From contig NZ_QBUG01000014.1 in the NCBI RefSeq assembly GCF_003058225.1, positions 62,001 through 126,000 of the forward strand: 64,000 bases of DNA, read 5' to 3'. The first letter of the stretch is position 1; each line of letters opens with the position of its first letter. The DNA is from Promicromonospora sp. AC04. Its GTDB lineage: Bacteria > Actinomycetota > Actinomycetes > Actinomycetales > Cellulomonadaceae. The notes under the pieces are model-generated. The model saw only the letters and a program-made list of their open reading frames with translations, did not search any database and was not told the origin of the DNA. This document shows positions 1-64,000 of this stretch, piece by piece. Made by a program: the position numbers and the translations under genes.

Positions 1-734
1 CCCTCGTAGGTGTTGGTGCCGTAGAAGAACGCGTAGTGGTGGTAGGACAGCAGCGTCCCGCTGAAGCGGCTGTCGTTGCACACGTCCCGCAGGTCCTGGC
101 TGTAGCCGGTGCCGCCGATCAGGACCCGGCTGGGCACCGCGGAGTAGTGGTAGTCGAGCCAGTCGGCGGCGACGTCGCGCCACTCGGCGGAGCTGTAGCC
201 GTGCGGCTCGTTCATGGGCTCGAAGTAGACGTTGCCGTTCGACCCGTACTGCGACGTCACGGTCGACCACATCGTGTTCCACGCGGCGTAGTCGGTGACC
301 CGGCCGCCGGAGGCGGCGCCGTCCTCCCAGTAGGCCAGGATGACCTTGAACCCGCGTGCGGTCGCCGCGTCGATCGCGCCGCGGTAGTTGTTCCACCAGG
401 CGGTGCCGACCGTGTGCGTGTTGACGGGCAGGCGGACGGTGTTGACGCCGAGCGTGGCCGCCATGTCGTCGTACACGGCGTTGGCCTTGGCCTGCACGGT
501 CGCGTAGCTGTCGGAGCTGCTCAGCCCGTCGAGGACGAGCGGCCCGGTGCTGAAGTTGTCGCCCAGCACCGCCCAGTTCATGCCGCGGAACTGGCTGGTG
601 GCGGCCGTCGCCGGGGTGGCGAGGGACAGTGCGGTGATCGGCAGCAGGACCAGGACGGCCAGCATGCTGACCAGCCTCCGGTGCAGGGGCTGTCGGGTGG
701 GCGGAGCGGTGCGGTGGTGGCGGAGTGCGTTCAT
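1..734 (-). CDS. Secreted glycoside hydrolase family 5 (cellulase-like), 3'-truncated by window edge
   Basis: The first 244 codons of a minus-strand gene are visible; the C-terminus lies outside the window. Residues 1-45 form a classic signal peptide: Arg-rich start, hydrophobic LAVLVLLPITALSLA, then ATPATAA before the mature start. The mature part reads as a GH5 (beta/alpha)8 barrel: GVNTVRLPV near residue 97, and the NEP motif at 175-177, where Glu176 would be the acid/base. HHY at 232-234 fits a following active-site strand. The nucleophile Glu would be beyond the edge. Probable substrate is a beta-1,4-glucan or mannan; subfamily cannot be assigned. The ATG at 732-734 precedes an ideal signal peptide. 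A LacI-type palindrome lies 72 bp upstream. Any carbohydrate-binding module would be out of view. Confidence 0.85.
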   Translation of the reverse strand, partial: MNALRHHRTAPPTRQPLHRRLVSMLAVLVLLPITALSLATPATAATSQFRGMNWAVLGDNFSTGPLVLDGLSSSDSYATVQAKANAVYDDMAATLGVNTVRLPVNTHTVGTAWWNNYRGAIDAATARGFKVILAYWEDGAASGGRVTDYAAWNTMWSTVTSQYGSNGNVYFEPMNEPHGYSSAEWRDVAADWLDYHYSAVPSRVLIGGTGYSQDLRDVCNDSRFSGTLLSYHHYAFFYGTNTYE

Positions 735-805
735 GGCGTCGACCTATCTCGTGCGTCGTTGCACGTAGTGGGACTTGAACTGGGGATCATGCGGACATAA
801 CGGTA

Positions 806-815
806 TTAACGTTAA
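806..815. promoter_or_regulatory. Candidate LacI-family operator TTAACGTTAA
   Basis: A perfect 10-bp palindrome with a central CG sits in the divergent region between the GH5 gene and the membrane-protein gene. LacI-family operators commonly have this CG-centred form, and cellulase genes of actinobacteria are often under CelR-like LacI repressors. Assignment to GH5 rather than the rightward gene is inference. Confidence 0.4.
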
Positions 816-877
816 CATTCCGGGGACGTGCGTGGCGGTGTGCGCGGCACTGCTCGGTAGCCCTACTTTTGGGCGCT

Positions 878-3763
878 ATGGAACGCGCGCAGCAACCCAG
901 CCCGCAGCCCAGCGTCCTCGAGCTGCGCATCCATGGCGTCGCGAACACGGCCCCGCACCTCACGCTCGGCCTGCCGCGCGAAGAGGTGGTGCAGTCCGAC
1001 GGCGACGGCCTGGGCAGCTTCTGGATCCCGAGGCCGGACGTCGAGGCGCGGGACAAGGCGCTCCCGCCGGGCGACGTGCGCGCGATCCGGCCCGACGTGC
1101 GCCGCGAGGCGTACTCGTGGGGTGCGATGGCGCGGCTCGGCGGCCTCCCGTTCGGCAGCGTGCTGGGGATCGTGGGGACGGTGGCGGTGCGCCTCCTGTG
1201 GGCGGCGATGGTCCCGTTCGGCCTGGCGAACGCCGCCTACTGGGCCCGCCGCATCCCGGCCCCGGAGTCCGGCGCCGACGGTCCGACGTCGGGCAGCCTG
1301 CGCCCCGAGGCGACCGCCGCGCTGACCCGGGTGTTCGCGCTCGGGCTGACGCTCCTGTTCGTGTCGGCCGTGGCGACGGTCTCGATGTCGGTGATCGGCA
1401 CGCGCTGCATCGGCCTGGCGACGCCCGGGCCCGACTCGGTGGTCCCCGTCTGCGCCCGCATCCCGAGCATGCTGTACGGCCTGGCGCGGATGGACGTCGG
1501 CGACCGCCTGGCGCTCCTGTCCCTCGCCCCGGTGCTGCTGGTCGCGGTGCTGGTGGCGGTGGCGCACAACGGCCAGGTCCGGTTCGAGTCGAAGTTCTCG
1601 GTGATCCGCGCCGGGCGCACGGTGCCGCCGTCGGGCCCGCCCCTGCACCGGGCCGGCTTCTGGTCACAGCGTTCGGGCTCGGGCCTGCTCTGGGCGCACC
1701 TGGGTGCGGCCCTCGCCCTGACCGGGCAGTTCCTCACCTGGACCCGGTACGCCGACGCCGGCCTGCCGATGCCCGGCCTGCCCCTGGTGGCCATGGCCGT
1801 GATCCTGGGGGCGTGCGTCTTCGTCGCCCTGCGCACCGACGACGACGGCGTCCAGGCCCTCACCTCCCGCTGGAAGGGCCGGGCCGGTCTCGGCGTGTTC
1901 GCTGCCGGGCTGCTGGTCTGGCTGCTGGCCTGCGTCGCGTGTGTCGCCGGGCCGCAGCCGGAGCGGATGCCGGCCCTGATCGGCCTGGACCTGGTGCCCG
2001 CGCTGCTCGGCGTCGGCCTGGGCGGCATCGCCGCGACCGGGCTCGCCTGGCGCACCACGCGCAGCACCCAGGCGGTGGCCGCCTGGACCGCGGTGCCGGT
2101 GGTCGCGACCGCCTGCGTGGCGTTCGTGCTGGTGACCGAGCCGGGCGCGCAGGTGCGGCACCTGCTCGTCGCGATCGCGGTGCTCGCGGTGCTGAGCCCG
2201 GTCGCGGTGGTGCTCGCGGCGATGCTGCTGCGCCGTCGGGTGCACGAGGGCTGGAACGGTGCCGGGCCGGGTGTGTTCCTGCTGGTGTCGGCAGCGGCGG
2301 CGACCGTGTACTCGAGCCTGCTCGTGCTCGGCGTGCAGTGGTCCCTGCGCAGCGGCGGGCAGGTGGCGCCGGTGCCTCTCGGTGACGGCCTGGTCGGCAT
2401 CACCCATGGCGTGCCCGACGCCGAGCTCGTGCGGGTCCCGCCCGTCTACACCGAGTTCGGCACGACGTCGGTGGTGATCGCGCTGGTGTTCGTGGTGCTC
2501 CTCGTCGTGGCGATGGCCGGGCCGTACGTCATGGACACCCTCCGCGCCCGGCCGCTGTGGATCCCGGGCGCGCCGCGCACCATCGGGCCGCCGTACGGCC
2601 CGGCGGTGCCCGCCTGGCGCGCGGTGGCGGACGCCCCCGAGCCCGACGGCGGCCCGAACCCCGTGCTCGAGCGCGTGCTGCGCGGCCGCCAGGTCGCTGC
2701 GATGTCGCACCGGGTGGAGCTCGCGGCGGGCGCCCTGGCGGCGGCGTCCTACGTCGCGGCCCTGGTGGCCCACATCCCGCTGATCGCCCAGCACGACGAC
2801 ACCGGAATGGTCCAGGTGCCCGCATGGCTGTCCTCCCTCGCGGTGCCGGCCCTCGGGGTGCTCGCGGCGACCCTGGTGGCGAGCGCCCTGGCGGGCAGCT
2901 CGGGCGGCGTCCCCGGGCGGCCGTGGGGCCTGCTGTGGGACCTCCTGTGCTTCCTGCCGCGCAGCGCCCACCCGTTCGGCCCGCCCAGCTACGCCGAGCG
3001 CGTGGTGCCCGAGGTGCGTTCCCGAGTCGACGCCTGGCTCACCGGCGCCGACATCGCCGACGACGCCGAGCGCGAGCGCGTGGCCCCCACGCGCCGCGTG
3101 GTGCTGTCCGGGCACTCGATAGGCGGCGTGCTGGCCGCGGCGGTGGTCCTGATCCGGGCGGGCAACCCGGTGACCGACGTCGCGCCCGACGCCGGGGGTG
3201 GCCGCGTCGGCCTGCTGACCTACGGCATGCAGCTGCGCCCGATCTTCGGCCGGTTCCTCCCGGACCTCCTGGGCCCGAGGACGACCGGGACGCCGCCCTG
3301 CGCGGGCCCGGCCTGGTCGGCGGACCCGTGGGGCGGGCAGGTCGAGCGGGCGACCCAGGCCGAGTCGGAGAGGCAGGCCGAGCGGGACAGGCCGGCGACG
3401 GTGGGTTCCGGACCCGGGGCTGCTCCGGCGGCGCCGTTGACGCCGGAGGGCCCCGAGCCCGGTTCGGGGGAACAGGTCACGCTGATGTCCCTGCTGACCT
3501 GCGGTGCGAAGCCCGCGTGGGTGAACCTGTGGCGGCGCACCGATTTCCTGGGCTTCCCGGTGATTGGTTACGGCTTGAACGAGATCGACCGCGGGGCGGA
3601 GGAGATGGACCGGTCGGCCTATCTCTTCGCCGTGGCGGCCCACTCGGGGTACCAGTCGTCGTGGGCGTACCACGAGGCGCTGGACGAGGTGGTCGCGCGG
3701 CTGACGCCGGCTGGGCCGTCGGGTGCCCAGCCGGCGGTCACGCAGCGAGGGGAGCCGGGCTGA
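878..3763 (+). CDS. Large polytopic membrane protein with alpha/beta-hydrolase-like GHSIGG elbow
   Basis: A 961-residue protein of unknown function. The N-terminus contains LELRIHGV, resembling the first strand and oxyanion HG of lipase folds, then a long central part with roughly ten hydrophobic membrane segments. At 745-750 lies GHSIGG, a textbook serine-hydrolase nucleophile elbow (Ser747). The C-terminal 100 residues are soluble, with an AHSGYQ motif that could supply a His. Similar Streptomyces-type integral membrane proteins are annotated only as hypothetical. A hydrolase whose fold is interrupted by a membrane insertion is inference. The ATG at 878 is preferred to an upstream TTG at 869, but no good ribosome site precedes either. 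The 3' end overlaps the convergent sigma-factor gene by 26 bp. Confidence 0.75.
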   Translation: MERAQQPSPQPSVLELRIHGVANTAPHLTLGLPREEVVQSDGDGLGSFWIPRPDVEARDKALPPGDVRAIRPDVRREAYSWGAMARLGGLPFGSVLGIVGTVAVRLLWAAMVPFGLANAAYWARRIPAPESGADGPTSGSLRPEATAALTRVFALGLTLLFVSAVATVSMSVIGTRCIGLATPGPDSVVPVCARIPSMLYGLARMDVGDRLALLSLAPVLLVAVLVAVAHNGQVRFESKFSVIRAGRTVPPSGPPLHRAGFWSQRSGSGLLWAHLGAALALTGQFLTWTRYADAGLPMPGLPLVAMAVILGACVFVALRTDDDGVQALTSRWKGRAGLGVFAAGLLVWLLACVACVAGPQPERMPALIGLDLVPALLGVGLGGIAATGLAWRTTRSTQAVAAWTAVPVVATACVAFVLVTEPGAQVRHLLVAIAVLAVLSPVAVVLAAMLLRRRVHEGWNGAGPGVFLLVSAAAATVYSSLLVLGVQWSLRSGGQVAPVPLGDGLVGITHGVPDAELVRVPPVYTEFGTTSVVIALVFVVLLVVAMAGPYVMDTLRARPLWIPGAPRTIGPPYGPAVPAWRAVADAPEPDGGPNPVLERVLRGRQVAAMSHRVELAAGALAAASYVAALVAHIPLIAQHDDTGMVQVPAWLSSLAVPALGVLAATLVASALAGSSGGVPGRPWGLLWDLLCFLPRSAHPFGPPSYAERVVPEVRSRVDAWLTGADIADDAERERVAPTRRVVLSGHSIGGVLAAAVVLIRAGNPVTDVAPDAGGGRVGLLTYGMQLRPIFGRFLPDLLGPRTTGTPPCAGPAWSADPWGGQVERATQAESERQAERDRPATVGSGPGAAPAAPLTPEGPEPGSGEQVTLMSLLTCGAKPAWVNLWRRTDFLGFPVIGYGLNEIDRGAEEMDRSAYLFAVAAHSGYQSSWAYHEALDEVVARLTPAGPSGAQPAVTQRGEPG

Positions 3764-4457
3764 CGACGTCGCGGAGCCGGGCCAGCGCCGTCTCGAGGAT
3801 CTGCGCCACGCGCTCCTTGGTCACGCCGAGGCGGCGGCTGATCTCGTCGAGGGTGCGCGTGGTGCCGTCCACGAGCCCGAAGCGCAGCTCCAGCACCCGG
3901 GCCTCCACGGCGTCGAGGTGTCGCAGGGCCTGGCGGACGCGGCGGCGCAGCATGGTCTGCTCGGGGGTGGGGCCGCTCGGGCCGGCGTTCTCGGCCTGGT
4001 CGGCGGCGGCGACCGCGCGGACGATGGAGCGGCGCACCCAGCGGTGGGCGTAGGCGGCGAACGTGCCGTGCGCGGGGTCGTACGAGTCGGCGGCGCGTAC
4101 CAGGCCGACGTTGCCCTCCTGCACGAGGTCCATGAACGGCAGGCGGCCCGAGTAGGAGCTCGCGATCGCCGGGACGAGGCGGAGGTGGGCGAGGACAAGA
4201 CGCTCCTTTGCGTATTGCCCGTCCTTGACCCGTGCTTCGAGCTGTGTGCGGAGAGTGGGGGAGACCGCTGTGGCGTTGAGGGTGCGTGCCGCGTCAGCTC
4301 CGGCGACTGCTCGCTCGAGGAGGGACTCGAGCTGCGCGTCGTCCAGCGACGGTGTGCGCTCGATCATTGCCGCGTAGGACTGGGGCAACGCCGGGTGCGG
4401 GCTGGGTTCCTTGCCGCGTCGACCACGGGGCGACCGGGGATTCCTGGTAGTTCTCAT
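3738..4457 (-). CDS. Sigma-70 family RNA polymerase sigma factor
   Basis: 239 residues. Region 2 spans about 84-150 (RLVPAIAS, DLVQEGNVGLVRAADSYD, FAAYAHRWVRRSI, the last matching the -10 recognition helix of primary-type factors). Region 4 spans about 168-232 (RVLELRFGL, then the TLDEISRRLGVTKERVAQIL helix-turn-helix). Regions 1.1 and most of 3 are missing, so this is a short HrdB-related factor rather than an ECF type; the RFGL motif argues against ECF. The start at 4457 is chosen because GAGGAG lies 7 nt upstream; an in-frame ATG at 4472 is the alternative. It is divergent from dinB with about 200 bp between them and overlaps the convergent membrane-protein gene. Target promoters are unknown. 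Confidence 0.88.
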   Translation of the reverse strand: MRTTRNPRSPRGRRGKEPSPHPALPQSYAAMIERTPSLDDAQLESLLERAVAGADAARTLNATAVSPTLRTQLEARVKDGQYAKERLVLAHLRLVPAIASSYSGRLPFMDLVQEGNVGLVRAADSYDPAHGTFAAYAHRWVRRSIVRAVAAADQAENAGPSGPTPEQTMLRRRVRQALRHLDAVEARVLELRFGLVDGTTRTLDEISRRLGVTKERVAQILETALARLRDVVSPAPLAA

Positions 4458-4551
4458 CGCAACTCTCCTCATGAGTGAGACGAACTTTCCTTGACCGGAG
4501 AATATGGAGTCTTGGTGCTCCGAGGGAAGGGGGGAGAGTTTCGCTGTGAGA

Positions 4552-4570
4552 GATAACGGGACGATAACGG
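4552..4570. promoter_or_regulatory. Direct repeat GATAACGG x2, 11-bp period
   Basis: Two identical octamers at 4552-4559 and 4563-4570 lie one helical turn apart in the divergent sigma factor/dinB region. A same-face regulator site is possible. No SOS box was found here, so dinB does not look LexA-controlled from this sequence. Confidence 0.25.
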
Positions 4571-4657
4571 TGTGCCAGGCGGGTCTGGCGCGGCAACGCC
4601 AGTTCCAGCCACGTCGCAGCACGTGACAGCACGGGGCCGTCCCGGGAGACTCGTGCC

Positions 4658-5740
4658 ATGGGCCCGCGCGTCTTCCGCTGGGTTTTGCACGTCGACCTCG
4701 ACCAGTTCCTGGTAGCGGTCGAGGTGCTGCGGCGCCCGGAGCTCGCCGGGAAGCCGGTGATCGTGGGCGGGCGGGGCGACCCGACCGAGCGCGCGGTGGT
4801 CTCGACCGCGTCGTACGAGGCGCGCGAGTTCGGCGTCGGGTCCGGCATGCCGCTGCGCATCGCGGCCCGCAAGGTCCCGGACGCGATCGTCCTGCCCGTC
4901 GACCACGAGGCCTACCTCGAGGCCTCCGGGCACGTGATGGAGACCCTCCGCGGGCTCGGCATGGTGGTGGAGGTGCTCGGCTGGGACGAGGCGTTCCTGG
5001 GCTGCGACGCCGACGACCCGGAGGCGGTCGCCCGCCGCGTGCAGGAGGCGGTCCTAGCCGCCACCGGGCTGCACTGCTCGGTCGGCATCGGCGACAACAA
5101 GATCCGCGCGAAGATCGCCACCGGGTTCGGCAAGCCCGCGGGCGTCTTCCGCCTCACCGAGCAGACCTGGTTCGAGGTGATGGGGGAGCGGCCCACGATC
5201 GACCTGTGGGGCGTCGGCTCCAAGGTGTCCAAGCGCCTCGCCGCGCACGGCATCAACACCGTCGCGCACCTGGCCGCGGCCGACGGCGACGTGCTGGTCG
5301 GCGAGTTCGGCCCGCGCATGGGCGCCTGGTACGGCGACCTGGGCCGGGGGCGCGGCTCCGCCGTCGTCGACGACACGCCCTGGGTGGCACGGGGGCACAG
5401 CCGCGAGACCACCTACCAGCGCAACCTCACCACGCCCGAGCAGGTGGAGGCGGCCCTGCGGGACCTGGTGGCGCAGGTGCACGCCGACACCGAGGCGGAG
5501 GACCGGCCCGTCTTCCGGCTGGGCCTCAAGGTGCGCTACGCGCCCTTCTTCACCCAGAACAGCTCGAAGAAGCTCCCGGCCCCGACCCGGTCGCTCGGGG
5601 AGCTGACCGCCGCCGTCCTCGCTCTCGCGGCGGGGATGGAGCCGGGCCGCGAGGTCCGCCTGCTCGGCGTGCGCGCCGAGATGGTGATGCCCGACGGCGG
5701 CGACCCCCTCGAGCGCACCCCCGTCCGCGGGCGGATCTGA
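4658..5740 (+). CDS. dinB: DNA polymerase IV (Y-family translesion polymerase)
   Basis: 360 residues, the usual length for actinobacterial DinB. The palm motif HVDLDQF (11-17) carries the first catalytic Asp, and GWDEAFLG (108-115) corresponds to the family's SxDEAFLD with the catalytic DE at 110-111. Downstream are the thumb (GIGDNKIRAKIATGFGKPAG, then the LWGVGSKVSKRLAAHGI helix-hairpin-helix) and the little-finger domain. It performs error-prone bypass synthesis. The ATG is preceded by GGGAGA. No beta-clamp motif was clearly recognised at the C-terminus. The neighbour downstream is a TrmH-type methyltransferase 43 bp away on the same strand. Confidence 0.93.
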   Translation: MGPRVFRWVLHVDLDQFLVAVEVLRRPELAGKPVIVGGRGDPTERAVVSTASYEAREFGVGSGMPLRIAARKVPDAIVLPVDHEAYLEASGHVMETLRGLGMVVEVLGWDEAFLGCDADDPEAVARRVQEAVLAATGLHCSVGIGDNKIRAKIATGFGKPAGVFRLTEQTWFEVMGERPTIDLWGVGSKVSKRLAAHGINTVAHLAAADGDVLVGEFGPRMGAWYGDLGRGRGSAVVDDTPWVARGHSRETTYQRNLTTPEQVEAALRDLVAQVHADTEAEDRPVFRLGLKVRYAPFFTQNSSKKLPAPTRSLGELTAAVLALAAGMEPGREVRLLGVRAEMVMPDGGDPLERTPVRGRI

Positions 5741-5783
5741 CCCGTCGTCAGCGACTCCTCGAACGGGCGGGGAGAATGGTGCG

Positions 5784-6611
5784 GTGACCACCCTCGACGT
5801 CGTCCGCATCGACGACCCCGCCGACGAGCGCCTCGCCGACTACAACAGCCTCACGGACGTCGTCCTACGGTCCAAGCACGAGCCGGCCAAGGGTCTGTAC
5901 ATCGCCGAGAGCTCGACGGTGATCCGGCGGGCGCTGGCGGCGGGCCACCGGCCGCGGTCGTTCCTCATGGCGCCGAAGTGGCTGGACTCGATGACCGACG
6001 TGATCGCGGAGACCGGCGCGCCCGTCTACGTCGCCGAGGAGCCGCTGCTGAAGGAGATCACGGGCTTCCACCTGCACCGCGGGGCCCTGGCCGCGATGCA
6101 CCGGCCCCCGCTGCCGGGGGTGCACGAGCTGCTCGCGGCAGCACGGGACGGGGCGGGAGCGCGGCGTGTCGCGGTGCTGGAGGACGTCGTCGACCACACG
6201 AACGTGGGCGCCGCGTTCCGCAGCGCCGCCGCGCTCGGCGTGGACGCGGTGCTCGTCTCGCCGCGCTGCTCGGACCCGCTCTACCGGCGCTCGGTGCGCG
6301 TGTCGATGGGCACGGTGTTCCAGGTGCCCTGGACGCGGGTCGAGGCGTGGCCCGACGGCCTGCACGACCTGCGGGAGGAGGGCTTCACCGTCGCGGCCCT
6401 CGCCCTGTCCGACGACTCGATAACGCTCGACGACCTCGTGGCGAACCCGCCGGAGAAGCTCGCGCTCGTGCTCGGCACGGAGGGCGACGGCCTGAGCCGG
6501 GGCGCGGTCGAGGCTGCCGACCTGGTGGTGCGCATCCCGATGTCCGGTGACGTCGACTCGCTCAACGTCGCGGCGGCGTCGGCGGTCGCGTTCTGGGCCA
6601 CCCGCGTCTGA
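5784..6611 (+). CDS. TrmH/SpoU family RNA 2'-O-methyltransferase
   Basis: 275 residues with the SPOUT trefoil-knot signatures: EDVVDHTNVGAAFRSAAALGV (motif 1, with the conserved Asn and Arg), LGTEGDGLS (motif 2) and IPMSGDVDSLNVAAASAVAFW (motif 3). The N-terminal about 100 residues resemble the substrate-binding extension of rRNA methyltransferases. It would methylate a 2'-hydroxyl of rRNA or tRNA from SAM; the exact nucleotide cannot be read from sequence. The GTG start is supported by GGGGAGA upstream. It may be co-transcribed with dinB. Confidence 0.9.
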   Translation: MTTLDVVRIDDPADERLADYNSLTDVVLRSKHEPAKGLYIAESSTVIRRALAAGHRPRSFLMAPKWLDSMTDVIAETGAPVYVAEEPLLKEITGFHLHRGALAAMHRPPLPGVHELLAAARDGAGARRVAVLEDVVDHTNVGAAFRSAAALGVDAVLVSPRCSDPLYRRSVRVSMGTVFQVPWTRVEAWPDGLHDLREEGFTVAALALSDDSITLDDLVANPPEKLALVLGTEGDGLSRGAVEAADLVVRIPMSGDVDSLNVAAASAVAFWATRV

Positions 6612-6674
6612 CGCCGCCTGGCCCGCCACGCGGCTCGGTCGGCGCATCGCGGCCCGGCATCGGCCGGCAAAGGT

Positions 6675-7394
6675 TCATGCCCCGGTGACCTGAGTGCGTT
6701 CGATCAGGTCCTGGACTGCTTGGGCGGTTCGCCGCATGACCGCCGCGACCTCTTCCGCCGCGGAGGTGACGGCAGACGTGCTCGGCGGCGTGTCCGGTTC
6801 GAGCAGCCGGGCCACGCTGTCGGCCAGGATCTCGTCGGTATCGCCTTCGGAGCGTGGGGCCGAACCCGGTTCGGACATGGCGGCGCCGAAGCCGCTGAGC
6901 AGGGCGTGCATGATGTAGGACTGGTCGGGCAGCGGCCGGTCGTCCCGCAGCAGCCCGTGCCGGTGGAGGATCGGCATGACCGCTTCGCACAGCGCGCCGG
7001 GCATGGTCTCGACGAACAGCTCGCGGGCGCCGGACTGCTGGGCGAGGTGCCGGAGCAGGTCGAAGTCGCCGACACTGAGGCGGTCCACCAGGGCGATCTT
7101 CCGGCCGGTGCTCAGCAGCAGCGGGGCGAGGCGCCGCGGGGCCACGGCCGCGTGGTCGGCGGCGAGATGCTCGGTGACCGTATCGAGCAGGCTCAGCGCC
7201 TCGCGGGCGAACAGGCCGACGATGAGGTCTTCCTTGGCGGCCCAGTACAGGTAGACGGTGCCTTTGCCGACGCCGGCAGCCTTTGCGATCTCGGCGACGG
7301 TGAGCTTGCGGATGCCGTGATCGAGCACCAGCTCGCGGGTGCTGTCCAGAATGCGGGCGGCCTTGCGCGAGCGGTGCTCGATCAGCTGGCTCAT
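6675..7394 (-). CDS. TetR family transcriptional regulator
   Basis: 239 residues. The N-terminal helix-turn-helix (about 15-60) reads ILDSTRELVLDHGIRKLTV, AEIAKAAGVGKGTVYLYW, a canonical TetR domain. The C-terminal ligand domain is unassigned. AGGAGAAAG lies upstream of the ATG. It is the second gene behind the FAD monooxygenase (48-bp gap, same strand), and the pair diverges from the MFS exporter, so it most likely represses both sides in response to a compound handled by the exporter or oxygenase. Palindromes in the 8664-8909 region are candidate operators. Confidence 0.88.
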   Translation of the reverse strand: MSQLIEHRSRKAARILDSTRELVLDHGIRKLTVAEIAKAAGVGKGTVYLYWAAKEDLIVGLFAREALSLLDTVTEHLAADHAAVAPRRLAPLLLSTGRKIALVDRLSVGDFDLLRHLAQQSGARELFVETMPGALCEAVMPILHRHGLLRDDRPLPDQSYIMHALLSGFGAAMSEPGSAPRSEGDTDEILADSVARLLEPDTPPSTSAVTSAAEEVAAVMRRTAQAVQDLIERTQVTGA

Positions 7395-7442
7395 CGGTGT
7401 GGTCTTTCTCCTGGGTCTCGTCCCGGGGGGGCTGGTGGCGGT

Positions 7443-8663
7443 TCAGGCGGCCGCGATGTCGATCGCCTTGTGTGCCATGTCCTTGGTCTGCAGCTTGCCG
7501 AAGGCGGCGCCGAGCCCCGGTGTTCTCATCAGGCGCATCATCGCGGCGCGCGCGATGTACTCCTTGCGGTCGTGCGGCGTGAACAGCCTACGGGTGGTGA
7601 AAGCACTTTCCTGCTCGGCGGAGATGAACGGCCGCAGCCGGTCCTCCCACGCCCGCAGCGCCCTCGGCAGGTCGTCGGGGTGACGTTCCAGCATGGTGCC
7701 CAGCAGCTCGCCGCCGGCGATGCCGCTGGAGGCGCCCATCCCGGCGTAGAGCGTCACGCACCAGGCGGCGTCGCCGAGCAGGACGACGCGGCCGCGGTGC
7801 CAGCTCGGCATCCGGACCTGGTTGACCGAATCGAACTGGGACACCTCGGCCGCCTCGAAGCGGGAGAACAGGTGCTCCAGCAGCGGGCCGGGTGCCTGCG
7901 GTCCGTAGGCGGCGCGGATGGACTCGATCGGCGGGCGGCTGAACTCGGCGTCGATGTCGTTGGTGCGGTAGGAGAACAGCAGGCTGGGTGCGTGGTTGCC
8001 GAACGGGAACGCCCACACCGACCGTCCCGGCTCCGCCAGGATCAAGCCCTCACGAGGGCCGAAGCCCTCGACCGGCTCGTCCAGCAGCGTCACCCCGACC
8101 ATGTAGCCGAGCGCGTGCAGGTGGTCCTCAGGGCCGAAGACCAGGCGCCGGACGGTCGAACGCATCCCGTCGGCGCCGACGACCAGGTCGAACCGCTCGG
8201 TCACGGTTGCGCCGGAGGCGGTGTCGTGCAGCGTGACCTCGGCGGCCGTGGCGTCCTGAGTGATGCGGGTGGGGACGGTGGAATAGCGGATCTCCACGTC
8301 GGAGGGCAGAGCGGCGAACAGAGCCTCCTCCACATCGCCGCGCAGGAGCAGGCGTGGTGCCCCGGCCCCGCTGGTGAGCTGGGCGGGGTTCATGCCGGGG
8401 GTGCGGCGCCCGGCCCGGTTCACGTTGTAGCTGAGCACGTCCGGGTGGCTGCGGTCGCCGATCGCGTCCAGCGCCCCGAGCCTGCGCGCCGAGGCGACGC
8501 CGGTCCCGAACAGCATGATGAAGTACCCGCCTTTGCGGCGCTCCGGTGCTCGCTCGACGACCACCGGCTCCCAACCGACCTCGCGAAGGCGTGTCGCGGT
8601 GGCGATTCCCGCGATCCCGAGACCGACCACCAGTGCGCGGGGACGTCTGGCTGGCGTTTCCAT
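7443..8663 (-). CDS. FAD-dependent aromatic-type monooxygenase
   Basis: 406 residues of the PHBH/UbiH fold. VVGLGIAGIATATRL near the N-terminus is the GxGxxG dinucleotide motif; GADGMRSTVRR in the middle is the DG motif; LLGDAAWCVTLYAGMGASSGIAGGELL is the GD motif that contacts the FAD ribityl chain. The family includes tetracycline, rifampicin and polyketide hydroxylases. With a DHA2 exporter and a TetR regulator alongside, a role in drug modification or tailoring is plausible, but the substrate is unknown. The start at 8663 is set by AAGGAG 7 nt upstream. There is no signal peptide, so the protein is cytosolic. Confidence 0.88.
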   Translation of the reverse strand: METPARRPRALVVGLGIAGIATATRLREVGWEPVVVERAPERRKGGYFIMLFGTGVASARRLGALDAIGDRSHPDVLSYNVNRAGRRTPGMNPAQLTSGAGAPRLLLRGDVEEALFAALPSDVEIRYSTVPTRITQDATAAEVTLHDTASGATVTERFDLVVGADGMRSTVRRLVFGPEDHLHALGYMVGVTLLDEPVEGFGPREGLILAEPGRSVWAFPFGNHAPSLLFSYRTNDIDAEFSRPPIESIRAAYGPQAPGPLLEHLFSRFEAAEVSQFDSVNQVRMPSWHRGRVVLLGDAAWCVTLYAGMGASSGIAGGELLGTMLERHPDDLPRALRAWEDRLRPFISAEQESAFTTRRLFTPHDRKEYIARAAMMRLMRTPGLGAAFGKLQTKDMAHKAIDIAAA

Positions 8664-8710
8664 GAGGCTCCTTGCTCTCGTTCGGTGATGTCCCGGCAAC
8701 CCTAGCAAGC

Positions 8711-8742
8711 AAACTGACCAAAATGGTTCTGGCGGTCAGTTT
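8711..8742. promoter_or_regulatory. Inverted repeat AAACTGACC-N14-GGTCAGTTT
   Basis: Perfect 9-bp arms at 8711-8719 and 8734-8742 lie 47 bp upstream of the monooxygenase start. An inner ACCA-AAA-TGGT overlaps the left arm. Layout and position fit a TetR operator controlling the monooxygenase-tetR operon. Confidence 0.5.
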
Positions 8743-8753
8743 TTCGGAGGAAA

Positions 8754-8769
8754 TACCGCGAACGCGGTA
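8754..8769. promoter_or_regulatory. Palindromic operator candidate TACCGCGAACGCGGTA
   Basis: A perfect 7+2+7 palindrome, followed at about 8779 by an extra half-site ATACCGCG. It has the same form (TACYGCGNNCGCRGTA) as the palindrome at 8836-8853, centre to centre 83 bp, about eight helical turns. Both lie upstream of the exporter gene. Confidence 0.5.
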
Positions 8770-8835
8770 CACGGAGATACCGCGGCTGGGCGCGAGAGAG
8801 CGATCTGGGCTCCTCGCTCTTGGCGGCTGAGCAAC

Positions 8836-8853
8836 GTACTGCGCTCGCAGTAC
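8836..8853. promoter_or_regulatory. Palindromic operator candidate GTACTGCGCTCGCAGTAC
   Basis: A perfect 8+2+8 palindrome, 57 bp upstream of the MFS gene start. It is related to the 8754-8769 palindrome by one Y/R change per arm, suggesting one regulator reads both. Confidence 0.5.
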
Positions 8854-8909
8854 AAAAGATGCCGCGACCGGGGGACGCGCAGGCGCGGGCAGCGTTCGAG
8901 GATGTTTGC

Positions 8910-10517
8910 GTGACTCAGACAGCCGGCTCCGAACCCGACACGACCGCCCCGCCCGAACTGGCCGGCGGCACCCGTCACGTGCTCCCGGTCTTCGCCGGAC
9001 TGCTGGTGGCGATGCTGCTCAGCTCGCTCGACCAGACGATCTTCTCCACCGCGCTGCCGACGATCGTCGGGGAGCTCGGGGGTGTGAACCACATGCTGTG
9101 GGTCACCACCGCGTACCTGGTCGCATCGACGATCATGATGCCGATCTACGGCAAGCTCGGCGATCTCATGGGACGCAAGAGCCTGTTCATCGCGGCCCTC
9201 GTCATCTTCCTCGTCGGCTCTGTCGTCGGCGGCCTGACCCAGGACATGACGACACTGATCGTCGCCCGCGCGATCCAGGGCATCGGCGGCGGCGGGCTCA
9301 TGATCCTCGCCCAGGCGATCATCGCCGACGTCGCCCCCGTGCGGGAACGCTCGAAGTACATGGGCTTCATGGGAGCGGTGTTCGGGCTCTCCGCCGTCGC
9401 CGGTCCGCTGCTGGGCGGCTGGTTCACCGAGAGCGTCGGCTGGCGGTGGGCGTTCTGGATCAACGTCCCGCTCGGCATCGCGGCGATCGCTCTCGCCGCC
9501 GTCTTCCTCAAGCTCCCCCGCCACGACAGCAAGGTCCGGTTCGACCTGTGGGGCGTCATCACGATGGCGGTCGCCGTCACCTCGATCATCCTGGTCGCCT
9601 CCTGGGGCGGGACCGAGTACGACTGGGACTCCCCGACCATCGTCTGGCTGATCGCCGCCGCCGCCGTGTCCAGCGCCGCGTTCGTCCTGGCCGAGTACCG
9701 GGCGAGCGAGCCGATCATCCCGCTGGCCCTGTTCAAGAGCCGCAACTTCGTCCTGGCCACCGTCGCCGGACTGTTCATCGGCATCGCGATGTTCGGCGCC
9801 CTGGCCTACCTGCCCACCTACCTCCAGATGGTCACCGGCGTGAACGCCACGGTCTCGGGACTCATGCTCCTGCCGATGATCGTCGGGCTCATGGCCGGAG
9901 CGATCACGACCGGGCAGCTGGCGGCGAAGACCGGCCGGTACAAGTGGATGCCCATCGCCAGCATGGTGGTCCTGGGCTTCGGGCTGTGGCTCCTGTCCAC
10001 CCTCGCCGTCGACACGCCCCTGTGGGTGCTGCTGAGCTACCTCTTCGTCCTCGGCCTCGGCGTGGGCCTCGGCATGCAGATCCTCGTCCTGGTCGTGCAG
10101 AACTCCTTCTCCGACCGGCAGGTCGGCACGGCGACCGCCTCCAACAACTTCTTCCGCGAGATCGGGGCCTCCCTCGGCGGCGCCGTTGTCGGTGCCCTGT
10201 TCACCTCACGGCTCACCGACCTGCTCGCAGAACGGATGCCCACCGGAGGTGAGCAGGCCGGCGACCTCAACTCCCTCACCCCCGCCGCGGTGAACAGCCT
10301 CCCCGACGCGATCCACGACGTCATCGTCGGCTCCTACAACGACGCCCTCACCCCGGTGTTCGCCACCCTCATCCCCATGGTCATCGCCGGCCTCGTCCTC
10401 GTCCTGTTCATCAAGGAGGTCCCGCTGCGCTCCACCCTCGAGACCGACGGCGCCGCCGGGCCGGACGATGCGGACCCCGACGAGCTGCCCGTGGCGACCG
10501 CGTCCGTTGCCGGCTGA
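8910..10517 (+). CDS. DHA2 family MFS multidrug exporter (14 TM, EmrB/QacA type)
   Basis: 535 residues. TM1 carries SLDQTIFSTALPTIVGELG, the DHA2 signature; the loop after TM2 has the MFS motif A (GKLGDLMGRK); TM5 has the antiporter motif C region (GFMGAVFGLSAVAGPLLGGW). Fourteen hydrophobic segments can be counted, ending in an acidic cytosolic tail rich in Asp. It would export hydrophobic drugs using the proton gradient. The GTG at 8910 is favoured because GAGGA precedes it and TM1 then begins at a normal distance; a TTG at 8820 would add 30 residues and would place one of the palindromes in coding sequence. Divergent from the monooxygenase-tetR operon. Confidence 0.9.
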   Translation: MTQTAGSEPDTTAPPELAGGTRHVLPVFAGLLVAMLLSSLDQTIFSTALPTIVGELGGVNHMLWVTTAYLVASTIMMPIYGKLGDLMGRKSLFIAALVIFLVGSVVGGLTQDMTTLIVARAIQGIGGGGLMILAQAIIADVAPVRERSKYMGFMGAVFGLSAVAGPLLGGWFTESVGWRWAFWINVPLGIAAIALAAVFLKLPRHDSKVRFDLWGVITMAVAVTSIILVASWGGTEYDWDSPTIVWLIAAAAVSSAAFVLAEYRASEPIIPLALFKSRNFVLATVAGLFIGIAMFGALAYLPTYLQMVTGVNATVSGLMLLPMIVGLMAGAITTGQLAAKTGRYKWMPIASMVVLGFGLWLLSTLAVDTPLWVLLSYLFVLGLGVGLGMQILVLVVQNSFSDRQVGTATASNNFFREIGASLGGAVVGALFTSRLTDLLAERMPTGGEQAGDLNSLTPAAVNSLPDAIHDVIVGSYNDALTPVFATLIPMVIAGLVLVLFIKEVPLRSTLETDGAAGPDDADPDELPVATASVAG

Positions 10518-10825
10518 GGATCGCGCGATCAGCGATCGGGCCGAGGGTGCTCGAGAACGGTTTCAGGTTCGGCGGCCAGATGGACGTCGCAGACATCCGA
10601 TCTTTCCGGTCCGGCCGAGGTATGGCGCCGATCCCTGCTCCACGACGACGTGCTCGACGCGTGGTACGACCGTGCTCGCGTCGCGCTGACCCGATCGACA
10701 CGACGCTCTGTCGGCTGGTGATCTCGGCCGTGGCGCCTGGGCGCCATGTTGCACCGGGCGGTCCCTCGCGTTAATCCCCCGTTAAAACATCGGACCTTTG
10801 CGTGCGAACCTCTGGTCGGCCCATC
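10518..10825. other. Intergenic stretch without a supported gene
   Basis: About 300 bp between the exporter and the ROK operator. Short frames on both strands lack ribosome sites and family signals. The frame around 10638-10720 reads SLLHDDVLDAWYDRARVALT, which could be a relic of a lost gene. Near 10769-10786 two GTTAA-containing half-sites lie in direct orientation, possibly belonging to ROK control. Nothing else stands out. Confidence 0.4.
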
Positions 10826-10852
10826 AATTAACAGCTAGCGTGCCTGTTAATT
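10826..10852. promoter_or_regulatory. Candidate ROK operator AATTAACAG-N9-CTGTTAATT
   Basis: Perfect 9-bp arms (10826-10834, 10844-10852) lie 33 bp upstream of the ROK regulator start, an AT-rich island in GC-rich DNA. NagC/XylR-type ROK regulators bind AT-rich inverted repeats. Autoregulation and control of the whole glycan operon is the simplest reading. Confidence 0.55.
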
Positions 10853-10885
10853 AGCTGCCGACAGAGATAGAGGAGGTGCACGGGC

Positions 10886-12064
10886 ATGGAACGCAAGGTC
10901 CTCTCCGCGAACGAGCGTCTTGTCGTCGAGCTGCTTCTCGAGCACGGATCGCTGTCGCGCTCCGCACTGGCGAGATCGACAGGGCTCTCCAAGCCCGCCA
11001 CTACCGACCTCGTGCAGCGAGTGGTGGACGCGGGATTCGTCGCGGCCGTGGGGGAGGTCTCGTCGGCGCGCCGCGGCCCCAATGCCGTCCACTTCCGGGC
11101 GGTCACGGACCTGGCGTACGTGGCGGGCGTGGAGATGCAGCCCGAGCACGTGCGTGTGGCCATCGCGGGCCTCGGCGGGCGCCCGGTCGTCGAGCTCGAC
11201 CTGCCGCGTGACGACGCGAGCCCGGCGGCGCACGTCGCGGAGGCGGTGCGCAGGGCCGCGGCGGAGATCGGGCTGGGGACCTCGGAGCTGTGGAAGGTCG
11301 TCGTCGGCACGCCCGGCGTGGTGACTCCCGACGGCGACGTGGACTTCGTCTCCGGCCATCCCGACTGGCACACCGGTCAGCGTGATCGCCTGTCCGAGGC
11401 TCTCGGCTGCCCGGTGCAGCTCGAGAACGACGTCAATCTCGCCGCGCTCGCGGAGTCGGAAGAAGGACGAGGGGCAGACGTCGACAGCTTCACGCTGCTG
11501 CGCCTCGACGAGGGCATCGGCGCGGCGACCGTGCTCGGCGGCGTCCTGCTGCGGGGCGCGCGCGGATACGCCGGTGAGCTCGGATTCGCGCCGGCCATGG
11601 CGTCGTCCGACCGGATCGGCGCCTCGGAGACGGGGTATCAGAGCTGGGTCGGGCGGGCGGCGATCGATGCGCTCGCGCGCGAGCAGGGTCTGAACCACAT
11701 CTCGGCTGAGGACGTGCTGACCGCGCCGGACACGCAGACGGACGTCGCAAAGGTGCGGGCCGAGGTCGTCCGGCGGGTCGCGGCGCTGGTCGTCACCGTG
11801 TCGACGGTGATCGATCCGCAGCGGGTAGTCCTCTCGGGCGCGCTCGGCGAGGCGGGCGGTGTCCGTCTCGCGACGGAGATCGAAGAGGTCGTCTCCCGCG
11901 ACTCCCCGCTCCGCGTACAGGTTGTCCCCGCCGCGCTCGGCAGCGGCTCCGTCGTCAGCGGCGCGCTCGCCCTGGTCATCGACGACCTCCGCGACCACGT
12001 CTACGGAATGCCCGCAGCCGCCGTCTCGCCGCGGGCCTGGCGGCACAGGAGAGGAGACACGTGA
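10886..12064 (+). CDS. ROK family transcriptional regulator
   Basis: 392 residues. The N-terminal winged helix (about 5-60) reads LVVELLLEHGSLSRSALARSTGLSKPATTDLVQRVV, typical of NagC/XylR-type ROK repressors. The C-terminal ROK sugar-kinase-like fold contains GTPGVV and ENDVNLAALAE. The usual zinc-binding CxCGxxGC segment was not seen, consistent with a regulator that has lost kinase function. AGGAGG lies upstream of the ATG. Its stop overlaps the GTG of a candidate leader ORF and is followed by the glycan transporter, so it probably senses a sugar released by the GH enzymes. Confidence 0.9.
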   Translation: MERKVLSANERLVVELLLEHGSLSRSALARSTGLSKPATTDLVQRVVDAGFVAAVGEVSSARRGPNAVHFRAVTDLAYVAGVEMQPEHVRVAIAGLGGRPVVELDLPRDDASPAAHVAEAVRRAAAEIGLGTSELWKVVVGTPGVVTPDGDVDFVSGHPDWHTGQRDRLSEALGCPVQLENDVNLAALAESEEGRGADVDSFTLLRLDEGIGAATVLGGVLLRGARGYAGELGFAPAMASSDRIGASETGYQSWVGRAAIDALAREQGLNHISAEDVLTAPDTQTDVAKVRAEVVRRVAALVVTVSTVIDPQRVVLSGALGEAGGVRLATEIEEVVSRDSPLRVQVVPAALGSGSVVSGALALVIDDLRDHVYGMPAAAVSPRAWRHRRGDT

Positions 12065-12105
12065 ACCGTTTCCTCGCACCGGACCAACGCACGCACGTCT
12101 CCTGA
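12061..12105 (+). CDS. Candidate 14-codon leader ORF ahead of the glycan ABC transporter
   Basis: GTG overlaps the ROK stop (GTGA) and is preceded by AGGAGAGGAGACAC, stronger than most ribosome sites here. The predicted peptide is MNRFLAPDQRTHVS. The AGGAGAC of its ribosome site (12052-12058) is exactly complementary to GTCTCCT (12097-12103) at its own stop codon, so a ribosome translating it would open a hairpin. No family is known to me. Whether it is translated is unproven. Confidence 0.35.
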   Translation: MNRFLAPDQRTHVS

Positions 12106-12209
12106 CCTGTCCAGCTCCTCGCACCTCTCGCGGGCGCGTTCCCCACGTGCCCGCTCCATCGAACCCCGGTACCCCATGCTGCCGGTCCTCGTCGTACCCC
12201 CAGGAAGAA

Positions 12210-12220
12210 CCCCCCCCCCC
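12210..12220. repeat. Homopolymer C11 in the 5' leader
   Basis: Eleven consecutive C residues lie 15 nt upstream of the binding-protein start, just before its GGAAGGAA ribosome site. Length change here could alter transcript structure; alternatively the count may be a sequencing artefact. Confidence 0.7.
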
Positions 12221-12235
12221 GGAAGGAACCACACC

Positions 12236-13627
12236 ATGTCCGAATACGTTGCCAGACCCCTCCACCGCCGCCGCCTGTTGAGCCTGGCGGCAGGTCTTGC
12301 CGTCGTGCCGCTCGCCCTGACCGGATGCGGCGTCGGTTCCGGCGCCGCATCCGACGCCACCGCGATGGCTGGGTCGTGCGAGCTGTCCGAGGCCGTCACG
12401 AACGACGAGCCGATCACCGGGGAACCCTCCGGCGAGATCACGTTCCAGACGACGGCGCTCAAGCAGTCGTTCAGCCCCTACTTCGAGGACCTCATCGCGG
12501 CCTTCGAGGAGAAGTACCCCGACGTGACCGTCACGTGGCAGGACGACCCCGGCGACGCGGAGTTCACGCAGCGGCTCGTCACGGACGCCCAGGGCTGCGA
12601 GCTGCCCGACGTCGTCAACCTCAACCAGACCACGGCCTACGCGCTGTACCGGGAGAACTTCCTCCTGAACCTCTCGACCAAGGCCCCCGACGTCGGGGGC
12701 GAGTTCATCACCTCGGTCTGGGACTCCCTCGTGTTCCCCGGGTCCGACGAGCACTACGTCATGCCCTGGTACTGGGGGCTCGGCGGGCTGCAGACCTACA
12801 ACACCGAGCTGATGGAGCAGGTGGGGCTGGACCCGGACGCACCGCCGACCACGGTGATGGAGCAGTTCGACATGGCCGAGACCGTGGCGGAGAAGAGCGA
12901 CGGGCAGTTCTACGCGTTCACGGCCAGCCCCACGCAGCGGGTGCCGAGCGACTGGCAGCTCATGGACGCGCAGATCATGAACGACGACGAGACCGAGTTC
13001 ACCTTCGCCGACGACCCGAAGATCCTCGAGTGGCTCACGCGCTTCGCGGAGCTCTACGAGGCCGGCGCGCTGCCGAAGGACACGCTCTCGACCGACGTCG
13101 ACGTGACGCAGCTGTACTCCGCGGGCGACGTGGTCTGGGGATCGACCAACGCCTCCTTCATGCGCTACGTCCAGGAGACCAACCCGGACACGTACGAGAT
13201 CACCGGCGTCTCCTCGCTGCTGGACGCACGCGGTGAGGCGTTCCAGGAGGGGCAGCTCATCGCGGTCCCGTCGACCTCCGACAACCCCGTCGCGGCACTC
13301 GCCTTCGCGGACTTCCTGCTGAGCCCCGAATGGCAGACGAAGTTCGTCTCGGACGAGCGCATCTCCAACTTCCCCTCGACGACCGAGTCGCTCGACATCC
13401 CGAAGTTCACGGAGATCTCGGCGGACACCCCGCTGGGCGCGGCGAACAAGCTCTCGGTGGAGCTCGCCCCGGATGCCACGAACAGCTTCATCTACAACTG
13501 GTCCGACGCCGTGAACTCGGCGGTCCTCTCGGAGCTGCAGCTGGCGATCGCAGGGTCCAAGGACCCCGCGCAGGCGCTCGCGGACGCGCAGGACGCGGCC
13601 AACGGCATCCTCGCCGACCAGGGCTGA
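12236..13627 (+). CDS. ABC transporter carbohydrate-binding lipoprotein (CUT1)
   Basis: 463 residues. An N-terminal RRR charge cluster and hydrophobic stretch end in a lipobox (LALTGC, Cys at about 30), so the protein is lipid-anchored outside the membrane. The rest fits solute-binding protein family 1: GEITFQTTALKQSF, FEEKYPDVTVTW, PDVVNLNQTTAY, and C-terminal PVAALAFADFLLSPEWQTKF. It delivers sugar to the two permeases that follow by 14 bp and by 4-bp overlap. GGAAGGAA sets the ATG at 12236. The ligand is unknown; the downstream hydrolases suggest mannose- or fucose-containing oligosaccharides. Confidence 0.9.
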   Translation: MSEYVARPLHRRRLLSLAAGLAVVPLALTGCGVGSGAASDATAMAGSCELSEAVTNDEPITGEPSGEITFQTTALKQSFSPYFEDLIAAFEEKYPDVTVTWQDDPGDAEFTQRLVTDAQGCELPDVVNLNQTTAYALYRENFLLNLSTKAPDVGGEFITSVWDSLVFPGSDEHYVMPWYWGLGGLQTYNTELMEQVGLDPDAPPTTVMEQFDMAETVAEKSDGQFYAFTASPTQRVPSDWQLMDAQIMNDDETEFTFADDPKILEWLTRFAELYEAGALPKDTLSTDVDVTQLYSAGDVVWGSTNASFMRYVQETNPDTYEITGVSSLLDARGEAFQEGQLIAVPSTSDNPVAALAFADFLLSPEWQTKFVSDERISNFPSTTESLDIPKFTEISADTPLGAANKLSVELAPDATNSFIYNWSDAVNSAVLSELQLAIAGSKDPAQALADAQDAANGILADQG

Positions 13628-13641
13628 TCGGAGCATTCGAG

Positions 13642-14622
13642 ATGACCACTCCGGTCACGTCACGACGGGCGGTGGCGCGTGCGGCGTCACCGCCCGCCCG
13701 ACGACGTCGTTCGCGCGGCGGGGCGACGTCGGGCGCCGCCCTGCACCGGCCCTGGTGGGTGCCCCTGCTGTGGACGGCGCCGGCGGTCGCCGTCATCGTC
13801 GGGTTCGGGATCTTCCCGTTCGTGAACACCGTGGTGCTCTCGTTCACCGATGCCAGGCCGCTCGGCGGAGGCGGATCGTGGGTGGGGTGGGAGAACTACG
13901 CCCGCCTGCTCACCGACAGCGACTTCTGGCTGGCCACCCGCAACTCGATCTTCTATGCAGTGGTGGCCGTGCCGCTGCTCGTCGTGCTGCCGCTCGTCCT
14001 CGCGCAGCTCGTCGTCAACCGGATCCCCGGGATCGGCTTCTTCCGGACCGCGTTCTACGCTCCCGTGGTCGCATCGATGGTCGCCGTCGCGCTGGTGTGG
14101 CAGAGCCTGCTCAGCGAGCGCGGCCCCGTCAACAGCGCGCTGCAGCAGTTCGGTCTGATCTCGTCCCCGATCCCGTTCCTGTCGGATACGACCCTCCTGC
14201 TCCTGTCGGCGATCGCACTGACCGTCTGGAAGGGGCTCGGGTGGTACATGATCTTCTACCTGGCCGCCCTCGCCAACGTGCCGAGAGAGCTGTACGAGGC
14301 GGCCGAGCTCGACGGCGCGGGCCCAGTGCGCCGGTTCCTCCACATCACGGTGCCCGGCGTGCGGCTCACGATGCTGCTGATCGCGATCATGTCCGGGATC
14401 GGCTCGCTGCGCGTGTTCACCGAGATCTACGTGCTTGGCGGGGCCACGGGCGGGCTCGGCGGGCAGGCGCGGACGCTGCCGTTCTACATCCGCGACACGG
14501 CCCTCGACCCGATCGCAGGCAACGCCGGATACGGAGCGGCGGTCTCCGTGGCGCTGTTCCTGCTCACGGTGGGGCTCGCCGTCCTCTCGCACCGTTTCGG
14601 GTCGGAGAAGGAGGAGGCATGA
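13642..14622 (+). CDS. CUT1 sugar ABC permease, MalF-like
   Basis: 326 residues with six predicted membrane segments after a basic, Arg-rich N-terminal tail. The EAA loop, which docks the ATPase, reads LYEAAELDGAGPVRRFLHITVPG. Starts 14 nt after the binding-protein stop. No ATPase gene is present, so a shared MsiK-type ATPase is inferred. The stop overlaps the next permease start in ATGA. Confidence 0.92.
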   Translation: MTTPVTSRRAVARAASPPARRRRSRGGATSGAALHRPWWVPLLWTAPAVAVIVGFGIFPFVNTVVLSFTDARPLGGGGSWVGWENYARLLTDSDFWLATRNSIFYAVVAVPLLVVLPLVLAQLVVNRIPGIGFFRTAFYAPVVASMVAVALVWQSLLSERGPVNSALQQFGLISSPIPFLSDTTLLLLSAIALTVWKGLGWYMIFYLAALANVPRELYEAAELDGAGPVRRFLHITVPGVRLTMLLIAIMSGIGSLRVFTEIYVLGGATGGLGGQARTLPFYIRDTALDPIAGNAGYGAAVSVALFLLTVGLAVLSHRFGSEKEEA

Positions 14623-15488
14623 GCATCGTCGAAAGCTCGCCGCGCAGGACCGTCGGACGCTTTCCGCGCCGGACGCGGGAGCTGATCGTGCGCTACGCGA
14701 TCCTGACCGGCGTCCTGGCGATCTCGATCGGGCCGTTGCTGTGGCAGCTCAGCTCGTCGCTGAAGGGTCCGGGGGAGGCGCTCTTCGGCACAGAGGCGAC
14801 GCTTCTCCCGCAGGACCCCTCGCTCGCCGCGTACGCGACGGTGTTCGAGCAGGTCCCGATGGCGCTGTACATCCGCAACAGCCTCATCATGTGCCTGCTG
14901 ACGGTGGCGAGCCAGGTGGTCTTCCCCACGCTCGCCGGATACATGCTCTCCCGCAGGCAGTGGCGAGGGCGCAGGGTGTTCTACTGGCTGCTCATCGTCT
15001 CGATGATGTTCCCCTTCGAGTCGATAATGGTGTCGCTGTACCTGCAGATCCGTGACCTGGGACTCGTCAACTCGTTCGTCGGGGTGTGGCTGCCGGGCGC
15101 GATCGCGGCGGTGAACGTCCTCATCATGCGGGCCACCTTCGCGGCCGTCCCCGACGAGGTCGAGGAAGCCGCCATGCTCGACGGCGCCGGCGAGTGGCGC
15201 CGCTTCGTCCGCATCTATCTGCCCGCCGCCAGGGGATCGCTCGTGGTGGTCGTCATCAACTCGTTCATCGCGGCCTGGGACGACTTCCTGTGGCCGTTCA
15301 TCGTGCTCCGCTCGGAGGAGCTGTACACGCTCTCGCTCGGGCTGGCGCGGCTGTCCGCGTCGTCGTTGTCCTTCGATCCCCGCGTGCTGATGGCGGGGTC
15401 GGTCATCGCGATCGTGCCGATCATGGTGCTTTTTATCGTGCTGCAGAAGCACTTCTTCAAGGGTGTCGAATCAGGAGCCATCAAGTGA
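14619..15488 (+). CDS. CUT1 sugar ABC permease, MalG-like
   Basis: 289 residues, six membrane segments, EAA loop VEEAAMLDGAGEWRRFVRIYLP. GAGGAGG precedes the ATG, which overlaps the previous stop by 4 bp; its own stop overlaps the GTG of the fucosidase gene (GTGA). This dense overlap shows a single translationally coupled operon. It pairs with the preceding MalF-like subunit. Confidence 0.92.
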   Translation: MSIVESSPRRTVGRFPRRTRELIVRYAILTGVLAISIGPLLWQLSSSLKGPGEALFGTEATLLPQDPSLAAYATVFEQVPMALYIRNSLIMCLLTVASQVVFPTLAGYMLSRRQWRGRRVFYWLLIVSMMFPFESIMVSLYLQIRDLGLVNSFVGVWLPGAIAAVNVLIMRATFAAVPDEVEEAAMLDGAGEWRRFVRIYLPAARGSLVVVVINSFIAAWDDFLWPFIVLRSEELYTLSLGLARLSASSLSFDPRVLMAGSVIAIVPIMVLFIVLQKHFFKGVESGAIK

Positions 15489-16765
15489 CGATCCAGCACC
15501 ATCTGAAACACCTCGTCCCGACGCCCGAGCAGCTGGCGTGGCAGCGCCTCGAGCTCGGGATGTTCTTCCACTTCGGGATGAACACCTTCCACGGGAAGGA
15601 GTGGAGCGACGGCACGTTGCCTGCCTCGTCGTTCGACCCGTCCGAGCTGGACGCCGACGAGTGGGTGCGGCTCGCCGTCGAGGCGGGCGCCCGCTACGTG
15701 GTGCTCACGGCGAAGCATCACGACGGCTTCTGCCTGTGGCCCACGGCGACGACCGACTACTCGGTCGTTTCGTCTCCCTGGCGGGAGGGGCGGGGCGACG
15801 TCGTGGCCGAGGTGGCGCGCGCGTGTCGTGACGCGGGCATCGGTCTGGGGCTCTATCTGTCCCCCTGGGACCGCAACCACCCGGCGTACGCGGACCCCGA
15901 CGCCTATGCCGAGGTGTACGCCGAGCAGCTGACCGAGCTGTGCACGCGTTACGGCCCGCTCGTGGAGCTGTGGTTCGACGGGGCGGGCTCCGAGGGGTAC
16001 GTGTACGACTGGGAACGCACCATGGCGATCATTCACGAGCATCAGCCGCAGGCGATGGTGTTCAACATGGGCGCGCCCACGATCCGTTGGGTCGGCAACG
16101 AGGACGGGATCGCGTCCGACCCGGTCGAGTACACGGTGAGCCACACCCAGATGAGCAACTACACGATCGTGACTACCCAGTTCGCCGATGCGCTCTACCT
16201 GCCTCCCGAGTGCGACGTCTCCGTCAGGCGGGGCTGGTTCTGGCACCCCGACGACGAGCCCAAGACGCTCGAGCACCTCATGGCCATCTACTACCGCTCC
16301 GTCGGCATGGGGGCGAACCTCCTCCTCAACGTCCCGCCCGACACGCGAGGACGCATCGACCCCGCCGACGCCGAGGTGATCCGCGCCCTCGGCGGGGAGA
16401 TCCGCCGGCGCTTCGGCGCCCCGGTCCCCGCTGCGCTCGAGCGGGCCGGCGACGGCCGCTGGAGCGCGGTGCTCGGGGACGAGGCGGTGACCTTCGACCA
16501 CGTGCTCGTCCGGGAGGACCTCTCCCGCGGTCAGCGCGTGGGCGCCCACCGGCTGCGGGTCGACGGGGACGACGTCGGCTCCGGTCTCACGATCGGCGCG
16601 AACCGGCTGCACGCCACCGGGACGCGGACGGCGCGCGTCATCGAGCTGGAGGTCGACGGCGACGACCCGGTGATCGACCAGGTGCTCGTCTACCGCACGG
16701 GGGAGCTCGTCGCGCCGACCGTCCCGGAGGGCTACGTCGCGCCCACCGCGTACCCCGAGGACTGA
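15485..16765 (+). CDS. Alpha-L-fucosidase, GH29
   Basis: 426 residues. GMFFHFGMNTFHGKEW at the N-terminus, AKHHDGFCLWPT, GLYLSPWDRNHP and LVELWFDGAG match GH29; the Asp in WFDG is the expected nucleophile. The C-terminal about 100 residues form a beta-sandwich. No signal peptide is visible, so it acts on imported oligosaccharides in the cytosol. It would remove terminal or core alpha-linked fucose by the retaining mechanism. GTG start overlaps the permease stop. Length is near the minimum for the family, without extra binding domains. Confidence 0.92.
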   Translation: MTIQHHLKHLVPTPEQLAWQRLELGMFFHFGMNTFHGKEWSDGTLPASSFDPSELDADEWVRLAVEAGARYVVLTAKHHDGFCLWPTATTDYSVVSSPWREGRGDVVAEVARACRDAGIGLGLYLSPWDRNHPAYADPDAYAEVYAEQLTELCTRYGPLVELWFDGAGSEGYVYDWERTMAIIHEHQPQAMVFNMGAPTIRWVGNEDGIASDPVEYTVSHTQMSNYTIVTTQFADALYLPPECDVSVRRGWFWHPDDEPKTLEHLMAIYYRSVGMGANLLLNVPPDTRGRIDPADAEVIRALGGEIRRRFGAPVPAALERAGDGRWSAVLGDEAVTFDHVLVREDLSRGQRVGAHRLRVDGDDVGSGLTIGANRLHATGTRTARVIELEVDGDDPVIDQVLVYRTGELVAPTVPEGYVAPTAYPED

Positions 16766-16766
16766 C

Positions 16767-19304
16767 GTGCGCGGAGACGGCGGTCAGGACATGTTGCGGA
16801 CCTTCGACCTCGCGGAGCTCGAGTGGACCGTGCGCCTGTCGAGCGCACCGGACGCGTGCGGAGCCGGCGCGGCGCTGTCGGCCGACGAGCTCGCGTCCGT
16901 GCGCGCGGGGATCCCGGCGCGGGTCCCCGGCAACGTGCACGACGACCTGCTGCGTGCGGGGATCATCCCCGATCCCTATCGGGACGACGCCGTGAACGGG
17001 CTGGCCTGGATCGGGGAGGGCGACTGGACGTACGAGGCGCTGCTCCCGGACGGGGTCGTAGACGCCGGCGGTCGCGAGAGGGCGGAGCTGGTCTTCGAAG
17101 GCCTCCAGACCGTCGCCGTCGTCGAGATCGACGGCGTGCCGGTCGCGCACACGGAGAACATGCATCGGCGGCACGAGGTCGACGTGACCGGGCTGATCTC
17201 GCCGGACGGATCGCGGATCAGCGTGGGATTCGCCTCGGCGGCACGTGTCATGCGGGAGAGGGAGGCGGCGGATCCCGGTGGCCCGCTGCCCTACGACTGG
17301 GCCTACCCCTACAACAGGCTGCGCACGATGGCCTCCAGCGTCGGCTGGGACTGGGCGCCGACGCTCGTCAGCGCAGGGATCTGGCGGCCGGCCAGGCTGG
17401 AGGTGTGGCAGGGCGTGCGTCTCCGGTCGCACGTGCGCACCTCGCTCGCGCCCGACCTGACCGACGGGGAGCTGATCGTCGACGTGGAGCTCGCCGCGGC
17501 CGGGGACGCCGTCGCCCACGAGAAGGTCGACATCCGCCTGGGGGACCGGACCTGGACGATCCCGGTCGACGGCGCGACCTCGGTCCGCCTGCCCGTGGCC
17601 GCGCCCGAGCTCTGGTTTCCGCGCGGTCACGGTGACCCCGTCCTGCACGAGGTGGTGATCGGGGTCGCGGGCACGGGAACGTACGAGCGGCATCGTGTCG
17701 CCTTCCGCCATGTCGCGCTCGACACGACGGCCGACGAGTGGGGCACGAGGTTCGGCGTCGTCGTCAACGGGATCGCCGTGCAGGCACGGGGGGCGAACTG
17801 GATCCCCCAGGACCTGTTGATGTCGCGCGTGGACGAACAGCGCTGCGTCGGGCTCGTGCGTGAGGCAGTCGCCGCGAACATGACGATGCTGCGCGTCTGG
17901 GGCGGCGGCGTCTACGAGCAGGACGCCTTCTACCGCGCCTGCGACGAGGCTGGGCTCCTCGTCTGGCAGGACTTCGCCTTCGCCTGCGCGGCCTATCCCG
18001 AGGAGGAGCCGCTGCGGGCGGAGGTGGAGGCCGAAGCCCGAGAGCAGGTGCGGCGCCTTGCCGCGCACCCGAGCGTCGTCCTCTGGAACGGCTCCAACGA
18101 GTGCCTGCAGGGATGGGACGACTGGGGATGGCCCGAGCAGGTCGGCACGCGCACCTGGGGCGAGTCGTACTACCGGCGGCTGCTTCCTCAGATCGTCGCG
18201 GAGGAAGGATGCGGAACGCCCTACGTCCCGTCGAGCCCGTTCTCGTCGTCCCCCGGCGTTGCCCCCAACGTCGACGGCGAGGGGACTGTGCACCTCTGGG
18301 ACCAGTGGAACCTGCTCGACCACACGACCTATCGCGATCATGTCCCGCGCTTCGTCGCCGAGCTCGGTCACCAGGCGCCGCCGGCCTGGGCCACGCTCAG
18401 GGCGGCGCTCACCCGGATGCCTGGCAGAGGCGACGATGCGCAGCTCGACCACCGGCAGCGGCAGACCGGCGGGATGAGACATCTCGTCCGCCGGCTCGAC
18501 GGACACGTACCGGAGCCCGATGCGCTCCTCGACGACCTGGACGACTGGCTGTGGGCGACGCAGCTCCAGCAGGCGGAGGCCCTGCGCGTCGCGGCGGAGC
18601 ACCTGCGCGGCAGGTGGCCGCGGACGACGGGCCTGCTGGTCTGGCAGCTGGGCGACGCCTGGCCGGGCATCTCCTGGTCGGTCGTCGACCACGCCGGACG
18701 GCGCAAGCCCTCCTGGTACGCCCTGCGCCGCGCCTTCGCGCCGCGCGCGGTCTCGCTCCAGCCGATCGACGGATCCGCGTACGTCGTCCTCGTCAACGAC
18801 ACGGACGAGCCGTGGCAGGCGCAGGTCGCCCTGCGCCGCGTGCACGTGGTCGACGGCGAGCTCGCGGCCGAGCTGCTCGAGGTGACGGTGCCGGCGCGGG
18901 ACACCGTCCGCCGACGCCTCGGGCCGGAGGTTGCGCTTCCGCACCGGAGACGGGAAGAGGTGCTCGTCGCCGATGTCGGCGAGCTGCGCGCGACGATGGT
19001 GCTGTGCCGGCCCGACGGCGTGCGGTGGGCGGCGCCCCGCCCCGCGGTCCGCGCCGTGCGCGACGCCGACGGCTGGGACGTGACCGTCGAAGCGGACGTG
19101 CTGCTCGCCGACGTGTCCGTCATGGCCGACCGCGTCTCACCCGAGGCGAGTGCGGACGACCAGCTCCGCACGCTCCTTCCCGGCGAGAGCACGACCTTCC
19201 GCATCCTCCACGGCGGCCCGACGCCCAGGCCCGATCACACCGATCCGTCCGCCTGGTCGGTGCGCCCCCTGCTCCGAACGAGAAACGACCTATGGCACCG
19301 ATGA
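16767..19304 (+). CDS. Beta-mannosidase, GH2
   Basis: 845 residues. An N-terminal sugar-binding sandwich (PARVPGNVHDDLLRAGIIPDPY) is characteristic of beta-mannosidases. RGANWIPQDLLMSRV and MLRVWGGGVYEQDAFYRACDEAGLLVWQDF lead to VVLWNGSNE, where the last Glu is the acid/base. The enzyme removes non-reducing beta-mannose, as at the branch mannose of the N-glycan core or in mannan fragments. No signal peptide is seen, so it is cytosolic. The GTG at 16767 has GAGG upstream; ATG at 16791 is an alternative. It follows the fucosidase stop by 1 nt and overlaps the GH3 start. Confidence 0.9.
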   Translation: MRGDGGQDMLRTFDLAELEWTVRLSSAPDACGAGAALSADELASVRAGIPARVPGNVHDDLLRAGIIPDPYRDDAVNGLAWIGEGDWTYEALLPDGVVDAGGRERAELVFEGLQTVAVVEIDGVPVAHTENMHRRHEVDVTGLISPDGSRISVGFASAARVMREREAADPGGPLPYDWAYPYNRLRTMASSVGWDWAPTLVSAGIWRPARLEVWQGVRLRSHVRTSLAPDLTDGELIVDVELAAAGDAVAHEKVDIRLGDRTWTIPVDGATSVRLPVAAPELWFPRGHGDPVLHEVVIGVAGTGTYERHRVAFRHVALDTTADEWGTRFGVVVNGIAVQARGANWIPQDLLMSRVDEQRCVGLVREAVAANMTMLRVWGGGVYEQDAFYRACDEAGLLVWQDFAFACAAYPEEEPLRAEVEAEAREQVRRLAAHPSVVLWNGSNECLQGWDDWGWPEQVGTRTWGESYYRRLLPQIVAEEGCGTPYVPSSPFSSSPGVAPNVDGEGTVHLWDQWNLLDHTTYRDHVPRFVAELGHQAPPAWATLRAALTRMPGRGDDAQLDHRQRQTGGMRHLVRRLDGHVPEPDALLDDLDDWLWATQLQQAEALRVAAEHLRGRWPRTTGLLVWQLGDAWPGISWSVVDHAGRRKPSWYALRRAFAPRAVSLQPIDGSAYVVLVNDTDEPWQAQVALRRVHVVDGELAAELLEVTVPARDTVRRRLGPEVALPHRRREEVLVADVGELRATMVLCRPDGVRWAAPRPAVRAVRDADGWDVTVEADVLLADVSVMADRVSPEASADDQLRTLLPGESTTFRILHGGPTPRPDHTDPSAWSVRPLLRTRNDLWHR

Positions 19305-21544
19305 CACCTTCGCCGCCGCGGGCTCGCTCCGCCGTGGAGTCCGCCGTTGAAGCGCGGGCCCTGACAGCCGGCATGACCCTTCGGGAGAAGGTCGGACAGC
19401 TCAACCAGCGGCTGCTCGGCTGGCAGTGCGTCGAGCGGGTCGGCGGGCGCTGGCGGACGACGCCGACGCTGCACGAGGAGGTCGAGCGCTGGGGCGGGCT
19501 CGGTGCGCTGTACGGGCTCTTCCGCGCGGACGCGTGGTCCGGGCGCGACTGGAACAACGGCGTGCGGCCGGAGGAGCGGGCCGAGGTCGCCGAGATGGTG
19601 GTGGCGGAGGTTCGCTCGGCATCCCGGCACGGCATCGGCCCCCTGCTCGTCGAGGAGGCCCCGCACGGGCATCAGGCCCTGGGAGCGGGGTTGCTGCCCG
19701 TGAACCTCGCCGTGGGCGCGACCTGGGACGAGGGTCTGTACGCCGAGGCGGCCGCGGCGGTGGCGTCCGGCCTGCGCGCGGACGGTGTACACCTTGCGCT
19801 CGTCTCGGCGCTCGACCTCCTGCGGGACCCGCGCTGGGGTCGTGCGGAGGAGTGTTACGGCGAGGTGCCCGCGCTCGCGGCGGCCATGACCTCCGCCGTC
19901 GTGACGGGCATGCAGGGCGGCGGCCGATCTCGCCTCCTCGACGGGTCGGGCGTGGGGATCGTGCTCAAGCACTTCGCCGCTCAGGGCGAGGGCGTCGGCG
20001 GACGCAACGGGCACTCCGCGCAGATCGGCAGCCGAGACCTCCAGGAGCTGCACCTGCCGGCGGCCCTGGCGGGCGTGGCGGCGGGTGCGGTCGGGATCAT
20101 GGCGGCCTACAACGACATCGACGGCGTGCCCTGCGTCGCCAACGCGCCGTTGCTGACGGGGCTGTTGCGGGACGGCTGGGGTTTCGACGGGATAGTCATG
20201 GCCGACGGGCTGGCCGTCGACCGCATCGTCGAGCAGGTCGGCTCGCCCCTGTCGGCTGCCGCCACGGCACTCCGGTCCGGCGTCGACCTCTCGCTGTGGG
20301 ACAGGTCCTTCGCCCGGCTCGAGGAGGCGGTGGCCCTCCGGCCCGACCTGGAGCGCGTCGTGGACCGCGCCTGCGAGCGGGTGCTCGCCGTGAAGGGGCA
20401 GCTCGGTCTCCTGCCGGGAGCGCCGCGCCCGGCGCCCGCGGCCGAGCGCGCGCGGGAGACCGCTGTGCTCTCGCAGTGGATCGCCACCCGCTCGGTCGTG
20501 CTGCTCCCCGGCACCGGCGAGGACCGCGCCCGCGAGGCACTGCCCGTGCGCGGCCCCGGCGAGTGGGTGGTCACGGGACCGCGTGCACATGACGTCGAGG
20601 CCATGCTGGGGGACTACGTCCCGCCGCTCGCAGAGGAGGAGCGGGTGAGCATAGCCGCCGCCCTGGTGGCGGAGTCCCTCGGGTCGGAGGCATCGTTCGC
20701 CGCAGTCGACGCGGACGACGTCAGCGCGCTCGCGGCTGCGACGGGCGTGGTCGTCGTCCTCGGGGGGTCGAGCCACCGCCCCTACGGCGCTGCCTTCGCG
20801 GACAACGGGGCGAGCGCGGGACAGACGGCGGCGGACTGCGGCGAGGGAGTCGACCTGTCCTCGCCCACACTGCCGGACGGGCAGGTGGAGATGCTGTCCC
20901 GGGTGCGCCGGGCGGCCGGGGGGCCGGTCGTCGCCGTCGTCCTGGCGGGCCGCCCGTACGTCCTGAGCGAGGTCGCTCGTCTGGCGGACGTGATCCTGCT
21001 GGCCTTCTACCCGGGGCCGCACGGCGGGCGGGCCGTCGCCGACCTGGTCCTCGGGCGCACCCAGCCGGTCGGCAGGCTTCCCGTCACCATGCCGTCGGCG
21101 CCGGGCGCGATCCCCGTGCGGGCCGACGAGCGTCTGGGCGCCGGCGATGTCTATCGCGATGTGGCGGAGCCGGTCCTGTGGCCCGTGGGCGCCGGCGGCG
21201 GATACGGCCGGGTCGACGGCGTCCAGGTGACGGCGCTGCGCCGGGCGGACGTCGTCGTGGTCGAGCTCGAGGGGCACGTGGCCGAGGGCGAGTGGCCGGC
21301 CGAGGAGCTGGCACACGTGCGGGCCCTGCGGCGCGGGGGACACGCCTGGCCGCGCGCCGAGCTCGTCGCGTGGCGGCGGATCAGAGCCGCTCAGGGCACG
21401 CGGTTCCGCGAGCACCTGGAGATCCCGCTGCGCGACGTCTTCCTGCCGCCCGCCGAGCTCGCGCCCCTCGCTCGGGCGACGACCGACCTGGTGGTCACCC
21501 TCGGCTCGGCGCGCGTGACGCTCACCCTCGCCGACGAAGCCTGA
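19292..21544 (+). CDS. GH3 family glycosidase (beta-glucosidase/xylosidase-like)
   Basis: 750 residues. The barrel contains LLVEEAPHGHQALG, LKHFAAQGEGVGGRNGHS, MAAYNDIDGVPCVAN and GWGFDGIVMADGLAVDRI, whose ADG Asp is the expected nucleophile. A second GH3 domain holds VVVVLGGSSHRPYG and DVILLAFYPGPHGGRAVADLVLGRTQPVGRLPVT. KHF is followed by AAQG rather than the GHG of N-acetylglucosaminidases, so beta-glucosidase or xylosidase-like specificity is likelier, though the context would suit release of N-glycan core sugars. ATG at 19292 or at 19301 (ATGA coupling to the GH2 stop) are both possible. Cytosolic. Confidence 0.88.
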   Translation: MAPMTPSPPRARSAVESAVEARALTAGMTLREKVGQLNQRLLGWQCVERVGGRWRTTPTLHEEVERWGGLGALYGLFRADAWSGRDWNNGVRPEERAEVAEMVVAEVRSASRHGIGPLLVEEAPHGHQALGAGLLPVNLAVGATWDEGLYAEAAAAVASGLRADGVHLALVSALDLLRDPRWGRAEECYGEVPALAAAMTSAVVTGMQGGGRSRLLDGSGVGIVLKHFAAQGEGVGGRNGHSAQIGSRDLQELHLPAALAGVAAGAVGIMAAYNDIDGVPCVANAPLLTGLLRDGWGFDGIVMADGLAVDRIVEQVGSPLSAAATALRSGVDLSLWDRSFARLEEAVALRPDLERVVDRACERVLAVKGQLGLLPGAPRPAPAAERARETAVLSQWIATRSVVLLPGTGEDRAREALPVRGPGEWVVTGPRAHDVEAMLGDYVPPLAEEERVSIAAALVAESLGSEASFAAVDADDVSALAAATGVVVVLGGSSHRPYGAAFADNGASAGQTAADCGEGVDLSSPTLPDGQVEMLSRVRRAAGGPVVAVVLAGRPYVLSEVARLADVILLAFYPGPHGGRAVADLVLGRTQPVGRLPVTMPSAPGAIPVRADERLGAGDVYRDVAEPVLWPVGAGGGYGRVDGVQVTALRRADVVVVELEGHVAEGEWPAEELAHVRALRRGGHAWPRAELVAWRRIRAAQGTRFREHLEIPLRDVFLPPAELAPLARATTDLVVTLGSARVTLTLADEA

Positions 21545-21572
21545 AGACGATGCCTGAAGACGATGCCTGAAG
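21534..21572. repeat. 13-bp unit repeated three times at the GH3/GH38 junction
   Basis: Units 21534-21546, 21547-21559 and 21560-21572 (ACGATGCCTGAAG; the first has A for T) start inside the last codons of the GH3 gene. The third unit merges into the GGAGG ribosome site of the GH38 gene. Recent slippage duplication is likely; it lengthens the gap from overlap to 37 bp. Confidence 0.8.
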
Positions 21573-21581
21573 GAGGCGCGG

Positions 21582-24500
21582 ATGGCCCTCGAACCGGATG
21601 ACGTGACGCTCGGACGCCTGCGGCGATTCGTCGACGAACGTCTCACGCCGGCGCTCGACACGGACCGGCTGCCGGTGCGTGCGCTCGCCTGGTCGCGCCC
21701 CGGCGAGCCCCCCGCCGTCTCCGAGGTGCTCGCCCTGTCCGAGGATGACCTCGCCGAGGTCGCCCTCGGCCAGCAGTGGGGAGAGCCGTGGTCGACCACG
21801 TGGCTGAGTCTCCGCGCGGACGTCCCCGTGGCGTGGGCGGGTCAGGAGGACCAGGTCGACGTGGTGGTCGACCTCGGGTTCACCCGGGACACGCCGGGGT
21901 TCCAGGCCGAGGGCACGGCGCGCGACACCGCCGGTCGTGTGCTCAAGGGCATCTCGCCGCGCAACAGGCACGTTCCCCTGAGTCTCCTGCTCGAGCGCGA
22001 TCCGGTCGCGGCCCGGCGATGGCGCGCGGGCGAGGCGCCGTTCCCCGTGCGGCTCTGGGTGGAGGCTGCGGCGAACCCCGTGCTGGATCCGGACTTCGTG
22101 TTCGCGCCCACGGAGCTCGGGGATCCCGAGACGCTTCCGGCCCGGCATCAGTACCGGTGGGGCGAGTTCGTCGTGCGTCGGCGGCACCCTCAGGCATGGG
22201 CGCTGTGGCGTGATCTCGCCGTGCTCAGGGAACAGCGCGAGACGTTGCCGGCGTCGGACCTCCGCCGTGGGCGCATCCTGCGCGCCGTCGCCCGTGCGCT
22301 CGACCTCGTGCAGATCTCGTCGCCCGCCGCCGTGCGCTCGACGGCGGGGGCTGCGCGCGAGGCGCTCGCGCCCGTCCTGACGGAGCCCGCCGCACAGGTC
22401 GGGCATCACGTCGTGGCCGTCGGGCACGCGCACATCGACTCGGCGTGGTTGTGGCCGTTCCGCGAGACCCGGCGCAAGGTGGTGCGCACGTACGCGAACG
22501 CCCTGGCCCTGCTGCGGGAGTATCCCGAGACGACCTTCGCCACGTCGTCCGCGCAGCACCTGGCCTGGGTGAAGGAGGCGGAGCCCGAGCTGTTCGAGCG
22601 CATAGTGGCCGCCGTCCGCGAAGGGCGGTTCGTCCCGGTGGGCGGCATGTGGGTCGAGTCGGACACCATGCTCCCGGGCGGGGAGTCGATGGTGCGCCAG
22701 TTCGTCGAGGGCGTCTCCTGGATGGAGGCGGAGCTGGGAGTGCGGTGCCGCGGCGTCTGGCTGCCGGACTCGTTCGGGTACTCCGCGGCCCTTCCGCAGA
22801 TCGCGCGTGCGGCCGGCCTGCGCTGGCTGCTCACGCAGAAGCTGTCCTGGAACGACACCAACCGCATGCCGCACCACACCTTCTGGTGGGAGGGCATCGA
22901 CGGCTCGCAGGTGCTCACCCACTTCCCTCCGGTGGACAACTACAACAGCGACCTCGCTCCGCGGCAGCTCGCGCACGCCGAGACCAACGTCGCGGACTCC
23001 GATCCCGTGTCGGCGAGCGTCTCGCTCGCGCCGAGCGGATGGGGGGACGGCGGGGGCGGTCCCACGCGCGAGCACGCGGAGAGCGCTCGCCGGCTGTCGG
23101 GCCTTGCGGGAACACCCGCCGTGTCATGGGGCACACCCGAGGACTTCTTCACCGACGTCGAGCGGCGCGCCTCGGAGACGAGCGAGCAGGGCGCACCCCT
23201 CGGAACCTGGTCCGGGGAGATGCCCTTGGAGCTCCACCGGGGGATCTTCACCTCCCAGCACAGGACGAAGGAGGGCAACCGCCGGTGCGAGTCGCTGCTG
23301 CACGAGGCCGAGCTGTGGTCGGCCGTCGCGTCGCTGCGCTGCGGGGTTCCCTACCCGCTGGAGGATCTCCGTGAGCTGTGGCGTGTGGTCCTGCTCCACC
23401 AGTTCCACGACGTGCTGCCGGGTACGTCGATCGCCTGGGTCTACCACGAGGTCGAACGTGCGCACGCTCGGGTGGCGAAACGGTGCGAGGAGCTCGTCTC
23501 ACATGCCCTGCGGGTGCTGGCGGGATCCTCGGACGGGCAGGGCGGAGACCTGAGGGTGAACTCCGGCCCCGTCGTGCTCGACGGCGTCGCCCCCTTCTCC
23601 GCGGGTGCAGTGCGGGAGGCTCAGCCCGCCCGTGCGAGCCGTTCCCACGATCTCTGGGTCCTGGAGGACTTGTCCGTGCGGGTCGAGGTCGATGCCCGCG
23701 GACACGTGGTCGCCCTGGTCGACCGGTCCAGCGGGCGCGACGCGATCGGGCCGGCCGGACCGGGAAACGTGGCCTCGCTGCACCGCGACCTGCCCAACCG
23801 CTGGGACGCGTGGGACATCGACGCGCACCACGACCGCGTCGTCCGGGACTTCCCGGAGGCGAGGGTGCGCGCACAGGACCACACGGTGATCGTCGAGCGC
23901 GACCTGCCGCGGGCGCGTCTCGTGCAGCGCCTGGAGCTCGACCGCGGTGCGCTCCGGGTGACGACGGAGGTCGACTGGCATGCGCAGGAGGAGCTCCTGA
24001 CGCTGTCGTGGCCGTGGGACCTGCGCGCCGACGACATCGCCGCCGAGACCCAGTTCGGGCACGTTCGGCGGCCGCTGCATCGCAACACCACCTGGCAGAG
24101 CGCACGCTTCGTCGACGCGGCTCATCGCTGGGTGCACGTGGGCGAGCCCGGCTTCGGCGTCGCCGTCGCCAATCACGTCACGCACGGGTACGACGCCGCG
24201 CGGACGACCCGCCCCGACGGCGGCACCACGACGCGCCTGCGGATCCACCTGCTGCGCGGGCCGCGGTATCCCGACCCGCGCGCCGACGAGGGCAGCCATG
24301 TGTTCGTCCATCTCCTGCGACCCGGCGCGACCGTCGCCGACGCGATCGGCGACGGTCTGGCGCTCGCGCTGCCGTTGCGTGCGGTCCCCGGACCGGCGGA
24401 CCCGGCACTGTTCGCTCCGCTCGTGCGGATCGAGGGCGAGGGGATCGTCGTCGACACCGTCAAGCTGGCCGAGGACGGCAGCGGTGAGCTCGTCGTCCGG

Positions 24501-24725
24501 CTGCACGAGGCATGGGGGACCCGGGCGACCGGCAGGATCGAGGTCGACCTCCCCGGGCTCACCCTGATGACCACTGACCTGCACGAGCACCCCCTCGCAC
24601 CGGGCGACTCGGACGGCAGCCTCGACTTCCTCCCCGACGCTGCGCCCGGAGCGGAGCGCAGCGGCGCGAACCTGACGCTGCGTCCGTTCGGCATCGTCAC
24701 CCTGAGGGCGTGCAGGTCGCGGTGA
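21582..24725 (+). CDS. Alpha-mannosidase, GH38
   Basis: 1047 residues, normal for bacterial GH38. The catalytic core opens with VGHAHIDSAWLWPFRET, whose HxD binds zinc, followed by GRFVPVGGMWVESDTMLPGGES and VWLPDSFGYSAALPQI, where the Asp is the nucleophile/zinc ligand; LLHQFHDVLPGTSI supplies the last zinc His. C-terminal beta domains follow. It hydrolyses alpha-linked mannose from imported oligosaccharides; no signal peptide is visible. GGAGG sits before the ATG. It is the last gene of the glycan operon and meets the convergent lacI-type gene after 62 bp, where GCCGCC (24742) and GGCGGC (24760) could form a weak terminator stem. Confidence 0.93.
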   Translation: MALEPDDVTLGRLRRFVDERLTPALDTDRLPVRALAWSRPGEPPAVSEVLALSEDDLAEVALGQQWGEPWSTTWLSLRADVPVAWAGQEDQVDVVVDLGFTRDTPGFQAEGTARDTAGRVLKGISPRNRHVPLSLLLERDPVAARRWRAGEAPFPVRLWVEAAANPVLDPDFVFAPTELGDPETLPARHQYRWGEFVVRRRHPQAWALWRDLAVLREQRETLPASDLRRGRILRAVARALDLVQISSPAAVRSTAGAAREALAPVLTEPAAQVGHHVVAVGHAHIDSAWLWPFRETRRKVVRTYANALALLREYPETTFATSSAQHLAWVKEAEPELFERIVAAVREGRFVPVGGMWVESDTMLPGGESMVRQFVEGVSWMEAELGVRCRGVWLPDSFGYSAALPQIARAAGLRWLLTQKLSWNDTNRMPHHTFWWEGIDGSQVLTHFPPVDNYNSDLAPRQLAHAETNVADSDPVSASVSLAPSGWGDGGGGPTREHAESARRLSGLAGTPAVSWGTPEDFFTDVERRASETSEQGAPLGTWSGEMPLELHRGIFTSQHRTKEGNRRCESLLHEAELWSAVASLRCGVPYPLEDLRELWRVVLLHQFHDVLPGTSIAWVYHEVERAHARVAKRCEELVSHALRVLAGSSDGQGGDLRVNSGPVVLDGVAPFSAGAVREAQPARASRSHDLWVLEDLSVRVEVDARGHVVALVDRSSGRDAIGPAGPGNVASLHRDLPNRWDAWDIDAHHDRVVRDFPEARVRAQDHTVIVERDLPRARLVQRLELDRGALRVTTEVDWHAQEELLTLSWPWDLRADDIAAETQFGHVRRPLHRNTTWQSARFVDAAHRWVHVGEPGFGVAVANHVTHGYDAARTTRPDGGTTTRLRIHLLRGPRYPDPRADEGSHVFVHLLRPGATVADAIGDGLALALPLRAVPGPADPALFAPLVRIEGEGIVVDTVKLAEDGSGELVVRLHEAWGTRATGRIEVDLPGLTLMTTDLHEHPLAPGDSDGSLDFLPDAAPGAERSGANLTLRPFGIVTLRACRSR

Positions 24726-24787
24726 AGCAGCCCGGTAGCCCGCCGCCGAGCGTGGTGACGGCGGCATGCTCGTCGAGCTGGTCCGGC

Positions 24788-25825
24788 TCACTTCGGTGGT
24801 GGCCCGGACGACTCCCTCACCACGAGCTGTACCGAGAGAGTCTCGCTCGGGACCCGCGGCCTGGAGCCGGCTGCGTCGTCGAGCAGTGCCATGAGCGTCT
24901 CGACGCTACGCTCGGCGAGCTGGCTGCGCGGGGTGCGGACGGTGGTGAGCGGGGGCGAGGTTCCCGCTGCGGCCGGCACGTCGTCGAAGCTCACGATCGA
25001 GATGTCGCGTGGCACGCGGACGCCGAGCTCGCGCGCGGCGGTCAGCGCGCCGAGGGCGACCTCGTCGGCGCCGATGAAGACCGCGGTCGGCCGCTCGGCC
25101 GCATCGACGCTCATGATCGACGAGAGCACCTCGTAGCCGAACGCTTCCGTGTAGTGCCCGCTGTACCGGAGCTGGGCGTCGGGGTCGAGGCCGGCGCCCA
25201 GCAGCGCGTCGCGCCAGCCTCTGCGGCGCTCGTGCACCGACGACAGGTCCTCGGGGCCCGTCGCGACCGCGATGCGCCGGTGTCCCTGCGACACCAGGTG
25301 CTTGGCCGCCTGCCAGCCGCCTGAGTAGTCGGCCACCGCTATGCGTGGTGCGTCGCCTGCCTCGTCGACCGCCTCGTCGACGAGTACCAGCGGGATCCGT
25401 GCCTCTGCGATGTGACGTACCGCGGGATCGCGGCGCCGCTCCGCGAGGTAGAGCACGCCCTCCGGTCTCAGCGCGAGCAGCCGGGCCACGGCGTCGGCGT
25501 CCGCGGGTGTCGCGCCACGCGCCGAGACGATGAGCGCGGTGTGTCCCTGGGCGCGCAACGACGCGGAGATGGTCTCCGCGATCGTGCCGTAGTACGCGTT
25601 CGCGAGGTCGGGCACCACCACGCCGACCAGTCCCGTCCGGTTGCCCGCGCTCCGGACCGGTGCCACGTAGCCCAGCTGCCGGATGGCCCGTTCCACGGTG
25701 GTGAGGGTCTCGCCGCGGAGGGTGAGCGTGCCGCGCAGGAACCTCGACACGGTCGACGGCGAGACGCCTGCTTCCGCCGCGACCGCCCGCAGGCTGACCC
25801 GCTCGACTGCGTTCTCATCGTCCAT
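24788..25825 (-). CDS. LacI family transcriptional repressor
   Basis: 345 residues. The N-terminal HTH with hinge helix reads SLRAVAAEAGVSPSTVSRFLRGTLTL. The periplasmic-binding-like core shows TGLVGVVVPDLANAYYGTIAETI, RRIAVATGPEDLSS, PTAVFIGADEVALGAL and ISIVSFDDVPAAAG. GGGAGG lies upstream of ATG 25825. It diverges from the second binding-protein gene with 156 bp between, where CG/GC-centred palindromes fit its operator. The effector is probably the sugar or nucleoside taken up by the neighbouring transporter. Confidence 0.93.
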   Translation of the reverse strand: MDDENAVERVSLRAVAAEAGVSPSTVSRFLRGTLTLRGETLTTVERAIRQLGYVAPVRSAGNRTGLVGVVVPDLANAYYGTIAETISASLRAQGHTALIVSARGATPADADAVARLLALRPEGVLYLAERRRDPAVRHIAEARIPLVLVDEAVDEAGDAPRIAVADYSGGWQAAKHLVSQGHRRIAVATGPEDLSSVHERRRGWRDALLGAGLDPDAQLRYSGHYTEAFGYEVLSSIMSVDAAERPTAVFIGADEVALGALTAARELGVRVPRDISIVSFDDVPAAAGTSPPLTTVRTPRSQLAERSVETLMALLDDAAGSRPRVPSETLSVQLVVRESSGPPPK

Positions 25826-25840
25826 GCCCAGCCTCCCTGG

Positions 25841-25854
25841 GTGTTGCGCAACAC
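25841..25854. promoter_or_regulatory. LacI-type operator GTGTTGCGCAACAC
   Basis: A perfect 14-bp palindrome 15 bp upstream of the repressor start. The TGCGCA core recurs at 25921-25926 beside the binding-protein side (GATGCGCAACG), and GTTGCG half-sites are also present on the opposite strand at 25933-25940. Two spaced operators would allow repression of both divergent promoters. Confidence 0.6.
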
Positions 25855-25872
25855 TGCGGCCGTCACAATCTC

Positions 25873-25900
25873 TTGCTGCCTTTTTCGGCTCAACTGTAAC
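25873..25900 (+). promoter_or_regulatory. Putative promoter TTGCTG-N16-TGTAAC for the second sugar operon
   Basis: A -35-like TTGCTG (25873-25878) and -10-like TGTAAC (25895-25900) lie between the two operator copies, in an unusually AT-rich patch. Transcription would begin near 25907, just before the second TGCGCA. Confidence 0.35.
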
Positions 25901-25981
25901 GTTCCTTTTACTTCGCACGATGCGCAACGAAACGCAACACGCACAGGATGGCGCGCAATCGAAGCCCGCGAGGAGAGCATC

Positions 25982-27211
25982 ATGACACCGTCACCCCGCC
26001 GCCCGCCCACCCGGATCAGCGCCCTCGGTGGCGCCGTCGCCGCCGCCCTGATCCTGACCTCGTGCGTCAGCGGTGGAGCGGCCGCCCCTGAGGCGGACAT
26101 CGATCCTGCTGACTTCGAGGGGCTCGAGCTCACGATGTGGTCGGGTGTCCCGTACGAGCCGTTCATGACGCTGAACCAGGAGCAGCTCAGCGCCTGCGCC
26201 GAGGAGATCGGAGCGACGGTCACCGCTGAGGCCTATCCCAGCGCCGAGTTCGGCACGCTCGTCCTGCAGGCGGGTGCCTCCGACGGCTTGCCCGACCTGC
26301 TCATGGTTCCCTCCAGCGACCTGCCGCAGTACGCCGAGGGCGGCATCCTCACGGACCTCTCGTCGTACGGGCTCGCGCCGGAAGACCTCGCGGCATCGAC
26401 CGAGGAGATGGGGATGTACGACGGCACGCTGTACGGGCTCGCCTCCCATGTCGAGGTGGGCGCGCTGCAGTACGACACGTCGCTGGTCGACGCGCCGCCT
26501 GCCACGTTCGACGAGCTGCGCGCGCAGGCCGCGGAGCTCACCACCGACGACCGCTACGGCATCGCCCTGCCCGGGAGCTCCGACGGCGCTGCGTCCTTCT
26601 TCCTGCTCGGCTTCATCCTGAGCGCGGGCGGCGATCCCGGCGACTTCGAGTCACCGGGGACGATCGCGGCGATCCAGCTCTACAAGGACCTCGTCGCCGA
26701 CGGCAGCATGTCACCGGAGATGGTCAGCTGGGGCTGGGACTTCCAGGACCAGTACAACTCGGGCGCGGCCGCGATGACGGTCAACGGCCCGTGGGCGGCG
26801 ATGCCGGAGGAGGGGGAGCCGGTCCCTGGCTTCGCCCCCTATCCGACGTCGGACGGCGCCGAGTCCCGGCAGGCGATCACCGCCTCCGAGTGGACCATCC
26901 CCGCCACCGATCCGGTGCGCCAGGCCGCTGCGGCCGAGATCCTCGAGTGCCGCCTCGCGGCGGACAACCAGCTCGAGGTCGCCCAGGTCCAGTACTACAT
27001 CCCGGCCCGGCTCGAGGTCGGCGCAGAGTGGGAGGCCGACGTCCCCTCTGTCGAGGCGTTCACGGCATCCGTCGAGGGCGCCTACAACCAGGGTGGTGAG
27101 CTCGGCGAGGACTGGTACACGACCAGCACCCAGCTCGCCAACGCCATCCAGTACGCGGTGGTCGGCGACCTGTCGGCGGCCGAAGCGCTGCAGCGCGCGG
27201 CGTCGGAGTAA
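25982..27211 (+). CDS. ABC transporter solute-binding lipoprotein (second CUT1 system)
   Basis: 409 residues. Lipobox LILTSC gives a lipid-anchored Cys near residue 25. The body fits family-1 binding proteins: ELTMWSGVPYEPFM, LPDLLMVPSSDLPQYAEGGILTDLSSYG, ALQYDTSLVDAPPATFDELR, AAMTVNGPWAAMPE. GAGGAGAG precedes the ATG. It is followed by two permeases and an adenosine deaminase. The ligand cannot be read from sequence; the deaminase raises the possibility of a nucleoside-containing compound, but the transporter family is the carbohydrate type. Confidence 0.88.
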   Translation: MTPSPRRPPTRISALGGAVAAALILTSCVSGGAAAPEADIDPADFEGLELTMWSGVPYEPFMTLNQEQLSACAEEIGATVTAEAYPSAEFGTLVLQAGASDGLPDLLMVPSSDLPQYAEGGILTDLSSYGLAPEDLAASTEEMGMYDGTLYGLASHVEVGALQYDTSLVDAPPATFDELRAQAAELTTDDRYGIALPGSSDGAASFFLLGFILSAGGDPGDFESPGTIAAIQLYKDLVADGSMSPEMVSWGWDFQDQYNSGAAAMTVNGPWAAMPEEGEPVPGFAPYPTSDGAESRQAITASEWTIPATDPVRQAAAAEILECRLAADNQLEVAQVQYYIPARLEVGAEWEADVPSVEAFTASVEGAYNQGGELGEDWYTTSTQLANAIQYAVVGDLSAAEALQRAASE

Positions 27212-27247
27212 CCCGATGGCGCACGGAACCCCCCGGGCGGGGGCGGC

Positions 27248-28198
27248 ATGACCGCGAGCACGGCAGTGGCGCAGCCGCGCACCGTCCCTGCCGCGCGCAG
27301 CACACGCCGTGGCCGCACCGGCCTCGGACGGCGGGTGCGGCGCGGGTACCTGTGGCTGCTGGCCCCTGCGTTCGTCTTCATGGGGGTGTTCTTCGCCTAC
27401 CCGCTGGGTTACGGCGTGGTCATGAGCGTGACGGACTTCACCGCCGCCACGTTCATCAGCGGCGAGGCCCCGTTCGTCGGCTTCGACAACTTCGCGGCCG
27501 TGCTGTCGTCGCCCTTGTTCGCGGTGGCGCTGCGCAACACCCTGCTCGTCACGGTGTGCTCGCTCGCGGGGCAGCTCGCCGGCGGGATGGCGCTGGCCCT
27601 CTACTTCGAGCGCCGTTTCCCCGGCCACACGTGGATGCCGTCGGTGATCCTGGTGTCGTGGCTGATCCCGCTGGTCATCACCGCCACGACCTGGCGGTGG
27701 ATCCTGCAGGAGAACGGTGCGTTCAACCAGGTGCTGGGCCTGTTCGGGATCGACGGACCCGCATGGCTCTCCGAACCGTCGCTGGCCATCTGGGCCGTTA
27801 TCGGGGTGAACGTCTGGGCAGGTCTTCCGTTTACCGCGACCATCCTGTCGTCGAGCCTGCGTGGTGTTCCGCTCGAGCTGCACGAGGCCGCGGTGCTCGA
27901 CGGCGCGGGCTACTGGCGGCGCGTGTGGTCGATCACCCTGCCGCAGCTGCGCCCGGTGATCTCGGTCCTGGTGGTGCTCGGCATCGTCGGCACGCTCAAG
28001 CTGCTCGACCTCGTGCTCGTCCTCACCGGGGGCGGGCCCGCCAACTCCACGCAGACTTTCGCGATGCTCAGCTACATCCGGTCGTTCCGCGAGTTCGACT
28101 TCGGGGCGGGTGCGGCTCTGGGCAACATCCTGCTCGCCATCACCGTCGTCTTCGCGATCGTCTACACCCGCGCCACCCGAGGGGAGCAGCGAGGATGA
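27248..28198 (+). CDS. CUT1 ABC permease, MalF-like (second system)
   Basis: 316 residues: a basic N-tail, six membrane segments, and EAA loop LHEAAVLDGAGYWRRVWSITLPQL. The ATG follows a G-rich, weak ribosome site 36 bp after the binding-protein stop. Its stop overlaps the next start (ATGA), and GAGG precedes that start. The pair forms the membrane channel. Confidence 0.92.
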   Translation: MTASTAVAQPRTVPAARSTRRGRTGLGRRVRRGYLWLLAPAFVFMGVFFAYPLGYGVVMSVTDFTAATFISGEAPFVGFDNFAAVLSSPLFAVALRNTLLVTVCSLAGQLAGGMALALYFERRFPGHTWMPSVILVSWLIPLVITATTWRWILQENGAFNQVLGLFGIDGPAWLSEPSLAIWAVIGVNVWAGLPFTATILSSSLRGVPLELHEAAVLDGAGYWRRVWSITLPQLRPVISVLVVLGIVGTLKLLDLVLVLTGGGPANSTQTFAMLSYIRSFREFDFGAGAALGNILLAITVVFAIVYTRATRGEQRG

Positions 28199-29022
28199 GC
28201 ATGCTGAACGCCGCGAGCCCCCGGCGCGCCTGGCTGTGGACGCTGGGCGGGGTCGCCATCCTGGCGGTCTTCCTGTTTCCCGTGTACTGGATGGTCTCGG
28301 CCTCGCTGCAGCCGGACGTCGACTCGGTCAGCGTGTCGTGGTTCCCCGCCCCGGCCGACCTCGGCAGCTACGAGCGTGCCTGGCGCACGACCCTGCCCGG
28401 CCTGCGGAACTCGATCATCGTGAGCCTGGGCACGGTCGCGGTCACTCTGTTCGTCTCGGTTCCCGCGGCGTTCGCCCTCAGCCGCCTGGACGGGCGGATC
28501 GTGAACGTGGCCCTCCTGGCGATCCTGGTGGCGCAGATGGTCCCCAGCATCACGCTCCTCAACGCGCTCTACGCGATGTTCTCAGCGCTCGGCATCCTGA
28601 ACACGTACCTGGCGATGATCCTGGCCAACTCCACGTCCGCCATCCCGCTGGCGATCATCGTCCTGAGGTCGTTCATGGTGTCGCTCGACTCCGAGGTCCT
28701 CGAGGCCGCGGTCATCGACGGCGCCACGCTGTGGCAGCGCATCACTCGGATCGTGCTGCCGCTGAGCCGGAACGCCGTCATCACGGCGTCAGTCTTCGCC
28801 TTCATCTTCACCTGGGGCGACCTGTTGTTCGGCCTGATCCTCACGACGCAGAGCGGCATGCAGCCGGTGGTGCTGTCGGTGTACCGCCTGCTCGACCAGC
28901 CCACCATCGACTGGTCGACCGTGATGGCGGCGTCCTTCCTGACGAGCCTGCCCGCCATCGCGCTGCTCGTCTTCTCCCTGCGCTACGTACAGGCCGGTAT
29001 CGGCGCGGGCGCCGGCAAGTGA
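28195..29022 (+). CDS. CUT1 ABC permease, MalG-like (second system)
   Basis: 275 residues, six membrane segments, EAA loop VLEAAVIDGATLWQRITRIVLPL. Coupled to the preceding permease by a 4-bp overlap. No ATPase gene follows, so an external MsiK-like ATPase is again required. Its stop overlaps a possible GTG start of the deaminase gene. Confidence 0.92.
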   Translation: MSMLNAASPRRAWLWTLGGVAILAVFLFPVYWMVSASLQPDVDSVSVSWFPAPADLGSYERAWRTTLPGLRNSIIVSLGTVAVTLFVSVPAAFALSRLDGRIVNVALLAILVAQMVPSITLLNALYAMFSALGILNTYLAMILANSTSAIPLAIIVLRSFMVSLDSEVLEAAVIDGATLWQRITRIVLPLSRNAVITASVFAFIFTWGDLLFGLILTTQSGMQPVVLSVYRLLDQPTIDWSTVMAASFLTSLPAIALLVFSLRYVQAGIGAGAGK

Positions 29023-29054
29023 ACGGAACTGCCCGGAACGGAACGGAGTCCGCG

Positions 29055-30230
29055 ATGCCCCCTGCCCTCGAACGACCTACCTGGTCGGAGCCGGAGGAGC
29101 CGTATCTCGCCTTCCCGAAGGTGACCCTGCACGACCATCTCGACGGCTCGCTGCGCCTGGACACGATGCTCGACCTCGCCGACGCGCAGGGCGTGGCCCT
29201 GCCCTACGACGACCCCGCGCCGCTCGGCGACTGGATGGCGCGCGTCATCACGGAGCCACCGGAGCCGTACCCGCACTACAGGTTCGCCGTCACGACGTCG
29301 CTGATGCAGGACGCCGACAGCATCGTCCGCGTCGCGCGCGAGTGGGTCCGGGAGGCCGCGGCGGACGGCGTGCTCTACGGAGAGGTGCGCTGGGCCCCGG
29401 AGAAGCACATCGCCTGCGGCCTCAGCATGCAGGACGCGGTCGATGCTGTGGCCGAGGGACTGAGGCAGGGCGAGGCGGAGGTCACGGCCGCGGGCGGCAC
29501 GATCACGGCACGACAGCTGCTCTGCGGCATGCGCGAGACCCGGCTCAGTGCACAGGTCGCGGACGTGGCCATCGAGAAGTTCGGCGACAGCGTCGTGGGC
29601 TTCGACATCGCGGGTCCCGAAGAAGGGTGGTCCGTCCTGGACCATCTGGAAGCGTGCGTGAAGCTCGAGCGAGCAGGCATTCCTTACACGATCCACGCTG
29701 GTGAGAGCGACGGCCTGCGCAGCGTCTTCGACACCGTGCACACCGCCCACGCGCTGCGCCTCGGCCACGGCGTGCGCGTCATCGAGGACGTGTCGCTCAA
29801 CGGCGTGCCGCTCGACGTCCGTACGTGTGTGGCGGACGTCGCGGCCGCCCGCGCTGCGGGGCACGCCGAGCTCACGCTCGGACGTGTCGCCCGATGGGTG
29901 ATCGACCGGGGCATCCCGCTGGAGGTGTGCCTGACCTCGAACTCGCGGCACGTTGTCGACGGCCGGGAGAACCACCCGGTGGACCTCCTGCGGGAGCTGG
30001 GCTTCGCGGTGACGATCAATCCCGACAACCGCATGATGTCGCGCACCTCGATCTCGTCCGAGATGCGTCATCTGCAAGAGCTGTTCGGCTGGAACGTACC
30101 GGAGTTCGCCGACGCCCAACGGATCGCCGTCGACGCCTCGTTCCTCGGCAAGGCCGACCGTGCTGCGCTGCGCATCCAGGTGGACACGGGGATTGCTGCC
30201 GTGACGGTCCCGCACGCCGCAGCCACGTAG
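29055..30230 (+). CDS. add: Adenosine deaminase
   Basis: 391 residues from ATG 29055, which has GGAG upstream; a GTG at 29019 (overlapping the permease stop) would add 12 residues. Amidohydrolase motifs are complete: LHDHLDGSLR (metal-binding HxH), YTIHAGES (metal His and catalytic Glu environment), RLGHGVR, LTSNSRHV and INPDNRMMS (the region of the catalytic Asp; actinobacterial enzymes commonly have xTDNRLMS). It deaminates adenosine or deoxyadenosine to inosine. It is the last gene of the LacI-controlled transporter operon, an unusual partner for a CUT1 sugar transporter. A related nucleoside specificity cannot be excluded. Confidence 0.88.
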   Translation: MPPALERPTWSEPEEPYLAFPKVTLHDHLDGSLRLDTMLDLADAQGVALPYDDPAPLGDWMARVITEPPEPYPHYRFAVTTSLMQDADSIVRVAREWVREAAADGVLYGEVRWAPEKHIACGLSMQDAVDAVAEGLRQGEAEVTAAGGTITARQLLCGMRETRLSAQVADVAIEKFGDSVVGFDIAGPEEGWSVLDHLEACVKLERAGIPYTIHAGESDGLRSVFDTVHTAHALRLGHGVRVIEDVSLNGVPLDVRTCVADVAAARAAGHAELTLGRVARWVIDRGIPLEVCLTSNSRHVVDGRENHPVDLLRELGFAVTINPDNRMMSRTSISSEMRHLQELFGWNVPEFADAQRIAVDASFLGKADRAALRIQVDTGIAAVTVPHAAAT

Positions 30231-30265
30231 GTCAGCTCCAGGTCGCCGACAACGGGGCGCGCACG

Positions 30266-31087
30266 TCAGCGCAGCTGGGAACGACGGCGGGGGGCGCCGT
30301 CCTCGCGCCGGATCTGCTCCTGCCGGCCCTGCCAGCCCTTGAAGTTCTCCTGCGCCGCCATCTCCGCTGCGCTGGGCGCCAGGCCGACCACCAGGAGCAG
30401 CATGATCGTGCTGATGGTGACGCCGATGATGAGCGGGCCGAGGAGCGCGGCCACGCCGATGCCGACGTCGGCCGCGGCGATCGCGCCGGAGACCTCCTCC
30501 GCCCGCATGGCCGCCATGCCCGTGTAGTGCATGCCGGAGACGGCGACGCCCATGATCAGCGTGGCGCCGGTGCCGGCGGCGAGGTTGTGCACCTTCGCGG
30601 AGAGCCAGAGGCCGGCGGTCGCGGCGACGATGGCGATGATCACCGACATGACCACCGTGACGGGGTCGTACGTGATCTCGACGCCGACGTGCAGGGCCCG
30701 CATGCCGAGGTAGTGCATGGCGGCGATGCCCAGGCCGGTGACCGTGCCGCCCGCGAGCAGCGCGAAGGGGCCGACGCCGGCCGCGCGGACGATGAACAGG
30801 CCGAGGCCGACGACGACGATGGCGAGCACGCCGCTCAAGATCGTCAGGGTGACATCGAACCGGGTCTCGGTGCCGCGGACGTGGAACCCGAGCATGGCGA
30901 CGAAGTGCATGACCCAGATGCCGGTGCCGCCGATGGAGATCGCGCCGAGGGCCAGCCAGCCGGTGCTCGCAGCGCCGTGGGCGACGCGTGCACGGGCGGT
31001 GCAGGTCAGCCCGACGGCGCAGCCGGCGCACGAGAGCACGAACGAGAGGATCGGTGTGACCCAGCCGAGCGCGAAGTGATCAATCAT
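30266..31087 (-). CDS. MHYT-domain integral membrane sensor protein
   Basis: 273 residues with seven predicted membrane segments. Three motifs MHFVAM, MHYLGM and MHYTGM, near the outer face of successive helices, define the MHYT domain, proposed to bind copper and sense oxygen, CO or NO. Unlike many members it has no GGDEF, EAL or kinase domain, only a short charged C-terminal tail. GGAGAGC precedes ATG 31087. It is divergent from the iron-regulated SIP gene. Signal output is unknown. Confidence 0.88.
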   Translation of the reverse strand: MIDHFALGWVTPILSFVLSCAGCAVGLTCTARARVAHGAASTGWLALGAISIGGTGIWVMHFVAMLGFHVRGTETRFDVTLTILSGVLAIVVVGLGLFIVRAAGVGPFALLAGGTVTGLGIAAMHYLGMRALHVGVEITYDPVTVVMSVIIAIVAATAGLWLSAKVHNLAAGTGATLIMGVAVSGMHYTGMAAMRAEEVSGAIAAADVGIGVAALLGPLIIGVTISTIMLLLVVGLAPSAAEMAAQENFKGWQGRQEQIRREDGAPRRRSQLR

Positions 31088-31396
31088 GGGGAGCTCTCCA
31101 GCGAGTACGAGGGAAGCGTGACGTCGTCCGCGGACGGGGTGTGTCGCGGCGGCCGGATCGTTGGCCGGGTTCGATCGATGCTCGATCGTTGCCAAGCCTC
31201 GATCCATGCCAAGTAAACGGGTTTGCGGGGTGAGATGCACCCTTTGTGCCGGGTTAATTTTGCGCAGGCCGGGGTGATTTTTTTGTCTTCCGGAACGCCC
31301 TTTTCCCGCTCGTTACCCATTGTCGGTGGGCCTCGCGCAAAAGCCGTAGCGGGGTCGCGTCCATCACCCGGAAGGGGTGGCACAGGCCCGACAAAG
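31088..31396. other. Divergent intergenic region, MHYT/SIP genes
   Basis: About 310 bp without a supported gene. It contains AT-rich patches (TTAATTTT near 31253, T-tract near 31278) likely to include the MHYT promoter, and nested CGATCGATGC/GCTCGATCG inverted stretches near 31173-31190. The DtxR-type box follows immediately at 31397. Confidence 0.5.
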
Positions 31397-31415
31397 TTAG
31401 GTTAGGCTCACCGTC
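31397..31415. promoter_or_regulatory. DtxR/IdeR iron box TTAGGTTAGGCTCACCGTC
   Basis: 15 of 19 positions match the consensus TTAGGTTAGGCTAACCTAA, with the left half perfect. The box directly abuts the GTG of the SIP gene, and TAGGCT (31403-31408) could serve as -10 for a leaderless transcript. Iron-loaded DtxR/IdeR would block transcription, giving expression only under iron limitation. Confidence 0.75.
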
Positions 31416-32393
31416 GTGACCACCAAGACCGAGGGGCTCGAAGCCAAGCCCTCGCGAATGTTCGACGTCGAGGTAGCGCGCGTGACGCGCCTCTGCCCGT
31501 CCTTCGTCCGCTTTACGTTCAAGGGTCCGGACCTGGACAAGTTCGCGGACAACGGCCGCGACCAGCGCATCAAGCTGCTCCTCCCGTCGCCCCAGGGTGG
31601 CTGGGACGCCCTGCGCCGCGACGACCCCGACTGGTACGCCGCGTGGCGCTCGCTCCCGGACGAGCACCGCAACCCGATGCGCACCTACACGGTCCGCACG
31701 GTGCGTCAGAACATGCGCGAGGTCGACGTCGACGTCGTGATGCACGGCGACACCGGCCCGGCGTCGCGCTGGGCGCTGAACGCCGCGGCGGGTGACCCGC
31801 TGGTCATCATGGGCCCCAACGCCGAGTACGACGGCATCCACGGCGGCGTCGAGTTCGCCCCGCCGGCGTCCAGCCACGCGCTGCTGCTGGCCGGCGACGA
31901 GACCGCGGTGCCGGCCATCGCCGCGATCTGCGAGTCCCTGCCCGGCGATGCCGTGGGCGAGGTCTTCCTCGAGGTGCCCCACCCCGAGGACGGCTGGAAC
32001 CTCGGCGCGCCCGACGGCGTGCGGGTGCACTGGCTGGCGCGCGACGGGCGCGAGCACGGCGACGTGCTGGTCCCGGCCGTGCAGGCAGCGGCGGACCGGC
32101 TGCTCGCGATGGGTGTGCGGCCGTCGTCGGACACCTCGCCCGCCCTCACCGCGGCCGGGGTGGACCTGTCGGGCGAGGCGCACGACGTCGACATCGACGA
32201 GGGGATCCTCTGGGAGGTGCCGATCGACGAGGCGGGCCGCCCCCTGGCGCAGGACACCGTGCTGTACGCGTGGCTCGCGGGCGAGGCGGGCGTCATCAAG
32301 GCGCTGCGTCGCTACCTCGTGAACGAGTGCCAGGTCGACCGCAAGTCCGTGGCATTCATGGGCTACTGGCGCAAGGGCCGCGCGGAGAGCTGA
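31416..32393 (+). CDS. Siderophore-interacting protein (FAD-dependent ferric-siderophore reductase)
   Basis: 325 residues of the SIP/ViuB family. [14 protein letters not shown] opens the FAD-binding barrel, RTYTVRTVR is the FAD signature (RxYTxR), [16 protein letters not shown] and [16 protein letters not shown] mark the NAD(P)H side, and [19 protein letters not shown] the C-terminal SIP domain. It releases iron from imported siderophores in the cytosol. The GTG start abuts the iron box, with no room for a ribosome site, so a leaderless mRNA is likely. No siderophore uptake or synthesis gene is adjacent. Confidence 0.92.
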
Positions 32394-32405
32394 CCGCGAC
32401 GCCGC

Positions 32406-32984
32406 TCATCGCTCGATGCCCAGGTCCTCGATCACCTCGGTGCCCGGCATCGCGCACAGGAGGGGGCCTGGCATGAGGAGCTTGGACTTCCGCACGCCGG
32501 AGCCCATGAGCGCCGTCGTGCCCGCCTCGGCGAACCGGGCGTCGACGAGGACGCGGTAGCCCTCGGGCAGGCCGACCGGCGTGATGCCGCCGTACTCCAT
32601 GCCGGAGTCGGCCACGGCGCGGTCCATCGGCAGGAATGATGCCTTGCGGACGTCGAGCAGCTTGCGCACGCGCTTGTTGACGTCGGCGAACGTGCTGGCG
32701 GGGACGACGCACGCCGCGACGCGCTCCTCCTCGCCCCGCTTCCCGGCCACCAGCACGCAGTTGGCCGACGCCTCCGGCGGCAGGCCGTGCAGCTCGTTGA
32801 GCGTGGCCGTGTCGGCGTGGTCCGGGTCGATCTCGGTGACGGCGACCTGGCCCGCGACACGCGGGTCGGCCGCGGCCCAGGCGGTCAGGGCCGCGAGCAC
32901 TGGCTCCGCGAGGAGTTCCGGGTGGTCGAGCGCGGGCGCCCAGACGAGGTCGCCGAGGGTGGGCAGGGTGGCGTTGTCGCTCAT
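32406..32984 (-). CDS. YbaK/EbsC family aminoacyl-tRNA deacylase-like protein
   Basis: 192 residues. The core (ADTATLNELHGLPPEASANCVLVAGKRGEEERVAACVVPA, then KRVRKLLDVRKASFLP and GMEYGGITPVGLPEG) matches the YbaK/ProX fold. The family hydrolyses mischarged tRNAs such as Cys- or Ala-tRNA(Pro). Its ATG overlaps the stop of the preceding PEBP gene (ATGA), so the two are coupled. It converges on the SIP gene with 12 bp between. Confidence 0.85.
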   Translation of the reverse strand: MSDNATLPTLGDLVWAPALDHPELLAEPVLAALTAWAAADPRVAGQVAVTEIDPDHADTATLNELHGLPPEASANCVLVAGKRGEEERVAACVVPASTFADVNKRVRKLLDVRKASFLPMDRAVADSGMEYGGITPVGLPEGYRVLVDARFAEAGTTALMGSGVRKSKLLMPGPLLCAMPGTEVIEDLGIER

Positions 32985-33517
32985 CGGCTGTACGTCGCCG
33001 TCAGCGTGGCGCGCCCCAGCAGGTGGAAGTACACGTTGAACGCCACCTGCGCGTTGGTGTTGTCCGGGCCCAGGCCGAGCTCGCCCGGCGCTACGTCGAG
33101 GGCGTGCACGGCGAAGATGTACCGGTGCGGGTGGTCCCCGGGCGGCGGGCCCGCGCCCTCGAAGCCCGGGGTGTGGCCGTCGCTGCGCGTGTGGAAGGCG
33201 CCGGCGGGCAGGCCCGCGCCGTCGGGAGCACCCGCGCCGGTCTCCAGCGACGTGACGTCGGCGGGCAGGTCCGCGATGGTCCAGTGGTGGTAGCCCATCG
33301 GCGTCGGCGCGTCGGGGTCGAAGCAGGTCACGACGAACGACCTGGTGCCCTCGGGAAAGCCGCTCCACGTCAGGGCGGGAGAGATGTTCTGGTCGTGCAG
33401 GGCATGCGCGTCCGGCATGCGCTCGCCGTCGGTCAGGTTGGCGCTCGTCAGCGTGAAGGACGCGGGCGCGGGCAGCAGCGTGTACGGGTCCGGCGGATAG
33501 GGGCGCGTGAAATCCAT
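32981..33517 (-). CDS. YbhB/YbcL family phosphatidylethanolamine-binding-like protein
   Basis: 178 residues. FTLTSANLTDGERMP, NISPALTWSGFPEGTRSFVVTCFDPDAPTPMGYHHWTIADLP and HRYIFAVHALD match the bacterial PEBP/RKIP-like family, with the ligand-pocket DPDAP and HxW conserved. Function of these proteins is mostly unknown. No signal peptide, so cytosolic. A GGGGG stretch lies upstream of the ATG. Overlaps the YbaK-like gene by 4 bp. Confidence 0.88.
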   Translation of the reverse strand: MDFTRPYPPDPYTLLPAPASFTLTSANLTDGERMPDAHALHDQNISPALTWSGFPEGTRSFVVTCFDPDAPTPMGYHHWTIADLPADVTSLETGAGAPDGAGLPAGAFHTRSDGHTPGFEGAGPPPGDHPHRYIFAVHALDVAPGELGLGPDNTNAQVAFNVYFHLLGRATLTATYSR

Positions 33518-33570
33518 GCCCCCACTCTGCCGAATCGCCGGGTCAGGTGCCAATGAGCTGCGCCTCCGGC

Positions 33571-34209
33571 TCAGCCGACGCGCAGGAGGTGGCGGAACGC
33601 GGTGCGGGCCCGCGCCGGGCTGGGCTCGTCGCCGGTGATGAGGTCCGCGTAGGTGAGCGACTCCGACACCCGCACCAGCAGGTAGGCGAGCTCCTCGGGG
33701 GTGATGGTGCCGTGGAACGGCGCGTCGCCCAGCTCGCGGGTCACGAGCCACTCGACGGTGGCGACGAAGCGGCGCTGGATGGGGCTCTCGGCGGTGGTGA
33801 GCAGGCGCAGGGCGCGGGCGGGCTCGCGGCGCAGGAAGGTGCGGAAGTAGTCGGCAACGATGAGGTCGCGCGTGAACGTGGTCATCAGGTCCGCCACCCG
33901 TTCGGCGCCCGCGAGGTGCTCGGTCGCGTGCTCGGCCTGCACGAGCGTCGGCACGGCGAGCGACCACAGCACCTCGCTGAGCAGCGCGTCCCGGTTGCCG
34001 ACCCAGCGGAACACCGACGTGCGGTCCACGCCGAGCCGTGCGGCCAGGAGCCCCATGTCGACGCGGTAGCCCTCGATGAAGGTGTCGCGGGCGAGATCGA
34101 GCACGCGCCGCGCCTCGGGGCGCGTGTCCAGCCGGGCGGAGAGGCGGCTCGGCGCGGCTTCCAGTCCGACGGTCGCGATGCTCGACGCCGTTGTCGTCAT
34201 GCGGGTCAT
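33571..34209 (-). CDS. TetR family regulator, QsdR-like
   Basis: 212 residues from 34209 (ATG 34200 is an in-frame alternative; neither has a strong ribosome site). The HTH reads ARDTFIEGYRVDMGLLAARLGVDRTSVFRWVGNRDALLSEVLW, with FRW in place of the usual LYxYF, a feature of QsdR-like regulators. The C-terminal domain is alpha-helical. It is divergent from the FabG-like/MaoC pair with 123 bp between, so it probably represses them. In that gap GATGCA occurs twice and ACGGT elements cluster, but no clear palindrome was identified. Confidence 0.82.
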   Translation of the reverse strand: MTRMTTTASSIATVGLEAAPSRLSARLDTRPEARRVLDLARDTFIEGYRVDMGLLAARLGVDRTSVFRWVGNRDALLSEVLWSLAVPTLVQAEHATEHLAGAERVADLMTTFTRDLIVADYFRTFLRREPARALRLLTTAESPIQRRFVATVEWLVTRELGDAPFHGTITPEELAYLLVRVSESLTYADLITGDEPSPARARTAFRHLLRVG

Positions 34210-34332
34210 CCAACCGCTGTCCGGGCGCCCGGTGCAACAAGATGCAGAACGATGCATAGGGGACATTGGCTGTCGCCCGGACCTGACGGTCAAACGGTAC
34301 GGTCTGGAGACGATACGGAAAGGGAAACCCTC

Positions 34333-35082
34333 ATGACTCGCATCGCCATCGTCACCGGCGCGGCCCGCGGCATCGGCGCCGCCACGGCCCACCGCCTCGC
34401 GCAGGACGGCTACGCCGTCGCCGTCCTGGACCTCCTGGAGGACCAGGCCAAGACCACCGCGGAGGCCATAGTGGCCGACGGCGGACGCGCGCTCGCCGTG
34501 GGCGTCGACGTCGCCGACGAGGAGTCGGTCGTCGCCGCCGTCGCCCGGGTCACCGCCGAGCTGGGCGCGCCCACCGTGCTGGTGAACAACGCCGGCATCC
34601 TGCGCGACAACCTGCTGTTCAAGATGTCCGTGGGCGACTGGGACTCCGTGCTGGGCGTGCACCTGCGGGGCGCGTTCCTGATGACCCGGGCCGTGCAGGC
34701 GCACATGGTGGAGGCCAAGTTCGGCCGCATCGTGAACCTTTCCTCGACCTCGGCCCTCGGCAACCGTGGCCAGGCCAACTACTCGGCCGCCAAGGCGGGC
34801 ATGCAGGGCTTCACCAAGACCCTGGCGATCGAGCTCGGCAAGTTCGGCGTCACCGCGAACGCCGTGGCGCCCGGCGTGATCGAGACCGACATGATCCGGG
34901 AGACGGCCGAGCGCATCGGGGTGTCTCTGGCCGACTACCTCGGCGTGGCCGCCCAGGACGTCCCCGTAGGCCGTGTGGGCCAGCCCGAGGACATCGCCAA
35001 CGCCGTGTCGTTCTTCTGCTCGGAGCAGTCCGGGTTCGTGTCGGGCCAGGTGCTGTACGTGGCGGGTGGGCCAAAGGCATGA
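34333..35082 (+). CDS. Short-chain dehydrogenase, 3-oxoacyl-ACP reductase type
   Basis: 249 residues. TGAARGIG (cofactor motif), NNAG, NLSST with catalytic Ser, YSAAKAG (Tyr-x-x-x-Lys) and PGVIETDM are all present. It reduces a 3-oxoacyl thioester with NADPH, or runs in the oxidative direction in degradation. AGGGAA precedes the ATG. ATGA overlap with the MaoC gene suggests they act on successive intermediates: 3-hydroxyacyl and enoyl thioesters. Confidence 0.92.
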   Translation: MTRIAIVTGAARGIGAATAHRLAQDGYAVAVLDLLEDQAKTTAEAIVADGGRALAVGVDVADEESVVAAVARVTAELGAPTVLVNNAGILRDNLLFKMSVGDWDSVLGVHLRGAFLMTRAVQAHMVEAKFGRIVNLSSTSALGNRGQANYSAAKAGMQGFTKTLAIELGKFGVTANAVAPGVIETDMIRETAERIGVSLADYLGVAAQDVPVGRVGQPEDIANAVSFFCSEQSGFVSGQVLYVAGGPKA

Positions 35083-35594
35083 GCGCGGGCGCGGGTCCCG
35101 GCGCGGGTGCGGGCGAGGACGGGGGCAGGGGCGGCGGCGTCATCGTCGTCGCCTCGCCGGCCGCCCTCGCCGACTCCGCGGGCAGGACCGCCACCGGCGA
35201 GTGGTTCGAGATCACGCAGGAGCGGATCGACGCGTTCGCCGACGCCACCGAGGACCACCAGTGGATCCACCTCGACGCGCGGCGGGCGGCCGCCGGGCCG
35301 TTCGGCTCCACGATCGCGCACGGGTACCTCACCCTGTCGCTGCTGTCGCACCTGGCGTCCCCGCTCGTTCAGGTGGGCGGCACCAGCATGGTGATGAACT
35401 ACGGCCTGGACCGGCTGCGGTTCCTGGCGCCGGTGCCGGCGGGCTCACGCGTGCGGGCCGTCACGGAGATCCTCTCGGCCGAGCCGGCGTCGACCGGCGT
35501 GCGTCTCGCCTCGAAGGTCACCGTCGAGATCGAGGGGTCCGAGAAGCCTGCGCTGGTCGCGCACACGCTGTCGCTCTACATACCGGAGGCCTGA
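35079..35594 (+). CDS. MaoC family (R)-enoyl-CoA hydratase/dehydratase
   Basis: 171 residues. After a Gly-rich start, the hot-dog fold contains ITQERIDAFADATEDHQWIHLD, where Asp and His form the hydratase 2 catalytic pair, and GPFGSTIAHGYLTLSLLSHL, the hydratase overhang motif. It hydrates enoyl-CoA or dehydrates 3-hydroxyacyl-CoA. Translationally coupled to the SDR. Pathway (fatty acid or polyhydroxyalkanoate related) is unresolved. Confidence 0.88.
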   Translation: MSAGAGPGAGAGEDGGRGGGVIVVASPAALADSAGRTATGEWFEITQERIDAFADATEDHQWIHLDARRAAAGPFGSTIAHGYLTLSLLSHLASPLVQVGGTSMVMNYGLDRLRFLAPVPAGSRVRAVTEILSAEPASTGVRLASKVTVEIEGSEKPALVAHTLSLYIPEA

Positions 35595-35653
35595 GGCTTC
35601 GCCGAGCGGTGTACGGACGGTCCTGAGGTGCCGCAGTGTTGCGGGGGAATGGT

Positions 35654-35705
35654 TTGACAGGCGCGCCAGCGCGCGGTGTACTGGAGTTATCGAACGTATG
35701 TTCGA
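35654..35705 (+). promoter_or_regulatory. SOS promoter: TTGACA-N17-TGTACT with LexA box TCGAACGTATGTTCGA
   Basis: The -35 (35654-35659) and -10 (35677-35682) are separated by an ideal 17 bp. The perfect actinobacterial SOS box TCGAAC-N4-GTTCGA follows at 35690-35705, over the expected transcription start, 51 bp before imuA'. LexA there would block initiation until DNA damage. Confidence 0.85.
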
Positions 35706-35756
35706 TGATGTCCCCGACCACCGGTCTCCACCGGCAGACACCATCGCTGGAGGGCC

Positions 35757-36875
35757 ATGACCGTTGTAACAGTCTCCTCGGAGACCAGCACCGACGCCGA
35801 CGCCGACGACGCGGTCGCGGACACCAGGCACGCCCAGGCGCTCGCAGCCCTGCGGTCTGCCGAGGCGCGCACCGGTGTGCGCAAGCAGGCCACGGTCGCA
35901 CGAGCGGTTCAGCCGGTCCGCACTGAGCACACTGAGCAGGCCCGCACTGAGCAAGCCCGCACCGAACAGCGCCGTGCCGAACAAGCCCGCATCGAGCAGT
36001 CCCGGGTTCCGGTCCGGGCGCTGAGGGGTGGGCTGACAGCTGGGCCCGCGACCGAGCCTGCGCCGTCGGGCAGCCGGGCGGGCGCGGGCGGTCCGGGCGA
36101 GGAAGCGCGCGTCCTGCCCGTCCACCCGCATCTCGCGGCCCTCCTGCCCGACGGCGGCCTGCGCGCCGGAACCACCGTCATGGTCCGGGGCTCGACGTCG
36201 CTCCTGCTCACCCTGCTCGCCGAGGCGTCCCGCGACGGGGCCTGGACCGTGCTGGTCGGGTACCCGGCGGCCGGGATGGCCGCCGCGGCCGACGCCGGGT
36301 GCGACCTGGCGCGCACCCTGGTGGTGCCGCTGCCTGCCGGGTCGGGTGTGGACGCGCCCGCCGTGCTCGCGGCGCTGATCGACGGCATGGACGTGGTGGT
36401 GGTCGGGCCGGGTGTGGCGCTGCTGGACCACGACCGTCGTCGGCTGTCGGCGCGCGCCCGCGAACGGGGAACCGTGCTTGTCCCCGCCCTACCCGCCCCC
36501 GCGTTGAGCGCCGGATCTTCGACCCTCCGACGTCCGTTGGCAGGGCGAGGATCCAGCACTCGACGGGGAGTGGGGGACAACGGCTGGCCCGGCGCGCAGG
36601 TGGTGCTCGAGGCCGTCGGCGGGGGTTGGGCGGGGATCGACCATGGGACGGGCTGGCTGCGGCGCCGGACCTTGCGGGTGCGGCGCACCGGGCGGGGGAG
36701 CGCGGCGCGGCCCCTGCACCTGGACGTGGAGGTGCCGGTGTGCCGGGCGGCCGGGGGCGCGGAGCTCGCCGACGGGCTCGTCTCCACGGCCACGTCCGCG
36801 GTGACCGCGGTGACGCGAGCGGAGGCGCCGGACAGTGCGACCGAGAGCCGACCGCAGCTGGAGCTGGTCGGATGA
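35757..36875 (+). CDS. imuA': ImuA' mutasome protein (RecA/SulA-like)
   Basis: 372 residues. The RecA-like core (about 113-235) reads LAALLPDGGLRAGTTVMVRG, TVLVGYPAAGMAAAADAG, MDVVVVGPGVALL. It lacks a clear Walker A, as usual for ImuA'. ImuA' links ImuB and DnaE2 in damage-induced mutagenesis. GGAGG sets the ATG. Two oddities: five 15-bp units (35930-36004) encode an RTEQA-type repeat at about 58-83, and a hairpin element at 36502-36565 inserts about 22 residues (249-270) in frame. It overlaps imuB by 4 bp. Confidence 0.85.
   Translation: MTVVTVSSETSTDADADDAVADTRHAQALAALRSAEARTGVRKQATVARAVQPVRTEHTEQARTEQARTEQRRAEQARIEQSRVPVRALRGGLTAGPATEPAPSGSRAGAGGPGEEARVLPVHPHLAALLPDGGLRAGTTVMVRGSTSLLLTLLAEASRDGAWTVLVGYPAAGMAAAADAGCDLARTLVVPLPAGSGVDAPAVLAALIDGMDVVVVGPGVALLDHDRRRLSARARERGTVLVPALPAPALSAGSSTLRRPLAGRGSSTRRGVGDNGWPGAQVVLEAVGGGWAGIDHGTGWLRRRTLRVRRTGRGSAARPLHLDVEVPVCRAAGGAELADGLVSTATSAVTAVTRAEAPDSATESRPQLELVG
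35930..36004 (+). repeat. Five 15-bp tandem units inside imuA'
   Basis: Units such as CACTGAGCAGGCCCG and CACTGAGCAAGCCCG, increasingly diverged to the right, encode ARTEQ-like pentapeptides. They lie in the N-terminal linker ahead of the RecA-like core, where length change is probably tolerated. Confidence 0.85.
36502..36565. repeat. Palindromic element (family A) inserted in frame in imuA'
   Basis: Arms 36502-36524 and 36543-36565 (23 nt each) pair with five differences around an 18-nt loop. The right arm contains ATCCAGCACTCGACG, matching ATCCAGCACTCAACG of the intergenic element at 46538-46600. It is translated as ALSAGSSTL through SSTRR and keeps the frame open. Confidence 0.8.
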
Positions 36876-38722
36876 CGTCCCGTGCCGGTCGCGCCGGCCG
36901 CGCTATCCGTACTGACCAGGCCGCTCGTACTGACCAGGCCGCTCGCGCCGAGCGGGCTCCGGGAACGGCAGCGGCGGGGGTTGCCACCCGCACCGCCTGC
37001 CTCTGGGTGCCCGACTGGCCGGTCGTCGCCGCCCTGGTCGTCGCCGGGCTGGGCCCCGAGGTGCCCGCCGCCGTCACGGGCGGACCCGGCGGGCGGATCG
37101 TCGCGGTGTCCGCCCCCGCGCGCAGCGCCGGGGTGCGCCGCGGCATGCGCCGTCGCGAGGCCCAGGGGCGCTGCCCCGACCTGCAGCTCTGGCCCGCCGA
37201 CGACGCCCGCGACGCCCGCGAGTTCGAACCCGTCGCCGTGGCCGCCGAGACCGTGGTCTCCGGGCTGGAGATCGCCCGCCCGGGACTGCTCCTGCTGCCG
37301 TCGGGCGGCGCGGCCCGCTACCACGGCTCCGAGCACGACCTGGCGCGCGAGCTGACCGAGCAGGTCGCCGTCCGCACCGGCCACGAGTGCCAGGTCGGGG
37401 TCGCGGACGGTTTCCTGGCGGCGGTCCTGGCGGCGCGCGACGACGCCGTCGTGCCGCCGGGCGCCTCGCGGGACTATCTCGCGCCCCACCCCGCGGCTGT
37501 GCTCGTGCACGCCCGGCCCGCCGACCGGGCGCTGACCGAGCTGGTCGACCTGTGGCGCCGCCTCGGCGTCCGCACGCTGGCCGACCTGTCGGCCCTGCCC
37601 GACGCCGCCGTCGCCGCCCGGTTCGGCGACCTCGGCGTCTGGGCGCAGCGCCTCGCCCGCGGCCAGGACGTGCGGCCCCCGGCCCGACGTCGGCTGGAGG
37701 AGGACCTGACCGTCACCGAGGAGCTGGACCCGCCGGCGCACCGGGTCGACGTCGCCACCTTCGCCGCCCGCCGCCTGGCCGAGCACCTGCACGACGACCT
37801 GCACCGGCGCGGCCTGGCGTGCGGGCGGCTGCGGATCACGGCGCGCGCTGTCGACCCGGTCACGGGCGAGGCCCGCACCCTGGAACGGCTGTGGCGCACC
37901 GACGACACGCTCGGCGGGCTGTCGGCCGCCCGGATCACCGACCGGGTGCGCTGGCAGCTCGAGGGCTGGCTCACGGCGTCGTCCCTCGGGCAGGGCGAGG
38001 CGCCCGCCCCGATCGCGGGCCTGACCCTCGCCGCGGAGGAGGTGGCCCCCGCGGGAGCCCTGCAGCCGCGCCTCTGGGGCCCCGGCGCGGGTGAGGATCT
38101 GCGCGCCCGGCGCGCCGTCGAGCGGGTGCAGGCCCTGCTCGGCGGCGACGCCGTGCTCACCGTGCGGCTCCAGGGCGGGCGCGACCCCCGCGACCGCGTC
38201 CAGCTCGTCCCCTACGGCGAGCAGGTCCCGCCCGAGCGCGATCCCGACCGGCCCTGGCCCGGCGCCCTGCCGCCCCCGGCGCCGTCGTTCGTGCTGCCCG
38301 AGCCCGCCCCCGCGCACGTGCTCGACGCCGACGGCCGCCCCGTCGTCGTCGACGTGCGGCTGGCGATCAGCGGCGAGCCGGCGCGCGTCGTCGTGCCCGG
38401 CGGCGGTGCGGGCGACGCGCGGGGTGGCGGTGATGGCGGCGGCGGAGGCGATGGCGGCGGTGCGGGTGGCGGCGGTGTAGGCGATGGCGGTAGCGGCGCG
38501 GGTGGCGACGTGGGTGGCGGTGCGGACGACGGCGACGCGTGGGCCGGCCTCGACGCCGTGGTCGTCGACTGGGCCGGGCCGTGGCCCGTCGCCGAGCGGT
38601 GGTGGACACCCCGGGGCAAGCGCCGTGTGTTCCTCCAGGTGGTGACTGATCTCCCGGGCGACGTGGGGTTGCTGCTGTCGTCGTCGGCCGGGCAGTGGTC
38701 GCTGGAGGCCCTCTATGACTAA
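36872..38722 (+). CDS. imuB: ImuB, catalytically inactive Y-family polymerase of the mutasome
   Basis: 616 residues. CLWVPDWPVVAALV starts the palm, but the acidic catalytic residues of active Y-family enzymes are absent; DVRPPARRRLEEDLTVTEELDPPAHRVD marks the little-finger start. ImuB acts as the hub binding the beta clamp, ImuA' and DnaE2. The C-terminus holds a Gly/Asp-only stretch (about 38398-38535) before VVDWAGPWPVAERWW. Two 18-bp units (36909-36944) duplicate an RTDQAA hexapeptide near the start. The ATG overlaps the imuA' stop (ATGA). Its stop is 143 bp before dnaE2. Confidence 0.88.
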   Translation: MTSRAGRAGRAIRTDQAARTDQAARAERAPGTAAAGVATRTACLWVPDWPVVAALVVAGLGPEVPAAVTGGPGGRIVAVSAPARSAGVRRGMRRREAQGRCPDLQLWPADDARDAREFEPVAVAAETVVSGLEIARPGLLLLPSGGAARYHGSEHDLARELTEQVAVRTGHECQVGVADGFLAAVLAARDDAVVPPGASRDYLAPHPAAVLVHARPADRALTELVDLWRRLGVRTLADLSALPDAAVAARFGDLGVWAQRLARGQDVRPPARRRLEEDLTVTEELDPPAHRVDVATFAARRLAEHLHDDLHRRGLACGRLRITARAVDPVTGEARTLERLWRTDDTLGGLSAARITDRVRWQLEGWLTASSLGQGEAPAPIAGLTLAAEEVAPAGALQPRLWGPGAGEDLRARRAVERVQALLGGDAVLTVRLQGGRDPRDRVQLVPYGEQVPPERDPDRPWPGALPPPAPSFVLPEPAPAHVLDADGRPVVVDVRLAISGEPARVVVPGGGAGDARGGGDGGGGGDGGGAGGGGVGDGGSGAGGDVGGGADDGDAWAGLDAVVVDWAGPWPVAERWWTPRGKRRVFLQVVTDLPGDVGLLLSSSAGQWSLEALYD

Positions 38723-38787
38723 GCCGTCCCGGCCAAGTCGGCAGTCTCCTGAGCTGGCAGCTCGACGTCGGCAGTTTGCGCCACAAG

Positions 38788-38847
38788 TTCGGCACTTTGC
38801 ATCGAGGTCGGCTCAGCGCTGGACCGACCTCGATGCAGACTGCCGAC
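38788..38847. repeat. Hairpin repeat (family B, copy 1) between imuB and dnaE2
   Basis: Arms 38788-38811 and 38824-38847 (24 nt, three differences; inner 13 bp GCATCGAGGTCGG perfect) flank the 12-nt loop CTCAGCGCTGGA. The copies at 53754 and 55101 share the GAGGTCGG inner arm and nearly the same loop. GTCGGCAG pieces recur just upstream (38738-38775). A role in attenuation before dnaE2 is possible. Confidence 0.85.
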
Positions 38848-38865
38848 CTCGCAGGGGGGCCTGGG

Positions 38866-41800
38866 ATGGATAGGCACATGCCTTACGCCGAGCTGCATGC
38901 GCATTCCGCGTTCAGCTTTCTTGACGGTGCCTCCCACCCCGAGGAGCTTGCCGCCGAGGGTGCGCGCCTCGGGCTGAAGGCGCTTGCGATCACGGACCAC
39001 GACGGGCTGTACGGGGTGGTGCGGTTCTCGGAGGCCGCGAAGAAGGTCGGGCTGCCCACCGTGTTCGGGGCCGAGCTGCATCTGCCGGTTGCCTCGACCG
39101 GCTCGATCGGCTCGATCGGCTCGATCGGCTCGATCGGCTCGATCGGCTCGATCGGCTCGGCCGGCTCGGCCGGCTCGGCCGGCTCGGCCGGCTCGGCCGG
39201 CTCGGCCGGCTCGGCCGGTAGGACGGGCTCGACCGGTAGGACGGGCTCGACCGGTAGGGCAGGCTCGGCCAGCGGGCGTGGCTCGGCCGCCGGCCGGGGC
39301 GCGCCCGTGCTGGACCCGCCCACCGGCACTCCCGACCCGCGCGCCACGCACCTGCTCGTGCTCGCGCGCGGCGATCAGGGCTACCGCAACCTGTCGAGCG
39401 CGATCGGCACCGCGCACCTGGAGACCGGGGTCAAGGGCGCGGCCAAGTACACGCTGGAGGGCCTGGGTGAGGCGTCGAACGGCGAGTGGCTGATCCTCAC
39501 GGGCTGCCGCAAGGGCGCGGTCCGCCAGGCCCTGATGCCCCCGCTGAGTGCTGGATATCTGTCCCCTCGGAACGCGTCGATGGAACGGCAGGGGGAGAAC
39601 CGGAGCGACCGGTTCGACGCGGGGCGGCGGGAGCTGGAGCGGCTGGTCGACAGCTTCGGGCGGGACAACGTCGCCGTCGAGATCACCGCTACCGGCGACC
39701 CGCGCGACGCCGACCTGCACGACGCGCTCGCCCTGCTGGCCGCCGAGGCGCGCCTGCCGCTGGTCGCCACCACCGCGGCGCACTACGCGCGACCCCGGGA
39801 CGCCGACCTGGCGGGGGCACTGGCCGCAGTCAGGGCCCGGTCGAGCCTGGACGACCTGGACGGCTGGCTGCCCGGCGCCCCCACCGCTCACCTGCGCAGC
39901 GGCGCGGAGATGGCGCGCCTGCACCGCAGGTACCCGCAGGCAGTGCCGACGGCGGCCGCGCTGGGCGAGGAGTGCGCGTTCGACCTCGACCTCATCGCGC
40001 CCGAACTGCCGCCCTACGACGTGCCGCCCGGGCACGACGAGAAGTCCTGGCTGCGCGAGCTCGCCTACCAGGGAGCGGAGCGGCGGTACGGCCCTCGGGA
40101 GGGCAACAAGAAGGCCTGGAAGCAGATCGACTACGAGCTGGAGATCATCATCCGCCTGGGTTTCCCCGGGTACTTCCTCGTGGTCTACGACATCGTGGAG
40201 TTCTGCCGCACCCAGGGGATCCTCGCGCAGGGCCGGGGCAGCGCCGCCAACTCCGCGGTCTGCTACGCCCTGGGGATCACCGCGGTGGACGCCGTGAAGT
40301 ACGGCCTGCTGTTCGAGCGGTTCCTCGCCGAGGCGCGCAACGGGCCCCCGGACATCGACGTCGACATCGAGTCGGTGCGGCGCGAGGAGGTGATCCAGCA
40401 CGTCTACGAGAAGTTCGGGCGCACGCACGCGGCACAGGTCGCGAACGTCATCTCCTACCGGCCCCGGTCAGCGGTGCGCGACGCCGCCCGCGCGCTCGGC
40501 TACGACATCGGGCAGCAGGACGCGTGGTCCAAGAGCATCGAGCGCTGGGGCTCGCTGAAGCCGAAGGCGACCACGCCGCCGTCGGGCAGCACCGTGCCCG
40601 ACGGCGAGACGACGGCGTCGACGTCCCCGTCGGCCACCCCACCGAACAGGACAGCTGCCAAGGATGCTCAGCTCGCGGCACTGTGGGGCCCGCGGGAACC
40701 GCGGCCGCACGCCGGTCACACGAGCACCGGGCGCACCGCCCCGGGACGCACGAGCACGGGCAGCCCCGGGGTCTTCCTCGACGTGCTCGGCGAGGACCAG
40801 CGCGCACCCGGGGAGCCGCGGCCGAGCCGCGCCGACGACACCCACGACGTCGTGCCGTTCCGTACGCCGCCGTCGGCCGTGGAGGAGGGGGAGATCCCCG
40901 ACGACGTGCTCGACCTGGCCGACCGGATGCTCCGCCTGCCCCGGCACCTGGGCATCCACTCGGGCGGCATGGTCATGTGCGACCGCCCGGTGATCGAGGT
41001 CGTTCCCGTGGAGTGGGCCCGCATGGAGGGCCGCACGGTGCTGCAGTGGGACAAGGAGGACTGCGCGGATGCGGGACTGGTGAAGTTCGACCTGCTGGGC
41101 CTGGGCATGCTGACCGCGATCCGGTACGCGTTCGAGTTCGTGCACGAGCACACCGGGGAACGTCTCGAGCTGCACAGCCTGCCGGAGGACGACCCGCTCG
41201 TGTACGACCTGCTGTGCGCCGCCGACACCGTCGGCGTGTTCCAGGTGGAGTCACGCGCCCAGATGGCGACGCTCCCGCGCCTGCAGCCGCGAGACTTCTA
41301 CAGCATCGTCGTCGAGGTCGCGCTCATCCGGCCCGGCCCCATCCAGGGCGGGTCGGTGCACCCGTACATCGAGCGGGCCCGCGGCCGCCAGAAGGTGGAG
41401 TACCCGCACGAGCTGCTGGAGAAGACGCTGAAGCGGACGCTGGGGGTGCCGCTGTTCCAGGAGCAGCTCATGCAGATGGCGACCGACATCGCCGGGTTCA
41501 CGCCCACGGAGTCCGACCAGCTGCGGCGCGCCATGGGGTCCAAGCGGTCGGAAGAACGCATGGAGGCGCTGCGCGATCGGTTCTACGCGGGGATGGCGGA
41601 CAACGGTGTCGAGCCAGACAAGCAGGACGAGATCTTCGAGAAGCTCAAGGCGTTCGCCGACTTCGGCTTCCCCGAGTCGCACGCCTACTCCTTCGCCTAC
41701 CTCGTGTACGCGAGCGCATGGCTCAAGGTGCACCACCCGGCCGCGTTCTACGCGGGGCTGCTCGCGGCCCAGCCCATGGGGTTCTACTCGCCGCAGTCCC

Positions 41801-42747
41801 TGGTCGCCGACGCGCGCCGACACGGGGTGCGCGTGCTGCGCCCCTCGGTGACGCAGTCGCGGGCCCTGGCCACCGTGGAACGACTCCCGGCCGACGACGA
41901 CGGCGGTGGTGGTGCGCCGGTTGACCATGCGGTTGCTGCGGGACCGCGGGCCGCTTCCGGTAGTAGTCGCATGGTCAACACGCCGGTCGACCTGCAGCTT
42001 GCGGTGCGTATGGGGCTGGAGTCCGTGCGGGGGATCGGGAAGGAGAAGGCTGAGGAGATCGTCGCGGGTCGCGACGCCGCCGTCGGGCGCGACGCCGGGC
42101 GCGATGCCGTCGCCGACCCGTCCGGAGGTGCGGGGTTCGCGTCGCTGCGGGACCTCGTGCAGCGGGTCGAGCTGTCGACAGCGCAGCTCGAGGCGCTCGC
42201 GACGGGCGGCGCGCTGGAGTCGTTCGGCGTCGAGCGCCGGGCAGGCCTGTGGGCCGCTGGCGCGCTGGGCCAGGAAGGGCCGACGACGCTGCCCGGCGTC
42301 AGCGTCGGCGTCGAGGCCCCGGTGCTGCCGGGGATGAGCGAGATCGAGCTGTCGCAGGCCGACTCGTGGGCCACCGGCGTCACACCCGACTCGTACCCGA
42401 CCCAGCACGTGCGGCCCGGGCTGGAGGCGGCGGGCGTGCTCACCGTGGCGCAGGCGCTCGTGACGGAGGCGGGGCGCCGGATCGCCGTCGGCGGGGTGGT
42501 GACGCACCGCCAGCGGCCGGGCACTGCCGGGGGAGTGACGTTCCTGTCCCTGGAGGACGAGACGGGGCTGCTCAACGTGATCTGCACCGTGGGGCTGTGG
42601 CAGCGGTTCCGGAAGGTGGCGCGGTCGGCGTCGGCCATGGTGGTGCGGGGGCGGATCGAGGCGGCCGACGGCGCCGTGAACCTGCTGGCGGAGCACCTGT
42701 CCACTCTGACGCTGGGGGTGCCGGGGCGGTCGCGGGACTTCCGGTGA
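38866..42747 (+). CDS. dnaE2: Error-prone DNA polymerase III alpha subunit DnaE2
   Basis: 1293 residues, about 200 more than usual for DnaE2. The PHP domain begins YAELHAHSAFSFLDGA; the polymerase active site includes PDIDVD (495-500) in DIDVDIESVRREEVIQHVYEKFGRTHAAQVANVISYRPRS order; helix-hairpin-helix (SVRGIGKEKAEEIV) and OB-fold regions follow. It carries out damage-induced mutagenic synthesis with ImuA'/ImuB. Extra length comes from repeat insertions: SIG/SAG/RTGSTG repeats at about 76-138, a palindrome at 226, a Thr/Pro-rich stretch at about 565-650, and a second palindrome at about 1019-1038. ATG 38866 follows a G-run; ATG 38878 is possible. Confidence 0.9.
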   Translation: MDRHMPYAELHAHSAFSFLDGASHPEELAAEGARLGLKALAITDHDGLYGVVRFSEAAKKVGLPTVFGAELHLPVASTGSIGSIGSIGSIGSIGSIGSAGSAGSAGSAGSAGSAGSAGRTGSTGRTGSTGRAGSASGRGSAAGRGAPVLDPPTGTPDPRATHLLVLARGDQGYRNLSSAIGTAHLETGVKGAAKYTLEGLGEASNGEWLILTGCRKGAVRQALMPPLSAGYLSPRNASMERQGENRSDRFDAGRRELERLVDSFGRDNVAVEITATGDPRDADLHDALALLAAEARLPLVATTAAHYARPRDADLAGALAAVRARSSLDDLDGWLPGAPTAHLRSGAEMARLHRRYPQAVPTAAALGEECAFDLDLIAPELPPYDVPPGHDEKSWLRELAYQGAERRYGPREGNKKAWKQIDYELEIIIRLGFPGYFLVVYDIVEFCRTQGILAQGRGSAANSAVCYALGITAVDAVKYGLLFERFLAEARNGPPDIDVDIESVRREEVIQHVYEKFGRTHAAQVANVISYRPRSAVRDAARALGYDIGQQDAWSKSIERWGSLKPKATTPPSGSTVPDGETTASTSPSATPPNRTAAKDAQLAALWGPREPRPHAGHTSTGRTAPGRTSTGSPGVFLDVLGEDQRAPGEPRPSRADDTHDVVPFRTPPSAVEEGEIPDDVLDLADRMLRLPRHLGIHSGGMVMCDRPVIEVVPVEWARMEGRTVLQWDKEDCADAGLVKFDLLGLGMLTAIRYAFEFVHEHTGERLELHSLPEDDPLVYDLLCAADTVGVFQVESRAQMATLPRLQPRDFYSIVVEVALIRPGPIQGGSVHPYIERARGRQKVEYPHELLEKTLKRTLGVPLFQEQLMQMATDIAGFTPTESDQLRRAMGSKRSEERMEALRDRFYAGMADNGVEPDKQDEIFEKLKAFADFGFPESHAYSFAYLVYASAWLKVHHPAAFYAGLLAAQPMGFYSPQSLVADARRHGVRVLRPSVTQSRALATVERLPADDDGGGGAPVDHAVAAGPRAASGSSRMVNTPVDLQLAVRMGLESVRGIGKEKAEEIVAGRDAAVGRDAGRDAVADPSGGAGFASLRDLVQRVELSTAQLEALATGGALESFGVERRAGLWAAGALGQEGPTTLPGVSVGVEAPVLPGMSEIELSQADSWATGVTPDSYPTQHVRPGLEAAGVLTVAQALVTEAGRRIAVGGVVTHRQRPGTAGGVTFLSLEDETGLLNVICTVGLWQRFRKVARSASAMVVRGRIEAADGAVNLLAEHLSTLTLGVPGRSRDFR
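39091..39270 (+). repeat. Nested 9-bp and 18-bp tandem repeats in dnaE2
   Basis: GGCTCGATC repeats six times, then GGCTCGGCC seven times, then an 18-bp GGTAGGACGGGCTCGACC-type unit two to three times. They encode SIG, SAG and RTGSTG repeats in a loop of the PHP domain, between GAELHLPV and the DPRATHLLVLARG strand. Slippage expansion is the likely origin. Confidence 0.9.
39542..39605. repeat. Degenerate family-A palindrome in dnaE2
   Basis: The left arm contains GAGTGCTGGATAT, 13 identical nt with the intergenic element at 46538-46600; the right arm is eroded. It is read in the same frame as the imuA' copy, giving LSAG in both proteins, and adds about 21 residues starting at 226. Confidence 0.65.
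41921..41978. repeat. Palindromic insert (family D) in dnaE2
   Basis: Arms 41921-41943 and 41956-41978 share TTGACCATGCG exactly; of five differences in 23 positions, four still pair as G-U in RNA. Loop 12 nt. Encodes LVDHAVAAGP-like residues in a linker before the helix-hairpin-helix. No second copy is seen in this window. Confidence 0.75.
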
Positions 42748-42748
42748 G

Positions 42749-44989
42749 CTATCGGGTCAGCCCCAGGTTCAGCAGGCCGGAGCTGGTCGCCCACAGCGCC
42801 GCCGAACCCGCGCCGACGAGCAGCGCGGAGGTCACGTAGAACCAGATCCGCATCTTGTGCCTGGCGATGCGCAGCAGCACAGCCAGACCGAGGGCGGCGA
42901 TCGCGAGAGCCGGCGCGGCGAGGAACGGGTCGCCCGCCTGGGGGTCCTGGGTGACCAGCAAGTACACGGCCCCCACGAGGAGCAGCCGGGGAACCCAGCG
43001 CAGCAGGGCGCCGAGCAGGCGCAGCGGCCACGGCCTCCGGCGCGGCGGAACCGGGGCGGGGGCGGCAGGTCTCGGCTGCACGCCCGGCCGCGTGCCCGGC
43101 TGCATGCTCGGCGGGCGGCTCGCCGGGGGCTTCCGAACGGCGGGCTGCGGTACGGCGGACTGCGGTACGGCGGGCATCGGGCGAGTGGCGCGCACGGACG
43201 CGCGCGGCCCCGCCGGCTGCGGGGCCGGGCCGAGGTGCTTGACCGGGCTCTTGCGCGGCTCGAACGACTGCGGTGGCGGGACCACGTTGCGGACGACCTG
43301 GGTCGCCGCGGCAGCCGGGGGTGGGGGTGCGGGGGAGACGGACGGGGGCACGGGCTCCGGCCTGCCGCTGACGGGGACCCGCTCGCTCGCCGGGGCCGGC
43401 TCGGGGCTGCGGAACGCACGCCAGCCGCGGAGCGTGTCCGAGTGGCCGTCGGCGGGAGACGTGACCTGCCAGCGCATCGCCTCCCAGATCCAGTCCTTGA
43501 TCTCGGCCGGGGTGCGGCCACCGGCGACGTGCGCGCCGATCTCCGCGACGTGGTCGGCGACCACCTGCTCCGCGGCGCCGTCGAAGCCGTCCGCGTGCAC
43601 CTCGGCCAGGACGCTCATGAGCGCGCGGTCGTACACGAGGGCGTGCCAGGGCTCCGGGGTGCGCGGGGTGGGCGTTGCCTCGTCCGACCGGTCAGGGGCC
43701 TGCGGGAACATCCTGGTGTGGCCCCGGCCGGGCAGCACGTCCGTCGCGGGGAGCGCGGCCACCTCGGCGGCCGTCACGCCGTCGCTGAGGACCTGCGAGG
43801 TGAGCAGCAGCGTCGGGTCGGGCGCCGTGTTCGCGAGACGGGAGCGCACCACCCCCGCGATGTTCTCCAGCGGCGGGCGGTGGTTCGGCTGGTACCGGGT
43901 CATGGCGAGGACCAGCGACTGCAGGTGCCGGTCGACGGCGGGTGGCTCGGGCAGGGGGTCCTCGTCGGGGGCGAGGTAGGCCGGCTCCTCGTCCACGAGG
44001 TCGGCGGCCACCAGGTCCCGGCCCAGGAAGTTCAGGTCCAGCGGCAGCGTGCCCGTGCTCGCGTACACGAGCAGCAGCCCCAGGCTGTACACGTCCGAGC
44101 GTGGGTGCACGCGGCGCCCGAACAGCTCCGGCGCCATGTATGCGAAGGTTCCGGCCGGCTGCGTCGACGTCGCGGCGTCGAAGACCTTGGCGATGCCCAG
44201 GTCGATGAGTACCGCGCGGTCGCCGTCGACCATGATGTTCGCGGGCTTGAGGTCGCGGTGCAGGCAGCGCTCCTCCTGCAGCACGAGCAGCGCGTCGACC
44301 AGCTGCGCGGCCAGGCGCAGCGCCTCCGGCCCGGACAGCGGCCCTTCGTCGTGCACCCGGTCCCGCAGCGTGGTGCCGGGCACGAGCTCCATGGCGAACC
44401 AGGGCTGGCTCGCGTCCATGTCGGACTCCACGAAGCGCGGGAAACCGCGACCGTCCAGGCGTTCCAGGAGGTGGGCCTCCTGTGCGAAGCGGTCCCGGGC
44501 GTCGTCGTGCAGGGCGGTCAGGACCTTGAGGGCTACCTCGGCGCCGTCGTCGGCCTGCGCGCGGTACACGTGCGCGAAACCGCCGTGGCCCAGCGCCTCG
44601 GCGAGGGTGAACCGGCCCAGCTGCTCGCCGCTGGCGGGGATGCGCCGGACCGGGCGGACGGGGAGCCGTGCCGCGAGTGGTGCGGGCGCGGGTTCGGGAT
44701 CCGGCACGGGAGGCGGTTCCGACGGCGGCTCGGCCGGCAGGGCGGGCGTCGGTTCGGCCTCTAGCTCCGACGCAGGTTCAGGTTCAGGCTCAGGTTCAGG
44801 CTCCGGGGCGGGTGCCTGGGCGGACCCCGGTTCGGGCTCCGGTTCGGCTGCCCGGGCGGGCTCCTGTTCGGGCTCTGAAGCGGGAGCTGCGGCTGCCGGG
44901 GCTGCGGCTGCCGGCTCGGACAACAGGACAGGACCGGGGTCGACGACTGCGGGCGCGACCTCGCCGACACCTGGCGCTGGTGACGTCAT
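42749..44989 (-). CDS. Membrane-anchored serine/threonine protein kinase (kinase 1)
   Basis: 746 residues. A Pro/Glu-rich N-terminus (EP repeats at about 62-72) precedes a Hanks-type kinase: LGHGGFAHVY (133-142), Lys155 in VALKVL, HRDLKPAN (244-251), DLG (263-265, for DFG) and MAPELF. After it comes LVYDRALMSVLAEVHADGFDGAAEQVV and EIKDWIWEAMRW, a domain also found in the kinase at 55299-57548. A Pro/Ala-rich linker leads to RWVPRLLLVGAVYLLV and further membrane segments at the C-terminus. So the catalytic domain is cytosolic and tail-anchored, with no PASTA domain. ATG 44989 is preferred over TTG 44998. It converges tightly on dnaE2 (1 bp). Confidence 0.9.
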   Translation of the reverse strand: MTSPAPGVGEVAPAVVDPGPVLLSEPAAAAPAAAAPASEPEQEPARAAEPEPEPGSAQAPAPEPEPEPEPEPASELEAEPTPALPAEPPSEPPPVPDPEPAPAPLAARLPVRPVRRIPASGEQLGRFTLAEALGHGGFAHVYRAQADDGAEVALKVLTALHDDARDRFAQEAHLLERLDGRGFPRFVESDMDASQPWFAMELVPGTTLRDRVHDEGPLSGPEALRLAAQLVDALLVLQEERCLHRDLKPANIMVDGDRAVLIDLGIAKVFDAATSTQPAGTFAYMAPELFGRRVHPRSDVYSLGLLLVYASTGTLPLDLNFLGRDLVAADLVDEEPAYLAPDEDPLPEPPAVDRHLQSLVLAMTRYQPNHRPPLENIAGVVRSRLANTAPDPTLLLTSQVLSDGVTAAEVAALPATDVLPGRGHTRMFPQAPDRSDEATPTPRTPEPWHALVYDRALMSVLAEVHADGFDGAAEQVVADHVAEIGAHVAGGRTPAEIKDWIWEAMRWQVTSPADGHSDTLRGWRAFRSPEPAPASERVPVSGRPEPVPPSVSPAPPPPAAAATQVVRNVVPPPQSFEPRKSPVKHLGPAPQPAGPRASVRATRPMPAVPQSAVPQPAVRKPPASRPPSMQPGTRPGVQPRPAAPAPVPPRRRPWPLRLLGALLRWVPRLLLVGAVYLLVTQDPQAGDPFLAAPALAIAALGLAVLLRIARHKMRIWFYVTSALLVGAGSAALWATSSGLLNLGLTR

Positions 44990-45100
44990 ACCGGGCAACC
45001 TACCAGCGCCTTCGTACCGTTCCGAGGAAAGTCCCCGTCCGACGCCGGCAGGGGCGCTGAGACCGGGCCGCCAGGACGCTGGGTGCGGACTCGGAACACA

Positions 45101-45460
45101 TCACACCCCCTGCTTCCGATACCACGCGATCTTCTCCCGCAGCCGCTCCTGCTGGCTGCGCAGCACGTCGATCGACTCCTGCACGCGCCGGTCGTGCTCC
45201 TCGAGCAGCGCCACCCGCGCGGCCAGGGTGGCCTCGTCCAGGGACAGCTCGGCGTACTGCTTGAGGTCGGCGATCGGCATACCGGTGTCGCGCAGGCAGT
45301 GGACCAGGTCGAGCCAGCCCAGGTCGTCCTCGGTATAGGTGCGGTGCCCGCCCGACGTCCGCGCGATGGGCCGCAGGATGCCCTCCCGCTCGTAGTACCG
45401 CAGCGTGTCGATGCTGAAGCCGGAGACCTCGGCGGCCTGCGCGGGCGAGTAAGTGGTCAT
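45101..45460 (-). CDS. MerR family transcriptional regulator
   Basis: 119 residues. The winged HTH reads YSPAQAAEVSGFSIDTLRYYEREGILRPIARTSGGHRTYTEDDLGWL, followed by a coiled-coil dimer helix. The C-terminal effector part is short without Cys residues, so it is not a metal sensor. GGGGCAGGA precedes ATG 45460. It diverges from the aldo/keto reductase gene, with a MerR-type operator between. Confidence 0.92.
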   Translation of the reverse strand: MTTYSPAQAAEVSGFSIDTLRYYEREGILRPIARTSGGHRTYTEDDLGWLDLVHCLRDTGMPIADLKQYAELSLDEATLAARVALLEEHDRRVQESIDVLRSQQERLREKIAWYRKQGV

Positions 45461-45476
45461 GTTCCGATCCTGCCCC

Positions 45477-45498
45477 TTGACCTGGAGCGCACTCCAGG
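45477..45498. promoter_or_regulatory. MerR operator CCTGGAG-N4-CTCCAGG overlapping TTGACC
   Basis: Perfect 7-bp arms at 45481-45487 and 45492-45498 begin inside the -35 element TTGACC (45477-45482), the standard placement for MerR activators acting on a stretched spacer. The reductase ATG is 15 bp beyond, so its mRNA is probably leaderless. Confidence 0.7.
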
Positions 45499-45513
45499 GT
45501 TTTCGCTCATCCC

Positions 45514-46533
45514 ATGACCACATCGCAGGACACCCAGGGCACCATCAAGACCAGCCCCGAGGGCACCGCCGCCCACGACACCCCGCCCGCCGAGCGCCTC
45601 GTGCTCGGCGCCATGATGTTCGGCACCGCGGTGGATGAGCCGACGTCGTTCGCCATCCTGGACCGGTTCGTCGACGCGGGCGGCCGGTGGATCGACACCG
45701 CCGACTGCTACGCCTTCTGGGCGAGCGAGTCCGGCTACGGCGGCCAGAGCGAGGACGTGCTCGGCCGCTGGTTCGCCGCGCGCCCCGGCGTGCGCGACCG
45801 CGTGCTGCTCTCCACCAAGTTCGGCGCTGAGCCGCGCGACGCCGCCGACTGGCCCGCCTCCCGTACGGGCCTGTCGCCCGCCGCGATCCGCGAGCAGCTC
45901 GCCGGCAGCCTGCGCCGCCTCGGCACCGACCACGTGGACCTCGCGTGGGGCCACATGGAGGACCGGTCGGTCCCGATCGAGGAGACGGCGGACGCCTGCG
46001 CGGCCCTCGTGTCCGACGGCGTCACCGCCCGTGTCGGCCTCTCCAACCACCCGGCGTGGCGGGTCGAGCGGGCGCGGCGGCACGCCGTCGGGCAGGGCAA
46101 GGAGCCGGTCAGCATGGTCCAGCACGCCTACAGCTACCTCCAGCCCCGCCCCGGAACGCTCACCGGGAACCACCGCTTCGGCTGGCTGAACGACGACCTG
46201 GTCGACCTGGCCGACGTCGAAGGCCTGGAGGTGTGGGCCTACACCCCGCTGCTGTCCGGCGCGTACGACAACCCGGCCAAGCCGATCCCCGAGCTCTTCG
46301 ACCACCCGGGCAGCACCCGGCGGCTCGCCGTGCTGGACGACGTCGCCGCCCAGGTCGGGGCCTCGCGCGGCCAGGTCGTGCTCGCCTGGCTCGCGGCCCG
46401 CGGCATCCGGCCGATGCTGGGCGGCAGCAAGGTCCACCAGCTCGAGGCCGCCGTCGAGGCCCTGTCGCTGGACGTCCCGACCGAGCTGCTGGAGCTGATG
46501 AACGGCGTGGACGTCACCCCGCCCGCCGCCTGA
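45514..46533 (+). CDS. Aldo/keto reductase
   Basis: 339 residues, (beta/alpha)8 barrel. Catalytic residues are recognisable: IDTADCYAFW (Asp, Tyr), LLSTKFG (Lys) and LAWGHMED (His). VWAYTPLLSGAY and GASRGQVVLAWLAARGIRPMLGGSK match the NADPH-binding end. It reduces an aldehyde or ketone; substrate unknown. Likely activated by the divergent MerR regulator. Its stop is 5 bp before a long hairpin shared with the convergent HtaA gene. Confidence 0.9.
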   Translation: MTTSQDTQGTIKTSPEGTAAHDTPPAERLVLGAMMFGTAVDEPTSFAILDRFVDAGGRWIDTADCYAFWASESGYGGQSEDVLGRWFAARPGVRDRVLLSTKFGAEPRDAADWPASRTGLSPAAIREQLAGSLRRLGTDHVDLAWGHMEDRSVPIEETADACAALVSDGVTARVGLSNHPAWRVERARRHAVGQGKEPVSMVQHAYSYLQPRPGTLTGNHRFGWLNDDLVDLADVEGLEVWAYTPLLSGAYDNPAKPIPELFDHPGSTRRLAVLDDVAAQVGASRGQVVLAWLAARGIRPMLGGSKVHQLEAAVEALSLDVPTELLELMNGVDVTPPAA

Positions 46534-46537
46534 CCGG

Positions 46538-46600
46538 CGTTGAGTGCTGGATATTCGCCCGGTAGAGCGTCCTGACGGGGCGAATATCCAGCACTCAACG
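46538..46600. repeat. Perfect 23-bp-stem hairpin (family A reference copy)
   Basis: Arms 46538-46560 and 46578-46600 are perfectly complementary around a 17-nt loop. Between convergent genes it may end transcription both ways; the stop codon of the minus-strand HtaA gene lies within the right arm. There is no U-tract. Related copies sit inside imuA' and dnaE2. Confidence 0.9.
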
Positions 46601-47068
46601 ACCGGGGGACAGATCGATCGTCAGCGGTTCGAATGGGGTCGCCGGCGGGTAGGTGCCGCCCCAGAGCTTCGCGCCGTCGTCGGTCAGCTCGACCTGCTGC
46701 CAGGTCAGGCGCGCGCCGTCGTCGGACCGCTCGGGAGCCCCGGCCAGGCGGAACGCGACGGTGCGCACGTCCGCGTCGCGGTCCCGGATGGACATGGCCC
46801 AGTCGGGGCCGCCGTCGGCGGGGGCGGTGACCTCGATGTCGGCGACCTCACCGACGAACGAGCCGAAGTGCCCGATGAAGACGACGGATCCCGTGAACGC
46901 GAACAGGGCGGCGTCGGCCGACGGATCCGGACTCCGTTCCGGGTCGAGCGGGAAGTGGAACGATGCGCCGGTGCCGCCGACGGCGTCGTCCTGCACGATG
47001 CGGCCGCCGGGCGCCCCCATCACGTACATCAGCAGGCTTGCCTTGATCTCCCAGTCCAGATGAGCCAC
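46595..47068 (-). CDS. HtaA-domain protein without secretion signal
   Basis: 157 residues. LDWEIKASLLMYVMG, FHFPLDPERS, ALFAFTGSVVFIGHFGSFVGEVADIEVTA and LTWQQVELTDDGAKLW fit the HtaA domain of corynebacterial haem-binding proteins, though I infer this from pattern alone. Unlike HtaA/HtaB it has no signal peptide or membrane anchor, so haem uptake at the surface is unlikely. Similar single-domain cytosolic proteins occur in actinobacteria. The stop lies in the hairpin arm. Confidence 0.6.
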   Translation of the reverse strand: MAHLDWEIKASLLMYVMGAPGGRIVQDDAVGGTGASFHFPLDPERSPDPSADAALFAFTGSVVFIGHFGSFVGEVADIEVTAPADGGPDWAMSIRDRDADVRTVAFRLAGAPERSDDGARLTWQQVELTDDGAKLWGGTYPPATPFEPLTIDLSPGR

Positions 47069-47110
47069 CCGAGAACGGTACTCCCACCTGGCGATTCGTG
47101 ATGCTTTGCA

Positions 47111-47128
47111 CCCGGCGTGTGAGCCGGG
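47111..47128 (-). terminator. Stem-loop CCCGGC-GTGTGA-GCCGGG
   Basis: A 6-bp GC stem with 6-nt loop, 29 bp past the alpha/beta-hydrolase stop on its strand. No U-tract, as is common in GC-rich actinobacteria. Modest evidence. Confidence 0.35.
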
Positions 47129-47156
47129 CGTCCGGACCGGGGCGGGATGACCGGGC

Positions 47157-47948
47157 TCAAGGCGTGTGGGCGCGGCAGAACGCCCGGACGGCGTCGTTCA
47201 CCAGCTCGGGACGTTCCAGGTTGCTCAGGTGGCCCGCACCCTCGATCACGACGAGCGTGGTGTCCGGGATCGCGTTCTCGAACTGGCTCGCGACCGTGAG
47301 CGGCGATCGCGCGTCCAGGCGTCCCCAGACCAGCAGGGTGGGGACGGCGATGCGGGGCAGCAGGTCGGTCAGATCGGCCTCGGCCATGATGCCCAGCTGT
47401 TGGGCGAGGGTGGCCGGGCGGACGTCGGCGGCGATCTCGGCGAGCAGCGGCACGAGCTCCGCCGGCGGATCGCCGGCGAAGAGCCCGGGGACCGTCGGGT
47501 CGAACTGAGCGGGAGGCGCGGCGAGCATCTCGCGCGCGCCCGCAACCCGTGCCCGGACCTCGTCCGTTGGCAGCGATCCCTTCCAGCCGGCGTAGGTGTC
47601 GATCATGATCAGGGTCGCGACGAGCTCAGGACGGCGGCGGTAGAGCTCGAGCGCCACGGTGCCACCCCAGGAGATGCCGGCGAGGTGCGCGGGTCCGAGA
47701 TCGAGCGACTCGAGCAGCGCCGCGAGCCCGTCCGCGTAACCGGCCAGGCCGAAGCCCTCCGGCAGGTCGGAGGACCGGCCGGCCCCTGGCTCGTCCCATG
47801 CGACGACCGTGAAGTCCTCGGCCAGGCCGGCGAGCTGGGGTTGCCAGATGCGGCTGTCGTCGGCGGCGCCGTGGACAAGGACCAGGAGCGGCCCCTCGCC
47901 GGCCCGTTCGTAGGCGATGGTGAGCCCGCCCGCCTCGATGAACTCCAC
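47157..47948 (-). CDS. Alpha/beta-fold hydrolase
   Basis: 263 residues. LLVLVHGAADDSRIW gives the oxyanion HG, AGISWGGTVALEL the nucleophile elbow (Ser in GISWGG), LLVWGRLDARSP the acid and EGAGHLSNLE the catalytic His. Similar to 3-oxoadipate enol-lactonase and haloperoxidase-type esterases, but no catechol-pathway neighbours exist, so the substrate is open. The GTG at 47948 is favoured because the first strand begins right after; another GTG at 47981 is possible. No signal peptide. Confidence 0.88.
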   Translation of the reverse strand: MEFIEAGGLTIAYERAGEGPLLVLVHGAADDSRIWQPQLAGLAEDFTVVAWDEPGAGRSSDLPEGFGLAGYADGLAALLESLDLGPAHLAGISWGGTVALELYRRRPELVATLIMIDTYAGWKGSLPTDEVRARVAGAREMLAAPPAQFDPTVPGLFAGDPPAELVPLLAEIAADVRPATLAQQLGIMAEADLTDLLPRIAVPTLLVWGRLDARSPLTVASQFENAIPDTTLVVIEGAGHLSNLERPELVNDAVRAFCRAHTP

Positions 47949-48024
47949 CCTTGGACGGTACCCGGGTCGCGCCGCGTTCACGCGGGCGTCGCACCGACGT
48001 TCTACCCACCATTCGCGTCTGGGG

Positions 48025-48516
48025 TCAGCCGCTCCGGGCGGGGCGGTCGGCATCGGTGGTTGCGTCGCCAGGCGTTGCCCGACGGCGCTCCCGGCGGCCG
48101 CGGGCCAGCTCCGTCGCCAGGGCGTCGAGCGGCTGGGCGAACGTGTCCTCGAAGCGGGCGAGCCAGGCGCGGGCGGCGGCCGTCCCGCCGTCGTCCACGG
48201 CGTAGAGGCGGCGCGTGCCCTCGGCGCGCACCCGCACCAGGCCGGCCTCGCGGAGCACCTTCAGGTGCTGCGAGACCGCGGGCTGGGTGATGCGCACGCG
48301 CGCCTGCAGGGCGGTGACCAGGGCTCCGGCGGGCTGCTCGCCCGGGACCAGCAGCTCCAGCAGCCGACGCCGGACCGGGTCGCCGAGCGCCTCGAACACG
48401 CCGGCCTGCGCCGAGTCGGGGGCGCCGCCATCCGGGGCGCCGCCGCCGTCGGGAGCGCGGCTGCCCGGCTCCTGATCGTCCCGCTCGCCGCGGCGCGGCC
48501 GGGCGGCCGCCGGCAC
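48025..48516 (-). CDS. ArsR family winged-helix regulator
   Basis: 163 residues with Gly/Ala-rich ends. FEALGDPVRRRLLELLVPGEQPAGALVTAL, then VRITQPAVSQHLKVLREAGLVRVRAEGTRRLYAVD, is the ArsR HTH and wing. No metal-binding Cys motif. The GTG start directly abuts the stop of the SRPBCC gene. ArsR-SRPBCC pairs are common; here the regulator is the second gene. Confidence 0.88.
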   Translation of the reverse strand: MPAAARPRRGERDDQEPGSRAPDGGGAPDGGAPDSAQAGVFEALGDPVRRRLLELLVPGEQPAGALVTALQARVRITQPAVSQHLKVLREAGLVRVRAEGTRRLYAVDDGGTAAARAWLARFEDTFAQPLDALATELARGRRERRRATPGDATTDADRPARSG

Positions 48517-49173
48517 TCAGGCCTCCGGCTCGGTGGTGGGCGGCACGGTGTAGAAGGCCAGGGTGCGCTCTCCCGCGGCGCGCGCCTGGTCGGCGTCCTC
48601 CCCGGCGGCGATCGCGGCGTCGGCCCAGTCGGTGCTCGCGAGGCGCACGAACTCGACGCCGACGGGGGAGAGGGTCCACTCCTCGAACTCGGTGGCGTCG
48701 TTGTCGGAGCCGGTGGCGAGGTGCAGGCCCAGGCCGACCAGGGCGAGGTCCCAGCCGACGCCGACGGCGCCCGGCCCGTACTGCGTCCAGAAGTCGGGGT
48801 CCACGGGGGCCTCGTGCACCAGCTCGAGCGTGGTGCCGCCGTCGGCGGGGCTGAGGGAGACCGTCACCCACGAGACCTGGCCGCCGAACTCCCAGGTGAT
48901 GTTGAAGCTCTCAGGCGCGTCGCACCGCTCGACCGTGCCGCCGGCGTTGCCCTTGAGCTGGTAGCGGCCGCCCACCGACAGCTCGCCGTCGATCGGGAGG
49001 AACCAGCGGGGCAGGCGCTCGGCGGAGGTCAGCGCGTTCCACAGGTCGTCGCGCTCGCCGGCGTACGTGCGGCGGGCGACGGCGATCTTGGTCGGGACGC
49101 CGTCCCGGCTGCCGTCGCGGACCTCACGGGTCATGAGACCGGCGGTGGCGACGGGATCGATGGTGGTGGTCAT
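48517..49173 (-). CDS. SRPBCC (AHSA1-like) domain protein
   Basis: 218 residues. RRTYAGERDDLWNALTSAERLPRWFLPIDGELSVGGRYQLKGNAGGTVERCDAPESFNITWEF is the AHSA1/START-like START of the helix-grip fold, with VTVSLSPADGGTTLELVHEAP later. These proteins bind hydrophobic ligands; function unknown. AAGGAGG precedes the ATG, and an ATAAG-type operator lies just upstream. Co-transcribed with the ArsR gene. Confidence 0.88.
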   Translation of the reverse strand: MTTTIDPVATAGLMTREVRDGSRDGVPTKIAVARRTYAGERDDLWNALTSAERLPRWFLPIDGELSVGGRYQLKGNAGGTVERCDAPESFNITWEFGGQVSWVTVSLSPADGGTTLELVHEAPVDPDFWTQYGPGAVGVGWDLALVGLGLHLATGSDNDATEFEEWTLSPVGVEFVRLASTDWADAAIAAGEDADQARAAGERTLAFYTVPPTTEPEA

Positions 49174-49186
49174 GATGCCTCCTTCT

Positions 49187-49202
49187 ATAAGCGGACACTT
49201 AT
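49187..49202. promoter_or_regulatory. ArsR-type operator ATAAGCGGACACTTAT
   Basis: Inverted ATAAG-N6-CTTAT, 14 bp upstream of the SRPBCC start, between ribosome site and promoter. Position and half-site length fit autorepression by the ArsR protein of the operon. Confidence 0.5.
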
Positions 49203-49329
49203 GTTATGCCACGAGACTGCCACGGAGGCAAGTGCTGGCGCAAGTGCGGGGGTTGGCAGCCGCCGTCGATAAAAAGTGTGCCAAGCGCGGCTGTGCACGG
49301 GTGTCAGTGGCGCGGAGTAGGTTTCGAAC

Positions 49330-49953
49330 ATGGCCCAGATCTCCGTGGTGCCCGCGACCGCCGACCGGTTCGACGACATCGCCTGTGTCATCAACCCGAC
49401 CGGCCGCGAGCAGGCCTGCTGGTGCATGCACTGGCGCGCGCCGCCGAAGGAGGACGTCACGACGCGCGGCGCCCGACTGCGTGAGCTGACGGAGCACGAA
49501 CCGGCGCCGGGGATGCTCGCGTACCTCGGCGGAGGCGCGGGTCCCGGTTCGGCGGCGGGGGAGGGTGGTGAGGTCGTCGGATGGCTCGGGTTCTCGCGGC
49601 GGTCGGCGGCCCGGTCGCTGCAGCGGTCCCGTGTGCTGCCGGTCGGGGAACCGGAGACCTGGCCCACCGCCTGGGTGTTCATGTGCGTGACCGTGCGCGC
49701 GGGCTTCCGCAGGCAAGGGGTCGCGCAGGTGCTGCTCGACGCCGGGGTCGGCTACGCCGCGGCCCACGGGGCGACGATCCTCGACGCCTTCCCCGTCGAA
49801 CCGGAGGCCGGCCGCCGGGTGCCCGTCAGCGCGGCGTTCGTCGGCACCGTGGGGATGTTCGAGCGGGCCGGGTTCGACCGGCTGGGACCCACGGACGCCA
49901 CGAGCGGCCGGCTGACCCGCTGGCACATGCGGCGCGAGGTCACGGCGGCCTGA
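49330..49953 (+). CDS. GNAT family N-acetyltransferase
   Basis: 207 residues. CVTVRAGFRRQGVAQVLLDAGVGYAAAHGATILDAFPVE contains the acetyl-CoA pyrophosphate-binding RxxGxA motif. An N-terminal CWCMHW segment with clustered Cys/Trp and a C-terminal MFERAGFDRLG are typical of a poorly characterised GNAT subgroup. Acceptor unknown. Converges on the NTF2-like gene with 3 bp between. Confidence 0.85.
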   Translation: MAQISVVPATADRFDDIACVINPTGREQACWCMHWRAPPKEDVTTRGARLRELTEHEPAPGMLAYLGGGAGPGSAAGEGGEVVGWLGFSRRSAARSLQRSRVLPVGEPETWPTAWVFMCVTVRAGFRRQGVAQVLLDAGVGYAAAHGATILDAFPVEPEAGRRVPVSAAFVGTVGMFERAGFDRLGPTDATSGRLTRWHMRREVTAA

Positions 49954-49956
49954 GCG

Positions 49957-50352
49957 CTACACCTCGACAGGCACGACCACGCACAGCTCGAACGTGTCCC
50001 GGCCGCGGCGGAGCAGGTAGCGCACGCGCTCCGCCGTCGCCTCCGACGCGTTCTCGTCCTTGTAGCTCCAGCGCACGTCGACCCACAGCAGCGCGTCGCC
50101 CACCTGCTCGACGGCGCGCACGTCCGGCACGGCGGCGACCAGTCCCTGCTCCCGGTAGGCGGCGAGCATGCTGCCCAGGCTATCGCGCGCGGCCTCGGCG
50201 TCGGGCACCACGATGGAGCGCTCCGCCTGCACCACCACCGACGGGTAGCTGAGGCTGTCCGTCACGGCCTCGAGGTCGCCCGACCCGAGCGCGACACCGT
50301 AGTCAACGAGGAACGCAAGCAGGTCGTCCTGGTCGTACGGGGTACTCGTCAT
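49957..50352 (-). CDS. NTF2/SnoaL-like hypothetical protein
   Basis: 131 residues. An N-terminal helix (LLAFLVDYGVALGSGDLEAVTDSLSYPSVVV) and strongly alternating strands later (ALLWVDVRWSYKD, VRYLLRRG, FELCVVVPVEV) suggest a cone-shaped NTF2-like fold. No catalytic residues can be assigned. Small cytosolic protein of unknown role; it lies upstream-adjacent to no obvious partner. Confidence 0.6.
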   Translation of the reverse strand: MTSTPYDQDDLLAFLVDYGVALGSGDLEAVTDSLSYPSVVVQAERSIVVPDAEAARDSLGSMLAAYREQGLVAAVPDVRAVEQVGDALLWVDVRWSYKDENASEATAERVRYLLRRGRDTFELCVVVPVEV

Positions 50353-50439
50353 GCCCTCACGTTAAGCGGACGCCGCCCACCCCACCACGCCACTCGTATC
50401 CGTCGGGTCAGTGCGGCCGAACCCAACAAGAGCCCGCAC

Positions 50440-51567
50440 TCAGCGGAGGGCACGGGCGATTGCCTGGGCCAGGTCCGTCCAGAGGTCCTCCACGTCCTCC
50501 AGGCCCACCGAGAGGCGCACCAGGTCCGGCGAGATCCCCGCCTCCTTGCGGGCCACCTCGTCCATGATCCGGTGGGTAAGGGACGCGGGGTGCTGGATCA
50601 GGCTGTCCACGCTGCCCAGGCTCACGGCCGGGGTGATCAGCCGCACGGCGGAGACCAGGGCCACCGGGTCCACATCGGTCTCGAACGAGACCATCGCCCC
50701 GCCCAGGCGCGGGTAGTGCACCAGGGTCACCCGGGGATGCTCCGCGAGCCGGCGCGCCAGCTCCGCCGCCGTGGCCGACGCCGCACGCACCCGCACCGGC
50801 AGCGTCGCCAGGCCGCGGTGCAGCTCGTAGCCCGCGATCGGGTGCAGCATGCCGCCGGTCACGAACCGGACCTGCCGCAGCGACCGGGCGAGCTCTTCGC
50901 TGCAGGCGACGACGCCGCCCATCACGTCGCCGTGCCCGCCCAGGTACTTCGTGGCGCTGTGCAGCACCAGCGCGGCGCCCAGCGTCAGCGGCCGCTGCAG
51001 CACGGGCGTGGCGAACGTGTTGTCCACCAGCAGGGGCACCGGGGCGCAGGCATCGGCCAGCGCGCGCAGGTCCACCTCGTCCAGCGTGGGGTTCGCCGGG
51101 CTCTCGACGACCACCAGTCCGGTTCGGTCAGTGATGGCCGACGCCGCTTCGTCGGGCGACGCCCACGTCACCGAGGTGCCGAGCAGGCCGGAGCCGAACA
51201 GGTGGTCCGTGGTGCCGTACAGCGGTCGCACGCCGACGACGTGCGGCTTCCCCGCCGCGACCTGCGCCAGCAGGCACGCCGAGAGCGCGGCCATGCCGCT
51301 CGCGAACGCGACAGCGGCCTCCGCCCCCTCGAGCTCGGCGAGGGCGTGCTCGAAGCGGCGCACCGTCGGGTTGGCGACGCGGCCGTACACGGGCGGGCCG
51401 CCGTCGTCGTGCCCCGCGGCGAACTCGTCCAGGCGATCGGCCTCGGCGATCACGTCGTGCGAGGGGTAGGTGGTGGACAGGTCGATCGGCGGGGCGTGTA
51501 GCCCCAGGGCGGCCAGGTCGTCCTTGCCCGCGTGGACCGCGCGCGTGGTCCAGGAGTGCATGCTCAT
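50440..51567 (-). CDS. Cys/Met metabolism PLP-dependent enzyme (gamma-lyase/gamma-synthase type)
   Basis: 375 residues. The fold-type I signatures are complete: YGRVANPTVRRFEHALAELEG, ASGMAAL, PLYGTTDHLF, VVESPANPTL, LLVDNTFATPVLQRPL and SATKYLGGHGD, whose Lys binds PLP. Could be methionine gamma-lyase, cystathionine gamma-lyase or gamma-synthase; sequence alone does not separate them. Divergence from an Lrp-type regulator resembles the mdeA-mdeR arrangement of methionine gamma-lyase in Pseudomonas, favouring a degradative role. No strong ribosome site before either ATG (51567, 51561). Confidence 0.9.
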   Translation of the reverse strand: MSMHSWTTRAVHAGKDDLAALGLHAPPIDLSTTYPSHDVIAEADRLDEFAAGHDDGGPPVYGRVANPTVRRFEHALAELEGAEAAVAFASGMAALSACLLAQVAAGKPHVVGVRPLYGTTDHLFGSGLLGTSVTWASPDEAASAITDRTGLVVVESPANPTLDEVDLRALADACAPVPLLVDNTFATPVLQRPLTLGAALVLHSATKYLGGHGDVMGGVVACSEELARSLRQVRFVTGGMLHPIAGYELHRGLATLPVRVRAASATAAELARRLAEHPRVTLVHYPRLGGAMVSFETDVDPVALVSAVRLITPAVSLGSVDSLIQHPASLTHRIMDEVARKEAGISPDLVRLSVGLEDVEDLWTDLAQAIARALR

Positions 51568-51626
51568 GAGGGACTATCGGCACCCCCGGCCGCCGACGCC
51601 GGTCGGGCGTGCTAGAAATTCGGTCC

Positions 51627-52097
51627 ATGGCCCAGAACGTGATCCTGGATTCGGTGGACCGTGCCCTCCTGGACGAGCTGCAGAAGGACGGGCGCCTCGC
51701 CAACAAGGTGCTCGCGCAGCGGATCGGCGTCGCGCCGTCGACCTGCCTGGCCCGCACCCAGCGGCTGCAGAACGCCGGGGTGATCCGCGGGTACAGCGCC
51801 CAGGTGGACCCGGCCGCCGTCGGGCGCGGGCTGCAGGCCATGCTGATGGTGCGGCTCACCACGCACTCCCGGCCGCTGCTGGGGCCGTTCGTCGACTGGG
51901 TGCGCAAGCTTCCGCAGACGCGGGCCGTGCACCACGTCTCGGGTCCGGACGACTTCCTGGTCCACGTGGCCTGCGCCGATACCGACGAGCTGCAGCGCCT
52001 GGTCCTGGACCTCACGGCCCGCGGAGAGGTGGGCCGCGTGCAGACCGACCTGGTGTTCTCCTCCTGGACCTGCGGCCCGGTCACCCCGGCGGGATGA
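51627..52097 (+). CDS. Lrp/AsnC family transcriptional regulator
   Basis: 156 residues. LDSVDRALLDELQKDGRLANKVLAQRIGVAPSTCLARTQRLQNAGVIRGYSAQVD is the N-terminal HTH, and VHHVSGPDDFLVHVACADTDELQRLVLD the RAM effector domain. Divergent from the PLP gamma-lyase gene with 59 bp between, so it likely controls it in response to an amino acid. The stop codon begins the left arm of a long inverted repeat. Confidence 0.93.
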   Translation: MAQNVILDSVDRALLDELQKDGRLANKVLAQRIGVAPSTCLARTQRLQNAGVIRGYSAQVDPAAVGRGLQAMLMVRLTTHSRPLLGPFVDWVRKLPQTRAVHHVSGPDDFLVHVACADTDELQRLVLDLTARGEVGRVQTDLVFSSWTCGPVTPAG

Positions 52098-52218
52098 CCG
52101 GACCGCGGGCTGGGCTCCGGACCGCAGGCCCGGACCGCAGGCCCGGACCGGTGGGCCCGGACCGGTGGGCCCGGACCGGTGGGCCCGGACCGGTGGGACC
52201 GGGCCTGCGGTCCGGTCA
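52095..52218. repeat. Inverted repeat with internal 14-bp tandem units between convergent genes
   Basis: TGACCGGACCGCGGGC (52095-52110) pairs with 52203-52218 (one G-U). Between them GGACCGCAGGCCC repeats about twice and GGTGGGCCCGGACC about four times; GGGCCC cores are self-complementary, so many stem structures are possible. The outer arms include the stop codons of both convergent genes. Bidirectional termination is likely. Confidence 0.8.
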
Positions 52219-53439
52219 GAGGGCCTGTGCCAACAGGTCGGCGAACAGGGCGTCGGGGTCGACGTCCAGGCCACGGGCCGTGAACCAGGCGCACACGGTG
52301 CGGCAGTCCCGCAGCAGCACGTCGCTCGCGAACGGGTTCGCCACGAGGTCCACGACCTGCGGCAGGTCGATGATGACCAGCCGCTCGCCGTCGGCCAGGA
52401 TGTTGTACGGCGACAGGTCGCCGTGCGCGAAACCGAGCCGAGCCAGCACCGACATGCCGTGCGTCAGCTGGTCCCAGTACGACTCGAGCAGGTCGTCCGA
52501 CGGGCGTACCCGGGTCAGCCGCGGCGCGGCGACCGCCTGGGTGCGGCCCTCGTCGTCGGTCACCTCGGTGCCCACGAACTCCATGAGCACCTCGGTGCCG
52601 TCGATCTGCACCGGGTAGGGCACCGGCGCGCCCGCCGACCAGGCGTCGCGCAGGGCGACGAACTCGGCGTCGGCCCACTGGGTGGCGGACACCGCGCGGC
52701 CCCACGCGGACTTGCGGTCCTCCATGGCGCGCTGGTCGCGCGTGCGCCGGACGCGACGGCCCTCGGTGTACTCGGTGCCGCGGTGGAACTGCCCGTGCTC
52801 CAGGCTGCGGTACCGCTTGGCGACCAGGAGGCAGCGCTCGGCCTCCTGGTCGGACGCGGAGCCGGACGCCGGGTCGGCGCCCGGCGGGACGGCACGCTCC
52901 ACGAGGAACGCATCCGCCTCCTTGCCGGTCTTGAGGATGCCGAGCTCGGTGTCGAACGCGGCGTCGCGGGTGACCAGCCAGTCGGGCAGGGGCTCGGGCC
53001 CGCGCTGGCCCTTGGCGACCGACCGCCAGGTGGACCAGCGCTGCCCTGGCCCGGGCTGGGCGGGGTCGACGCCGGGTGGGTTGGCGCCGGGTGGATTGGT
53101 GCCCGGCAGATTGGCGCCGAGCATGCCGGTGCTGCGCGAATCCAAGTCGGCCCCGGTGGTGTCCTGTTCGACGCCGTGCTGGTCGCCTTCGTACTCATCG
53201 GCGCGGTACTCACTGGCGTCGTACTCACTGGCGTCGTACTCACTGGCGTCGTACTCACCGGCGTCGGCCGGATCCGCCACGAGCGTGCTCGGGTGCGGGC
53301 CCTCCAGGTCCTCGCGGCTGATGCGGGCACGACCGGACGCGCGTCGCTCGGCGGCGCTCGGCCGGGTGTCGGACTGGTTGCCGTCCCCGCGTGCGGCGCG
53401 GATCAGGACGGACTTCGGTGCTTCGGGAAAACGAGGCAA
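52216..53439 (-). CDS. RIO1-type atypical serine kinase
   Basis: 407 residues. The first about 140 are acidic and low-complexity, including four DASEY-like repeats encoded by 15-bp units (53206-53265) and PPGAN-like repeats. The RIO domain follows: ILKTGKEADAFLVER (nucleotide loop), LLVAKRYRS (Lys), HGDLSPYNIL (339-348) and IIDLPQVVD (356-361). Bacterial RIO kinases have unknown substrates. The TTG start is supported by AAGGAG 8 nt upstream. A candidate 23-codon ORF lies just upstream. Confidence 0.88.
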   Translation of the reverse strand: MPRFPEAPKSVLIRAARGDGNQSDTRPSAAERRASGRARISREDLEGPHPSTLVADPADAGEYDASEYDASEYDASEYRADEYEGDQHGVEQDTTGADLDSRSTGMLGANLPGTNPPGANPPGVDPAQPGPGQRWSTWRSVAKGQRGPEPLPDWLVTRDAAFDTELGILKTGKEADAFLVERAVPPGADPASGSASDQEAERCLLVAKRYRSLEHGQFHRGTEYTEGRRVRRTRDQRAMEDRKSAWGRAVSATQWADAEFVALRDAWSAGAPVPYPVQIDGTEVLMEFVGTEVTDDEGRTQAVAAPRLTRVRPSDDLLESYWDQLTHGMSVLARLGFAHGDLSPYNILADGERLVIIDLPQVVDLVANPFASDVLLRDCRTVCAWFTARGLDVDPDALFADLLAQAL

Positions 53440-53452
53440 GACGGTGCTCCTT

Positions 53453-53466
53453 GATGCTGGAGCATC
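53453..53466. promoter_or_regulatory. Palindrome GATGCTGGAGCATC upstream of the RIO gene
   Basis: A perfect 6+2+6 palindrome between the small ORF and the RIO ribosome site. It could be an operator or a short hairpin. Confidence 0.35.
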
Positions 53467-53472
53467 GCCGGA

Positions 53473-53544
53473 TCAGTGCCGGGTGCTCCTGGTGACAGTG
53501 GCGTCTGCTGCCGCGAGGGCAGCCGCGCGAACGACGTTGTCCAT
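53473..53544 (-). CDS. Candidate 23-residue small protein upstream of the RIO kinase
   Basis: ATG at 53542-53544 with a full AGGAGG 6 nt upstream. The peptide starts MDNVVRAAALAAADAT and ends TRSTRH: Ala-rich helix, basic tail. It stops 33 bp before the RIO start on the same strand, so it may be co-transcribed as a leader or small partner. I do not recognise it. The case rests on the ribosome site. Confidence 0.45.
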   Translation of the reverse strand: MDNVVRAAALAAADATVTRSTRH

Positions 53545-53740
53545 GACCGCCTCCTAACCTGTCCGCACCGCACACGAACGCATCGTGCCGGAGCCGTCTT
53601 CCTACCTGGGCTGGCCGGCCATCGAGCGCCTCAAGGGTTGACCCGGTGACCGTGCGACGAGCATGCCACGCCCCTGCAGCGGACCGCACCTGTTTTTTCC
53701 GGTGACCGAATTGAGCGGCCGCCGATGCACATAGCTCGGC
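53545..53740. other. Intergenic, promoter region of the RIO gene
   Basis: About 200 bp with no supported gene before the hairpin repeat. A T6 tract at 53694-53699 and the AT-rich AATTGAG nearby may be promoter elements. The minus strand would carry the small-ORF/RIO promoter. Confidence 0.3.
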
Positions 53741-53843
53741 AGCGTCCTGTGAGGTCGGCAGTCGGCACCGAGGTCGGCTCAGGCCTGGACCGACCTCGGT
53801 GCCAACTGCCGACTCTGCTGTGCAAACTGCCGACCGCGTCGTG
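53741..53843. repeat. Hairpin repeat (family B, copy 2)
   Basis: Arms 53754-53777 and 53790-53813 (24 nt, one G-U) flank the loop CTCAGGCCTGGA. Conserved flanks are CCTGTGAG on the left and TCTGCTGTGCAAACTGCCGA on the right, shared with copy 3, so the full unit is about 100 bp. It lies just past the stop of the AbiEi-like gene. Confidence 0.9.
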
Positions 53844-53897
53844 AGTCGGAGCACCGTGACGGCGTCGGTGGGCTGTCCTTCGGCAGCGGTCCGGCCG

Positions 53898-54878
53898 TCA
53901 GGCCGGCGGCAGGAGCGGGTTGATCCGGGCCCTCTTCACGACATCCGGCGGCATGTGCGCGGTGAACCGGGCGAGCATCGACCGGATGTCGCCGCGGTCG
54001 GATGCGCTCGCACGCTCCACCGTGACACCGGCTCTCCGGATGGCTTCGGCGCGGTCCTTCTCGCCCATGTACTCCTGCGCGGGGTCGTGACCAGGGCGAA
54101 CGCCGTCGAGCCTGTACTTGACCAGCCCGTCGAACTCGATCCCGAGCGCCCACTGCTCATATCCGAGATCGGTGTGGAAGACCCCGCGCTCGGTCTGGAC
54201 CGCCATCTGAGTGCGCGGTCGGGGCAGCCCGGCACGCAGCAGCTCGTACCGCACCCAGGTCTCCCAGGCCGACTGGGAACCGCCGTCCGCCAGCTCGATC
54301 ACCAGCCGGGCCCGCCGGATACCGCGCAGGCCGGTTCGGGCGTCGAGCATCATGAGTAGATCGTCCCGCTCGGCGCCGAGCCGCAACGCGGAGTCGGCGA
54401 TCACGAGCGCCTCCAGCGGGTGGAACGTCAGCGCGCAGTCGACGACGGTGCGCGTGAGCGAGGTGACCGGTAGACCCTGGGCTGTGGTGATGTCCTCGGG
54501 CGGAAGCTTGCCTCGGTGTCGTGCGATGTCGTTCGCCGAGCGGGTCGAGGCGCGATAGTCCTGATACACGTGCGTGCTGTCCGGCACCGTCCAGACGAGG
54601 CACCCCAGCAGCAGCGCCGCCGTCGTATGGCTGAAGACCGGATCTGAGCGCAGCTGGGTGTGCAGCGCGCGTGCGCGTGCCAGCTCCTTGTTCCGCTTCT
54701 CGCGCGCCGCCGCCGACGGCCCGTCGACCCGGATCGCGTCGGTGGTGCAGTATGCGCCACGCCGGATCCGTACGAGGGTGCCCTGGCGACTTGCCAGGGC
54801 GAGCTGGTTCTTGTCGCGCTCACGTGCGAGGAGGACATCGGGAACTGACACGGTGGCCAAGGTTGATGTGGTGTTCAT
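53898..54878 (-). CDS. AbiEi-like protein with C-terminal restriction-endonuclease-like fold
   Basis: 326 residues. The N-terminal region (RDKNQLALASRQGTLVRIRRGAYC) matches the winged-helix of AbiEi-type antitoxins; SDPVFSHTTAALLLGCLVW and GLPVTSLTRTVVDCAL continue that family. The C-terminal part HTDLGYEQWALGIEFDG (D, then E-x-D) resembles the core of VSR/DUF559-like PD-(D/E)XK nucleases. Such solitary genes are common in actinobacteria; no AbiEii toxin partner is adjacent, so a working toxin-antitoxin pair is not supported. It lies between two same-orientation copies of the family-B repeat. Slightly lower GC than its neighbours. Confidence 0.75.
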   Translation of the reverse strand: MNTTSTLATVSVPDVLLARERDKNQLALASRQGTLVRIRRGAYCTTDAIRVDGPSAAAREKRNKELARARALHTQLRSDPVFSHTTAALLLGCLVWTVPDSTHVYQDYRASTRSANDIARHRGKLPPEDITTAQGLPVTSLTRTVVDCALTFHPLEALVIADSALRLGAERDDLLMMLDARTGLRGIRRARLVIELADGGSQSAWETWVRYELLRAGLPRPRTQMAVQTERGVFHTDLGYEQWALGIEFDGLVKYRLDGVRPGHDPAQEYMGEKDRAEAIRRAGVTVERASASDRGDIRSMLARFTAHMPPDVVKRARINPLLPPA

Positions 54879-55087
54879 GACCACGAGAGTGCCCGGCAGC
54901 ACGTAGGGGCGGTTCGGCGGGTAGCGCCGTCTGTGGACAGATGCATCCCAAGCGCACCTGTGGTCGCGCTCGAACGGTTGCGGCACCGTATGGAGAGGCC
55001 GCATCTACACCGACGAACTGCTGGGAGTGGCAGTGGCAACGCGTCGGCGTCGTGGTGAAGTCCAGCTACGCGGCTGCCGAGGTCGGC

Positions 55088-55183
55088 AGTTTCCTGTGAG
55101 GTCGGCAGTCGGCACCGAGGTCGGCTCAGGCCTGGACCGACCTCGGTGCCGACTGCCGACTCTGCTGTGCAAACTGCCGACCG
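55088..55183. repeat. Hairpin repeat (family B, copy 3), perfect 24-bp stem
   Basis: Arms 55101-55124 and 55137-55160 are perfectly complementary around loop CTCAGGCCTGGA. Same flanks and orientation as copy 2, which lies 1347 bp away across the AbiEi-like gene. The surrounding 54879-55298 gap (420 bp) holds no supported gene beyond this repeat. Confidence 0.92.
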
Positions 55184-55298
55184 TGTGGGCGCAGACCAGG
55201 AGGCCGCCGACCTCGGCAGTCATGCGCCGGCGTCAGCCCCAGGCCGCCGACGGCGTCAGCCGCTCGGGTCTGAAAGTGCCGACGCAGGCGCAGGCGCC

Positions 55299-57548
55299 TC
55301 AGCTGTTGTTGTTGCTGTCGCTCCAGGGGAGGGCGTCCTCGATCGACTGCCAGACCGAGTCCCGCACGTCCTCGGTGGTGTCCTGGACGCCCTGCTCGAG
55401 GTCGTCCTGGATCTGCTCCCGCTGCTGCTCGAAGGAGTCACGGGCGTTCTGCGTGACCTGCTGCGCGTAGCCGACCACGCCCTGCACGGCGATCACGATC
55501 ACCCACACCACGACGACCACCCAGAGCGGCCACGTACGCCCGCTGCGGCGCCTGCGCACCGCCGGCACGACGTTCACGACGGCGGAGGTCACGATGCCGA
55601 GCAGCGGGATCGACAGCTCCGCCATGCGCGGCGCCCACACCGGGTCGAGGCCGAGCATGGACACCGCGAGGTCGCCGAGCGCGGCGAACAGCGGCAGCTC
55701 GGCCGCGCTCGGCATCACGTCGAAGCCCGGGACCAGGCGCACCAGCTGGTAGACCGCGACGGCGAGCAGCACGCGCGGGATCCAGCCGACGATCGTCGCC
55801 ACGGCCCGCGCGCCCCCGTCGGAGTCGCGCCTCGTGGCCTCCCGCGTCTCGCGGGCCTCGCGGGCCTCCCGCTCGTCGCGGCGCGACACGGGCTCGGCCG
55901 ACGGCGCCGGCGGCTGCGCCGGGTCGCTGGGCCGGACCGGGGGACTCGGCTGCGTATCGGTCAGGGGCGCTGGCCGCTGCGCGGGGGCGGGCGCCGGACG
56001 CGCGGCAGCAGCCGCCGATCCCGGGCGGAACGACGGCGCGACCTGGGTGGCCTGCTGGTTGGTGGCGGGCGCCAGGCGCTGGGCCGGGCTGCTGGTCTGG
56101 CGCCGGGGCGCGGCCGTCGTCGGGCTGCCTGGCAGGGGCAGGCCGTGGCGCTGCCGGTAGGCGGCCCAGCCCTCGAACGTGTCCGCGTACCCCTCGGGCG
56201 TGAAGGCGGGCGCCCAGCGCATCGCGGCCCACAGGTAGTCCTTGATCTCCACGGGAGCGCGCCCGCCTGCCCGCTGCGGCCCGACGGCGGACAGGTACGT
56301 GGAGATGACCGCCTCGGCGGCGCCGTCGAACCCGTCGGCGTGCACCTGGTGCAGGCGGCCCATGAGCTGCTGGTCGTAGACCAGGTTGGTGATGGGCTCG
56401 CCCTGCTGCACCGGGTTGTTCGCGAGCACGCTGGTGGGCGCGACGGCGGACGGCGCCCCGCTGCCCGTGAGCACCTCGGTGACGAGGCCGCGCTCGACCA
56501 TGGTGACCCCGGCGGCGGCGAGCAGCGCGGGATCGAGCCCGGCGCTGTCGCCGGCGAGCTGGGCCACGGTGCGCGACAGGTTGTGCAGCGGCGGGCGGTC
56601 CTCGGGCCGGTGCCGCGTCATGGCCAGGATCAGGGGCAGCAGCCGCTGGTCGACCGGCCCGACGTCGGCCGCCGTCAGGTCGCGGCCCGCGAAGTTGAGG
56701 TCGTTGGGCAGCTCGCCGGTGGCGAGGAAGATCAGCAGGAGGCCCAGGCTGTACACGTCGGAGCGGGCGTGCGGCTTGCGCACGAACAGCTCGGGCGCCA
56801 TGTACGAGATGGTGCCCGCCGCGTGCGTCGAGGTGCTGGTGCCGTGCCCCTTGGCGATGCCGAGGTCGATGAGCACGTACCGGTCGGGCGCGGCGATGAT
56901 GTTGGCCGGCTTCACGTCCCGGTGCAGGAAGTGCTCCTCCTGGAGCACGGCGAGGGCGTCGAGCACGTCGTCGGCCACGCGCAGCACGTCGTGCAGCGGC
57001 ATCGGCCCGCCAGAGGCCAAGCGCTGGGAGAGGGTGGGACCCGGCACGAGCTCCATGGCGAACCAGGGCGTCGGCCCCTCCAGGTCGGCAGCGAGGAGCT
57101 GCGGGAACCCGCGCCCGGCGAGCCGCTGCAGCAGAGCGGCCTCGCCGGCGAACCGGTCCAGGGTGCCCGGCTCATGGTTGGTCAGGACCTTGAGCGCGAC
57201 CTCGCCGCCCTGGCCCGTCGCGCGATACACGTGGGCGAACCCGCCGTGGCCGAGCGACTCGCCCAGCTGGAACGGGCCGAGGACCTCGCCCGTGGCGGGG
57301 ATGCGCGGCGCGGTCGAGCCCCCGTTGCCCGCGTGCCCGACGGCGCCCCCGTGCCCAGCGGCGCCCGCCTGCCCAGCGACCCCCGTTTGTCCGGACGGCC
57401 CGGCGGGCGCCACCACCCTCGTCGGCGCGGTGGGCGGCACCACCCGCGTGGGTGCGGGCGGGGGCGGCACGAAGGCGGTCTGGTCGCCACCCCGGGCCGG
57501 CTGTCCGGCAGGGCGTGCGGCCGTCGTGCGGGTGGTCTCGTCGGACAA
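55299..57548 (-). CDS. Membrane-anchored serine/threonine protein kinase (kinase 2)
   Basis: 749 residues. Kinase domain: LGHGGFAHVY (99-108), Lys120, HRDVKPAN (209-216), DLG (228-230), MAPELF. Then VYDQQLMGRLHQVHADGFDGAAEAV and EIKDYLWAAMRW, the domain shared with kinase 1. A Pro/Ala linker with an EAREARETREA charged stretch leads to [26 protein letters not shown], about four membrane segments, and a charged coiled tail ending EDALP plus eight residues. This C-terminal third is homologous to the adjacent kinase-less protein at 57651-58826. Membrane signalling role inferred; substrates may include the neighbouring EspI-like ATPase. Confidence 0.9.
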   Translation of the reverse strand: MSDETTRTTAARPAGQPARGGDQTAFVPPPPAPTRVVPPTAPTRVVAPAGPSGQTGVAGQAGAAGHGGAVGHAGNGGSTAPRIPATGEVLGPFQLGESLGHGGFAHVYRATGQGGEVALKVLTNHEPGTLDRFAGEAALLQRLAGRGFPQLLAADLEGPTPWFAMELVPGPTLSQRLASGGPMPLHDVLRVADDVLDALAVLQEEHFLHRDVKPANIIAAPDRYVLIDLGIAKGHGTSTSTHAAGTISYMAPELFVRKPHARSDVYSLGLLLIFLATGELPNDLNFAGRDLTAADVGPVDQRLLPLILAMTRHRPEDRPPLHNLSRTVAQLAGDSAGLDPALLAAAGVTMVERGLVTEVLTGSGAPSAVAPTSVLANNPVQQGEPITNLVYDQQLMGRLHQVHADGFDGAAEAVISTYLSAVGPQRAGGRAPVEIKDYLWAAMRWAPAFTPEGYADTFEGWAAYRQRHGLPLPGSPTTAAPRRQTSSPAQRLAPATNQQATQVAPSFRPGSAAAAARPAPAPAQRPAPLTDTQPSPPVRPSDPAQPPAPSAEPVSRRDEREAREARETREATRRDSDGGARAVATIVGWIPRVLLAVAVYQLVRLVPGFDVMPSAAELPLFAALGDLAVSMLGLDPVWAPRMAELSIPLLGIVTSAVVNVVPAVRRRRSGRTWPLWVVVVVWVIVIAVQGVVGYAQQVTQNARDSFEQQREQIQDDLEQGVQDTTEDVRDSVWQSIEDALPWSDSNNNS

Positions 57549-57650
57549 GAAAAGGACTCCTCAGCAGCGCACCGGAACAACCGGTCGGACCGGAGAAACG
57601 CTATCAGCGTCCCCCCACGCATGCGGGCAAAGTCCCCGAGCTGTGACCTG

Positions 57651-58826
57651 TTATCCGTTGCCGCCGGGCAGGGCGTCCTCGAGCTGGTCGGTGATGCCCT
57701 GCTCGACGCTCTCGGTCGCGTCCTGCTTGGCGTCCTCGACGCCCTGCTCGACCTCGTTCTGGACGGATTCCTTGGCGTCCTGCTTGGCGTCCTCGATGCT
57801 CTGGTCCACCGAGTCCTGGACGTCCTGCTTCACGTTCTCCGTGGCTTCCTGGGCGTAGCCGATGATGCCGCCGACGGCGAACACGACGATCCACGCGACG
57901 ATCGCCAGCGCGTAGGGCCAGATGGCCAGCGACGTGTTCAGCGACCGGATCGTGTTGAACAGGCCCGCGAGCGCGATGCCGAGCACCGGGATGGTCACGT
58001 TGGCCGCCTGGTCGGACCACTCGGGGTTGAGGTTGAGCATGCCGAGCACGCCGTCGCCGATCCCGCGGAACAGCGGGAACTGCGAGACGTCGGGCATGAC
58101 GTCGAACCCGGGGACCAGCCGGACCAGCTGGTAGACGCTCAGCACGAGCAGGATCCGCGGGATCCAGGCCAGGACGGCGCCCGCCACCGAGCCGCCCCCG
58201 CTCGAGTCGTCGTCCCGGTCGCGGTCGCGGCGCGGCGGCAGCGGCGTCTGCGGGCCGTAGCCCTGGTCGAAGGGGGAGGGCTGGCCCGGCTGCTGGCCGG
58301 GCTGGCCGTAGCCGGGCTGCTGCCCCTGGCCGTAACCCTGCTGGCCGTAACCCTGCTGCCCGTAGCCCTGCTGTCCGGGCTGTCCGTAACCGGGCTGCTG
58401 GCCGTAGCCCTGCTGGCCCGGCTGTGCGTAACCCGGCTGACCCTGCCCGTAGCCGGGCGCCTGTGCCTGCGTGGGCTGCTCGGTCTCGTACGGCCGGAAC
58501 GGCCGCGCGGGCGGCGGCGTCGCGCTCCGGTAGTCGCGCTGCGGCTGCGCCATCCCCGCCGGGGGCATGGGGGGCATCATCTGGGTCTGTTCGTCGCCGG
58601 CGGAGCCTCCCCGGGGCGGCATCACCTGGGTCTGTTCGTCGACGGCCGAGCCTCCCTGGTACTCGGGAGACCACTGGCTGGCGGCCTGGCCCGCCTGGAT
58701 CGCATCCATCCGCTGCGTCGCGGCATACGATGACGGGGCGCCGGGCTGTCCCGGACGAGAGGGTGGGCGCCGGATCTGCGTAGGGTCGTCCGCCGGAGGA
58801 ATACGGCGGGTGGGCTCGTCGGACAC
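57651..58826 (-). CDS. Kinase-less membrane paralogue with Gly/Tyr/Gln-rich region
   Basis: 391 residues. The start [16 protein letters not shown] resembles kinase 2's N-terminus (SDETTR). Residues about 140-240 are a GYGQQ-type repeat encoded by about 18-bp DNA repeats (58300-58440). Then [25 protein letters not shown] begins a membrane block nearly identical in order to the C-terminus of kinase 2, followed by a QDxxES-type amphipathic tail ending EDALPGGNG. Thus it is the kinase's membrane module with the catalytic domain replaced by a low-complexity segment. GTG 58826 has GAGGAG upstream. Divergent from the EspI-like gene. Function unknown; hetero-oligomer with kinase 2 is inference. Confidence 0.85.
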
Positions 58827-58993
58827 GCGAAAGGCTCCTCGGTTGTGGTCCCGGTTTCGACACCTGTTTGCGCGAGAACCTACCAGGTGGGGTGAATGCC
58901 CCGTTGGGGTGGCCAGGCGGCCGATCATGTCCGACCCTTGCTTCGGGGGCGAACCACGCAATGCCGCCTGCCCAGGAACTTCGGAGGAAACGT

Positions 58994-60769
58994 ATGAGCT
59001 CTGACACCGTGCCCCGCTGGCCTCGGATCGACGCGATCGTCCGGGAGGACGGCTCCGGTGAGGTGACGATCGACGGGACGTTCCACCCCATCAGTGCGGG
59101 GAGCCTGGAAGAGGCGCGCGTCGAGGTCCTGCGCAGGGTGACCGAGAACGCGGCGAAGGTGGGCCGGCCCGTGCGGGCCTCCGCGACCGGTCCCGAGGGG
59201 CTCTGGAACCTGATCGTGCACCCGGACGGAACAGTGGTGCCGGAGGAGGACGAGCTCGCGCCGCCGTCGTCCCCGACGCCGCAGGCGCCGCCCGCCGCGT
59301 CGATGCCCGAGCCGACGGCGGGGCCGGCCACGATCCCGGCCCCCGCGTTCGAGGGCGTGCCGGTCGCGGACCTGTCGCAGGGCGACGAGCCGACGGCGGC
59401 GGACCCGATCGCCACGCCCGGCATCCCCGGCGACGGCGCAGGGCCGGACGTGTTCGGCCCCGCCGTCGAGACCGACTCGGACGAGACGGTGCGCCGTGCC
59501 CCGCGGGCACCCGAGGCATCGGACGCCGGGGCGCCTCCGGCGGACCGGCCGGTACTTCCCGGCGCCTCGGCAGCCGCGCCGGGGCCCGCGTACACGACTC
59601 CGGTCTCGTCGAACGGCAAGGGCGCAGATACGGTCGTAGACCCCGGTGTCGCCGACTGGGTACGCGAGAAGGCAGCAGAGAACGGTCCGGGCAGCGTCCC
59701 CGGCGGTATGGCCGGCGGTGTCGCGAGCCCGGTGTCGGGGCCCGTTGCCGCGGTGCCGGCGGGCGGGTACACCAGCTCGGGCGGTGGCCTGTCCGCGCCG
59801 CCGTCGGACCCGACGCCGGTGACCGACGGCGATGGCCCGCGCTCGCGCCGCGAGGCACGCCAGTCGTTCCTCACGCACCAGCAGGACGAGGACCCGGCGA
59901 CGCGTGGCTTCCGCGGGGTGCTGACCCGCATGGGCATCCGGGTCGGGCCGAGCGAGGCGGAGCGGGCCGAGCGGGCCGACGAGCGCGCGGTGAGCCAGCA
60001 CTGGCCCGGGCCGCGCACCATCTCGACGGTGAACGGCAAGGGCGGCGCGGGCAAGACGCCGTCGACGGTGCTGCTCGGGGCGGTCTTTGCGCAGTTCGGC
60101 GGCGCGGGCGTGGTCACGTGGGACAACAACCAGACCCGCGGCACGCTGGGCTGGCGCACCGAGCAGGGCCCGCACGAGTCCACCCTGCTGGACCTGCTGC
60201 CGCAGACGGACCGGCTCCTGGGCCCGTCGGCGCAGGCCGCCGACCTCGCGCGGTACGTGCACCACCAGACGCGCGACCGGTTCGACGTGCTGCGCTCCAA
60301 GCCGATAGCGATGGCGAACGAGCAGCGGATCGAGCCCCAGGACGTGGACGCGATCCACTCCGTGCTGTCGAAGTACTACCGGATGATCCTCATCGACTCC
60401 GGCAACGACGAGTCCGACCCGATGTGGCAGCGGATGATCGACCTGACCGACCAGCTCGTGGTCGCCACCACCACGCGCGACGATCACGCGGAGGCCGGGG
60501 CGCTGCTACTGGAGGCGCTGGCCACCCGCGACGGGCGGTCGGCGTACCTGGCGCAGCAGGCGGTGGTGGTCGTGAGCCAGGCCGACCAGAAGGAGTCCCC
60601 GGGCGAGCTGGAGAAGGTCGCCGACGGGTACCGGTCGCTGGCCCGCGAGGTGGTCACCATCCCGTTCGACCCGGCGATGGTCGACGGCCACCTGCGCTAC
60701 GGCGCGCTACGCCCGGAGACCCGCCGCGCCTGGCTGGCGGCCGGCGCAGCGGTAGCGGGCGGCCTGTAA
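58994..60769 (+). CDS. EspI-like MinD/ParA family ATPase with Pro-rich N-terminus
   Basis: 591 residues. About 1-75 form a small folded domain ([31 protein letters not shown]); about 80-290 are Pro/Ala/Gly-rich and disordered; the ATPase domain starts at about 330 with the deviant Walker A KGGAGKT (349-355), then [34 protein letters not shown] (Walker B region) and [10 protein letters not shown]. This disordered-plus-MinD layout resembles EspI of mycobacterial type VII secretion, but no WXG100, EccC or other ESX gene is in the window. GGAGGAAAC sets the ATG. Divergent from the membrane paralogue by 167 bp. Confidence 0.85.
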
Positions 60770-60776
60770 GCCATTC

Positions 60777-60841
60777 TTGTTGTGGGCGTGATCGTTGCGC
60801 CTAGGACGGACGCACAAGCGCAACGATCACGCCCACGACAA
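60777..60841. repeat. 24-bp-stem hairpin (family C) between convergent genes
   Basis: Arms 60777-60800 and 60818-60841 pair with one G-U around a 17-nt loop. The stem contains GGGCGTGATCGTTGCGC. It follows the EspI-like gene by 7 bp and ends 13 bp before the YdjM-like gene, so a bidirectional terminator role fits. Sequence unrelated to families A, B and D. Confidence 0.9.
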
Positions 60842-60854
60842 AGCCCCGGGGGTG

Positions 60855-61688
60855 TCAGCCCGGGAAGAACGCGACGATCTGGTTCCAGACCGACATGGTG
60901 TCGTAGCCCATCTCGTTCAGCAGCGCCCACACGATCCCGATGATCGCGTAGAGCGACACGGGGATGAGGAAGATCCACTCGCGCACCGAGCCGGCGTCGC
61001 CAAGGATCGGCAGCGCGAGGTTGCCGCCGGACTTCCAGACCCTGTCGAGCTCGACTCCGCGCCCGTTGCGCATCCAGAACGGGGACTTGAACTTCAGCGG
61101 CCACAGCAGCGGCACGCCGGCGGTGGTGATCATGTCGCCCAGGATGTGCACGACGCAGCCGAGCGCCACGCTGAACGGCATCCAGTACCACTCCTCGGGC
61201 GCGAAGACCGCGATGAGGACCGCGAGCACTATCGACGTGGTCCACGGCAGGATCTTGGTGTCACGCGTGATCTTGAGCGCCTTGAGCGCGAACGCGACCA
61301 GCAGCACGCACATGATGCCCGGGCCGATGAGGATCGACCCGAACCGCTCGTCGCCGGTGTCGATGCTCAGGAGGCTGAGGGCCCAGGCGATAGCGGTGAA
61401 CACGGCGACGCCGAGGATCGAGTGCGTGCCCTTGCGGTGCCCTCCGGAGACGGTCTCGATGCCCTTGACCACCACGTCCGAGACCGGCGACAGCGAGTTC
61501 GCGATGGTGCCGGAGTGATGGTCCGCGTCGGGCAGCAGCGCCGCTCCCGCGCAGACGAGGGCTCCCGCGATGACGCCGGTGTCCGTCACCGGGTACCAGC
61601 CGAAGGCGATCGGTGTCGACGCCGTGACTGCGATCCAGGCCGCGGCTCCCGTCGCGGCGTGGTGGCCTCCCATCATGGTGGTGTGCAC
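60855..61688 (-). CDS. YdjM/DUF457-type membrane-bound metal-dependent hydrolase
   Basis: 277 residues, six to seven membrane segments. Conserved charged motifs near the membrane face: GGHHAATGAAAW, LLPDADHHSG and HRKGTHS, then VHILGDMITTAGV. This matches the YdjM family, predicted metal-dependent hydrolases (YdjM itself is LexA-regulated in E. coli; no SOS box was seen here). Substrate unknown, possibly a lipid phosphate. GTG 61688 has GGAG close upstream; ATG at 61676 is an alternative. Confidence 0.82.
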   Translation of the reverse strand: MHTTMMGGHHAATGAAAWIAVTASTPIAFGWYPVTDTGVIAGALVCAGAALLPDADHHSGTIANSLSPVSDVVVKGIETVSGGHRKGTHSILGVAVFTAIAWALSLLSIDTGDERFGSILIGPGIMCVLLVAFALKALKITRDTKILPWTTSIVLAVLIAVFAPEEWYWMPFSVALGCVVHILGDMITTAGVPLLWPLKFKSPFWMRNGRGVELDRVWKSGGNLALPILGDAGSVREWIFLIPVSLYAIIGIVWALLNEMGYDTMSVWNQIVAFFPG

Positions 61689-61826
61689 TCCAGTTCCCGG
61701 GTCTCCCCGATTCGAAAAGATGGCATGGCGGAATCAGCCTGTTTGACCAGGTTTGTTCCAGAGCCGAACCAGGGAAGTGAACCAGAGAGCGCGGGGAAGT
61801 ACGGGGAGGGCACGCCAAGCGAGCGG

Positions 61827-62327
61827 TCAGGCGCCCGTCACGTACGCGTAGTGGTGGAAATGCTGGTCGCGCACGAAGCCCTCCGACTCGTACAGACCCT
61901 GCGCGGCGACGTTGTCCCACGCGGTGGCCAGCGACACGCGGATGGCGCCGGCCTCCTTGGCCCGGCGGCACGTGTCCAGGACCAGCGCGCGCCCGGCGCC
62001 CGTCCCGCGCGCGGCCGGCGAGACGAACAGGTCGTTCAGGACCCAGGACCGGCTCAGGCTCACGGACGACCAGGTGGGGTAGCTCTGCGCGAACCCGACC
62101 AGCTCATGGCCGGCGCCCGTCTCCTCCGGGTCGCCACCTTCCGGCACGAGCACCGCGACCAGGAGCACGCTGTCGCCCGAGTCGCGGCGGGCGGTCAGGT
62201 AGGCGCGGGCTTCGGCGTCGGGCACCTCCTGCTCGTAGAACCGTAGGTACTGGCGGAAAAGGTCGACCACGGCATCGACGTCGTCGTCGGTCGCGGGGCG
62301 CACATCAACAGACACGCTTGCGATCAT
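61827..62327 (-). CDS. GNAT family N-acetyltransferase
   Basis: 166 residues. VRPATDDDVDAVVDLFRQYLRFYEQ opens the fold; WVLNDLFVSPAARGTGAGRALVLDTCRRAKEAGAIRVSLATAWDNVAAQGLYESEGF contains the acetyl-CoA motif (RGTGAG) and the motif B Asn/Tyr. Acceptor unknown. Divergent from the luciferase-like gene; CCTCCCGCG and CGCGGGAGG (62356-62364, 62389-62397) in the gap form a possible shared operator. Confidence 0.88.
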   Translation of the reverse strand: MIASVSVDVRPATDDDVDAVVDLFRQYLRFYEQEVPDAEARAYLTARRDSGDSVLLVAVLVPEGGDPEETGAGHELVGFAQSYPTWSSVSLSRSWVLNDLFVSPAARGTGAGRALVLDTCRRAKEAGAIRVSLATAWDNVAAQGLYESEGFVRDQHFHHYAYVTGA

Positions 62328-62431
62328 GTCAGGCCGAAGGGGGTCGGCGCCATGACCTCCCGCGATACCGGCAGCGATTCCGGCGCCCCGCGGGAGGAAC
62401 ATGCCAGGCCACGGAACGGTTGACAGAGGCG

Positions 62432-63493
62432 ATGAATACCCAGCCTCGCTTGTCCGTCCTTGACCTCGTGCCCGTCCGCTCGGGCCAGACCAGCGCCCAG
62501 GCCCTGTCGGCCTCGCTCGACCTGGCGGCGCTCGCCGACCGGCTCGGCTACGAGCGCTACTGGTTCGCGGAGCACCACAACATGGCAGCGGTCGCGGCGT
62601 CGTCGCCGCCCGTGATGATCGCCGCCGCCGCCGCGCGGACCTCCCGCATCCGGGTGGGGTCGGGCGGCGTGATGCTGCCGAACCACGCCCCGCTCGTGGT
62701 CGCGGAGCAGTTCGCGGCACTGGAGGCCGTGGCCCCCGGCCGCATCGACCTCGGCATCGGCCGCGCCCCGGGCAGCGACCCCGTGGTCACCTCCCTGCTG
62801 CGCGCCACGGGTCCGACGGCGGACGTGGACCGCTTTCCGCAGCACGTCACCGACATCCTGAGCCTGATGGGGCCCGACGGTGCCCGGCTGCGCCTGGTCT
62901 CGGGCGACATCTACGACGTGCGGGCCACCCCGGCCGCCGGCAGCGTGCCGACCGTGTGGCTGCTCGGCTCCAGCGACTACTCCGCGCGCCTGGCCGCCGA
63001 GCTCGGGCTGCCGTACGTGTTCGCGAACCACTTCTCCGGGCAGGGCATGGACCAGATCCTCGCCCTGTACCGGGACGGCTACCGCCCCTCGCCGGAGCAC
63101 CCGGAGCCGCGCACGTTCGTCACGGTCAACGCGGTGGCGGCGCCGACGTCGGACGAGGCCCACGACCGCGCCCTGCCGCAGCTGCGGCAGATGGCCCGGC
63201 TGCGCTCCGGCCAGAAGCTGGGCCCGCTGGAGACCGTCGAGGAGGCCCTGCGCGCCACGGCCGACGAGCCCGCCGACGGCATGATCGCCCAGTCCATCGA
63301 GGCGATGCGGACGCGCTGGCTGATCGGCGACGCCGAGCACGTCGCGGCCGAGGTGCGCGGCCTGGCCGAGCGGCACGGCGTCGAGGAGGTCATGCTCGTG
63401 CCGGTGGCCGGCTCGCGCGACGACGAGCCGCTGGACGCGACGTTCGGGCGCTCGCAGACGCTGGAGCTGGTGGCGGGCGCCCTGAGCGCCTGA
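62432..63493 (+). CDS. LLM-class (luciferase-like) flavin-dependent oxidoreductase
   Basis: 353 residues. LSVLDLVPVRSGQTSAQALSASLDLAALADRLGYERYWFAEHHNM, then RIRVGSGGVMLPNHAPLVVAEQFAALEAVAPGRIDLGIGRAPGSDP, match the bacterial luciferase-like family, group MsnO8-type. It uses FMNH2 or F420; cofactor and substrate are unassigned. AGAGG precedes the ATG. A GC-rich stem-loop follows the gene. Confidence 0.9.
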   Translation: MNTQPRLSVLDLVPVRSGQTSAQALSASLDLAALADRLGYERYWFAEHHNMAAVAASSPPVMIAAAAARTSRIRVGSGGVMLPNHAPLVVAEQFAALEAVAPGRIDLGIGRAPGSDPVVTSLLRATGPTADVDRFPQHVTDILSLMGPDGARLRLVSGDIYDVRATPAAGSVPTVWLLGSSDYSARLAAELGLPYVFANHFSGQGMDQILALYRDGYRPSPEHPEPRTFVTVNAVAAPTSDEAHDRALPQLRQMARLRSGQKLGPLETVEEALRATADEPADGMIAQSIEAMRTRWLIGDAEHVAAEVRGLAERHGVEEVMLVPVAGSRDDEPLDATFGRSQTLELVAGALSA

Positions 63494-63658
63494 GCGTCGC
63501 GACCGCGTCGCGCGGCACGACTGCGCCGCGCGGCACGGCCGCGACCGGCACGGCGGGCACCGCCGCGAACACGGGGTATCGGATCTGACCAGATCCGGTA
63601 CCCCGTCGTCGTGCACGGGGGTTGTGCGTGGGGAGGCGCCGGGTGCATAGTGGGAGTG
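63494..63658. terminator. Intergenic with stem-loop terminator 63571-63606
   Basis: ACGGGGTATCGGATCTG (63571-63587) pairs with 63590-63606 (one G-U), a 17-bp stem with minimal loop, 78 bp after the luciferase-like gene. Before it, CGCGCGGCACG-like units repeat imperfectly (63505-63560). No gene supported. Confidence 0.6.
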
Positions 63659-63680
63659 GCCAACCAACTTGTTGGTTGGC
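63659..63680. promoter_or_regulatory. TetR-type operator GCCAACCAAC-TT-GTTGGTTGGC
   Basis: Perfect 10-bp arms around TT, 28 bp upstream of the SDR start. Length and symmetry are typical for TetR dimers. The cognate regulator is not in the window. Confidence 0.65.
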
Positions 63681-63708
63681 AACATCGAATCCCGCCCGAG
63701 GAGCCCAC

Positions 63709-64000
63709 ATGTACACCGTCCCCGATCAGACCGGCCGCACCGTCGTCGTCACCGGTGCCAACAGCGGCACCGGCCGCGAGGCCGCCAAGCGCCTCGCCGC
63801 CGCCGGCGCCCACGTGGTCCTCGCCGTCCGCAACCCGGACAAGGGGGCAGACGCCCTCGCGGAGGTCCTCGCGACCCGGCCCGACGCACGGGCCGAGGTG
63901 CGGCTCCTGGACCTCGCCGACCTGGCGTCGGTCCGCGCCTTCGCCGACGGGCTCGGGCGCGACCTCGACCGGCTCGACACCCTGGTGAACAACGCGGGCG
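63709..64000 (+). CDS. Short-chain dehydrogenase/reductase, 3'-truncated by window edge
   Basis: 97 codons visible. TVVVTGANSGTGREAAKRLAAAGAHVVLAVRN is the Rossmann start (TGxxxGxG), with LDLADLASVRAFAD and LVNNAG following. The layout (NPDKGADALAEVLA, DLADLASV) matches the WWOX/retinol dehydrogenase-like SDR group. GAGGAG precedes the ATG. The catalytic YxxxK lies beyond the edge. Likely repressed through the TetR-type palindrome. Confidence 0.88.
   Translation, partial: MYTVPDQTGRTVVVTGANSGTGREAAKRLAAAGAHVVLAVRNPDKGADALAEVLATRPDARAEVRLLDLADLASVRAFADGLGRDLDRLDTLVNNAG

Follow-up and report, generated by a model that had tools for sequence, protein, structure and literature searches.

Introduction

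The stretch of Promicromonospora DNA analysed here (the window, 64,000 nucleotides in its whole length) raises the question of how one and the same long palindrome can stand between two convergent genes and also be read through, in frame, inside protein-coding genes. With it comes an old question, namely whether REP-like repeats are useful or selfish, which Promicromonospora makes directly testable.

GTAG- or CGTC-tagged REP repeats are dispersed and lie mostly between convergent or tandem genes, and in the two species shown in PMC3733652 the convergent ones are mostly less than 20 bp away from both 3' ends. According to the same source REPs supply stop codons to their neighbours, and some of them are intragenic, many in genes of DNA synthesis and repair, with DnaE2, DNA ligase and uvrA as repeat hosts; the CGTC repeats are presented in its text without link to a transposase gene. 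The phenomenon, DnaE2 included, is already published there for other phyla. The preliminary description of the window had referred to the RPE of Rickettsia as the known case, which is correct for Rickettsia, but the phenomenon is not confined to it, as intragenic REPs occur in several other species (PMC3733652). RPE are about 150 bp long (PMC10969869) and their repeat identity is lost with time (PMC6649704). In the mitochondria of Nematomorpha there are coding palindromes, both arms of which encode conserved residues and stay perfect (PMC6649704). The preliminary description knew of no such report for actinobacteria, and we likewise found none on in-frame palindromes of Actinobacteria among the titles and abstract starts listed from the open-access literature; the main text of PMC3733652 does not contain the word Actinobacteria and mentions untagged REP-like repeats of M. 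tuberculosis.

The copies in the window

The features of the locus are collected in Table 1.

Table 1. Genes and family A palindromes of the locus (positions in the window)
Feature	Position	Strand	Remarks
imuA', host gene	35757..36875	+	name from the preliminary description and operon context
family A copy in imuA'	36502..36565	+	62-nt core 36503-36564; reads LSAGSSTLRRPLAGRGSSTRR
imuB, between imuA' and dnaE2	36965..38722	+	IMS domain; predicted start (37007 in our own gene calls)
dnaE2, error-prone polymerase, host gene	38869..42747	+	PHP, DNA_pol3_alpha and finger domains; predicted start
decayed family A copy in dnaE2	39542..39605	+	left arm kept, right arm lost; reads PLSAGYLSPRNASMERQ...
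aldo/keto reductase gene	45514..46533	+	ends 5 nt upstream of the intergenic core (61 nt)
family A intergenic copy	46538..46600	.	between convergent genes; perfect palindrome
HtaA-domain gene	46595..47068	-	stop codon inside the family A element

The intergenic copy had been described as a perfect hairpin with a 23-bp stem and a 17-nt loop, and the sequence check agrees with this in full. Folded as RNA together with short flanks it reaches -58.4 kcal/mol (z -10.4), the fold having been run on this one intergenic copy of the genome (G000) and on its counterpart in the related genome G009, where the orthologous site also holds a copy (L188:12904-12964). The TGA stop codon of the HtaA-domain gene (46595-46597, minus strand) falls within the element.

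It had been stated that the arm of this hairpin recurs in imuA' and, degraded, in dnaE2. The first part was borne out by a match to the covariance model of the family (57.7 bits, E 7.5e-15), the imuA' copy being part of the training set of that model. The dnaE2 copy is weaker than the statement implied: only the left arm is present, no covariance-model match was obtained at E<=0.01, and the RNA fold is no better than that of shuffled sequences (z 0.37). It is recognised as family A by the intact palindromes which stand at the same codon position in the DnaE2 of four relatives (G002, G003, G005 and G009). The 13-mer GAGTGCTGGATAT is identical in dnaE2 and in the intergenic copy, exactly as had been noticed, and the reading frames confirm that both coding copies are read in the same LSAG frame.

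Both inserts had also been assigned to linkers. For dnaE2 this is supported by a structure model, in which the insert is located between two helices and residues 227-233 have a model confidence below 50, and by the length variation of homologues, since the aligned segment at this place measures 35 to 56 residues across 67 other DnaE2 proteins; for imuA' the alignment alone points to a linker. The closest named relatives of DnaE2 were Promicromonospora proteins, and the ImuA' protein matched no Pfam family at E<=0.001. Plasmid relatives of the locus amounted to three records, matching solely within an error-prone polymerase gene, and no Rfam family reached its gathering score within the window.

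Family A is a dispersed REP-like palindrome

That the palindrome is repeated in the genome of this soil actinobacterium, a point which the preliminary description had left to a whole-genome search, is now evident from dozens of copies. Using an 18-nt arm with at most three mismatches, 65 arm matches were found in the 6.85-Mb genome G000 and none with the reversed pattern that served as control, which excludes chance for family A. With their partner arms these matches formed 39 groups, 35 of which, the imuA' copy among them, were used to build the covariance model. The model found 55 places in G000, including C11:260780, which on inspection is another family and is still in the counts; the dnaE2 copy is additional and brings the number to 56. 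In G009 there were at least 77 places, 150 candidates having been scored per genome.

Arm matches were present in all 13 genomes of the genus that were searched (3 to 175 each, the reversed control giving 0 or 1 per genome). Among 150 genomes of the taxonomic family 44 had an arm match, 13 of them from the genus Promicromonospora; the others hold few matches each, often no more than their own controls, and among the matches listed arm pairs outside the genus were seen in G038, G042 and G094. The IMG/VR viral contigs contained no exact match to one 22-nt family A pattern.

The core of 61-62 nt is composed of two 22-nt arms and a variable loop of 17-18 nt. Its ends pair with one another (GTTG...CAAC), GAGTGC.GG is nearly fixed in the arm alignment, and at 12 of the 22 stem pairs both partners have changed within the family alignment. 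It is well supported that family A is a dispersed palindrome which reads through in frame inside genes. Like REP it is multi-copy, located between genes and rare between divergent ones (2/132); unlike REP it is one long hairpin, with a stem of at least 22 bp, carries no unpaired GTAG or CGTC tag, and has no PF01797 match in the genus. It is REP-like in behaviour and differs from REP in tag and transposase. The Y1 tyrosine transposase (PF01797) was detected at E<=0.001 in 0 of the 13 genus genomes and in 5 of 14 control genomes, so a REPIN driven by a RAYT is not supported.

An alternative is that family A represents a MITE, moved by a DDE transposase, with the two arms as the inverted ends. 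The inverted-repeat structure and the addition of whole codons would be in line with this, but a single detected arm occurs in just 2 of the 39 grouped G000 copies, both of which resemble decayed copies and not the ends of a longer element, and target-site duplication was not established; we regard this explanation as highly improbable. The flanks had also raised the suspicion of a longer element bounded by CTGACC/GGTCAG, a motif present near some copies. This was rejected, since the motif stands at no constant distance and, where copies were read, proved to be the stop codons of neighbouring genes.

Position relative to genes

Genes were called with a purpose-made codon-usage gene finder trained on the window, and 132 copies could be placed (56 in G000, and 76 of the at least 77 in G009, one at a contig end having been left out). 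Convergent genes flank 63 of them, tandem genes 51 and divergent genes 2, and 16 are intragenic. A stop codon is found within 25 nt of 106 of the 114 convergent or tandem copies, and in 24 of these 114 it lies inside the element itself, as a TGA in the arm; 46 of the 51 tandem copies are nearer to the upstream stop than to the downstream start. REPs of other phyla are distributed alike according to PMC3733652. The insertion into genes to which the preliminary description had drawn attention is thus only part of the story, as most copies stand close behind stop codons.

Intrinsic transcription terminators are hairpins that follow stop codons at a short distance, in many cases where two genes converge, and family A resembles them as a stable hairpin in the same position. 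It could consist of ordinary bidirectional terminators, with a motif owed to common descent or gene conversion, no real mobility, and coding copies as rare accidents. The closeness to stop codons, the strong hairpins, the paired changes described below and the fact that half of the G000 sites are common to G009 argue for this, but the primary core is nearly invariant, the number of arm matches ranges from 3 to 175 between congeners, 16 coding copies are in frame in 11 genes, and two genes of one genome carry near-identical copies, loops included. Unlike intrinsic terminators family A is also multi-copy and has no T-run, the consensus of the outward flanks of intergenic copies being G-rich. Taken together, we find it improbable that the element is a terminator of the ordinary kind. 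A simple terminator scan did not call the intergenic copy, which the 8-nt loop limit of the scan would exclude anyway.

Copies inside genes

The 16 coding copies of G000 and G009 are not independent, because five hosts out of 11 enter the count from either genome: imuA', dnaE2, and the genes of a TatD nuclease, an ABC-F-type protein and LigD. Hosts in G000 only are an ABC transporter ATPase, a GH95 enzyme and an allantoinase-like amidohydrolase, and in G009 only a xanthine dehydrogenase-type protein, a DUF2264 protein and a GH20 enzyme; of these single-genome sites that of xanthine dehydrogenase was compared with the other genome, where it is empty. Four of the designations used here (imuA', ABC-F, xanthine dehydrogenase and allantoinase) are presumptive. 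Two coding copies are weak if taken alone, C9:326605 (E 0.004), the ortholog of which is present in G009, and C5:423812 (E 2.6e-7).

The core measures 62 nt in all 16 coding copies versus 19 of the 116 others (Fisher p 2.6e-11); the length of the dnaE2 copy was set by hand, and without it the figure is 15 of 15. Thirteen copies are read in the frame LSAG...STQR, three in the other open frame and none in the stop-containing one. The GH20 insert falls at gaps of the solved homologue 3rcn, directly before a conserved LLGAQA stretch. Chance or an artefact of gene finding as the source of the coding copies was ruled out by the zero control, the inserts shared among species and the bias to 62 nt.

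The presence of 16 copies in frame within 11 unrelated genes makes family A similar to RPE, as these are described; it differs from them in its length of 61-62 nt, in the phylum, and in that most copies are intergenic. With the palindromes of Nematomorpha mitochondria it has in common the inverted repeats within protein-coding sequence, but family A is an extra insert which appears to decay in genes.

Paired arm changes and the proposed role

Because the element occupies fixed sites in the genus, its fate between genes, with the stem preserved, can be set against that inside genes, with the stem apparently decaying. In 23 orthologous intergenic pairs of G000 and G009, 55 stem pairs had changes in both arms, and 48 of these could still pair. 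If the arms changed independently, 11.9 such double changes would be expected at equal rates, 23.1 by position and 31.4 by position and locus, and the observed 55 was reached in none of 2000 permutations. The four orthologous coding pairs (the dnaE2 pair was excluded, one arm being gone) gave 7 double changes, where 6.8 (equal rates), 11.6 (position) and 11.8 (position and locus) were expected. The mean number of arm mismatches in coding versus intergenic copies was 7.0 versus 2.8 in G000 (5.9 on the coding side without the dnaE2 copy) and 3.1 versus 0.8 in G009. Paired changes between genes, with none in excess inside genes, argue that the hairpin as such is of importance at the ends of genes. 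Between genes these coupled changes preserve the stem, whereas within genes it appears, on the few cases of four pairs, to decay, and this course of evolution suggests a function of family A at gene ends. Whole-copy replacement could likewise yield double changes, although some pairs keep similar loops.

The explanation that we favour, and hold to be reasonably probable, is that family A is a mobile palindrome of the REP-like kind, retained as a hairpin of 3' ends, and that the copies within genes are its decaying by-products. According to this model a putative trans-acting enzyme would spread the element, probably by recognition of GAGTGC.GG, the nearly invariant core of the arm. Behind stop codons the transcript would fold into a long hairpin, the most likely role of which is to terminate transcription or to shield the 3' ends of mRNAs, and paired changes would maintain the stem there. 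Occasionally a copy may land inside a gene, where it could survive only with whole codons (the 62-nt core), a stop-free frame (one of two) and a tolerant loop; it would then be translated as about 21 extra residues, and the palindrome would decay.

Several points count against this explanation. No PF01797 transposase is tied to the element in any of the 13 genomes, and the G-rich outward flanks without a T-run do not favour a terminator role. A terminator could do without conservation of its primary sequence, whereas here the core is nearly invariant. There are only about 55 copies in 6.85 Mb. The possible replacement of whole copies and the small number of coding pairs, four, behind the proposed decay weigh in the same direction.

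Alternatively, the palindrome could be purely selfish and without function at any site: its position at 3' ends would then reflect nothing but the elimination of copies that damage promoters or genes, and its matched arms would be due to hairpin-templated repair (template switching) and not to selection on the hairpin. PMC6649704 discusses template switching as a process by which palindromes arise and are maintained. The scarcity between divergent genes (2/132) and the very existence of coding copies speak for this, but template switching should match the arms in genes too, and there double changes are not in excess in the four coding pairs and the copies carry more arm mismatches. We consider a purely selfish element unlikely, a judgement on which the comparison of single sites described below also bears.

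Gain, loss and exchange among species

Alignment with relatives revealed inserts of whole codons, about 20-22 residues, in some species and not in others; the inserts vary among relatives, and the copies are far above chance, so that neither a protein segment conserved without the palindrome nor a chance repeat, the two outcomes that would have spoken against the preliminary description, was encountered. The DnaE2 insert is present in G000, G002, G003, G005 and G009 and absent from G001, G006, G007, G008, G010, G011 and G012 (G004 was not covered). The ImuA' insert occurs in G000, G001, G007, G009 and G011, with remnants seen by eye in G003, G008 and G012, and none was recognised in G002, G006 and G010 (in G005 the contig ends, and G004 was not recovered). 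Xanthine dehydrogenase carries the insert in G002, G003, G007 and G009, with a possible remnant in G008, and lacks it in G000 and G011; family C palindrome sequence is found in G004 and G010, another insert in G005 and G006, and no clear ortholog in G001 and G012. These states are patchy on the tree of imuB and dnaE2 (supports 59-100). That the inserts of ImuA' and DnaE2 might act as partners was considered and dropped, because they do not co-occur across species.

In G009 the copies of dnaE2 and xanthine dehydrogenase differ in 1 of 62 nt, loop included, so that either one gave rise to the other or the two go back to a common source. For 28 of the 56 G000 sites a copy stands at the orthologous place in G009, which means that many copies are old or that sites were repeatedly struck; the former also counts against the favoured explanation.

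At one convergent site a long palindrome was found in 7 of the 8 comparable species (of 13), from four families: A in G009 and G007, D in G010, G004 and G000, E in G011 and B in G008. G001 had no long palindrome there, and five genomes were without anchors. This recurrence suggests a useful hairpin and argues against a purely selfish palindrome; a landing hot spot would look alike. At a second site A is present in G009 and G007 and a GC-rich hairpin in G010 and G004, nine genomes not being comparable. Families B to I were separated by eye. Among junctions without family A, hairpins with a score of at least 14 were seen in 10 of 34 convergent ones, 10% of 168 tandem and 8% of 60 divergent ones (controls 1-3%). 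Family C arms from loci of the genus lie inside genes in 28 of 30 cases, 26 of these in one codon phase; the loci are mostly coding, several being the same gene across species, and codon preference may add to the phase bias.

Tentatively, and with rather more doubt than confidence, many families of long palindromes may take each other's place at given gene ends, as a modular mobile system of 3'-end hairpins in which species exchange one family for another at a fixed site. At least two of the families (A and C) would also provide peptide inserts that are in frame, in some cases at one and the same position of a protein. If such an exchange of hairpin families at one gene end is general, transcript ends could evolve by replacement.

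Finally, hosts connected with DNA repair and nucleases recur among the coding copies (ImuA', DnaE2, LigD and the TatD-type nuclease), as they do among the REP hosts described in PMC3733652.

Family C palindromes in coding sequence

In the loci of the genus Promicromonospora that were examined, 28 of the 30 contexts of family C, a palindrome type told apart by eye from the dispersed family A element, were intragenic, with 26 sharing one codon phase, and the peptides encoded within genes were VSTGST or VEPVET. The DnaE2 of the Promicromonospora genome G009 also contains this palindrome; among 80 DnaE2 loci its arm, with up to 2 mismatches allowed, was detected in P. iranensis only. At one site of a host protein which we take to be xanthine dehydrogenase (L246-L256) the inserts differed: family A occupied the same place in the protein in 4 species, a family C sequence was present in 2 species, and 2 other species carried a different insert.

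Intergenic palindromes

Family B is a second palindrome type of about 60 nt, the arm of which gave 18 matches in the genome versus 0 in the control. The arm of the 65-nt palindrome was recognized in 8 distinct contexts of the genus loci examined (0 with the reversed control), and this palindrome matched the family A covariance model weakly. The further palindromes at the gene ends of G009 were 46-74 nt long and of several sequence types.

Palindromes in the window and in genus loci
Palindrome	Arms or sequence	Location	Setting
Family B	GTCGGCAGTCGGCACCGAGGTCGG arms	window 38789-38846	between tandem genes
Family B	GTCGGCAGTCGGCACCGAGGTCGG arms	window 53754-53813	between tandem genes
Family B	GTCGGCAGTCGGCACCGAGGTCGG arms	window 55101-55160	between tandem genes
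65-nt palindrome	GTGGGCGTGATCGTTGCGC arms	window 60777-60841	between convergent genes
Family C	GGTCTCGACAGGCTCGACC	L188:6082-6176 (G009) and other genus loci	
Further G009 palindromes		L225, L187, L235, L214, L210, L192, L205	convergent gene ends

Tandem repeats

The window also holds tandem repeats: a 9-bp repeat within dnaE2 (39086-39220), which encodes Gly-Ser-Ile/Ala repeats and the region of which gave a collagen-like Pfam match slightly below the cut-off, and a 15-bp repeat (53172-53261) within a predicted minus-strand gene.
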